DNA of 34,102 nt from Candidatus Omnitrophota bacterium (GTDB lineage Bacteria; Omnitrophota; Omnitrophia; Omnitrophales; JACQLI01): positions 1 through 34,102 of the forward strand of contig JACPCP010000008.1 of NCBI GenBank assembly GCA_016179745.1, given 5' to 3'. The position numbers and the translations under genes were made by a program. Below the pieces are notes generated by a model, which was given only the letters and a program-made list of their open reading frames with translations, had not been told where the DNA came from and did no database searches. Numbering within the stretch: position 1 is the first letter of the stretch; every line of letters begins with the position of its first letter. This document shows positions 1-34,102 of this stretch, piece after piece.

Positions 1-3000
1 CTCAGCAATAACAACGATCCGTTGATTCTTCGAAACGCTTAAAAGTCTGATTTCATTGGGACTGACTTCGACTCCTCCTCCCTCCCCCCGCACCTCGGCG
101 CGGCGGTCCGAGATCGGGCCCGTCCGTTCCAGAATCCCGGCGTTGCGCAACTGACCGTCCCTTGTCTCAGAGGCTTCCCATTCCCCCTGCCAAAATTTCC
201 GCTTCTCGAATAATTCCTCTGCACGGGTAGGAAAGAGGGCCAGGAGAAGCAGATCCCTGTCTCCCCTTCCTTTGTAGCTGGCCCTCAACTCTTTCACGGT
301 GAGGGGAATATTCAGCTTTAATTCCTTTGCTACTTTTAAGATCGCCTCCCTCGGAAGCTGGTCGCTCTTAACTTTCGGATATTTTGTTCTAAGAGATCTT
401 GTTAAGAGAATCACGTCGCTATCAACAAACTCCTTCCCGGCCTTCCCTTTCACGTCTTTAAATGCTGCGAGGGCCTTTCTTATCTCTTTAGTGTTCACCT
501 TGCCGCCTAAAAGGGCTCTCTGGACCCGTTCGAGATCTATCGGCGCGCCCGGATAACTGAGGAGTCCGAAAGCCTTCGCCACAAGTTTCCGGTTGACACC
601 GGGGTAAAGATCCTGGAGATAGGGATCCTGGGCCCAAAGAATAAAGTAATTCTGGAAATCCACAATCACCGGCGCCTGGGGATGAGCGTATTGCGCCATG
701 CGGTCTTCTTCCGGATAAGAAGCCGACTTTTTGAGGACGACGTTCGATTTATCCTTTGAGATTTCCGCTACGAGATAGCCCTTCATGAGCCAGCCCAGAA
801 CATTGTGGAAGGCCTGCACCCCCGTCCATTGACTGGTGGGGGTCACCATGGAAATCTCCCCGGCGTCCGCTTCGACACGGATCATCTCCTGAAGCACTTG
901 AACGATAAAAGCGTGCTTTAATCGTTCTCCGAGAGGCGTCAACGTTGTGAATTTACCCTTTGAATCCTTATGATCCTCAAAAGCCCGGATTCCAAATTTC
1001 GCGCGGAATAAGTTCGTTTCGAGTCCTTGCAAACCCTCTTTGATATCAACGTCAATGAAACTCGACTTCATCCCTCCCGGCAGGCCCGCCTCCACATAGG
1101 CCTGGCGGTCCCAAGTCGTCGTCGGGCTGGTGGGAATCCTATTTTTGTACTCCGGCATCAGGGAATCGGCAATCCAGCGCTCAAGAGCCCTCAACCGTTC
1201 TAAGGTGTCATCGGCATGAGGAACCTGCCATGGGGTGCCGTCCGTCAACCGGATAAAATCGACCACGTCCGGCTGGCCGAAAGGTGAGGACAAAGCCCCT
1301 TTGCCGACCCCAAGATCCATAATAATGGGATAGTCAGGACCATTGGCCCGGATGGCTTCCAGCAGCGTGAGCTGGCGGTCCCCGTAACTGTCGTGCGTGT
1401 GGGTTAAGAGGGGGGCCTTGATGTCGGAATCCCTCAAGGCCTTCACGAGGCGGAAGGCCTCTACCGGCCGCATCCGTCCCGGGGCGTCTTTAATGACCAA
1501 CGCATCGAGAGCTTCTCCGCTCTCCCGAATCAATTCCTTTGCGAGCTCGACATAGCCCGCCACCCCTTTGGGGAATTTTGGAGTGAAGTGAATCACGGGC
1601 TGCGCTTTCGCCCCTGTCTCCCTTGCGTATCGAATGGCTTTAATAATTTTTCGGTTGTCGTTGAAGGCGTCGAAGATCCGCAAGATATCCACGCCGCCTT
1701 GACCAGCCATTTTAATAAAAAGCTCCAACACGGAGTCCGGCATCGGCTTGAGCGCCACAACATATTGTCCTCTGAGGAGCATTTCTTGCCGGATGAGGTA
1801 ACGCCTGATAATTTCATCTCCCAGCTTTGTCCCGGCAGCGATCAACGGATATTTGTCTTTGTTGAGAATTTTTCTCAGTTCCTCTTCGGATAAAATTTTA
1901 CGATCCTGTCTGAACCGGTATCGGCTGAAGAGTTTTTGCTGGTCTCTCGTCGAGATACCGTAGACATTTTCCCCGTTAGGAAGAACCAGCTCCCGGAGTT
2001 TACGCTCCAATAAAGCGGTCTGCTGCTGCAAGTTGTACCAAGGATCTTCCAATTCTTTATGGTGGAGCGACTCCAAGAGATAGGCCATGTTCGTATTCCC
2101 CCCATAGGTCTCGATGTCATGGAGCCTGATTCCTAACCCGATATGACCCTCCATCAGCCGTCGTCGGTCCTGGCCGGTTAAAGCCGTGGTATTATCCGAC
2201 TGATCGCCGTCCCGAGGGGTAGTGAGGGCGATCCGAACATCCCTTTTTTCCGCCATGCCCCCTTTGAGAAGCGCGTTGTAAAACTGCAATTGTAATTCTG
2301 CCCGAACCTGATAGGCCAAGGTCTCGGGAAGTTTGAGATCGCCCACGAGCCGGTTCACGCCTTCATCAAACCGGGAGAAAAGTTCCTCGCTCGTTATCTC
2401 AGGGCTGAGGGTCCCCGAGGACTCTCTTAGCCGCTCTACCTCCTGAATGAACTCCTCCCCTCGGTAGGTCATGAGATAGCCCGCAGCGAGACGCACCTCG
2501 CCATAGGGATAGGAGGTGAACTCGGGATCGGGACGGTTGAGGGAAATGACCTCTTTGAATTCATCGATCAGCGGTTCGCCGTAAAATTCCAGGAAGCGGC
2601 GCCGATTCTGCGGAATATCCAGGGCGCTCTTGAAAGCCTCGAGGAGTTTTTTCCGCTTCTCTCCCTCCGGCTGCGCAATCACTTTTGCAAGGAAATGCCC
2701 CAGACTTTTCCTTTTTAACTTCTCGACCATCCCCTCTTGATAGTCTCCGGCTGCATTAATCTCCAATCTCAGGGGAGTTGGACCATTCTTCTGAAAAGCG
2801 TTCCTCAAAACAGTGCCTAAGGTAAAAAGCTCGTGGTTGACCGCGATGACGGCTGTACGGAAAAGACCATCCACCGCGATTCTCTCCTGCACATAGGAGT
2901 AGGTCGAGCCCTCCTTAGCTAAAATCAAATCTTGGGCCTGCTTGAGTAACAATAAGGCTTCTTCATATCTCTCGGGTCGTTTTCTATTTTTCAAGATTTT

Positions 3001-6000
3001 CTCGTCCATCAAAGCTTTCGCTTCTTTTATAAGCGGCTCTATGGGCTGCGGGGTCGGCTCGGGCTCGGGGGGCACGGTCTTAGTTCCCTTTTCTACGAAA
3101 CTGAAATTCAGGGGCACCCCATGGACCGAATAAGGAGCGGCCGGTCCCTGGCTGCCCGCTTCGAGGTGCTTAAGACCAAGGTAGCGGTAGTAGAGGAAGT
3201 ACAAAACTGCTTCGAGTCCTTTACCTTTGAAGGCTTCATTAACCATCACCGTTTCGAAGTCAACCGTACGCCCGATTCCTCCTTTGACGAGTTTGGCGTA
3301 GCCAACTACGTTTTCCTCGTCATCATATATTTTAAATTCAGTTCTAGTGCCCTGAGCGCTTTCCCTTGTCACCAGCGTAAAACGCCGGTCTTGGAATATG
3401 AAATCCTGCTGAGAAGGCCAAGCTGTTTCACTCCGCGCCTCGGAACGGCGATTCACAGCCCATTCGCCTGCGCTACGCACTTCGGCGCGGGAGGCGCTTC
3501 GCGCTTCGCTCCGCTCAATGGCTGCGACAATATCGGGGTGAAGACCGGTAAAGTTCTTAAGCCAGGCAAGTCGATTCGCCCGAAGAGCAAGGGTCATTTG
3601 CTGATATTCATCTGAAGAGTAGTAGTGACGAGGGTTAAATCGGCTGCTATTAAAACCCGGGGCTCGAGCTACAACCCGGTACCCCCAGTCCGGATCAGGG
3701 TTTGCCCACTTGATGTTTCCCTTGTAGAGCGCACGAAACAGTGCCGCGGAATCCAGGACATCGATTTTGACACCCTCCGACCCGGGCTTCGCGCCCACCC
3801 GTCCGGTATTGGCCAAGACAACCTGGATGCCCGGATTTGCCCGAAGGAATTCATAAAGACGATTGGCCTCTTCCGCAACGGAGCCGGCAATGAAAGAGCT
3901 AAACCCGGGTTCGTTCGCTGACTCTCCTGCCTTTGTGGGGTCCGCCGCTGAAGTGAGCTCTGATTCCCCCAGCACCCAGAAAGCAGCCGCTTGCGCGGGG
4001 GTGAGAAGCGACAATGCCGGAACAATCGTCCGCCGCCTTGTGAGCCAAATCATGAGATCAATTCCATTCATATCGACCGAAGGGTCTTGGGTAATCCGTT
4101 CGCGCGTCACAACACCCCGGCCGTTGGCGGTAATTCTGACATTGCCGTAATCAGGAACAAGACCGCCTTGGGGATTCTCGTTCATCCAGACATTCGAGAG
4201 AATTGTATCCGGGTGCTTTGCCGCATTGAATAGCTCCGGCTCTTTCTTGGGATCAAGACCGGCGGTTTTGTAATAGGTTCCCCGCTCCAAACCTTTGACC
4301 TTGACCTTATGCTTCTTAAAGCGAAGCTCCACGAAATCATCCTGTTTCATTTTGGAACGGCGCCCCAAACCTTGGGTTCCTACCAGCGTTGTTGTCTTGC
4401 CCGTTCCTGAAAGCCCCGATGCTATGATCCGGATTGTCTTCCTCCTACCTGTTTTTACATCCCGATCTCGGACCACCTTGCTTCCCGCGTGAAGGGCAAG
4501 GTCTCCCTTTAGCTTCGCGAGATACCCATTCATTGTTAGAACCGACTTCTTGACCTCCCCGAAATAATCGGTCCCGAGAACGAGGGTGATGCCCCGGCTC
4601 GGGATCCGAAGGATGTAGGGTTGCTTTTGCTTTGCAAGCCCATAGCGGCTCAGGTCAAAATCCGGTAGATCGATCGTGAGGATATCTGGGGTTTCCGCTG
4701 AAGCGGATGGACGGGCTGGGAAGTGAAGCGACGTAAGCTCGTGCGCCAGCCGGCCGTAGTCTTTTGAAACAAGGAACCTGAAATGGCGGGATTCATCGGG
4801 ATTCTGACCGACGCTTCGATCGACTTGGATCAGTTCTTTGCCTTCAAGAAAGTCCTCGACCGCTGCCAAAACCTTTTGGGCAAACTTGTAGTTGGCCTTC
4901 TGTTGGCCGAAATCGGCTTTGAAGCCATCCATCTCAAGATGTTCTGTTCTCTTGGCGCTTCGATTGGTTTTGTTGCTGTAATAGAGGGTGCTTCCGTAGG
5001 CCGTCTTGAATCCGTGCGCCAAGGCTTGTCGGAACTGTCCCACTTTGGCCTGCCGGAGATTCGGCCTCTTCCCTGTTTTCTTTTTTTCCAGTCCCTCCAT
5101 CTTTTTTAAGGTCGTATCGGAAAGAATTTCTTCTTCAAATTGACCCGCCCGCTTTTTTTCACCTTTAACTGCCAACCAAAACAAGGCTTTGACCCGGAAC
5201 TCTTTCACTCTTTTCACACCCTGCAGCTTAAGAATGGCCTCTTTCCCCTCTGAACTTTTAGTCAAGGGCGCAGACAATCGCGCCTCGGAGCGTAGTGGGT
5301 CTTTACGGAGCTCGGCGATTCGGGCCAACCGACCAATCTCTAAATTCAAATCGGTCAAGCGCGCCCGGAGAATATTTCTTTGGATCTGCAACTTCTGCAC
5401 TTTGGAAAGTTCATCACCCGACGGAACGCCGGGTTCATTTTGAAGACGAACTATTTCGTCATGCATTTCCCCCAAGAGAGCTGACAAGAGGGGCTGGAGC
5501 CGTGCTAATGAGAATTCGCTGACGGTATTCACAAGTCCATCGAAGGCAAAAGGAAGTAAGATTCGACGCACCCGCCCTTGTTTCCCCAGATTCAAATCTT
5601 TGAGCAAATCTCGAAAGGTCTTTAGATCTGGGGGAAATGCCTTGATCAGGGCGGGACCGATGCCAAGCGCTTGGAAATTAGTGATTTCCCCGGGATATTT
5701 CTCTGCGACGAGCCTGGCGGTATGTTGGATCTCGGCTTCAGTGAGAACCTCGCCAAGTTCATTCTGATTGATCGCCTTGGCCAAATCCGCAACGGTTCCC
5801 GGCCGGTTCTTGATTTTATCTAACACTTCCTCCCGAACCCCAAGCGAGTCCAATTCATTCGCCCGCACCTCGGCCCTGCTTCGCTGAAGCTTCGCAGGGG
5901 CTTTGGCCAAGTTCTGCGAATCCTCCGGCGAAGCAGACTCGGCGCGAAAGAGAAGGCGATTAAGCTGTGAAAGCGCAGATTGAATGGCGGCGTAGATTTC

Positions 6001-8106
6001 TGTTTTCTTCCGGTTCCAAAAAAGGACCCAACTCACAGGACTGTGGGCCTTCCAAAGCGTGACTACCGTAACTCCCACGGCGCCTATCCCGATCAACGCC
6101 GTCCCTATCGCTACAAAAACCTCCGCCTCCATCCTCACCTCAGGCCTGGCGCCCCAAACACTAAATTTTCCCGCTTGAGGATTCGAGGGCTTTGAAAAGG
6201 CGACATGAAATTCGCCTTCCGTGAAAATGGGAACGACGCCGGAAAAAATGTCCTCTCGCCGGGCGAAGCTCTTTTCCAAAGCCGAGAGGATCCTTGCATC
6301 GGACCAGCCTTCGGCCTTCAAAACCTTGACTCCGATCGGCACCGCACTCAAAAGCAGGTCCCGCTGTTCCAGTCTCGAAACCGCAACCGGTCCGGCGTAG
6401 GATTCCGGGCTCTGCGCCAGGAGCACTTTCACGAGGGCGTTCTTTGTTGAAAGGAAACGGTCCAGCCGGGAGTTCTCACCCATCATCGCCCGCTCGTAAG
6501 CGCTGTCGTCTTCCAGGCCGGTGATCCGGGGGGTGATCACCACATAAGGAATCTTTTTGGCCCTCAAGGCCTCCAGCATCCCTTCGGTGTGAAACCCTCC
6601 GCTCACGAGAACAGTCGAACGGTGTTTTGACGAACTTTGCTTTAAAGCGTTTTCAAGCAGGATTTCGTCCCGCTGGCGGGAAAGCCGGTAAAAACGTTCG
6701 GCGGTCTCTTGGACCGATTCCGGCAGGGCGGGCGGCAAAAAATCAATTTTTGAAATGCGCTCGAACCTTTTCTTTAAAACCGGGGCGGCCAGCGAAGGCC
6801 CTTTTTCGAGATAACGGTCGAAGTCGCTCCGGCTCATTCGGAGGGTGAGAAGTTTTTCGAGGAGCGAAATGTCCCGGCCGAGGCGGATCAGTTCCCGTTC
6901 ACGGGAATTTTTTGCGAGCCCGAGCTCCAGCTTCTCTTCGAGGGACTCCATTTCCCGGAAGAGGGCCGAGGAATCGATTTCCTCCCGGAGGATCACGAGA
7001 CCGCCGTAAGTTAAAAGGTTCGGGTAATTGAGCAGAGAAAAATCATGGGCCTTCGCCTCTCGATGCAGAGATTCAAAAAAGTGCCGGGCAGGCCGGCCCA
7101 GGGTGAGCGTGGCGGGGTCCAGAAGCTTTACGAGCCCCTGAATCAGGGATTCCCGGGCGGGACCCCGGGGCAGGCGCCGGCGGAGTTCAGAGACAAGGGA
7201 CTGGACCTCCCGGCGGACCGATTCGGGTTTTACCCGGGCTTCATTCCCGGCAATCTTTACCAGGTGAAGCAGTTGGGGCCATTCAAATTGGTTCCGGGGG
7301 TCTGCAAGGTCAAGCTTCAAAGCCTGTTTGGAAAGCGCACCGAGCAGGGTGAGGTATTCAAAAAGATCCTGCTTTTCAGATTCCCAAGCCCGGCGCTTCA
7401 TGGAGAAGTCCCGGAGCCCGGGGTTGAGAAAATCGGCTTCCAATTCTTCAAGACGACGGGTGCAAAAATTAAAGAAGGCCCGGACTTCGGTTTTTTTCTT
7501 TTTGACCTCTTGAAAGGCCTTGAAACTTTTTCCGTAAAGCCGGGGGTGGTCGGCCCCCATCACCTGAACGGCGGGCCGGTGCTGCTCGAAGGCAAAAAGT
7601 TCCGAGCCGGTCAGTTCCCCCTCGGAGGCCAGAAAATCAACCATCGCCTGATTGGCCTTTGCAACGGGAAAGAGATTTAAAATTTTGGGATCGATTTCGG
7701 CGAAGGCGCCCTCGACCGAAATTCGGCCGATCTTCCTTTCGTGCGCCAAATGCTCAAGGATCGAGGCGACATGGCGCTGGGCCTCGGGGTGGGAGTGAAT
7801 ATCCTGAATGTGAATGACGAAGGGGGTCTCCGGATCAACGATGTCGGGGACAAATTTTTCCTGGATGGAGCCCAGAGATTGCGGGATGTTGATCAGGGGA
7901 AGCGCCGGACGAGATTCAGAGGTGGCAACGGGAGGCGCGGACCAGGCCACGGTCTCCCAGGCAAAGAGAATGGCGACGAGCAGGGAAGTGAATCGAATCC
8001 CAGTCACAGTCTTTCTGAAGGAACAAACTGTGCGCTTAAAGGACTTTGTAAAAACTCGTAGTGAGGCGGTAAAAAAAATGCGCTTGCGAGACGTATCTTG
8101 TTTCAC
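1..8106 (-). CDS. Giant secreted multidomain protein, N-terminal 2,702 residues (3' end outside window)
   Basis: I translated this minus-strand frame by hand from an in-frame TGA at 8187-8185 to base 1 and found no stop, so the protein has at least 2,702 residues. No ATG lies near the 5' end; GTG at 8106 is my choice, with GTG 8007 and TTG 8160 as alternatives. Order (numbered from GTG 8106): signal-peptide-like segment ending near residue 57 (hydrophobic core then A-W-S-A-P); TraB/ChaN-like domain about 90-520; one hydrophobic segment about 663-685; helical, charged regions; ATP-type PEP carboxykinase-like domain about 1150-1525; GNAT-like stretch about 1560-1655; a Pro/Glu-rich spacer near 1670; helical region; pyruvate carboxylase carboxyltransferase-like domain about 1955-2450. 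R-[ASP]-E-[VA]-R motifs sit between these modules. Such giant exported proteins are, from memory, typical of Omnitrophota. The overall function is unknown; the exact start is uncertain. Confidence 0.9.
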   Translation of the reverse strand, partial: MKQDTSRKRIFFTASLRVFTKSFKRTVCSFRKTVTGIRFTSLLVAILFAWETVAWSAPPVATSESRPALPLINIPQSLGSIQEKFVPDIVDPETPFVIHIQDIHSHPEAQRHVASILEHLAHERKIGRISVEGAFAEIDPKILNLFPVAKANQAMVDFLASEGELTGSELFAFEQHRPAVQVMGADHPRLYGKSFKAFQEVKKKKTEVRAFFNFCTRRLEELEADFLNPGLRDFSMKRRAWESEKQDLFEYLTLLGALSKQALKLDLADPRNQFEWPQLLHLVKIAGNEARVKPESVRREVQSLVSELRRRLPRGPARESLIQGLVKLLDPATLTLGRPARHFFESLHREAKAHDFSLLNYPNLLTYGGLVILREEIDSSALFREMESLEEKLELGLAKNSRERELIRLGRDISLLEKLLTLRMSRSDFDRYLEKGPSLAAPVLKKRFERISKIDFLPPALPESVQETAERFYRLSRQRDEILLENALKQSSSKHRSTVLVSGGFHTEGMLEALRAKKIPYVVITPRITGLEDDSAYERAMMGENSRLDRFLSTKNALVKVLLAQSPESYAGPVAVSRLEQRDLLLSAVPIGVKVLKAEGWSDARILSALEKSFARREDIFSGVVPIFTEGEFHVAFSKPSNPQAGKFSVWGARPEVRMEAEVFVAIGTALIGIGAVGVTVVTLWKAHSPVSWVLFWNRKKTEIYAAIQSALSQLNRLLFRAESASPEDSQNLAKAPAKLQRSRAEVRANELDSLGVREEVLDKIKNRPGTVADLAKAINQNELGEVLTEAEIQHTARLVAEKYPGEITNFQALGIGPALIKAFPPDLKTFRDLLKDLNLGKQGRVRRILLPFAFDGLVNTVSEFSLARLQPLLSALLGEMHDEIVRLQNEPGVPSGDELSKVQKLQIQRNILRARLTDLNLEIGRLARIAELRKDPLRSEARLSAPLTKSSEGKEAILKLQGVKRVKEFRVKALFWLAVKGEKKRAGQFEEEILSDTTLKKMEGLEKKKTGKRPNLRQAKVGQFRQALAHGFKTAYGSTLYYSNKTNRSAKRTEHLEMDGFKADFGQQKANYKFAQKVLAAVEDFLEGKELIQVDRSVGQNPDESRHFRFLVSKDYGRLAHELTSLHFPARPSASAETPDILTIDLPDFDLSRYGLAKQKQPYILRIPSRGITLVLGTDYFGEVKKSVLTMNGYLAKLKGDLALHAGSKVVRDRDVKTGRRKTIRIIASGLSGTGKTTTLVGTQGLGRRSKMKQDDFVELRFKKHKVKVKGLERGTYYKTAGLDPKKEPELFNAAKHPDTILSNVWMNENPQGGLVPDYGNVRITANGRGVVTRERITQDPSVDMNGIDLMIWLTRRRTIVPALSLLTPAQAAAFWVLGESELTSAADPTKAGESANEPGFSSFIAGSVAEEANRLYEFLRANPGIQVVLANTGRVGAKPGSEGVKIDVLDSAALFRALYKGNIKWANPDPDWGYRVVARAPGFNSSRFNPRHYYSSDEYQQMTLALRANRLAWLKNFTGLHPDIVAAIERSEARSASRAEVRSAGEWAVNRRSEARSETAWPSQQDFIFQDRRFTLVTRESAQGTRTEFKIYDDEENVVGYAKLVKGGIGRTVDFETVMVNEAFKGKGLEAVLYFLYYRYLGLKHLEAGSQGPAAPYSVHGVPLNFSFVEKGTKTVPPEPEPTPQPIEPLIKEAKALMDEKILKNRKRPERYEEALLLLKQAQDLILAKEGSTYSYVQERIAVDGLFRTAVIAVNHELFTLGTVLRNAFQKNGPTPLRLEINAAGDYQEGMVEKLKRKSLGHFLAKVIAQPEGEKRKKLLEAFKSALDIPQNRRRFLEFYGEPLIDEFKEVISLNRPDPEFTSYPYGEVRLAAGYLMTYRGEEFIQEVERLRESSGTLSPEITSEELFSRFDEGVNRLVGDLKLPETLAYQVRAELQLQFYNALLKGGMAEKRDVRIALTTPRDGDQSDNTTALTGQDRRRLMEGHIGLGIRLHDIETYGGNTNMAYLLESLHHKELEDPWYNLQQQTALLERKLRELVLPNGENVYGISTRDQQKLFSRYRFRQDRKILSEEELRKILNKDKYPLIAAGTKLGDEIIRRYLIRQEMLLRGQYVVALKPMPDSVLELFIKMAGQGGVDILRIFDAFNDNRKIIKAIRYARETGAKAQPVIHFTPKFPKGVAGYVELAKELIRESGEALDALVIKDAPGRMRPVEAFRLVKALRDSDIKAPLLTHTHDSYGDRQLTLLEAIRANGPDYPIIMDLGVGKGALSSPFGQPDVVDFIRLTDGTPWQVPHADDTLERLRALERWIADSLMPEYKNRIPTSPTTTWDRQAYVEAGLPGGMKSSFIDVDIKEGLQGLETNLFRAKFGIRAFEDHKDSKGKFTTLTPLGERLKHAFIVQVLQEMIRVEADAGEISMVTPTSQWTGVQAFHNVLGWLMKGYLVAEISKDKSNVVLKKSASYPEEDRMAQYAHPQAPVIVDFQNYFILWAQDPYLQDLYPGVNRKLVAKAFGLLSYPGAPIDLERVQRALLGGKVNTKEIRKALAAFKDVKGKAGKEFVDSDVILLTRSLRTKYPKVKSDQLPREAILKVAKELKLNIPLTVKELRASYKGRGDRDLLLLALFPTRAEELFEKRKFWQGEWEASETRDGQLRNAGILERTGPISDRRAEVRGEGGGVEVSPNEIRLLSVSKNQRIVVIAE
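751..2244 (-). other. Pyruvate carboxylase / oxaloacetate decarboxylase carboxyltransferase-like domain within the giant protein
   Basis: Residues about 1955-2450 follow the DRE-TIM barrel carboxyltransferase of pyruvate carboxylase. TTPRDGDQS at 1962-1970 corresponds to TTFRDAHQS (substrate Arg, metal Asp, Gln). ETYGGNTNMAYLLESL and EDPWYNL correspond to the MWGGATFD...EDPW segment. LLRGQ carries Arg2112. DILRIFDAFND follows. VIKDAPG holds Lys2206, the residue that is carbamylated in the family. THTHDSYG gives the metal-binding His2236 and His2238. VTPTSQWTG (T2422/T2424) corresponds to the catalytic TPSSK threonine. All key residues are present, which argues for retained chemistry. No biotin carboxylase and no biotinyl-lysine (A-M-K-M) domain is visible before the window ends; they could lie beyond base 1 or be absent. 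Confidence 0.8.
3430..3516 (-). repeat. Cluster of three R-[SA]-E-[AV]-R motifs forming an interdomain linker
   Basis: Residues 1531-1559 contain RSEAR (bases 3513-3499), RAEVR (3489-3475) and RSEAR (3447-3433), spaced by Ser/Ala-rich and short mixed sequence. The cluster lies immediately after the PEPCK-like domain and before the GNAT-like stretch. Single copies occur elsewhere in the same ORF: RPEVR at 6147-6133, RAEVR at 5877-5863, RSEAR at 5292-5278 and RAEVR at 102-88. The Arg codons differ between copies, so the peptide rather than the DNA seems to be what is kept. Confidence 0.75.
3532..4659 (-). other. ATP-type phosphoenolpyruvate carboxykinase-like domain within the giant protein
   Basis: Residues about 1150-1525 match the catalytic half of ATP-dependent PEP carboxykinase in order. 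YFGEVKKSVLTMNGYL starts at 1181 and aligns with the Y-x-GEMKKG substrate lysine motif. LALHAG carries the metal-binding His. GLSGTGKTTT (1231-1240, bases 4416-4387) is the family's kinase-1a P-loop. QDDF follows as the likely kinase-2 aspartates. Further on come RRRTIVPALSLLTPAQAAAF, TSAADPTKAGES, VLANTGRVG and PDPDWGYRV, all recognisable from PEPCK C-terminal regions. The enzyme normally interconverts oxaloacetate and PEP with ATP/ADP in the cytosol, so its place behind a signal peptide is puzzling. The usual N-T-R-x-x-Y-P motif is degenerate (GNVRIT), so activity is not assured. Confidence 0.8.
6547..7839 (-). other. N-terminal TraB/ChaN-like domain of the giant protein
   Basis: Residues about 90-520 begin with a strand-like segment reading I-H-I-Q-D-I-H-S-H-P (98-107), continue with a helix and an ISVEGA strand, and end with VSGGFHTEG (GGFHTEG at 503-509). 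Paired His motifs at the two ends, with an Asp and a Glu near the first, resemble the TraB/ChaN/EreA-type fold, whose members bind metal or haem or act as hydrolases. The assignment rests on motif resemblance alone and is weak. The domain follows the signal peptide directly, so it would be the first part exposed after export. Confidence 0.4.
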
Positions 8107-8114
8107 CGTAATTT

Positions 8115-8129
8115 GAAAGGTGTCCTTTC
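8115..8129 (-). promoter_or_regulatory. Hairpin containing the only good Shine-Dalgarno candidate of the giant gene
   Basis: The minus strand reads GAAAGGACACCTTTC, a perfect 6-bp stem (GAAAGG/CCTTTC) with a 3-base loop. AAAGGA inside it is the best ribosome-binding sequence upstream of the ORF, but it lies 16 bases from GTG 8106, longer than usual. If the stem forms in the leader RNA it would hide the site. This also leaves the start codon in doubt. Confidence 0.4.
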
Positions 8130-8159
8130 TGAGATACTCAAGGCTACGACTTGAAGCCA

Positions 8160-8188
8160 AGTTAACCACAAAACCTTTCCAGCGTCAA
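8160..8188 (-). promoter_or_regulatory. Putative sigma70-type promoter of the giant gene
   Basis: On the minus strand TTGACG (8188-8183) is followed after exactly 17 bases by TTAACT (8165-8160). Transcription would start near 8153, leaving about 45 bases of leader before GTG 8106. Called from consensus only. Confidence 0.5.
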
Positions 8189-8297
8189 GAGACTCGGCTA
8201 AAAAAGTTTAAAAAGACTCTTGCCTCACAAAGGCCCCGCTACACATCACCCTCGAATGCTATAAATTGATAGGAATATTTAAGCGGCCACGGCCACA

Positions 8298-8313
8298 ATC
8301 AGGCTTGCCTGAT
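8298..8313. repeat. 7-bp inverted repeat in the divergent intergenic region
   Basis: ATCAGGC-TT-GCCTGAT is a perfect dyad between the giant gene (leftward) and the phospholipase D-like gene (rightward), 59 bases before the latter's ATG. It could be an operator. Nothing else in 8189-8372 looked convincing apart from A/T-rich stretches near 8200 and 8265. Confidence 0.35.
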
Positions 8314-8372
8314 ACCCCAGTTCAATGTTTAAGTGCACGGGGCCGGGCTGGATGAAGTAAACTAGGCGGCTG

Positions 8373-9443
8373 ATGGCGAGCCCATGGGTCCCTGCAAAGG
8401 TTCTCGAAGCAAGTGACCGCGAATACTTGGGGGCCGTCCTCCCCCTGTTGGACCAAGCGCAAAAGGAAATCGCCATTTCGCTTTACCTCATCCAACCCGA
8501 CGACCAGGCCAATCCCGATCACCCCGTGAACCGCCTCCTCGAAGCGCTTCTCCGGGCCCGCCAGCGGGATGTCCGGGTGCGGTTGTATCTCAACACAAAA
8601 TTCCGAGTGCTTCTCAAGGAGGAAGTCGGACTGGGAAAATATTTTGACCGCCTGCTTGAGAGCGGAACGGAAGTGACAGCGCTCCTGCCGGCCCGCCGCC
8701 TCCACGACAAACTCATCGTGATCGACGGCCGCTACGTGGTCGAAGGGAGCACCAACTGGAGCGTGAGCGCGCTCCAGACCAATTTTGAGTCGGCTTCCGT
8801 CATTGATTCTCCCCAACACGCGCGAAAAAAATTAGAACGGATGGGGCAGTTAATGCTTCCCCAGGTTCGCCGGAAACCTTCGCCAAAACCGCCTGAAGAA
8901 GACCTGCCTCTTCTTCCCGTGCCGGAAACCGTCCCAATGCCTGTGGCGCTTTTCCAAAGAGACCGCCTGCCGGCGTTGGTCCGGAAGTCGTCCCAGCGTT
9001 TCTTTGATCTTTATCTGATTCTTCTCGGACAAAGCGGGGCCCACGCAGGTCCCGCGCTGGAGCTGGATCTCGAAACACTCGGCCGGGCCCTTCGCCTCCC
9101 GGTCGAATGGGACCGCACAACGATCCGCCGGCAGGTCATCAAAGCCCTCCGGAAGCTTCAGGACCGATATCATCTTCTTCAAGTGACGTTTCCTTTTGGG
9201 GAGGACGCCAAAGTCACTTTGGAACATTGGGAGGGAGACAAGATCGAAGTGCCGGGCCGGCTGATAGAAGTTGATCTCCTGAAGGGTCAATCTGCAACCG
9301 ACACGTTCCTGGCTCTGGCAGAGATCGTTTTAAGGAAAGAAGGGGTCGATCTTCACTCGCTCTCAAGACCCCAGCTTGAAAAACGTTTCGGCGTCGGCCG
9401 CCGCACCCTCACCCGTCTCCCGGCTGCCCGCTCCGGAAAATAG
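8373..9443 (+). CDS. Phospholipase D-like protein with one HKD motif and a possible C-terminal DNA-binding region
   Basis: 356 residues on the opposite strand to its neighbours. The N-terminal part (about 15-150) has the PLD fold signature: QAQKEIAISLYLI, then H111-x-K113-x4-D118 (LHDKLIVID), then G-S-T-N at 125-128. One HKD per chain is typical of Nuc/BfiL-type nucleases and lipases that dimerise to build the active site. Residues 150-190 are a Pro/Lys-rich spacer. The C-terminal part (about 205-350) has short helix-turn-helix-like segments (LETLGRALRLP, LSRPQLEKRFGVGRRTLTRL), which suggest nucleic-acid binding, so a DNA or RNA nuclease seems likelier than a lipase. No signal peptide is seen. 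ATG 8373 is the only sensible start (in-frame stop at 8358) but its ribosome-binding site is weak. It converges on the toxin gene with only 6 bases between the stops. Confidence 0.85.
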   Translation: MASPWVPAKVLEASDREYLGAVLPLLDQAQKEIAISLYLIQPDDQANPDHPVNRLLEALLRARQRDVRVRLYLNTKFRVLLKEEVGLGKYFDRLLESGTEVTALLPARRLHDKLIVIDGRYVVEGSTNWSVSALQTNFESASVIDSPQHARKKLERMGQLMLPQVRRKPSPKPPEEDLPLLPVPETVPMPVALFQRDRLPALVRKSSQRFFDLYLILLGQSGAHAGPALELDLETLGRALRLPVEWDRTTIRRQVIKALRKLQDRYHLLQVTFPFGEDAKVTLEHWEGDKIEVPGRLIEVDLLKGQSATDTFLALAEIVLRKEGVDLHSLSRPQLEKRFGVGRRTLTRLPAARSGK

Positions 9444-9449
9444 AACAGG

Positions 9450-9770
9450 CTAGTTCTTTTTCAGAAACTGCCGCACCTGGTCGTGATTTCCCACAAAAAC
9501 AAGGAAATGGGCATCCTTTTCCTGCCTTGTAATCACGCGAACTCCCCCCTCGACAGAGGCTTCCCAGATTGATTCGCGAAGTTTCTTGAAAACCAGGCGG
9601 TGGCTTCTGTCTTTGGAATGGAACACATACGGCCCGCCGCCGAGCGGAATGCCCGACTGAAAATAACTCTGAAGGGCCAACAGGATGACCCCGGCGATTT
9701 CCCGTTCACGGCTCCCTAATTTTCTCAGACACCGCTCGTAACTTGGAAGGAAGAAAAGACGAAACGGCAT
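9450..9770 (-). CDS. RelE/ParE-superfamily-like toxin of a type II toxin-antitoxin pair
   Basis: 106 residues, basic. The pattern FFLPSYERCLRKL, a helical pair, FHSKDRSHRLVFKKL, then VRVITRQEKDAHFLVFVGNHDQV matches small RelE-like mRNA interferases: two helices, then a beta-sheet with basic residues and a late strand ending in a His/Asp segment. Its ATG abuts the TAA of the upstream antitoxin with no spacer, so translation is probably coupled. The catalytic residues of RelE are not conserved clearly enough to name. The family call rests on size, pattern and position; 'type II toxin' is safer than the exact family. Confidence 0.75.
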   Translation of the reverse strand: MPFRLFFLPSYERCLRKLGSREREIAGVILLALQSYFQSGIPLGGGPYVFHSKDRSHRLVFKKLRESIWEASVEGGVRVITRQEKDAHFLVFVGNHDQVRQFLKKN

Positions 9771-10031
9771 TTAGGAGGAACGGCGGGATTTTTTAATCCA
9801 CTCGGAGGTCACGGGCTTGGCGAGACGCTTCTCTCGTTGGTAAGTTTCCTCGATCGTGTTTAAGTCTTCTTCGGAAAAAACTCTTTCAACCGGATCGATC
9901 GGGGTAAGAACAATCCGATTTCCCGCGACCTCGGCTTTGAAATAGCGGTCCTCCCCCAGGCTCAAACGAGTCAAAAAGGCCGAGGGCAGATTGATCTGGC
10001 GGTTCCGGTTCATCTTAAGGACGGTTGCCAT
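9771..10031 (-). CDS. AbrB/MazE-like (SpoVT-AbrB fold) antitoxin
   Basis: 86 residues. Positions 1-45 (VLKMNRNRQINLPSAFLTRL, then LGEDRYFKAEVAGNRIVLTP) are a swapped-hairpin AbrB DNA-binding domain: residues that set the promoter fold, then the I-x-L-P helix and the closing strand. Residues 50-86 are an acidic helix and a basic tail that would wrap the toxin. The ATG at 10031 has a strong GGAGG ribosome-binding site 8-10 bases upstream. It is first in a two-gene operon with the RelE-like toxin and probably represses its own promoter, which carries a palindrome over the -35 box. Confidence 0.85.
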   Translation of the reverse strand: MATVLKMNRNRQINLPSAFLTRLSLGEDRYFKAEVAGNRIVLTPIDPVERVFSEEDLNTIEETYQREKRLAKPVTSEWIKKSRRSS

Positions 10032-10058
10032 CAGCGCTTCCTCCTTTCGTCAAAAAGA

Positions 10059-10087
10059 AGGATAGCGGGAATTAATTAATTTGTCAA
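10059..10087 (-). promoter_or_regulatory. Promoter of the AbrB/RelE operon
   Basis: Minus strand: TTGACA (10087-10082, perfect -35), 17-base spacer, TATCCT (10064-10059). The antitoxin ATG lies 28 bases downstream with GGAGG between. A close match to the sigma70 consensus. Confidence 0.75.
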
Positions 10088-10093
10088 ATTAAT
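10075..10093. promoter_or_regulatory. Perfect 9-bp palindromic operator over the -35 box
   Basis: ATTAATTTG-T-CAAATTAAT is a perfect 9+1+9 dyad that contains the -35 hexamer of the toxin-antitoxin promoter. A/T-rich dyads in this position are typical autoregulatory sites for antitoxins; binding by this AbrB-like protein is inferred. Confidence 0.65.
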
Positions 10094-10145
10094 AATCTAT
10101 TAAATACGGGGCCGGGCCGGATTCGAGAAACGGTCCTTGAAAGAG

Positions 10146-10187
10146 AAAAGGACAGGTCCCCCTTTTGGCGGGAGGACCTGTCCTTTT
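10146..10187 (-). terminator. Intrinsic terminator with a 14-bp perfect stem
   Basis: AAAAGGACAGGTCC (10146-10159) pairs exactly with GGACCTGTCCTTTT (10174-10187) across a 14-base loop. The minus-strand transcript ends its stem in TTTTCTC, just downstream of the DUF378 gene; the plus-strand reading also ends in TTTTGTT, so it may work both ways. It insulates the toxin-antitoxin promoter from upstream transcription. Confidence 0.8.
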
Positions 10188-10218
10188 GTTCTACTAAAAG
10201 ACAGCTGCGGTCGGGCGG

Positions 10219-10434
10219 TTATTTCTTGCTGCAGCAGGGGCAGGCCTTGACGATTGAAAGGATCAGGATCGCCCCGGAGACCCCGACGAGCCCATAGACA
10301 ACCTTCGAGGCAAGCGTCATGTCGCCCAGAATTCTTGTCACCAGGTTCAGGTTCAGAAAAGTCACCAGACCCCAGTTGAGTGCCCCGAGGCCTGCGAGCA
10401 GGGTAATAATCTTACAAATCGGACATTTCCCCAT
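10219..10434 (-). CDS. DUF378 family small membrane protein with flanking cysteine pairs
   Basis: 71 residues with two membrane segments (about 8-28 and 42-62). GALNWGL in the first and VVYGLVGVSGAILIL in the second are the DUF378 signature; the family's function is unknown. Unlike the plain members I recall, it has C-P-x-C at residues 4-7 and C-P-C-C at 65-68, so both ends carry thiols that could bind metal or form disulfides on the same side of the membrane. The ATG has a GGGAGG site 6-7 bases upstream. It appears to be monocistronic, with a strong terminator after it. Confidence 0.85.
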   Translation of the reverse strand: MGKCPICKIITLLAGLGALNWGLVTFLNLNLVTRILGDMTLASKVVYGLVGVSGAILILSIVKACPCCSKK

Positions 10435-10548
10435 TGAAACCTCCCTTGTTTGGACTGTCTGACCGGTTCAACTCATTTCTTTTAAGATTGGCCTTCCCGG
10501 CCGCGGGATAAATCCTCCGGACCCCGGCAATCAAGGTAAAAGTATAGC

Positions 10549-11748
10549 TCATCCCACAAGGCAGAGTAAACCTTTGAGATATTCGCCCTCGGGGTGGAAG
10601 ACGTTGATGGGATGGTCGGGGGCGTGCGAAGTCTTGGCCAGGATCTGAACGTCCCGGCGGGCGTCTTTGGCGGCGGCAAAGACGATTTTCTGGAACAGGT
10701 CCGGATTGACGTAGGAGGAGCAGGAGGAGGTGTAAAGGAGTCCGCCCCGGGAAAGCCGCTTCATCGCCCAGAGATTCAGGTCCTTATAACCCCGGGAGGC
10801 CTGCATCACATGGTCCTGGGATTTGGCGAAGGCCGGCGGATCGAGGACGATGAGATCAAATTCCTCCGTCGTTTTCCTTAAATACTCAAAGACGTCTTCT
10901 TTGACAAATTCAAACCGGGGCGGGTCCCCTTTTTCATTTTTTTCGATTAATCCATTCAATTCAAAATTGGCCCGGCAGGTATTGAGCGCCCGTTCGCTGG
11001 TCTCCACCGAGACGACCCGGGAGGCGCCGGAGCGGGCCGCATAAACGGAAAATCCGCCGGTGTAGGCAAAGGTGTTGAGGACCCGCTTCCCGTTGGCATG
11101 GCTGCTGACAAGCTTTCGATTCTCCCTTTGATCCAGAAAAAACCCCGTTTTTTGACCGGCGTGAATATCGACGATAAAAGGAATCCCGTATTCTTTGATC
11201 TCCACATAATCCGGCGGCTCCTCCCCCACGAGGCGGCCGACCCGCTTCTCAAGCCCCTCCCACCCCCGCATCTCGGAATCGTCCTTCTCGAAAATCCCCC
11301 GGCACCCGGCCCTGGCTTCCAGAATCGAAAGGATCGTCTCCCGCCACCGGTCGATCCCGGCGGTTTGAAACTGGACCACGAGGTAATCGGCGTAGCGGTC
11401 CACGATGAGGCCCGGGAGAAAGTCGCCTTCGGAATGGATCAGGCGGCAGGCATTGGTGTCGGGCGGGATAAAGCGGCTCCGGAGGCCGAGGGCATGCTCG
11501 ATCCGTTGCTCGAAAAATTTCTCATTGATGGGGCCTTCTTCAAAAGAAAGCATGCGGACGGCGATTTGCGAGCGGGGGTTCAAATAGCCGGTGCCGAGGA
11601 ATTCCTTTTGGGCGGAGAAAACGGAAACGAGGTCCCCGGTCTCGAAACTGTCGTCAATCCGGTCAATGGCGCCCGAAAAGACCCACGGGTGCCGGCCCTT
11701 GATCGGTTTCTCCTTGCCGGGTTTCAAGATGAGCTGAATGGTTTTCAT
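10549..11748 (-). CDS. rlmI: 23S rRNA (cytosine-C5)-methyltransferase, RlmI-like
   Basis: 399 residues from ATG 11748. An N-terminal PUA domain (about 1-75, starting LILKPGKEKPIKGRHPWVFSG) is followed by a middle domain and a Rossmann methyltransferase. TGFFLDQR (201-208) is the RlmI/RlmK hallmark, NTFAYTGGFSVYAA (225-238) is the SAM-binding motif I, VSVETS (247-252) motif II, and LDPPAFAKS (302-310) motif IV. SSCS in the late region fits the catalytic cysteine strand. RlmI methylates C1962 of 23S rRNA in E. coli. Longer upstream starts exist, but 11748 gives the normal family N-terminus and its ATG overlaps the stop of the doc toxin gene (ATGA), suggesting translational coupling. Confidence 0.9.
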   Translation of the reverse strand: MKTIQLILKPGKEKPIKGRHPWVFSGAIDRIDDSFETGDLVSVFSAQKEFLGTGYLNPRSQIAVRMLSFEEGPINEKFFEQRIEHALGLRSRFIPPDTNACRLIHSEGDFLPGLIVDRYADYLVVQFQTAGIDRWRETILSILEARAGCRGIFEKDDSEMRGWEGLEKRVGRLVGEEPPDYVEIKEYGIPFIVDIHAGQKTGFFLDQRENRKLVSSHANGKRVLNTFAYTGGFSVYAARSGASRVVSVETSERALNTCRANFELNGLIEKNEKGDPPRFEFVKEDVFEYLRKTTEEFDLIVLDPPAFAKSQDHVMQASRGYKDLNLWAMKRLSRGGLLYTSSCSSYVNPDLFQKIVFAAAKDARRDVQILAKTSHAPDHPINVFHPEGEYLKGLLCLVG

Positions 11749-12140
11749 TGCGTCTTTCGGAATCGACGGCTGTGTTTCTGGAGCCATTGGGCGGTCTCCT
11801 GAAGGGTTATCCGATGCTCGATCACCCGCATCACAAGATCCATTCCCTGGTGGGTTGTACAAGAAAGCCGGTAGCCATTCAAATCCAACACAAGATCCAT
11901 GCATTCCCAAGCGACCCGTTTATTCCCGTCCACAAAGGGATGATTTCGGAGAAGGGATTCGCCCAAAGCAGCGGCTTTTTCGAAAAGCGTGGGGTACAAA
12001 TCCTGCCCTCCAAAGGTGGCCCCGGGCCGGGCCAGCGCAGAACGCAGGAGCCCCTCCTCCCGAAGCCCCAAACTGCCTCCTGTCTCTTCAACAATTCGGC
12101 GGTGGATCCAAAGGACCTGACGATACCCAAGAACTTTCAC
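11745..12140 (-). CDS. doc: Doc/Fic-family toxin (death-on-curing type)
   Basis: 131 residues from a GTG start. HPFVDGNKR at 67-75 is the Fic/Doc active-site motif (H-P-F-x-D-x-N-K-R): His67 is the general base, Asp71 binds metal and the N-K-R segment holds the nucleotide phosphates. The N-terminal region (VLWIHRRIVEETGGSLGLREEGLLRSALARP) is typical of Doc toxins, which phosphorylate and inactivate EF-Tu. The upstream RHH gene, 17 bases away, is its probable antitoxin. The stop overlaps the start of rlmI. No residue loss is seen, so the toxin should be active. Confidence 0.9.
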   Translation of the reverse strand: MKVLGYRQVLWIHRRIVEETGGSLGLREEGLLRSALARPGATFGGQDLYPTLFEKAAALGESLLRNHPFVDGNKRVAWECMDLVLDLNGYRLSCTTHQGMDLVMRVIEHRITLQETAQWLQKHSRRFRKTQ

Positions 12141-12157
12141 AGGATTTGAGTAACGGG

Positions 12158-12376
12158 TTATTCGGCGAGTTTTCTTAGAAGCGGCCGGTGACGGGCGAGG
12201 GAGTCGTCCACCCGCCGGCGGAATTCCGGTGTGACCACATCATGGGCATACTGCGCTTCCAGGAGGTGAATCGCCTCCTCGAGGAGCTTTGACTGAGGAA
12301 CCCGGGTTTGTTCGGAGAGCCGCTTGAGGGTACGGACTTCACTCTGATTGAGCTTTGTCGAGTATTTGAGGTGCAT
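12158..12376 (-). CDS. Ribbon-helix-helix antitoxin of the Doc toxin
   Basis: 72 residues. Positions 2-45 (HLKYSTKLNQSEVRTLKRLSEQTRVPQSKLLEEAIHLLE) fit a MetJ/Arc-type ribbon-helix-helix: one strand and two helices. The C-terminal part (VVTPEFRRRVDDSLARHRPLLRKLAE) is a basic helix that could occupy the toxin's Fic cleft. AGGAGG lies 8-9 bases before ATG 12376. It is first in the operon RHH-doc-rlmI and sits under a clear promoter with two palindromes, which suits autoregulation by an RHH dimer of dimers. Confidence 0.85.
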   Translation of the reverse strand: MHLKYSTKLNQSEVRTLKRLSEQTRVPQSKLLEEAIHLLEAQYAHDVVTPEFRRRVDDSLARHRPLLRKLAE

Positions 12377-12400
12377 GGCCAGTCCTCCTCTTCTTGCGGG

Positions 12401-12431
12401 AATCTACCTGACAGGTCACGACTTGTCAAGT
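12401..12431 (-). promoter_or_regulatory. Promoter and twin operators of the RHH-doc-rlmI operon
   Basis: Minus strand: TTGACA (12429-12424), 17-base spacer, TAGATT (12406-12401). Two related 11-bp dyads overlap it: ACTTG-T-CAAGT (12421-12431, over the -35) and ACCTG-A-CAGGT (12406-12416, next to the -10), with centres 15 bases apart. Paired dyads suit cooperative binding by two RHH dimers. The promoter begins 19 bases beyond the uppP stop. Confidence 0.75.
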
Positions 12432-12447
12432 TTTTAATTTTACCCGC

Positions 12448-13236
12448 TTACTCCAGCCGGCGGGAGACGGCAAGGACCAGAAGGCCGAGGGTGAGGGTGT
12501 AGCCGGCGAAGCGGTGGAGTTTTCCTTTCTTGACGATTCTTTCGAGAAAACCGAGGGCCAAGAATCCCGTAATGGCAGCAGCAAGAAAACCGGCGGCGAG
12601 GGTGGCACGGCTCATTTCATTCACCAGAGGGCCGTCCCGGAGTTCGAGAATTCCGGCGCCGAGAACGGCCGGGATCGACAAGAGAAACGAGAAACGAAAA
12701 GCGTCTTCCCTTTTGAAACCCCGCAGGAGTCCGGTCACGAGCGTGGCGCCGGAGCGGGAGATCCCGGGGATGATCGCAAAACCCTGCATCGAGCCGATCA
12801 AAAGGAAGTCCAAAACTTTTCCGTGACCGATCTCCCGTCTCCCCGCCTCCCGCTTCCGGGTCATCCAGAGAAGGGCGCTCGTTCCCAAAAGGGCGAAGCC
12901 GACCGCTTGAAGCGAACCGAAGAGCGTTTCAAACCAATCCTTGAAGGTGAAGCCGATGAAAGCGGTCGGGATCGAGGCGATCACGATCCCGAACGCCAGC
13001 CGGGTCGCCGGGCCGGGGACGAAAATATTCTTCACCAATTGGACGAGGTCGCGGCGGAAATAGACAAAAAGGGCGGCCAGGGTGCCGAAATGGAGCGCGA
13101 CGTCGAAGGCCACGAGCGGCTCCTTGAATCCGAAAAGGTGCTGGACCACCACGAGGTGGGCCGAGCTTGAGACCGGCAGGAATTCCGTCAATCCCTGAAC
13201 GATGCCGAGAAGGAAGGCCTGGAGCGTTGTCATCAC
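12448..13236 (-). CDS. uppP: Undecaprenyl-diphosphatase (BacA type)
   Basis: 262 residues, polytopic. QGLTEFLPVSSSAH (14-27) and PGISRSGAT (157-165) are the two conserved UppP motifs that supply the catalytic Glu, Ser and Arg. The enzyme removes a phosphate from undecaprenyl diphosphate so that the lipid carrier can be reused for peptidoglycan and polysaccharide synthesis; overproduction gives bacitracin resistance. Length and hydrophobic pattern are standard. Only 32 bases separate it from manC upstream, so it probably belongs to a manB-manC-uppP envelope operon. A second ATG lies one codon downstream. Confidence 0.95.
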   Translation of the reverse strand: MMTTLQAFLLGIVQGLTEFLPVSSSAHLVVVQHLFGFKEPLVAFDVALHFGTLAALFVYFRRDLVQLVKNIFVPGPATRLAFGIVIASIPTAFIGFTFKDWFETLFGSLQAVGFALLGTSALLWMTRKREAGRREIGHGKVLDFLLIGSMQGFAIIPGISRSGATLVTGLLRGFKREDAFRFSFLLSIPAVLGAGILELRDGPLVNEMSRATLAAGFLAAAITGFLALGFLERIVKKGKLHRFAGYTLTLGLLVLAVSRRLE

Positions 13237-13268
13237 CCCTGATTATCGGCTCTCCGAAGGGGTTCCCT

Positions 13269-14396
13269 TCACAAATGTTTTCTTCCCTTTTTTTTCTCAA
13301 GTTCGCGCACCACTTCCCGGATTTGTTCGGTCTCGGAACGGGGGCAGATGAGGAGGGCATCGGGGGTGTCCACCACCACGAGGTCGTCCACTCCGAGGAG
13401 GGCGACCAATCGATCCTTCGACTTGACCAGGTTGCGGCGGCTTCGAATCAAAACGGCATTTCCCTCGACGCGATTTTTCTGGCCGTCCTCCGGCCAGAAT
13501 TCCGAGACCCCGGGCCAGCCGCCGAGGTCCTTCCACTCCAAAGCGGAGCGGAGGCAGTGGACATTCCGCATCTTCTCCATCACGCCGTAGTCGAGGGAGA
13601 CCTTCGGAAGCTCGGCGTAAATGCGGGCCAGCGCCCGGCGGTCGTGGGACCCGCCCGGAAAGGGCGCCAGTTTTTGAAAGGCGGGGTAAAGGCCCGGCAG
13701 GTATTTTTGGACCGCCTGTTTGAAGGCGTCCATCCGCCAGGCAAAGGTGCCGCCGTTCCAGAGAAAATTTCCCCGTTTGAGAAATTGGCGCGCCCGGGAG
13801 AGGGAGGGCTTTTCGTGAAACCGGTGGACGGTGTGGAGCGCAAGGCCGGACCCGATTTTCCGGGCGGGGCCGACTTCGAGGTAGCCGTAAGAGGGATTGG
13901 GGAAAGTCGGTTGAAACCCGAGCAGTACGGGGCGGTCGTCGGCGAGGGCCAGCGCCGTCTTGAGAGAGGCCCGGTAAAGCGGCCTCGGCTGAATTTCCTG
14001 GTCGGAAGGGATGAACACAAACCGGGCCTGGGGGTCCCGCTCGGCAATTTGACTGGCGGCATAGACACAGCAGGCGGCCGTGTTCCGGACCAGGGGTTCC
14101 CCCAGGATATTTTCGAGCGGGATCCGGGAGAGGAGGCGCTTCGCCTTTGAAACGAGGTCCGCCTGCAGCACGATAAAAATATGGCTCGGGGGAAATAAAG
14201 GATAGAGCCTTTCAACGGTATTTTCGAGAAGGGTTTTAGGGCCGAGGAGCTTGAGAAAGGGCTTCGGGCAATGCGTGCGGCTCTCCGGCCAGAACCGGGT
14301 CCCGGGGCCTCCGGCCATCACCACCGCCCAATTTCCGCCATCAGACGCGGCGGATCCGCCAAGACTTTTGGCGGACCCTGTTTTTCTTCTAGGCAT
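13269..14396 (-). CDS. manC: Mannose-1-phosphate guanylyltransferase
   Basis: 375 residues from ATG 14396. AVVMAGGPGTRFWPESR (24-40) is the nucleotidyltransferase signature G-G-x-G-T-R-x-W-P, followed by PKPFLKL, the P-K-x-F variant. A FIPSDQEI strand supplies the metal-binding Asp, and HRFHEKPS, FLWNGGTFAWRMD and WKDLGGWPGVSEF complete the ManC pattern. It converts Man-1-P and GTP to GDP-mannose. The isomerase domain of type II bifunctional enzymes is absent. A TTG at 14417 is an alternative start; either way the gene overlaps the 3' end of the upstream mutase, so the two are likely translated together. Confidence 0.92.
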   Translation of the reverse strand: MPRRKTGSAKSLGGSAASDGGNWAVVMAGGPGTRFWPESRTHCPKPFLKLLGPKTLLENTVERLYPLFPPSHIFIVLQADLVSKAKRLLSRIPLENILGEPLVRNTAACCVYAASQIAERDPQARFVFIPSDQEIQPRPLYRASLKTALALADDRPVLLGFQPTFPNPSYGYLEVGPARKIGSGLALHTVHRFHEKPSLSRARQFLKRGNFLWNGGTFAWRMDAFKQAVQKYLPGLYPAFQKLAPFPGGSHDRRALARIYAELPKVSLDYGVMEKMRNVHCLRSALEWKDLGGWPGVSEFWPEDGQKNRVEGNAVLIRSRRNLVKSKDRLVALLGVDDLVVVDTPDALLICPRSETEQIREVVRELEKKKGRKHL

Positions 14397-15768
14397 ACTT
14401 TTGGAGGGTCTCTTCAATCAGAGACCGGATTTCGTCGAGGCGTTTTTGGCTCGTGGCCTCGAAGCGCATCACGAGGACGGGCTGGGTGTTGGAGGCGCGG
14501 ATCAGGCCGAAGCCGTCCTCAAATTCGAGGCGCGCGCCGTCCAGATCGATCACCTTGTAGCGGGTCTTTAGTTCCGCGACGGCCTTTTCGACGATTTCAA
14601 ATTTCTTCCGGTCGTCGGAGACTTCGATCCGGATCTCGGGCGTGGAAACGACCTCGGGCAGATCGGCGAGGAGTTCGGAGACGGGGCGCTTTTCCTCATC
14701 CAGGATCTCGACCATGCGGCAGGCGGCGTAGATCGCGTCGTCAAAGCCGTACCAGCGGTCGGCGAAAAACATGTGGCCCGACATTTCACCGCCGAGGGCC
14801 GCCCGCTCCTCCTTCATCTTGGCCTTGATCAGCGAATGGCCGGTCTTCCAGAGAATGGGGCGACCGCCGCGCTTTTCAATGTCGCGATAAAGGAGCGGGG
14901 AGCATTTCACGTCGGCCACCACAGCCGCCCCCTTTTGCTTCTTTAACACCTGGCGGGCAAAAATCGTCAGCAGCCGGTCGCCCAGGAAGGGGTTTCCCTT
15001 TTCATCCACGACGCCGATCCGGTCCGCATCGCCGTCGAAGGCGATCCCGAGGTGGGCGTTTTGGCGGCGGACTTCATTCGAAAGGTCTTCCAGATTTTCG
15101 AGGACCGAGGGGTCCGGGTGATGGTCGGGAAATTTGGGGTCGAGGTGGGTGTAGAGTTCGATCACGTCCTGGCCGAGTTCCTTGAACAGCTTCGGGGCCA
15201 CGAGGCCGGCCATCGCATGCCCGCAATCGATCACGATCTTCCACTTCTTGGAATATTTGAACTGCTGCTTGAGTTCAGCAAGATAGGGTTCGATGGGGTC
15301 CGCCCGTTCGACTTTCCCGGATTTTGCGGCCCGGATTTTGGCAGTTTCTCCTTCGATGGCTTCTCGAAGCCCCTGGATGTCCTCTCCGTAAAACGGCCGG
15401 TCCTTGAGCTGGAATTTGAACCCATTGTATTGCGGGGGGTTGTGAGAGCCGGTGATGGAAATCCCGGCATCGAGTTGGAAATGGACGACGCCATAATAAA
15501 GGAGCGGCGTCGGGACAAGGCCCAGGTCGAAAACGTCCGAGCCGGCCTGGGTCAATCCCTCAACGAGCGCTTGATGAATCCTGACCGAACTCGGCCTCAG
15601 GTCGTACGCCACGCCCACTCGGGCGCCGGCACGGCCTTTCGCCCCCTTTTTTTTGGCGAGGAAGGCGCCGAAGGCCCGGCCGATGGCCCGTGACGTCTCG
15701 TCCGTCAGCTCTTTTTCGGCGAGGCCGCGGATGTCGTATTCCCGGAAAATATGTTTGGGCAGGCTCAT
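14389..15768 (-). CDS. manB: Phosphomannomutase/phosphoglucomutase
   Basis: 459 residues, the size of AlgC/ManB enzymes. The N-terminus IFREYDIRG is characteristic. TGSHNPPQYNGFK (106-118) holds the phospho-serine Ser108, DGDADR (245-250) is the magnesium loop, GGEMSGHMFF the sugar-binding loop, and RASNTQPVLVMRFEA the phosphate-binding loop. It interconverts hexose-6- and hexose-1-phosphates and feeds Man-1-P to ManC, encoded next. ATG 15768 with GGAAGA just upstream is chosen; a longer frame would run through the tRNA-Leu gene. The family has dual mannose/glucose specificity, so algC/pgm names would also fit. Confidence 0.93.
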   Translation of the reverse strand: MSLPKHIFREYDIRGLAEKELTDETSRAIGRAFGAFLAKKKGAKGRAGARVGVAYDLRPSSVRIHQALVEGLTQAGSDVFDLGLVPTPLLYYGVVHFQLDAGISITGSHNPPQYNGFKFQLKDRPFYGEDIQGLREAIEGETAKIRAAKSGKVERADPIEPYLAELKQQFKYSKKWKIVIDCGHAMAGLVAPKLFKELGQDVIELYTHLDPKFPDHHPDPSVLENLEDLSNEVRRQNAHLGIAFDGDADRIGVVDEKGNPFLGDRLLTIFARQVLKKQKGAAVVADVKCSPLLYRDIEKRGGRPILWKTGHSLIKAKMKEERAALGGEMSGHMFFADRWYGFDDAIYAACRMVEILDEEKRPVSELLADLPEVVSTPEIRIEVSDDRKKFEIVEKAVAELKTRYKVIDLDGARLEFEDGFGLIRASNTQPVLVMRFEATSQKRLDEIRSLIEETLQKYA

Positions 15769-15804
15769 TCTTCCTTTTTCTTGTTTTTGTTTTTTATGAT
15801 TTCC

Positions 15805-15886
15805 TGGGCAGGAGGGGAGTTGAACCCCTACCCCTTTCGGGACATGCCCCTCAAACATGCGCGTCTGCCGGTTCCGCCACCTGCCC
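15805..15886 (-). tRNA. tRNA-Leu(GAG)
   Basis: Acceptor GGGCAGG pairs with CCTGCCC at the two ends, followed by discriminator A. The anticodon stem CATGT/GCATG encloses loop TTGAGGG, giving anticodon GAG. The D arm (TGGCGGAACCGGCAGAC) and T arm (GGGGTTCAACTCCCC) are standard, with a type II variable arm. CCA is not encoded. It lies 19 bases after the coiled-coil gene and 36 before the mutase ATG. Confidence 0.95.
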
Positions 15887-15905
15887 TTGAAATGAGGGGA
15901 TTATT

Positions 15906-16262
15906 TTAGCTTCGCGGTCTCCGTCTGGCGAGCTTCTTTTGTCTGAGCTGCTGCTGGAGGCTCGTCTCAACCTCGGCCAGTTTGGTCTCGAGGTTCCGTG
16001 TCTCGTCGATGAGGACCCGGAGTTCGTCATCCTGAACCGGAGAGGACCCGGCCCCTGGGGACGATTTTTCATAGAGACGGCTGCCGAGACGGGTCAACTG
16101 CTTCGTGACCTGATGCTCAAGCGTGAGCTTCTCCACGAATAACTTCGTCACCTGGGCGGCCTCCCCGGCCTTCTGGGCCACCAGCTTCACCGACTTTTTG
16201 GCCGCTTCAAAGGACTGATTCAGCGCTTGCTCGGCCTTCTCATACAGTTCTTTTTTGTCCAT
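15906..16262 (-). CDS. Uncharacterised helical coiled-coil protein
   Basis: 118 residues, highly charged, no membrane segment or Cys. Residues 1-65 are an Ala/Lys-rich helix (KAEQALNQSFEAAKKSVKLVAQKAGEAA) of amphipathic 11-mer-like pattern; a short Gly/Pro/Ser hinge (68-76) precedes a second coiled coil (78-112) and an Arg-rich tail. I recall similar short 'KELYEKAEQAL' proteins only as hypotheticals. It sits between two tRNA genes in the same direction and may be co-transcribed with them. A membrane-surface or scaffolding role is possible but not shown. A GGAGGGG sequence precedes the ATG by a few bases. Confidence 0.75.
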   Translation of the reverse strand: MDKKELYEKAEQALNQSFEAAKKSVKLVAQKAGEAAQVTKLFVEKLTLEHQVTKQLTRLGSRLYEKSSPGAGSSPVQDDELRVLIDETRNLETKLAEVETSLQQQLRQKKLARRRPRS

Positions 16263-16303
16263 GGCCCCTCCTCCTCATTTCGTTTTGATCCCCCACCAAT
16301 TTT

Positions 16304-16375
16304 CTGGGGGACAAGGAATCGAACCTTGATCACTGGGTCCAGAGCCCAGCGTGTTACCAGTTACACCATCCCCCA
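16304..16375 (-). tRNA. tRNA-Gln(CTG)
   Basis: TGGGGGA/TCCCCCA acceptor with discriminator G, D arm GGTGTAACTGGTAACAC, anticodon stem CTGGG/CCCAG with loop CTCTGGA giving CTG, T arm CAAGGTTCGATTCCTTG. The U1-A72 end is usual for tRNA-Gln. CCA is not encoded. It leads a mixed tRNA/protein transcription unit. Confidence 0.95.
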
Positions 16376-16392
16376 ACATAAGACAGGGCGTC

Positions 16393-16401
16393 AGTATATC
16401 A
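16393..16401 (-). promoter_or_regulatory. Extended -10 promoter of tRNA-Gln
   Basis: The minus strand reads TGATATACT, an extended -10 (TGn plus TATACT at 16398-16393), 17 bases before the tRNA. No good -35 is seen at the right distance, which extended -10 promoters tolerate. Confidence 0.5.
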
Positions 16402-16447
16402 AATTTTATTTCAAGGGTGGGAAGGCGCTTCTGAGTGGATCAGCAGG

Positions 16448-17278
16448 CTAACGGGAAGCGTGTTGCCGGTGGGCACGGCGCCGGTTGTACAAGCGGCGAC
16501 TGGCCGCCTGGTTGTCCGGCACCGTGCGACTGGCACGGCGCCGGGGGCGCCGGCCGGCGATCGGAAACTCAAGAGTGAAAGCGGTGCCGAACTCTTCAAA
16601 ACTTGCCACGGTGATCCTGCCTTCATTTTTCAGGACCAGCTCCCGGGCCAGGTAAAGACCCAATCCATTTCCCGAGCCGGAGGACTTCGTCGTGGCAAAA
16701 GGCCGGAAGAGATTTGTCAGTTTCCCCGCCGGAATCCCGGGCCCGGTATCGGCCACGGTGAGGGAAGCAAAGGGTTCCTCCTGGGTGGAAAAACCCAGCT
16801 GGGCCCGGATAATGAGCTTGCGTCCCACCCGCCTCCCGTCCGCCCCCCTCCTGCCCATCGCCTCCAAGGCATTGGCCGCCAGGACATAAAGGATTTCCTC
16901 CAGCTCCTTGGGGACACACCAAAGCTCCGGAAACCCGCCGGGAATTCTCTCCAAGATCTCCAAACCGGAAAGCGGGAACCGCCTCTTCAAATGATCCTTC
17001 ACGGTCTGCCAGGCCTTCTCGAGAGAGGCCCGATGACTAAAACCCCGGGGTCTCCGGCCCAAAACGTGACCGAGCCGCTTCGTGATAGCGAGCGCCAGTT
17101 CGGCCTGGACCGAATTTTTCTTCAGCATTTCCTCCGCCTGCCGGAGTCTCTCCTCCGGTCCCGAAAATCTCCCCTCTTCCGCCTGCGTCAGATACGACTC
17201 CGCCATCCCTTGAATGGAATAGAGGAGATTCACGACGTTGTGCTGGAGAGGTGGATTTTGTCCCGGGGATTGGATCAT
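16448..17278 (-). CDS. Soluble histidine kinase without a sensor domain
   Basis: 276 residues. QHNVVNLLYSIQGMAE carries the probable phospho-acceptor His13 in an H-N context. The ATPase domain has an N box (NALEAM, Asn136), G1 DTGPGI (177-182), an F box FRPFATTK (191-198) and G2 GSGNGLGL (201-208). There is no membrane segment or PAS/GAF domain, so it must sense through partners, perhaps the two small proteins encoded just upstream. Residues 242-276 form an Arg-rich tail that includes RRRA twice, encoded by a 13-bp direct repeat (16472-16484 and 16532-16544). Stand-alone receivers at 18691-19878 and 21613-21978 are candidate partners. The start abuts the previous stop. Confidence 0.88.
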   Translation of the reverse strand: MIQSPGQNPPLQHNVVNLLYSIQGMAESYLTQAEEGRFSGPEERLRQAEEMLKKNSVQAELALAITKRLGHVLGRRPRGFSHRASLEKAWQTVKDHLKRRFPLSGLEILERIPGGFPELWCVPKELEEILYVLAANALEAMGRRGADGRRVGRKLIIRAQLGFSTQEEPFASLTVADTGPGIPAGKLTNLFRPFATTKSSGSGNGLGLYLARELVLKNEGRITVASFEEFGTAFTLEFPIAGRRPRRRASRTVPDNQAASRRLYNRRRAHRQHASR

Positions 17279-17279
17279 T

Positions 17280-17462
17280 TTAAAGCACGGGCCCCCTCGG
17301 AGGGCCGGGCTCCTTTCCCAATTTTTTCGCCACGCTCGGCAGACGCTCGATCTCTTTCGTCAGACGGAAAAAATACGCCCTCCGAAAAAAACGCCAAATC
17401 ACTCCCGGTTTGTGGAGACAGCTCAGCACCACACAATTAACGATCCGTTTTCTTTTCGGCAT
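17280..17462 (-). CDS. Uncharacterised 60-residue basic protein in the kinase operon
   Basis: 60 residues starting MPKRKRIVNCVVLSCL. The ATG at 17462 has a near-ideal ribosome-binding site (GGGAGG, 8 bases upstream), which favours it over the longer start at 17540. It overlaps the end of the 140-residue gene by 26 bases and stops one base before the histidine-kinase ATG, so the three form a tight operon. The first half is hydrophobic and basic (two Cys, then IWRFFRRAYFFRL), possibly membrane-associated. No family is recognised. A role as a kinase accessory or anchor is a guess from position. Confidence 0.65.
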   Translation of the reverse strand: MPKRKRIVNCVVLSCLHKPGVIWRFFRRAYFFRLTKEIERLPSVAKKLGKEPGPPRGPVL

Positions 17463-17859
17463 GTCTTCGACCTCCCAATCCTTCCCGTTCGAGCCGGGCC
17501 GCCTCCATCCGCCGGGGGGGCTCCATCCCGAAGCCTTCATAGATCCACCCCACCATCTTCAGGGCCTGATAGATCCTTCGGGGCGTGACATCGGGGAAGA
17601 CCTCGAGAAAATGAAAAAGCCATTCAAAGGCCCGCCGGTATTTCGAGGCGCAGCGTGACGGCAGAAAGTGATGATAGAGGTCGTTCAGAAAGAACTTCTG
17701 TCTTTCAAGGGAGAGCACCTCCCGGCTGATTTCCGGATGCTCGATCATCATGAGGAGGACCATCATCCGGTTATTGAAGTAGGCCCGGAACAAATCCGCA
17801 AGCTCTCTCTCGGCCAACCGGCCCCCCGGCCTCTCCCAGACTTCCCTGGACCTTTCCAT
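17437..17859 (-). CDS. Uncharacterised 140-residue protein, first gene of the kinase operon
   Basis: 140 residues, mostly helical, no membrane segment. The central region (LFRAYFNNRMMVLLMMIEHPEISREVLSLERQ by parts, then LYHHFLPSRCASKYRRAFEWLFHFLEVF) is Met/Phe/His-rich and may be a small helical bundle. I do not recognise the family. It is divergent from the XRE-cupin gene, and is followed by the 60-residue gene and the histidine kinase. An AGGAGG sequence lies 14 bases before ATG 17859, a little far. It could be a sensor or regulator subunit for the kinase. Confidence 0.7.
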   Translation of the reverse strand: MERSREVWERPGGRLAERELADLFRAYFNNRMMVLLMMIEHPEISREVLSLERQKFFLNDLYHHFLPSRCASKYRRAFEWLFHFLEVFPDVTPRRIYQALKMVGWIYEGFGMEPPRRMEAARLEREGLGGRRHAEKKTDR

Positions 17860-17960
17860 CGTGATCTTGGGTTGCCTCCTTCTAAAGACAAAACTGCTCT
17901 ATCCCCCCTGAAAAGACAAGGCCCCAGGGCATAATTTCTTTAAATCCACCATTCGTTTTT

Positions 17961-17989
17961 TTGACAAACTGAGAAACGCCGGGTAGGCT
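17961..17989 (+). promoter_or_regulatory. Promoter of the XRE-cupin gene
   Basis: TTGACA (17961-17966), 17-base spacer, TAGGCT (17984-17989). The gene's GGAGG and ATG 18056 follow about 60 bases later. The -35 is perfect and the -10 moderate. Confidence 0.65.
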
Positions 17990-18055
17990 TTTTGTTAGAT
18001 TAAAGAGGCTTTTAGTTTGATAAGAAAACTACTCTTTCAGGGAGGTCAAGCACGA

Positions 18056-18694
18056 ATGTATGAGGAACTGAAGCGGGATTTGGAAGGCCAGTATGCGGGG
18101 CACCCCCGAAAAAAGGCGCCGCAATGGGGCGCCGCCATCAAGGGCCTGATTGAGGAAAAGCAGGCCCGAGGAGAGGCCCTTTCCATCCCCTCTCTGGCCA
18201 AGAAGACGGGGATCCATGACAAACATCTCTTTAATATCGTCGCCCAGCGGATCCAAGATCCGTCTTCGGACAAGCTTGTGAAAATTGCCGAGGCGCTCGG
18301 GATTTCATTCGGGGAGCTTGCGACCCGGGCCCTGGGGGCCTACGAGGGAAATTTTTTTGTGACCGGATTCGGCCAACGGGGCTACATCGAATACAGCCAG
18401 CACGGCTTTGCGATCCAATCCCTGAGCCCGCCGGGCCTGACCGACCGGGACTTCTTCATGGGCATCATGACGATCAAACCCTTCAAGGAGATGAAAAAAT
18501 GGAGGTTTAAGGAGAATTCGACCGTCTGCCTTTTTCTAGAATCCGGGACGCTCGAGCTGACTTACGGCAACAAGGTGAGGAAAATCCATTCGAATGAGTC
18601 GGTCTATTTTGACGGCGGGGTGCCCCACAAACTCCGGAATGTCGATTCCATTGAGGCACGCCTGATCCTGGTCACCCGGCCACCGCTCCACTAG
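18056..18694 (+). CDS. XRE-family transcription regulator with C-terminal cupin domain
   Basis: 212 residues from ATG 18056, chosen because GGAGG lies 10 bases upstream; the longer frame would need a TTG at 18017. Residues about 30-92 are an XRE helix-turn-helix (SIPSLAKKTGIHDKHLFNIVAQ then DKLVKIAEALGISFGELA). Residues about 120-208 form a cupin barrel (TVCLFLESGTLELTYGN, ESVYFDGGVPHKLRNV), with one clear His (PHKL). XRE-cupin proteins sense small ligands and often control local metabolic genes. It is divergent from the kinase operon and its stop overlaps that of the convergent receiver gene. Its targets are not evident; the divergent operon is the first candidate. Confidence 0.9.
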   Translation: MYEELKRDLEGQYAGHPRKKAPQWGAAIKGLIEEKQARGEALSIPSLAKKTGIHDKHLFNIVAQRIQDPSSDKLVKIAEALGISFGELATRALGAYEGNFFVTGFGQRGYIEYSQHGFAIQSLSPPGLTDRDFFMGIMTIKPFKEMKKWRFKENSTVCLFLESGTLELTYGNKVRKIHSNESVYFDGGVPHKLRNVDSIEARLILVTRPPLH

Positions 18695-19509
18695 GGTTTT
18701 TTCTTGAGGAGTTTGTGGCGGACGCAGATCTTTTTGAGGACCTCGATGAGTTCGTCGATTTTGGCGGGTTTCGTCAAGACCCGGTAGCCGGACTTCCGGG
18801 CCTTCTCCCGCTGTTCCGGGACATCCGCTCCGGTAAAGATGACAAAATCCTTCGGGGAGTAGGCCGCCCCCTGCTTGAATTTTTCAATCAGCTCATCGCC
18901 CCACATATGCTGCATTTTGATGTCCACGACCGCCAGGTCCGGCTCAAATTCATTGGCGATCCGCAGGGCCTCCTCCCCGCTCGTGGCCGTCCGGACCTCA
19001 AATTCGGCATCGGCCACGTCCTCGGTCAAGGCCTCGCTCAAAAGCTCGCACACCTCCGCCTCATCATCCACGATCAAAATTTTTGCCTTCGGAAGGCTTC
19101 CGGCAGGGACCTCGATTTCTTCCCGGGATTCCTCCTGCTCGCCGATGACCCGGGTAATCTCCCGGTAAAGCTCTTCCAGGCTGTAGGGCTTGGTCACGTA
19201 AGCCTCGACTCCGAGCGCCTCGCATTGTTTGCGCTTGTCCGTGAGGGCCGTCAGGACGATGACGGGAAGGTCGGGCTGGTGCTGGCGGATGGATTTTAAA
19301 ACTTCGAGGCCGCCCATCCCCGGCATCCGGAGGTCCAGGAGGACCAGATCGATCCGGCCCGGGAGTTCCTGGACATATTTCAGGGCCTCCAGCCCGCTGG
19401 AAGCCGTGAGCGTGTGGTAACCCTGCGGCTGGCAGATCTTGCTGATGAAAAAGACAACGTCCGGCTCGTCGTCCACAATGAGGATCGTGTGCTTGCCCAG
19501 TTCATCCAT
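18691..19509 (-). CDS. Response regulator with two receiver domains and no output domain
   Basis: 272 residues. REC1 (about 7-123) has IVDDE, phospho-acceptor Asp59 (LLDLRMPGMGG), the T-A switch (VLTAL) and K107-P. A linker rich in Glu (124-140) leads to REC2 (about 142-265) with IVDDE, Asp196 (VVDIKMQHMWGDEL), VIFTGA and TKP. Both look phosphorylatable. Without an output domain it probably serves as a phosphate relay or interacts with protein partners. It follows the single-receiver gene with no spacer (TGA then ATG), and converges on the XRE-cupin gene with a 4-base overlap of stops. Confidence 0.92.
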   Translation of the reverse strand: MDELGKHTILIVDDEPDVVFFISKICQPQGYHTLTASSGLEALKYVQELPGRIDLVLLDLRMPGMGGLEVLKSIRQHQPDLPVIVLTALTDKRKQCEALGVEAYVTKPYSLEELYREITRVIGEQEESREEIEVPAGSLPKAKILIVDDEAEVCELLSEALTEDVADAEFEVRTATSGEEALRIANEFEPDLAVVDIKMQHMWGDELIEKFKQGAAYSPKDFVIFTGADVPEQREKARKSGYRVLTKPAKIDELIEVLKKICVRHKLLKKKP

Positions 19510-19878
19510 TCATTTCACCATCAAAAGTTCCATCACCTTTCCGATGACCCGTTCCAAATCGACCGGCTTCTCAAAATAGGCATCGACCCCGATTTCTCTT
19601 TCGACCCTCTCCCGGGTGTCGCCGTCATCCCAGGCGGTGAGGACGACGGATTTCGTCTCTGGGAATTCTGCCTTGATCTGCCGCAAAGCCTCCTCCCCGC
19701 TCAGGCCGGGCATTCGAAGATCGACGATCACGCAATCGGGCCTCTCCCGTTTCGCCGTCTCAATCCCCTCCCGGGCCCGCAGGGCCGATAAAAACCGGAT
19801 CTCCTTGAAATGGCGGAAGGCCTCTTCGAAAAAGCGGACGAGGTCTTCTTCATCCTCGATCATCAGAACTTTGTGCAT
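19510..19878 (-). CDS. Stand-alone receiver-domain response regulator
   Basis: 122 residues from ATG 19878. MIEDEED gives the acidic pair, Asp53 (VIVDLRMPGLSG) is the phospho-acceptor, VVLTAWDD carries the switch Thr, and EKPVDL the conserved Lys. CheY-like with no output domain. An ATG at 19911 is possible but has no ribosome-binding site; AGAGAG precedes 19878. Directly followed by the double-receiver gene, so the two may act in one relay. Confidence 0.9.
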   Translation of the reverse strand: MHKVLMIEDEEDLVRFFEEAFRHFKEIRFLSALRAREGIETAKRERPDCVIVDLRMPGLSGEEALRQIKAEFPETKSVVLTAWDDGDTRERVEREIGVDAYFEKPVDLERVIGKVMELLMVK

Positions 19879-19953
19879 GGGTCTCTCTTTACCTATCGGC
19901 GGAACATTCACCCGGGTGAAGCGGGCCGGCGGGGCACCCCCTCCACCGATTCC

Positions 19954-20292
19954 TCAGCCCGGCGGCCATTTCATCCGCCGCCCGCCGAGGAGGTGAAGAT
20001 GGAGGTGAAAAACCGACTGCCCGGCCTCGGCGCCCGAATTAAAAACCAGTCGGTAGCTTGTGAGCCCCAGCGAATCCGCAATTTCCTTTGCCCGGAAGAG
20101 GAGCGCTCCGCAAAGCGACTCATCCGTTTTGTCCATCTCCGCTACGCCCGCAAGGTGTTTCCTCGGGACGATCAGGACATGCGTGGGGGCCTGGGGGTTG
20201 ACGTCGTGAAAGGCGTAAGTGAGTTCGTCCTCGTGGACCTTCCGGGAGGGAATTTCTTTTGCCAGGATCCGGCAGAAGAGACAATCGGACAT
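19954..20292 (-). CDS. hinT: HIT-family nucleotide hydrolase (HinT type)
   Basis: 112 residues. HLHLHLLGGR carries the histidine triad (His96, His98, His100), of which His98 is the nucleophile, and MKWPPG is the usual C-terminus. CLFCRI at 4-8 is the zinc-type N-terminal Cys pair, and VPRKH and FNSG are typical. These enzymes hydrolyse aminoacyl- or lipoyl-AMP and related phosphoramidates. Nine bases downstream of gltX, whose product makes an aminoacyl-AMP intermediate, so co-expression makes sense though a functional tie is not shown. Confidence 0.95.
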   Translation of the reverse strand: MSDCLFCRILAKEIPSRKVHEDELTYAFHDVNPQAPTHVLIVPRKHLAGVAEMDKTDESLCGALLFRAKEIADSLGLTSYRLVFNSGAEAGQSVFHLHLHLLGGRRMKWPPG

Positions 20293-20301
20293 TTTTCCTC
20301 C

Positions 20302-21603
20302 TTACAATTTTTCGAGGAGGCGGCCGAGGCGCTCGAGGCAAACGTCCTTGCCGAGCGCCTTCATCAATTCGAAGATCCCCGGACTCACCCCCTTGCCCGT
20401 CAGCGCCAGCCGCAGCGGATGAATCAGGACCTTGGCTTCAACGCCCGTCTTTTGGGCGCCTTCCCGAAGCACGGCCTCCAATTTTACGACGTCGCCAAAA
20501 TCCGGTAAAGCCTCAAACTTTGCCTTTAAATCCAATAGCTTTTCTTTGAGGCCCGGCTCGCCGAGCGAGCGGTTCATGGCCTCCAAATCGTAACTTTCCA
20601 CATCCCGGAAAAAATAAGGCGCCTCCACCCCCAAATCCTTAAAGGTTTGAATCCGGCTCCGGAAAAGAAGCAGGGCCGACTGAAGCCGTGCCTCCGGAAA
20701 GCCGGCGGGAATCAGATTTTCTGATTGAAACCAATCCGAGGCCCGCCTGAGATAATCCGTCTCCGGCAGGGCCCGGAGGTGCTGGGCATTGGTCCAACGG
20801 AGTTTTTCCAAATCAAAGCGGGCGCTCGAACGGATGAGGCGCTTTAAGGAAAATTTTTCCACCAGTTCCGGCAGGGTAAAAAATTCCCGGTTTCCCTCCG
20901 CCCCCCAGCCGAGAAGCGCCAGGTAATTCACAAGGCCTTCCGGCAGGAAGCCTTCTTTAAGGTAGTGGGCGACCGAAACGGCACCGTGGCGTTTGGAAAG
21001 CGGCGTGCCGTCAGAGCCCAGGATCAAAGGGAGATGAGCATAAGCCGGAACCCTCCACCCGAGCGCCTCCAAAAGCAGCATCTGCTTCGGCGTGTTCGTC
21101 AGGTGGTCCTCCCCCCGGATGACGTGGGTGACCCCCAAGGCCTCGTCATCCACCACGCAGGCCCAGTGGTAGGTCGGGAACCCGTCCGATTTGAGAAGGA
21201 CCAGGTCTTCAAAAACCCGGGTGTCGAAGCGGACTTCGCCCCGGAGAAGGTCGGTCAGAGCGATTTCCCGCCGGGGCATTTTGAAAATCACGGCCCGCTT
21301 TCCCTCTTTGACTTCTTCGTAGGCGAGCCCCCCGGAAAGAAGTTTTTCCGCCTCCTTTTGATAAATTGAAATCCGCTCGCTCTGGCGGAGCGGCGTTTCG
21401 TCCCATCCGAGGCCGAGCCATTTCAGGGAATCCAGGATTTCCTTCTCGAATTCGGGGCGGGAACGCTCCCGGTCTGTGTCTTCGATCCGGAGCAGGAATT
21501 TCCCCTTCTGGTTTCGGGCGAAGAGAAAATTGAAAAGGGCGGTGCGGGCGCCTCCGACGTGGAGAAACCCCGTGGGCGAAGGGGCAAACCGGACGGTGAT
21601 CAC
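20302..21603 (-). CDS. gltX: Glutamyl-tRNA synthetase
   Basis: 433 residues, shorter than the usual about 470. FAPSPTGFLHVGG (6-18) is the HIGH-motif region and PLSKRHG (201-207) the KMSKS equivalent. RIEDTDRERS, TYHWACVVDD and IRGEDHLTNT are standard GluRS segments. It charges tRNA-Glu; whether it also misacylates tRNA-Gln for the GatCAB route cannot be told here. The start MITVRFAPSPT is standard. It lies 9 bases downstream of the receiver gene's stop and upstream of hinT. Confidence 0.95.
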   Translation of the reverse strand: MITVRFAPSPTGFLHVGGARTALFNFLFARNQKGKFLLRIEDTDRERSRPEFEKEILDSLKWLGLGWDETPLRQSERISIYQKEAEKLLSGGLAYEEVKEGKRAVIFKMPRREIALTDLLRGEVRFDTRVFEDLVLLKSDGFPTYHWACVVDDEALGVTHVIRGEDHLTNTPKQMLLLEALGWRVPAYAHLPLILGSDGTPLSKRHGAVSVAHYLKEGFLPEGLVNYLALLGWGAEGNREFFTLPELVEKFSLKRLIRSSARFDLEKLRWTNAQHLRALPETDYLRRASDWFQSENLIPAGFPEARLQSALLLFRSRIQTFKDLGVEAPYFFRDVESYDLEAMNRSLGEPGLKEKLLDLKAKFEALPDFGDVVKLEAVLREGAQKTGVEAKVLIHPLRLALTGKGVSPGIFELMKALGKDVCLERLGRLLEKL

Positions 21604-21612
21604 CGGCGGGAA

Positions 21613-21978
21613 TTACTTCGGTTTGGAATCCAGGGCCTTCTGGATCAGGCTGTAAACTTGCTTGAGGTCGAGCGGCTTTTTCAGGGAGGCAAAGGCCCCG
21701 GCCTGGATGATTTCTTTTTCCTTGTGCGTGGGGAGGTAGCCGGACATGATCACGACCGGGCTTTTGGAAACTTTTTTGATCTCGGCCAGGGCCTCCCGCC
21801 CCTCCATCTTCGGCATCAGAACGTCCAGAAAAATGACGTCGTAGGACTGGCCCTGGGCTTTCTCAATTCCCTCCCGGCCGCTCAGGGCGGTGTCCACCTG
21901 ATGACTCTCATCCCGGAGGAGGCCCGAGAACTCCTCACAAACGCCTTTTTCGTCGTCAATGATCAGAATTTTTGCCAT
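21613..21978 (-). CDS. Stand-alone receiver-domain response regulator
   Basis: 121 residues, CheY-like. IIDDE (Asp8, Asp9), Asp52 (FLDVLMPKMEG), VVIMSG (switch Ser) and K100-K-P are all present. No output domain. It sits between nadK and gltX in a housekeeping operon, away from the kinase at 16448. With the two receivers at 18691-19878 it makes three output-less receiver proteins against one kinase in the window. Confidence 0.9.
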   Translation of the reverse strand: MAKILIIDDEKGVCEEFSGLLRDESHQVDTALSGREGIEKAQGQSYDVIFLDVLMPKMEGREALAEIKKVSKSPVVIMSGYLPTHKEKEIIQAGAFASLKKPLDLKQVYSLIQKALDSKPK

Positions 21979-21994
21979 CGCCTTCCTTCCGTTC

Positions 21995-22825
21995 TCAAAT
22001 CGGAAATTTGAAATTTTCTCTCAGCGTTTCGTAGTAGCTCCGCTTGGAGCTTTTAATCAGCCGGAACGGGATCGACGAGCGGGTGATTTCGATGGAAGTC
22101 GACTCGTCCACCTCCAGGCTCTCCTGACCGTCGGCCGTCAGGAGGGCCCGTTCCCCTTCCTGCTCGCACTGGATCGTGACGGATATCCTTTCATCGGCTC
22201 GAACCACAAGCGACCTTAGCGCCGAGGCGTGCGGGCAGATGGGGGTGATGATGACAGCTTCCACTTTGGGGTGCACGACCGAACCCCCGGCCGAAAGGGA
22301 ATAGGCCGTCGAGCCGGTCGGCGTGGCCACGATGACGCCGTCGCCGGCGAAACTGGTCAGGGTTTCGCCGCTCACCTCCACCCGCACCCGAAGGAGCCGG
22401 GTCAAACCCTCCCGGGAGACCACGAGGTCGTTTAAGGCCTGGAACCGCCGTTCGGTTTTATTTTTGGCGCTCTTGGCCGAGCAGGAAAGCATCAGACGTT
22501 CCTCAACAGGGCATTGGCCCAGAAAATAGGTCTGGAGCTCATCAAACATTTCACCGGTTTTCACGTCGGTGAGGAAACCGAGGCTCCCGATATTGACCGC
22601 CAGCACAGGGATCGATCGTTCCTTCATCTGATTGGCCACCCGCAAAATCGTGCCGTCGCCCCCCAGACAAATCAAAAGCGTCGCCTCCTTCAGGACCTCT
22701 TCCAGAGAATTCGTCAAAGTATCCTGGACCTGGACCTCCCGCTTGGAAAGCCAGCTTTGAAGTTCGCCGAGGAGTTTCTCTGCGTCCGGTTTTTTGGTAT
22801 TGACCACAATGCCGATTTTTTCCAT
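21995..22825 (-). CDS. nadK: NAD kinase
   Basis: 276 residues. GGDGTI (55-60) is the diacylglycerol-kinase-type ATP motif. LNDLVV (131-136) supplies the Asn-Asp substrate residues, and ATPTGSTAYSLSAGG (167-181) is the NAD-binding glycine-rich motif. It phosphorylates NAD to NADP in the cytosol. Length and start (MEKIGIVVNTKKP) are standard. It lies 12 bases downstream of dxs; NADPH is used by the next MEP-pathway step, but grouping may be no more than general housekeeping. Confidence 0.95.
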   Translation of the reverse strand: MEKIGIVVNTKKPDAEKLLGELQSWLSKREVQVQDTLTNSLEEVLKEATLLICLGGDGTILRVANQMKERSIPVLAVNIGSLGFLTDVKTGEMFDELQTYFLGQCPVEERLMLSCSAKSAKNKTERRFQALNDLVVSREGLTRLLRVRVEVSGETLTSFAGDGVIVATPTGSTAYSLSAGGSVVHPKVEAVIITPICPHASALRSLVVRADERISVTIQCEQEGERALLTADGQESLEVDESTSIEITRSSIPFRLIKSSKRSYYETLRENFKFPI

Positions 22826-22837
22826 GGAGACGGAGGC

Positions 22838-24778
22838 CTAGAGTTTGGGGAGGAGGCGGGGTTCGGAAACGGCGTCAAATTTGACTTCGGCCGGCCGCAG
22901 CCCGCGGAGCATTTCGGCGGCCACCTTTTCAGGGGAAAGCCCGAAACGGTCCAGCAGGATTTCCCGGGGCCCGTGTTCGATGAACTGGTCCGGGAGGGCA
23001 AAGCGGTGGATCTGAATTTCCCCGGCGAGTCCGTGCCGTTCAAAAAATTCAAGCACCTTGGATCCCAAACCTCCCGTGAGGTTGTGTTCCTCCAGGGTAA
23101 AAAAGAAATGGGTCTTCTGGGCGGTCTCCAAAATAAGTTTTTCATCCAGCGGCCGGGCAAAACGAAGATTGATCACCCGGCACTCCACCCCTTCGTGGGC
23201 CAGAAGGTCCGCCGCCCGGCAAGCGGTCTCGACCATGCTGCCCAGAGTCAAAAGAACCGCCTCCCGCCCTTCCCGCAGCACTTCCCCTTCGCCCAATTCA
23301 AACTCCCTCACCGGAAATTGCTCGTAAAAATTCGAAATATTTCCTCGGGGGAACCGGAGAGCAAAGAGGCCGGGGTAATTCAGTCCGATCTCGAGCATTT
23401 GGAGCATCTCCGCCTCGTCCCGGGGTGCACCGAGGGCGACGCCCGGAATGTGCCCAAGGTAACTGATATCAAAAACCCCGTTGTGCGTGGCCCCGTCCGC
23501 CCCCACCAGCCCGGCCCGGTCCATCGCCACCACCAGGGGGAGCCGCTGGAGCGCCACATCGTGAATCAACTGGTCCTGCGAACGCTGGAGAAAGGTGGAA
23601 TAAATAGCGCAGACCGGTTTCAGGCCTCCCTTGGCCAGACCGCCCGCAAACGTGATGGCGTGCTGTTCGGCAATTCCCACATCGAAAAAGCGGTCCGGAA
23701 ATTCTTTTTGAAATTCGTTCAGGCCGGTCCCTGAAGGCATGGCCGCCGTAATGGCTACGATTTTTTTATCTTTCCGGGCCAGTTGAAGAAGAGATTGGAC
23801 AAAGGCTTTGGTGTAGGAGATCCCTTCCCGTTTCGCCCGTTCTTCCTCCTCCGGACTTTTGAGCTTGGCGCCCGTCTTCAAATCAAAGGGGGTCACGCCA
23901 TGGACCCGCTCGGCATCCTGCTCCGCCCACTCAATCCCTTTTCCTTTTTGGGTCACGATGTGAAGAAGGCAGAGCTCCTTGAGGTTCTTCAGCTTTTTCA
24001 GCGTGCCAACGAGCCCCAGGATGTCGTGGCCGTCGAGGGGCCCGAAATAACGGAAGCCGAGCTCCTCAAAAATAATCCCTGGAACCAACAGATGTTTCAT
24101 GCTTTCGAGCCCGGACGTGGCAATACGCCTCAGGCGGGGAAACCGGTCCAGCTGATTTTCCACTTCCGCCCGGATGCGGTTGTAGAGGGGGTTCGTAATC
24201 ACCTTGTTTAAATATTTTGAGAGGGCGCCGACATTTTTGGAAATGGACCACTCGTTGTCGTTCAAGACGACCAGCATTTGGGGCTGGAGGTGGCCGGCGT
24301 TATTCAAGGCTTCATAGGCCAGACCGGCCGTAAGCGATCCGTCGCCGACCACGGCCACCACTTTTTCACTCCCGCCTCTTTGGTCCCGGGCAACGGCCAA
24401 CCCCAGGGCCTGCGAGATCGCCGTCCCGGCATGGGCCACGATAAAATGATCGTGAGGATTTTCGAAGGGAGAGGGAAAGCCGCTCAGGCCGTTCATCTTC
24501 CGGAGCGTGGTCATCCGGTCTTTCCGGCCCGTGATCATTTTGTGGACATAAGCCTGGTGGCCGACGTCCCAGCAGATCTTGTCACGGGGAGAATCAAAGA
24601 CGTAATGGAGGGCGATATTGAGTTCGAGGGCGCCCAAGCTCGCCCCCAAGTGACCGCCGGTCTGGGCCACGGTTTCAATCAGACGCTCCCGGTATTCCCG
24701 GGCGACTTCCGGAAGGTTTTCCTTCGGGACCCTTTTCAGGTCCTCGGGAGAGTTGATTTGATCAAGCCACTGGGACAT
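22838..24778 (-). CDS. dxs: 1-deoxy-D-xylulose-5-phosphate synthase
   Basis: 646 residues, normal length. The thiamine-diphosphate motif begins GDGSLTAG at 145 and ends in N-N-A-G-H. GGHLGASLGA (41-50) and DVGHQAYVHK (71-80) hold conserved His residues; FDVGIAEQHA carries the glutamate that activates the cofactor; AMDRAGLVGADGATHNGVFD is a Dxs signature. It condenses pyruvate with glyceraldehyde-3-phosphate as the first step of the MEP isoprenoid pathway. It overlaps the 3' end of the polyprenyl synthase gene by 17 bases. Confidence 0.96.
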   Translation of the reverse strand: MSQWLDQINSPEDLKRVPKENLPEVAREYRERLIETVAQTGGHLGASLGALELNIALHYVFDSPRDKICWDVGHQAYVHKMITGRKDRMTTLRKMNGLSGFPSPFENPHDHFIVAHAGTAISQALGLAVARDQRGGSEKVVAVVGDGSLTAGLAYEALNNAGHLQPQMLVVLNDNEWSISKNVGALSKYLNKVITNPLYNRIRAEVENQLDRFPRLRRIATSGLESMKHLLVPGIIFEELGFRYFGPLDGHDILGLVGTLKKLKNLKELCLLHIVTQKGKGIEWAEQDAERVHGVTPFDLKTGAKLKSPEEEERAKREGISYTKAFVQSLLQLARKDKKIVAITAAMPSGTGLNEFQKEFPDRFFDVGIAEQHAITFAGGLAKGGLKPVCAIYSTFLQRSQDQLIHDVALQRLPLVVAMDRAGLVGADGATHNGVFDISYLGHIPGVALGAPRDEAEMLQMLEIGLNYPGLFALRFPRGNISNFYEQFPVREFELGEGEVLREGREAVLLTLGSMVETACRAADLLAHEGVECRVINLRFARPLDEKLILETAQKTHFFFTLEEHNLTGGLGSKVLEFFERHGLAGEIQIHRFALPDQFIEHGPREILLDRFGLSPEKVAAEMLRGLRPAEVKFDAVSEPRLLPKL

Positions 24779-25613
24779 TCTTCGGGCTTTCCTCTTGGCT
24801 TCTTTTTAAAAGAAGGCCGGCCAGCTGAATCAGGCCGTCGCCTTTTCGGCCGAACGTCCGGACTTCAAGGCAGGCTTGGTGAAGGAGATGGTCGATTTTC
24901 TTTCGAGCTTCGCCGGGATTCATCACTCGGAGGTAACCGTCGCCGTCCATTATATCATCGACGACTTGGAAGGCAAGGCCGACGGCCCCCCCGTAGCGGC
25001 GGATCCGGTTCCGCTTCGCCTCAGAGCGGGTCCCGACCAGGGCCCCCATTACGGCGCTCGCTTGAATCAGCCGGCCGGTTTTGTGAATGCTGATGTAATC
25101 GAGTGTGGCAGCGCCGGATTTCGCTGCCGGCTCGTTTCCGGAATGGAGAATGTCGGCGACCTGCCCTCCGATCATCCCCTCTGTGCCGGCCGCCTTCGAC
25201 AGTTCCTGAATCAGGCTCACGGCCCTCTCCGACGGACGGACTTCGCTTAAAAGCTCAAAGGCCCGGGTCAGGAGCGCATCGCCGGCCAGAATCGCAATGG
25301 CCTCGCCGAATTGGCGGTGGCAGGTCGGCTTCCCCCGGCGGACATCGTCATTGTCCAGCGCCGGAAGATCGTCGTGAATGAGAGAGTAGCAATGGATGAA
25401 TTCCACCGCACAAGCCGGAAGGAGGGCCGCCTCCGGATCGCCGCCGACGGCTTCACAGGCACTCAAGACCAGTGCCGGCCGGAAACGCTTTCCGCCGCCC
25501 AGCACGGCATACCGCAGGGCCTCATGAATCTGCGGAGGCTCCGATGCCTTCCGGGTCAGTGAGCGGTCCAGCGCCTTTTCGATGAGGCCGAGACTACTCT
25601 TTTTCCTTTTCAT
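24762..25613 (-). CDS. ispA: Short-chain polyprenyl diphosphate synthase (FPP/GGPP synthase)
   Basis: 283 residues from ATG 25613; TTG 25622 would add three. GGGKRFRP is the first conserved motif. DDLPALDNDD (81-90) is the first Asp-rich motif with the two-residue insertion typical of bacterial FPP synthases, and VVDDIMD (DD at 219-220) the second; KTG lies between them. It joins IPP to allylic diphosphates. Two aromatic-position residues before the first motif (C-Y-S-L-I-H) decide product length, and Tyr here suggests farnesyl or geranylgeranyl diphosphate. It overlaps both xseB (upstream) and dxs (downstream), the classic xseB-ispA-dxs arrangement. Confidence 0.92.
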   Translation of the reverse strand: MKRKKSSLGLIEKALDRSLTRKASEPPQIHEALRYAVLGGGKRFRPALVLSACEAVGGDPEAALLPACAVEFIHCYSLIHDDLPALDNDDVRRGKPTCHRQFGEAIAILAGDALLTRAFELLSEVRPSERAVSLIQELSKAAGTEGMIGGQVADILHSGNEPAAKSGAATLDYISIHKTGRLIQASAVMGALVGTRSEAKRNRIRRYGGAVGLAFQVVDDIMDGDGYLRVMNPGEARKKIDHLLHQACLEVRTFGRKGDGLIQLAGLLLKRSQEESPKNVPVA

Positions 25614-25836
25614 CCAATTCAAACGGTTCCCGTTTTAAAGCGCCGCCCAGGGTTTTCGTCAGGACTTCGATTTTTTTCTCCGCCTGCGTCAATTTCTCAC
25701 TGCAGGCCCGGGAGAGCCGGACCCCTTCCTCATATTTCTTGAGGGCCTCCTCCAGGGGGATGTTTCCCGATTCCAATTCCTCGACGATTTTTTCCAGCCG
25801 TTCCAGCGCCTTCTCAAATTTCAGTTCTTCCGTCAT
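25594..25836 (-). CDS. xseB: Exodeoxyribonuclease VII small subunit
   Basis: 80 residues. FEKALERLEKIVEELESGNIPLEEAL read in parts, followed by YEEGVRLSRACSEKLTQAE, is the standard XseB helix pair that wraps the C-terminal helices of XseA. Its ATG overlaps the xseA stop (ATGA) and its end overlaps ispA. Several XseB chains coat one XseA in the single-strand DNA exonuclease. Confidence 0.95.
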   Translation of the reverse strand: MTEELKFEKALERLEKIVEELESGNIPLEEALKKYEEGVRLSRACSEKLTQAEKKIEVLTKTLGGALKREPFELDEKEKE

Positions 25837-27059
25837 CGTTTGGACTCCTCAACCTTTTCCGTTTTTTCCACCTTTGAATAAACGATCCCCTTTTCAAGGC
25901 GGCTTTTCAGGGTCTCCCCCGCCCTCACCTGGCGGATGTCCTTCACAAGTTCGCCTCTGACATTAAAAGTCAGACTGTATCCCCGCTCCAAAATGGCCAA
26001 CGGGTTCAGGGCCCCGAGCCGCCCAACCCAGCTCCGAAAGGTTTGATCTTTTTCCCTCACCAGATTTCTCAGATAATTCTGAAGCTGCCGCAAGAGTTCA
26101 TCAAGCCGTTGGGCATACTGATGAATGAGCGCAAGGGGCTGGCGAAACGCATAACTTTCCCGGAGGCCCCGAAGCGATTCCTGCTTCTCCTCCAGGAGGC
26201 CCCGGATGGCATTTCGAAGACGGGTATTAAAATCCGTGAGTCGGATTTCAAGCTCTTCCCGGTTCTGAACGACCAGCTCGGCGGCGGCCGAGGGGGTCGG
26301 CGCCCGAAGGTCGGCCACCCAGTCCGCAATCGTCCAATCGATCTCATGGCCCACCGCAGAAATGACGGGGATTCGGGAACGGTGGATCGCCCTAGCTACC
26401 ACTTCTTCATTGAAGGCCCACAAATCTTCCAGGCTGCCGCCGCCCCGGCCCACAATGAGGACATCGATATCCTCCATCTGATTCATCTCATCCAGGGCCC
26501 GGGCAATTTCTTCGGCCGCCCCCGCTCCCTGGACTTTGACCGGATTCAAAAGGACATTCGTCCCCCGAAACCGCCGGTTCACGATATGGAGAATATCCCG
26601 GATGGCGGCGCCGGTCGGGCTCGTCACCACACCGATGGTCCTCGGGAAAGCCGGGATCGGTCTCTTCCGTTCCGTGTCAAACAATCCTTCTTGGGCCAGT
26701 TTCTCTTTCAACTGCAGGAAGGCGAGCTGGAGCGCCCCGAGGCCTTTGGGTTCAATCCGCTCGACATAAAGTTGATAACTCCCACGGGGTTCGTAGACCG
26801 AAATTTTTCCAAAGACGAGCACCCGGAGGCCGTCCTTCAATTCAAATTTGATCCCTCGATTCTGGCGGGCGAAGAAGACCGCATTCAGCACGGCTGTTTC
26901 ATCTTTCAAAGTGAAATACATGTGGCCGGAAGAGTGGTGTTTGAAACCGGAAATTTCCCCTTCGATCCAGATCCCGGGAAAATTGAGTTCCATCAGGTCC
27001 CGGATGCGCCGGGTGATCTCCCTGACGGTGTAAACCTTCGGCCCTTCCAGCTTCATCAT
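25833..27059 (-). CDS. xseA: Exodeoxyribonuclease VII large subunit
   Basis: 408 residues. An N-terminal OB-fold (about 8-105: YTVREITRRIRDLMELNFPG, then WIEGEISGFKHHSSGHMYFTLKD in parts) is followed by the nuclease domain with VVTSPTGAAIRDIL, VLIVGRGGGSLEDLWAFN and ISAVGHEIDWTIADWVADLRAPTPSAAAEL, all family signatures. A coiled coil follows and the C-terminal segment ends ILERGYSLTF. It degrades single-stranded DNA to oligonucleotides. Its first ATG overlaps the stop of the ymdB-like gene by 4 bases. Confidence 0.96.
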   Translation of the reverse strand: MMKLEGPKVYTVREITRRIRDLMELNFPGIWIEGEISGFKHHSSGHMYFTLKDETAVLNAVFFARQNRGIKFELKDGLRVLVFGKISVYEPRGSYQLYVERIEPKGLGALQLAFLQLKEKLAQEGLFDTERKRPIPAFPRTIGVVTSPTGAAIRDILHIVNRRFRGTNVLLNPVKVQGAGAAEEIARALDEMNQMEDIDVLIVGRGGGSLEDLWAFNEEVVARAIHRSRIPVISAVGHEIDWTIADWVADLRAPTPSAAAELVVQNREELEIRLTDFNTRLRNAIRGLLEEKQESLRGLRESYAFRQPLALIHQYAQRLDELLRQLQNYLRNLVREKDQTFRSWVGRLGALNPLAILERGYSLTFNVRGELVKDIRQVRAGETLKSRLEKGIVYSKVEKTEKVEESKR

Positions 27060-27871
27060 GCCGGGTTCGTCCTTTCGGAACCAGTGACCTTTTCATGGAC
27101 CCGGCGGATCGAAACCGTCCTTCCGGTCTCAACCTCGGTCTCAAAGAGAGCGCCGGAAATCCGGGCGTCGCCCCTCGCCACATCGAGGCGCATGGGCATT
27201 TGCGTCAGAAACATTTTCAAAACCTGGTCAATCTCACGACCGATCACGGATTGGTAGGGCCCGCACATTCCGAGCTCCGTGATGTAGCCGGTCCCCTTGG
27301 GGAGGATCGTCTCGTCGGCCGTTTGAACGTGCGTGTGCGTCCCGAAGACGCCGCTCACCCGGCCATCGAGGAACCAGCCGAGCGCCACTTTCTCCGAAGT
27401 GGCCTCGGCGTGGATATCGACGAAGATGAGAGGGGTTTCAGCCCGCAATTTTTTGACTTCTCTATCTGCGGTTTCAAAGGGGCAGTTGACGGTTTTTAAA
27501 AAGACACGGCCGATCAGATTGAGGACCCCCACCTTGATTCCATTTTTGGCCGTCACCACCGTGGAACCGATGCCCGGGGTGCCGGCCGGGTAGTTGGCGG
27601 GTTTCAAAATCCGGGTGCTCTTTTCCAGCAGGGCCTCTCCATCCTTCTTCCGGAAGATATGGTCGCCCGAGGTCATCACGTTGACGCCGCTTGAGAAAAG
27701 CTCCACCACGGTAGATTCTGTGATCCCGGAGCCTCCGGCCAGATTTTCTCCGTTGGCAATGATAAAGTCGATCCCCTCCTCCCGGGTAAGCCGGGGCAGG
27801 ATTTCCTTCAGGGCCCGCCGGCCCGGGTCGCCCACCACGTCTCCAACCGCTAAAACCTTGATTGTTTCCAT
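27056..27871 (-). CDS. ymdB: YmdB-family metallophosphoesterase (TIGR00282 type)
   Basis: 271 residues. VGDVVGDPGR (metal-binding Asp11), IIANGENLAGGSGIT (Glu, Asn), VDIHAEATSEK and VFGTHTHVQTADE are the family's metal motifs. The family hydrolyses cyclic nucleotides and is required for biofilm and nanotube phenotypes in Bacillus. The normal G-N-H motif is replaced by G-D-H (TSGDHIF, 67-73), so the Asn ligand is Asp70 here. AGGAA lies 7 bases before ATG 27871. It sits in an operon with xseA, xseB and ispA, an order common in several phyla. Confidence 0.92.
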   Translation of the reverse strand: METIKVLAVGDVVGDPGRRALKEILPRLTREEGIDFIIANGENLAGGSGITESTVVELFSSGVNVMTSGDHIFRKKDGEALLEKSTRILKPANYPAGTPGIGSTVVTAKNGIKVGVLNLIGRVFLKTVNCPFETADREVKKLRAETPLIFVDIHAEATSEKVALGWFLDGRVSGVFGTHTHVQTADETILPKGTGYITELGMCGPYQSVIGREIDQVLKMFLTQMPMRLDVARGDARISGALFETEVETGRTVSIRRVHEKVTGSERTNPA

Positions 27872-27880
27872 TTTGATTTC

Positions 27881-28450
27881 CTATTCTGTTAAGACTTCAT
27901 CCACTCGAACGTCGTGGGCTTCACAGGGAACCTTTTCCACGAGCTGAAATTTGAAAGCGAGTCCGATCTTGTAGGCCCGGCCGGCCTCCTGGAGGAAGCG
28001 GTCGAAATACCCTTTCCCCCTCCCGAGCCGCCCCCCTTCCCGGTCAAAGGCCATTCCGGGCACGACCGCCAAATCCAGATCGCCGGGATCTCCCGGACGT
28101 CCGGAACCGGGTGCGGGCTCGAGAATTCCATACCGGCCCGGTTTCAGACTTTCCAGGTTTTCAATCTGGACCATCCTCATCCTTTTCAGGCCGGGGTCGA
28201 TCCGGGGGACGAAAACCTTTTTCCCTTTTCGCCAGGATTCTTCCAAAAAAGGACGGGTCTCCACCTCAAAATTCAAGGCGACATAGGAAAATACGGAACG
28301 GGCCTCCTGGTATCGGCGGTGGACTAAGAGCTGACGGACCGCTGCCTCGCCTCGGCGGGCCCGTTCCGCCGCCGGCAGACAGTCAAGTTTTTTCCGTAAC
28401 TCCTGACGAAGCAAGGCCTTTTGACGGTCCAGAGGGAAAGTCGTCGCCAC
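27881..28450 (-). CDS. 5-formyltetrahydrofolate cyclo-ligase
   Basis: 189 residues. LRQELRKKL opens the family's basic N-terminal helix, VFVPRID lies in the middle and the signature G-R-L-G-R-G-K-G-Y-F-D-R-F-L follows in the C-terminal third. The enzyme uses ATP to convert 5-formyl-THF to 5,10-methenyl-THF. The likely start is GTG 28450. No Shine-Dalgarno is seen; instead CCTCCTTT, which looks like the anti-Shine-Dalgarno itself, lies directly before the GTG. Nine bases separate it from the ymdB-like gene. Confidence 0.93.
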   Translation of the reverse strand: MATTFPLDRQKALLRQELRKKLDCLPAAERARRGEAAVRQLLVHRRYQEARSVFSYVALNFEVETRPFLEESWRKGKKVFVPRIDPGLKRMRMVQIENLESLKPGRYGILEPAPGSGRPGDPGDLDLAVVPGMAFDREGGRLGRGKGYFDRFLQEAGRAYKIGLAFKFQLVEKVPCEAHDVRVDEVLTE

Positions 28451-28492
28451 AAAGGAGGTATTCTAACGAAAGAAGGCGGGCGAGGGAAGCGC

Positions 28493-29914
28493 TTACTGCG
28501 TGATAATCGCCTTGGCGGCAGGGACTTCGATTCCGGCAGGCTTCTTCTCGATCGACTTCGGACCGCCCGGAAAATCAAACCGGTAGGTAAACGAAACCAT
28601 TCCTCCGTGGAGGATGCTGGTGTAACGGCCGTCGATATTCTCACCGCCTTTGGCCGGGATCTGAGGATTTGAAATGTGACGGGTGCCGTAAAGAATAAAA
28701 AGATAGGCCAAATCAAGGGTGGCCCGGTCGTTCAGCTTGTAACTGGTGCCGAAGGTCCAGCCGTAACGGTGGGCGTCGGGAAGATAATTGTCCACGTGTT
28801 TTTTGGGGGCGGCCGCCTGATAAAAGAAAAATCCGCCCAAGAGGTCGACACGGTCCGACACCCTGCGGTGACCGCCCAAATGGAAACTCCAGGTGTCCTC
28901 ATAATCCCGGGGAATCGTTCCGAGGCCCCGGAGGGTCGCATTGTTGCGGTCAAAATCGTAATCCTGCTGCTTGAGAATATGCCAGCCCGTCAAACCCATA
29001 TCAAACTCCGCCGCCCATTTCTCCGAAGGCTCGTAGGCGTAAGCCAGGGTGAAGTTTTGCGGGAGATGGAGCTGGGAGTGGGCGCCCGATTCAAAATGAG
29101 GAAAGGTGTCATACCCTTGGGCGGCCCCGCCCACCAGATCATCAATCACCACGTGACCGTGAACATCCACATCGGCTTTGCTGCGGAAGGTGGCGCCCAA
29201 TCGGTGCTTCGGACTGGGCTTGGCCAGGATTCCGAAATTCCATCCCCATCCGAAGCCATTCGTATCAAGTAGCGCTTTGCCGTCCCGGGTGCCCGGGATT
29301 CCCAAAATGTTGGCGTTCGGATAATTTAAAATCTGGCCGTATTTGTAAGCCCAGTAATTCGTCGCGCCGGCGCCGAGGCTCAGCTTGTCGTTGACCTTCG
29401 CCGCCCCCGAAAGGGTTGTAGCCACCATCTTTAAATAGTTTTTGTAGCCCGTGTAACGGCCCATCCCGATCGAGGGAAACTTGGTCGAAAGCCCGAACGG
29501 AGAATTCACGGCCAGCCCGAAAGCGACCCGGTTATCCAAAGAGTCGCCGGGATTGGCCGTAAGATAGAAAGAAGGGATCAGCAGCAATTTCCCGGTGTTT
29601 TGATTGTGATCCCCCGTCACCTGGTTGCGGTGGAAAACCCGGAAATCCAATCCCTCAAGACCCAAATTGGTTTGAATGCCCGGAAGTTCCAAAAGGCCGG
29701 CGGGATTGAATGAAACCGTGCTGGGGTCCTCGGGCCGGGCAACCACTGCATTCGCTTGCGCAAGCGTCTTGGCACTGTAAGAAGCGTTTTCAAATCCGGA
29801 GGAGCCGGCAGCCAATAACAGCGTGGGAAAAAGAAGAAGGGTTGATAGAAAGACAACGGCAAGGAGCTCCGGTCGCCGGATCATTGGGCGGTAGTTTATA
29901 CCTTTTGTTTTCAT
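28493..29914 (-). CDS. fadL: FadL/OmpP1-family outer-membrane transport protein
   Basis: 473 residues. A signal peptide (hydrophobic core LLAVVFLSTLLLFPTLLLA, cut near residue 36) leads to the FadL N-terminal plug: GSSGFENASYSAKTLAQANA, then EDPSTVSFNPAGLLEL with the N-P-A-G-L hallmark. The rest alternates aromatic and polar residues as in a 14-strand beta-barrel, with the last clear strand at VSFTYRF. About 27 residues follow that strand, so the protein lacks the usual terminal aromatic. FadL proteins import long-chain fatty acids and other hydrophobic molecules, so this organism has an outer membrane. AGGAG lies unusually close to ATG 29914; ATG 29884 is an alternative. Confidence 0.92.
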   Translation of the reverse strand: MKTKGINYRPMIRRPELLAVVFLSTLLLFPTLLLAAGSSGFENASYSAKTLAQANAVVARPEDPSTVSFNPAGLLELPGIQTNLGLEGLDFRVFHRNQVTGDHNQNTGKLLLIPSFYLTANPGDSLDNRVAFGLAVNSPFGLSTKFPSIGMGRYTGYKNYLKMVATTLSGAAKVNDKLSLGAGATNYWAYKYGQILNYPNANILGIPGTRDGKALLDTNGFGWGWNFGILAKPSPKHRLGATFRSKADVDVHGHVVIDDLVGGAAQGYDTFPHFESGAHSQLHLPQNFTLAYAYEPSEKWAAEFDMGLTGWHILKQQDYDFDRNNATLRGLGTIPRDYEDTWSFHLGGHRRVSDRVDLLGGFFFYQAAAPKKHVDNYLPDAHRYGWTFGTSYKLNDRATLDLAYLFILYGTRHISNPQIPAKGGENIDGRYTSILHGGMVSFTYRFDFPGGPKSIEKKPAGIEVPAAKAIITQ

Positions 29915-29990
29915 TCTCCTATCAGAAAAATTCGGCTGCTTGGCCGTAAAGCTTGAATAGCGGCACCCCCTCCATTAGAATCCCTTCAAT

Positions 29991-30020
29991 GCGCCCGCCC
30001 CGTCTTTGACGGGGCTGCTA
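29991..30020. repeat. Hairpin repeat, copy 1
   Basis: A 30-base unit containing GCCCCGTC-TTT-GACGGGGC, a perfect 8-bp stem with a 3-base loop. It differs from copy 2 (30094-30123) at two positions that pair with each other, so the stem is preserved. It lies upstream of fadL. Confidence 0.75.
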
Positions 30021-30040
30021 AGTAGAGTCATCTGAGGTCG

Positions 30041-30073
30041 TCATCCTGAGGCTCCGGAGGAGCCGAAGGATCT
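30041..30073. repeat. Dispersed imperfect-palindrome element of the TCATCCTGAG...AGGATCTC type
   Basis: Outer arms ATCCT/AGGAT (30043-30047, 30067-30071) enclose an inner stem GGCTC/GAGCC (30050-30054, 30060-30064) with loop CGGAG. Elements with these ends recur in many bacterial genomes, from memory, as intergenic repeats. It lies between the two hairpin repeat copies. Confidence 0.55.
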
Positions 30074-30093
30074 CAAGTGATAATATTATTTCT

Positions 30094-30123
30094 GCGCCCG
30101 CCCCGCCTTTGGCGGGGCTGCTA
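30094..30123. repeat. Hairpin repeat, copy 2
   Basis: GCCCCGCC-TTT-GGCGGGGC inside the same 30-base unit as copy 1, with 28 of 30 bases identical. The T-A pair of copy 1 is C-G here. Only two copies are seen, 103 bases apart. Confidence 0.75.
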
Positions 30124-30151
30124 GGTTAGACGGGAGTGCACAATTAAGGTT

Positions 30152-30172
30152 CCTCACACGTATTGTGTGGGG
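30152..30172. repeat. Inverted repeat upstream of tRNA-Arg
   Basis: CCTCACAC-GTATT-GTGTGGGG forms an 8-bp stem with one G-T pair, 22 bases before the tRNA. No T-run follows on either strand, so it is a weak terminator candidate; it might be an operator or processing structure. Confidence 0.35.
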
Positions 30173-30193
30173 TGGTTTAATATCATGAGACTT

Positions 30194-30267
30194 GCGCCCG
30201 TAGCTCAGGCGGATAGAGCGAGGGACTCCTAAGCCCTAGGTCGGCCGTTCGAATCGGCCCGGGCGCA
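30194..30267 (+). tRNA. tRNA-Arg(CCT)
   Basis: GCGCCCG/CGGGCGC acceptor with discriminator A, D arm GCTCAGGCGGATAGAGC, loop CTCCTAA giving anticodon CCT, T arm GGCCGTTCGAATCGGCC. The anticodon stem AGGGA/GCCCT has an A-G mismatch at 31-39. CCA is not encoded. It is the only plus-strand tRNA here and stands alone. Confidence 0.93.
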
Positions 30268-30293
30268 CGAACTTTTTAATTCAGCACCTCTCG

Positions 30294-30500
30294 TCATTCG
30301 TGTGAGGACCTTGTCTGCGAAATTCCCTCTCGGCGAAAGGATTCGTAAATCTGCTTCGTCCGGGGAGGAAGGGCCCGAGAGAGAAAGCTTCTCATCTCGT
30401 CGAGCCACTGGAGACGGCGGCGAGTGCTGAGACGGGAAAATTCCTGGATCGCTTCTTGGGTGACGATCAAGCCAACGGATTTTCTTTTCCGCCTGTTCAT
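30294..30500 (-). CDS. Small basic partner protein of the nucleotidyltransferase
   Basis: 68 residues, no family named with confidence. VTQEAIQEFSRLSTRRRLQWLDEMRSFL read in parts is a helical segment I associate with small proteins encoded beside AbiEii/MNT-type nucleotidyltransferases. Its ATG overlaps the stop of the upstream nucleotidyltransferase gene (ATGA), so the two are coupled. It ends 27 bases from the convergent tRNA-Arg. A toxin-antitoxin partnership is likely but roles are not assigned. Confidence 0.7.
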   Translation of the reverse strand: MNRRKRKSVGLIVTQEAIQEFSRLSTRRRLQWLDEMRSFLSRALPPRTKQIYESFRREGISQTRSSHE

Positions 30501-30994
30501 TTTGGCTGTTGTCTTTTAAGGCTTTCCTCTAAAATTTCGATGTCCCGGAAATCTTGCTCCCGCCCTGCGTGTTTTTTCATTTGAATCAAATCCTCGGCTG
30601 CCACCGTTGGAATCTTCACCCTCCCCGATTGAAAGAACCGCTTCCGTCGATACGCCCGGTCAAAAGTAATGGGGCTGGTTGTCAGAATGTCGACATTTTC
30701 AAATGGGTTCTTTGGATTAATGAAGGTAAAAGCCAGCATTCCCTTTTCCTTGGCCCAACGTTCCCGGTTTTCTCTAACGGTAAACGCTTCAGGCGTGACC
30801 GGAACACGGGGGATAAACCCAAGCGCCTTAAACCCGGCGATTAATTTCTTTAAATTGGCCTCTTCCGAATCAACAAACAGATCCAGATCTTTTGTGAAGC
30901 GGGGATTGCCGTAAAGGATGGCGGCAACACCTCCGGCCACCAAGTATCTCACTTTTCTTCGATTAAACTCTCGGAAGACTTTTTCCAGAATCAT
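30497..30994 (-). CDS. Nucleotidyltransferase of the AbiEii/MNT type
   Basis: 165 residues. YLVAGGVAAILYGNPRFTKDLDLFVD is the nucleotidyltransferase core: the G-G helix turn, then the R-x-T-x-D-L-D metal Asp pair (Asp36, Asp38), with a third acidic residue in FENVDILT. The rest (AEDLIQMKKHAGREQDFRDIEIL) is the family's C-terminal pattern. Such proteins are often toxins or antitoxins that NMPylate or AMPylate tRNA or a partner protein, or abortive-infection factors. The small gene overlapping its stop is the probable partner. It is 29 bases from the end of apt. Confidence 0.82.
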   Translation of the reverse strand: MILEKVFREFNRRKVRYLVAGGVAAILYGNPRFTKDLDLFVDSEEANLKKLIAGFKALGFIPRVPVTPEAFTVRENRERWAKEKGMLAFTFINPKNPFENVDILTTSPITFDRAYRRKRFFQSGRVKIPTVAAEDLIQMKKHAGREQDFRDIEILEESLKRQQPK

Positions 30995-31023
30995 TTCGAT
31001 TCGTGATCATTCCAAAGAAAGGA

Positions 31024-31554
31024 TTAGTAGCGGATCAGGGAGAAGACGTTGTAATCCGTCAGCTTCTCCCTTCCCTTGAGGAAGGCAAGCTCCACGAGGA
31101 AGGCCACGGCCACCACTTCTCCTCCGAGCTTTTCCACGAGCCGGATCGCCGCCTCGGCGGTCCCGCCGGTCGCAAGGAGGTCGTCTACCACCGCCACCTT
31201 CATCCCTTTGAAAATGGCGTCCTGATGGATCTCGAGCTCATTGGAGCCGTATTCCAAATCGTAGGAAACCCGGATCGTCTCAGCGGGAAGTTTCCCCTTT
31301 TTCCGGACCGGGACAAAACCGGCCCTCAATTTATAAGCAAGGATCGGGCTCAAGATAAACCCTCGGGATTCAATCCCCACGATCGGGTCGGGGTGGACCT
31401 CTGCGAGAAAATCGGCCAGTTCATCGACGGCAAACGCCAGCGCCCCGGGGTCTTTTAAGATCGGCGTGATGTCCTTAAAAATAATCCCCTTTTTCGGAAA
31501 ATCCGGCACGTCACGAACCAGGCCTTTTAAGTCTTCCGGTGATTTGATGTTCAT
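31024..31554 (-). CDS. apt: Adenine phosphoribosyltransferase
   Basis: 176 residues, normal length. [15 protein letters not shown] (19-33) is the Apt N-terminal signature, GIESRGFI (60-67) the adenine-side loop, RKKGKLP the flexible loop and [12 protein letters not shown] (122-133) the PRPP-binding motif. It salvages adenine to AMP. The ATG overlaps the sigma-factor stop (ATGA), so the two are probably co-translated. Confidence 0.96.
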
Positions 31555-32567
31555 TCGGAAATGTAATCCTCCAACTTTTCCTTCTGAAGCTCCAGCCGCT
31601 CCCGCGTCTTCTGGAGGGCCGTCACTTCGATTTGCCGGATCCGCTCCCGGGTAATGTCAAATTTCCTGGCCACCTCTTCGAGGGTGTGCGGCTCTCCGCC
31701 CTCCAGTCCAAAACGCAAAATTAAAATCTTTCTTTCCCGCTCATCCAGAGTCTTCAAAATTTCATGGATCCGCTGGTTCCGGAGCGATTCTCCCATCGCC
31801 TGCTCCGGCGAATGGGAGGCGTCATCCTGAATCAGGTCGATCAGTTCCGCCGTGCTGTCCAGACTCACGGGGGCATTCAAGGAGCCGGGCCGGCCGGCGA
31901 TATTTTCGATTTCCTGGATCTTGTGAACGGGCAGCTCCATGATCTTGGCAATTTCTTTCCGGGTGGGGATCCGGCCGAGCTTCTGCGTCAGACCGTCCCG
32001 CACCTTCCGCCACTTCGAGATGATGTCATACATGTAAACGGGGATCCGGATCGTCTTTCCCTGGTTGGAAAGGGCCCGCATGATCGCCTGTTTGATCCAC
32101 CAGGAGGCATAAGTCGAGAACCGGTAACCCCGCTTAGGATTGAATTTCTCGACCGCCCGCATGAGGCCCACGTTGCCTTCTTCGACCAGGTCTGAAAACA
32201 AAAGGCCCATATTGGTGTAACGCTTGGCGATGGAAATCACAAGGCGCAGATTGGATCGGATCATGTGGGCGCGCGCCTCACCCCATCCGCGGGCTTTCGA
32301 CTGGACTTTTTCGCCGAGCGAGATCTCCTCTTCCGGGGTCAGCAGCGGAATGTGTTCGATCTGCTGGAGGTAGATCTTCATCGGGGTCCGGTCGAGGGTG
32401 CGTTCTGTGTCCTCGATCACCCCCGCCTCGTCCTCCCTCTCTCTCTCCTTTTTCTTGAAAGACAAGACCGGCCCGGCGGGAGGTACGGGTTTTTTAGAAG
32501 GCGGGGAAAACGGATGGAGCTTTTTTCCCGTTTTCTTCCTAGTCCGAGTTTTTCTCTTTCGCTTCAC
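31551..32567 (-). CDS. rpoD: Sigma70-family RNA polymerase sigma factor (RpoD/RpoS-like)
   Basis: 338 residues from GTG 32567, which has GAGAGGA just upstream; GTG 32633 would add 22 residues but overlap ppdK. A Lys/Arg-rich N-terminus (1-45) replaces region 1.1. Region 1.2 ([20 protein letters not shown]), region 2 ([22 protein letters not shown], then [17 protein letters not shown]), region 3 and region 4 ([11 protein letters not shown]-type segment, then RERIRQIE) are complete. It may be the housekeeping factor or a group 2 relative; the lack of region 1.1 and of the long non-conserved insertion leaves this open. It lies between ppdK and apt. Confidence 0.9.
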
Positions 32568-32598
32568 GAGTCCTCTCTGAACCCCTTTGGAACGTTTC

Positions 32599-34102
32599 TT
32601 ACGACTCTCCCTTCCGCTCGAATTTCTTGGCACGTTCCAACACCACAGCCTGAGCGGCGCCGAGACGGGCGATCGGGACCCGGTAGGGAGAACAGCTCAC
32701 GTAATTCATTCCGATCCGGTGGCAAAATTCGACTGAGCTCGGATCGCCTCCGTGCTCTCCGCAAATTCCCACTTTGAGATCGCGCCGGACGGAGCGCCCC
32801 TTTTCGGTCGCAAGCTTCATGAGCTCGCCCACGCCCTCCTGATCCAGGCTCTGGAAAGGGTCCTTTTCGAGAATTCCCTGCCGAAGGTAGTCGCCCAGAA
32901 AGACGCCGGCGTCATCCCGGGAATAACCAAACGTCATCTGAGTGAGGTCGTTCGTGCCGAAGGAAAAGAATTGGGCTTGCTCGGCGATCCGGTTCGCCAC
33001 GATCGCCGCACGGGGAATCTCGATCATCGTGCCGATCATGTAATTCACCGAACTCCCCTTTTCCTTAAAGACCTCTGCTGCGATTTTCTCCATTCGCTCT
33101 TTGAGAATGGCGAATTCCCGCACGGTCCCGATCAGGGGGATCATGATCTCCGGCAGAATTTTGATCCCCCGTTTCTTGACATTCGAGGCGGCCTCCAAAA
33201 TCGCGCGGACCTGCATGTCATAAATTTCCGGAAAGGATATCCCGAGCCGGCATCCCCGGTGTCCCAGCATCGGGTTGAATTCGTGGAGGGCCCGGACCGT
33301 TTCCTTTATCTTTTCGACCGAAACCTTTAGAACTTCGGCCATTTCACGCTGGGCCGCCTCATCGTGAGGAAGGAATTCATGAAGCGGCGGATCCAGGAGA
33401 CGGACCGTGACGGGAAGGCCCTGCATGGCCTCAAAGATGGCCTCAAAATCCCCCCGCTGCATCGGCAGAAGCTTTTCCAGCGCCCGGGCCCGCCCCTCGG
33501 AATCCTGGGCCAGGATCATCTCCCGGACGGCAATAATCCGGTCGCCCTCAAAAAACATGTGCTCCGTCCGGCAAAGGCCAATGCCCTCGGCGCCGAACTT
33601 CCGGGCCGTCGTGGCATCGAGCGGCGTATCGGCGTTGGCGCGCACCTGAAGTTTTCGAATTTCATCCGCCCAGCGCATCAGCTTTGAAAAATCCCCGCTC
33701 AGCTCCGGCTCCACGGTTTTTACCTTGCCTTTGTAAACAGCGCCGGCGCTTCCGTCGAGGGAAATGTAGTCACCTTCCCGAATCACCTGCCCCCCCGCCC
33801 GAAACTCCTTGGCGGAATAATCAATTTGAATCTCCCCGCATCCGGCCACACAACACTTTCCCATTCCCCGGGCCACGACGGCTGCATGGCTCGTCATCCC
33901 ACCCCGGGCCGTGAGGATGCCCTGCGCCGCATTCATCCCGCCGATATCCTCCGGCGAAGTCTCGATCCGGACGAGGATCACGGGCTCTCCCTTTTTGGCC
34001 TCTTCTTCCGCATCGTCGGCATTAAAGACGACCCGGCCCGTGGCGGCACCGGGAGACGCCGGAAGGCCCTTTGCGATCTGCTCCTTTTTCTCCTTGGGAT
34101 CA
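32599..34102 (-). CDS. ppdK: Pyruvate, phosphate dikinase, C-terminal part (5' end outside window)
   Basis: 501 residues are visible; the N-terminal ATP-grasp part lies beyond the right edge. The frame stays open from base 34101 down. [15 protein letters not shown] begins the phospho-His domain, and [17 protein letters not shown] holds the catalytic His. The PEP/pyruvate barrel follows with [71 protein letters not shown] and [17 protein letters not shown] (catalytic Cys). PPDK interconverts PEP, AMP and PPi with pyruvate, ATP and phosphate. It heads a probable ppdK-sigma-apt operon. Confidence 0.95.

Follow-up and report, generated by a model that had tools for sequence, protein, structure and literature searches.

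What giant bacterial proteins do has stayed unresolved, largely because so few of their domains can be recognised. The locus analysed here, from a Candidatus Omnitrophota bacterium, raises this question with a single frame that runs uninterrupted off the end of a contig: of what parts does its product consist, and where might they act? Giant ORFs of Omnitrophota are already known (PMC10066038, PMC11573180, PMC12057145); those longer than 20 kb include one encoding a protein of 39,678 aa in Ca. Velamenicoccus archaeovorus, and the literature reports domains for adhesion and carbohydrate degradation in these giants (PMC10066038). The window, namely the whole stretch of 34,102 nucleotides that was analysed, belongs to a source genome of 1.5 Mb that is 79% complete, and contig C23 (122,507 bp) ends at base 1 of the window.

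The minus-strand frame is open across window positions 8184-1 (2,728 codons) without stop or frameshift, and a TGA at 8187-8185 bounds it on the 5′ side. A first-pass annotation had claimed that no stop occurs between this TGA and the window edge, and that a stop or frameshift inside 1-8106 would refute it; neither was found when looked for in the sequence, and the claim held. The chance of 2,723 stop-free codons at this composition is about 7e-53 to 1e-52, and the codon-position GC of the ORF (0.60/0.40/0.61) is gene-like. The giant lacks its C-terminus because base 1 coincides with the end of C23. Among the three candidate GTG starts (Table 1), GTG 8007 gave the most typical signal peptide (VTGIRFTSLLVAILFAWETVAWSA). 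The signal sequence was called from the translation and hydropathy, not by SignalP, and equivalent leaders precede the N-terminal domain in other giants carrying it. A gene with a PLD-like domain adjoins the giant on the opposite strand (window 8373-9443).

From the N- to the C-terminus, the signal sequence is followed by a 480-residue N-terminal domain, a hydrophobic segment, a stretch without assigned domain and a PEPCK module, and then by a stretch with a GNAT-like signature, another stretch without assigned domain and a carboxyltransferase with part of a PYC_OADA domain. The first-pass annotation had described a signal-peptide-like N-terminus, several unrelated modules, a membrane segment and two recognisable enzyme domains that keep most of their catalytic residues. 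All four descriptions held, the first by translation and hydropathy, the third with exactly one strong hydrophobic segment and the last for PEPCK and the carboxyltransferase. Positively charged residues (WKAH...RKK) follow the hydrophobic segment, and the GNAT-like segment had no match in the Pfam scan.

Table 1 Features of the giant-protein frame, in window coordinates
Feature	Position	Strand	Basis or remark
Giant-protein open frame	1..8184	-	2,728 codons; GTG starts at 8169, 8106 and 8007; 3′ end past the contig
Sec-type signal sequence	7930..8022	-	n-region K/R, h-region FTSLLVAILFAW, c-region AWSA
Family-defining N-terminal domain, aa 81-560	6490..7929	-	motifs HxxxEAQ, EG and GGFH; weakly ChaN/Tiki/EreA-like
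Variant RPEVR	6133..6147	-	just ahead of the hydrophobic segment
Hydrophobic membrane-type segment, aa 684-702 (VFVAIGTALIGIGAVGVTV)	6064..6120	-	only strong one in this giant
Linker RAEVR	5863..5877	-	motif scan
Linker RSEAR	5278..5292	-	motif scan
ATP-type PEP carboxykinase domain, aa 1043-1552	3514..5043	-	GLSGTGKTT P-loop, DD and active-site Lys/His kept
Cluster RSEAR / RAEVR / RSEAR	3433..3513	-	directly behind the PEPCK domain
Possible GNAT-like segment (VNEAFKGKGLEAVLY)	3070..3402	-	by eye only
Carboxyltransferase, pyruvate carboxylase / transcarboxylase 5S type, aa 2060-2470	760..1992	-	RDGDQS, VIKD Lys, HTH and TPTSQ
Linker RAEVR	88..102	-	C-terminal to the carboxyltransferase

The PEPCK module was matched by the PF01293 profile at aa 1051-1507 (E 2.7e-51; 175.2 bits against a cut-off of 26.5). 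When aligned to 1aq2 and 1j3b, GLSGTGKTT, KQDD, GEVKKS, ALHAG and NGR were conserved, so that the kinase-1a P-loop, the kinase-2 Asp pair, the active-site Lys and His and the substrate Arg are retained. The module shares its fold, P-loop and metal and substrate residues with known ATP-dependent PEP carboxykinases, but it sits inside a putatively exported giant and the Cys adjoining the active site is replaced by Ala. It is best called PEPCK-like and divergent, because the NCBIfam subfamily cut-off was not met (PRK09344.1-3, 348.7 bits against 369). Across 117 genomes, a stand-alone 565-aa PEPCK-like frame (G088:C1:717476-718885) was the only one with a profile score near that of the window module.

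For the carboxyltransferase, a profile match of the PYC/transcarboxylase-5S type spans aa 2127-2464, and VIKD, HTH and TPTSQ were aligned to 1s3h and 1rqb with the carboxylated Lys, the HxH and the Thr kept; RDGDQS was read by eye. The carboxylated-Lys site, the two His, the Thr and RDGxQS are common to transcarboxylase 5S, PycB and OadA, from which the module differs in scoring far under the equivalog cut-offs and in the absence of a biotin carboxylase or carrier domain from the available part of the giant (Pfam scan of aa 1-2723, the C-terminus being missing). The catalytic residues of both modules are kept; that either is an active enzyme is inferred from sequence alone.

The N-terminal domain, designated A1, places this protein in a family. 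A protein search showed that it heads nine further long ORFs of the source genome, which gives ten members in all, and at least 14 motif-carrying giant ORFs or fragments of 864-14,650 aa were found in the targeted stretches of it that were read. The A1 profile matched the window giant at aa about 47-582 (E 1.1e-166); the window sequence is itself one row of this profile, and an independent BLAST-type search likewise detected the domain in the sisters. With its signal sequence and A1, its cysteine depletion and its R[AS]E[AV]R linkers, the window giant belongs to the A1 family. In a phylum-level sample, A1 was matched in 77 of 117 genomes, including all 46 of the same order, and a first look gave at least 50 candidates in some genomes, almost always within long frames. 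Comparison with giant ORFs of other genomes showed that the same N-terminal domain and architecture recur.

No Pfam family covers A1. Its His/Glu-type motifs are similar to those of the ChaN/Tiki/erythromycin-esterase superfamily, and EreC and ChaN were among the top fold matches, but no profile or fold match was significant (PF04187 in three of the ten members, best E 0.015; Foldseek best E 0.33-0.43). A relationship to this superfamily is possible and rests on weak sequence and fold evidence. A cysteine-free and motif-free frame of at least 3,332 aa (C12:10003-19998), of which 3,222 aa are without a Pfam match, lies directly upstream of the C12 giants.

An assembly error joining separate genes had been named as a second possible refutation. 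A chimaera is improbable for the protein type because the architecture recurs on other contigs and in other genomes, but it remains possible, and cannot be excluded, for the pairing of PEPCK with the carboxyltransferase, which was absent from every other genome searched. Joining the ends of C8, C10, C13, C22, C23 and C25 was tried and rejected: the only overlap, 99 bp shared by the end of C8 and the start of C22, had the orientation of a shared repeat. This identity lies within giant-coding DNA, and therefore the assembly breaks at repeats inside giants.

A short motif, R[AS]E[AV]R, lies between modules; 113 copies of it were found in the giants of the source genome against a shuffled expectation of 0.005-0.22 per ORF, an enrichment of 50-500-fold. 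The window giant has six copies (0.015 expected), and the motif was absent from the ordinary ORFs of at least 800 residues that were examined. None of the 112 copies in ORFs with Pfam hits fell inside a Pfam domain, where 13.4 were expected, and the TIM of the C1 giant, at C1:6811-7593, is flanked by the motif 8 residues before and 5 after. The surrounding sequence is Pro/Ser-rich before the motif and Ser-rich after it. The copies occur on the coding strand in the reading frame of the giants, and off-strand and non-giant matches were at about the control level. The motif codons are more uniform than background codon usage predicts, which suggests spread by recombination. The motif marks module boundaries; cleavage at these sites is possible and no more than a hypothesis.

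The motif is not universal. A DNA pattern widened to Leu/Pro rose above its control for the majority of genomes in families f4, f6 and f8, and did not clearly do so in f2, f3, f5, f7 or other members of the class. The G025 giant has copies of the RAELR type, the motif is missing from the signal-bearing giants of several families, and the C8 giant contains many modules without it for more than 1,000 residues. Two other origins of the motif were rejected. An internal ribosome-binding site could be read from GAGGTG in the motif DNA, but RSEAR (GAGGCG) and RAELR (GAGCTG) do not fit and Met follows only 8 of the 113 copies; the placement of copies in frame and on the coding strand speaks against an inserted DNA repeat like the Rickettsia palindromic elements.

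Cysteine has been almost purged from the giants. Those of the source genome contain 28 Cys in 56,313 aa (0.05%), roughly half of which lie within or ahead of signal peptides, and the window giant has 2 in 2,728 residues; in ten neighbouring genes the proportion is 0.84%. There are catalytic exceptions to this loss. The only three Cys of the C8 giant (14,650 aa) all lie within two GAPDH active sites (SCTSN). In the giant GAPDHs of six genomes, SCT(S/T) and the His are retained, and the second Cys of the motif is A, S or G in every intact copy except one. Stand-alone TIMs (n = 30) have a mean of 4.0 Cys, with C126 in 30 of 30; giant TIMs (n = 12) have at most one Cys each, which is C126 in 8 of the 12, and they keep His95 and Glu165 in 12 of 12 and Lys12 in all nine sequences covering it. 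Such a loss with catalytic exceptions is the pattern expected of enzymes working where thiols are harmful, an interpretation that is drawn from sequence alone. Not all modules are working enzymes, since the C8 PGK lacks the Asp/Asn of the substrate motif, the C8 TIM lacks loop 6 and some giants contain a degenerate extra GAPDH. A giant at C12:20002-25494 carries a DUF4922 domain and has only two cysteines, which form CFLC; this is a further example of cysteines retained only at a likely functional site.

The sister giants carry much of glycolysis. The C8 giant, which is stop-free over 44 kb and truncated on its 5′ side, has modules of TIM, aldose epimerase, PGK, GAPDH domains, GPI, class II aldolase and PGM/PMM; the ORF after it has PALP and iPGM modules, and the C1 giant a TIM. 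The remaining sisters have HAD, starch synthase, protein kinase, SNF2 helicase, epimerase or histidine-kinase ATPase modules. No model of hexokinase, phosphofructokinase or pyruvate kinase matched in domain scans of the giants. Across the 117 genomes, PGK, GAPDH and TIM are mostly ordinary stand-alone genes, and for each of PGK and TIM approximately 16 genomes carry a divergent version embedded in a frame whose length ranges from about 900 to 14,650 aa; these genomes usually have a stand-alone copy too, and few have the embedded copy only. One apparent case, a PGK in a 24,209-aa frame of G006, was discarded as an artefact of a masked run of N.

Six genomes, each from a different family, have GAPDH and PGK together in a single long frame. 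The frame in G114 additionally contains enolase and aldolase, and that in G025 begins with A1 and also contains GPI and TIM. In G059 and G097 a TIM directly follows the signal peptide with no segment between, and its dN/dS is 0.30, evidence that is limited to one clean pair. Between two genomes of one genus, the giants share 92-98% identity along most of the two flanks and the PGK module is only about 25% identical (L084 of G054, 1680-5111; L085 of G058, 3481-7041), which is likely an in-frame swap of one module for a distant homologue.

Stand-alone PGK, TIM and PEPCK were not found in the 79% complete source genome, nor was a full-length stand-alone GAPDH, so that the copies within giants were the only ones detected. 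Loss of ordinary glycolysis in the source organism was rejected; sequence missing from the bin is likelier because of this incompleteness and because nearly all relatives retain stand-alone PGK, GAPDH and TIM. A genome of the same family (G001) is likewise without PGK, GAPDH and TIM.

The explanation we prefer, if by a narrow margin, is that these proteins are modular exported multi-enzyme giants that carry out reversible steps of central carbon metabolism beyond the cytoplasm; both their export and their activity are inferences. The window ORF would encode the N-terminal portion of a modular giant that is exported by Sec and belongs to a large paralogous family. Members of this family would begin with a signal sequence, then the ChaN/Tiki-like N-terminal domain, and continue with interchangeable enzyme modules on short linkers, which in the source lineage contain R[AS]E[AV]R. 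Many of the modules would be second copies of reversible central-carbon enzymes (PEPCK and carboxyltransferase in the window; TIM, GPI, aldolase, GAPDH, PGK, PGM, iPGM and enolase in sisters) that have shed nearly all cysteines save those needed for catalysis. Because the cysteines serving catalysis escaped this loss, a subset of modules is inferred to be probably active outside the cytoplasm. The site of action, also an inference, may be the periplasm, the surface or the contact with prey, and the substrates would be phosphorylated metabolites released there.

ATP, NAD+ and biotin are normally unavailable outside the cytoplasm. These missing cofactors are the main difficulty for the exported-enzyme reading, for which neither activity nor export data exist. 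It is also possible that hydrophobic segments within the giants return parts of them to the cytoplasm, which counts against export. A bolder form holds that in a lineage of bacteria the reversible part of glycolysis and gluconeogenesis runs outside the cytoplasm on Sec-exported giants made of a dedicated, cysteine-purged second enzyme set with cassette-exchanged modules, RxExR being perhaps a processing site and the likely place of action the prey or the predator-prey interface; we consider this form less likely than not.

Two rivals remain possible. In the first, the giants are surface adhesins, in which enzyme folds were recruited for binding and catalysis is irrelevant. In its favour, Omnitrophota giant ORFs were published as adhesins (PMC10066038), some modules are without key residues, and the modules resemble classical moonlighting enzymes; cytosolic GAPDH, enolase, TIM, PGK and aldolase are found moonlighting at the surface of many bacteria. 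Against it, the GAPDH nucleophile Cys, the TIM Lys/His/Glu with C126 and the carboxyltransferase residues are selectively kept in divergent, Cys-purged sequences, which is unexpected if only a binding surface were required. In the second, the giants are exported polyproteins that an Arg-specific protease cuts at R[AS]E[AV]R, freeing separate soluble enzymes. The enrichment of the motif, its position outside Pfam domains, around the C1 TIM and directly behind PEPCK, its frame and strand, and its Pro/Ser-rich and Ser-rich flanks support this reading. Against it, no protease was identified, signal-bearing giants of several families have no motif, and the C8 giant has its long motif-free run of modules. 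Cutting at RxExR is in either case an inference.

A cytoplasmic or inner-membrane-tethered metabolon, in which the signal sequence and aa 684-702 serve as anchors and the enzymes face the cytoplasm, remains a third rival but is unlikely. The positive residues after the hydrophobic segment, the cytoplasmic location of the cofactors and the lack of stand-alone PGK, TIM, PEPCK and full-length GAPDH in the incomplete source genome speak for it. Against it, the cysteine purge spans the full length, including the parts beyond hydrophobic segments, the TIM of G059 and G097 directly follows the signal peptide, and relatives have ordinary cytoplasmic copies. Decaying fusions or recombination debris, open by chance and functionless, would account for the high divergence, the loss of some residues and the sporadic presence, but are very unlikely given 14,650 codons without stop, conservation specific to catalytic residues, the dN/dS of the signal-bearing TIM and recurrence across families.

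The exported multi-enzyme reading can be set beside what is known. The attribution of such giants to Omnitrophota in the first-pass annotation is consistent with the giant-ORF literature (PMC10066038); a PGK tree gave the host no resolved position. The annotation had missed the paralogous family with one N-terminal domain, the module-boundary motif, the cysteine purging and the nearly complete reversible glycolysis set distributed among sister giants. Giants of the source genome share with published ones the long stop-free frames, the signal or hydrophobic segments, the few annotated domains and the large number per reduced genome. Compared with the giants of more than 20 kb, the C8 sister has 44 kb and the window ORF only 8.2 kb, because the contig end cuts it. 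The text of PMC10066038 does not mention triose enzymes, phosphoglycerate enzymes, signal peptides or cysteine, and no description of the shared N-terminal domain or RxExR linkers was found in it. Glycolytic enzymes that moonlight on surfaces form the same list outside the cell, but they are ordinary cytosolic copies without signal peptides; the giant modules are separate, signal-bearing, Cys-purged copies fused into giants. Nothing relevant on exported or extracytoplasmic glycolysis was found in the literature searched, and within that limit no account of an exported glycolytic enzyme set was met with, giant Omnitrophota ORFs as such being known.

The modules are among the best-understood enzymes in biology, and therefore the function of these giants is directly testable; assays of TIM, GAPDH and PEPCK are routine. 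If active, they would constitute a second, exported set of central-carbon enzymes, a type of external metabolism absent from the literature searched. As markers, A1 and the RxExR linker allow modules in such giants to be located and delimited. Elsewhere in the window, at 29990-30126 beside tRNA-Arg(cct), two 34-nt copies that are 91% alike lie 103 nt apart, and both contain an internal GC-rich inverted repeat.
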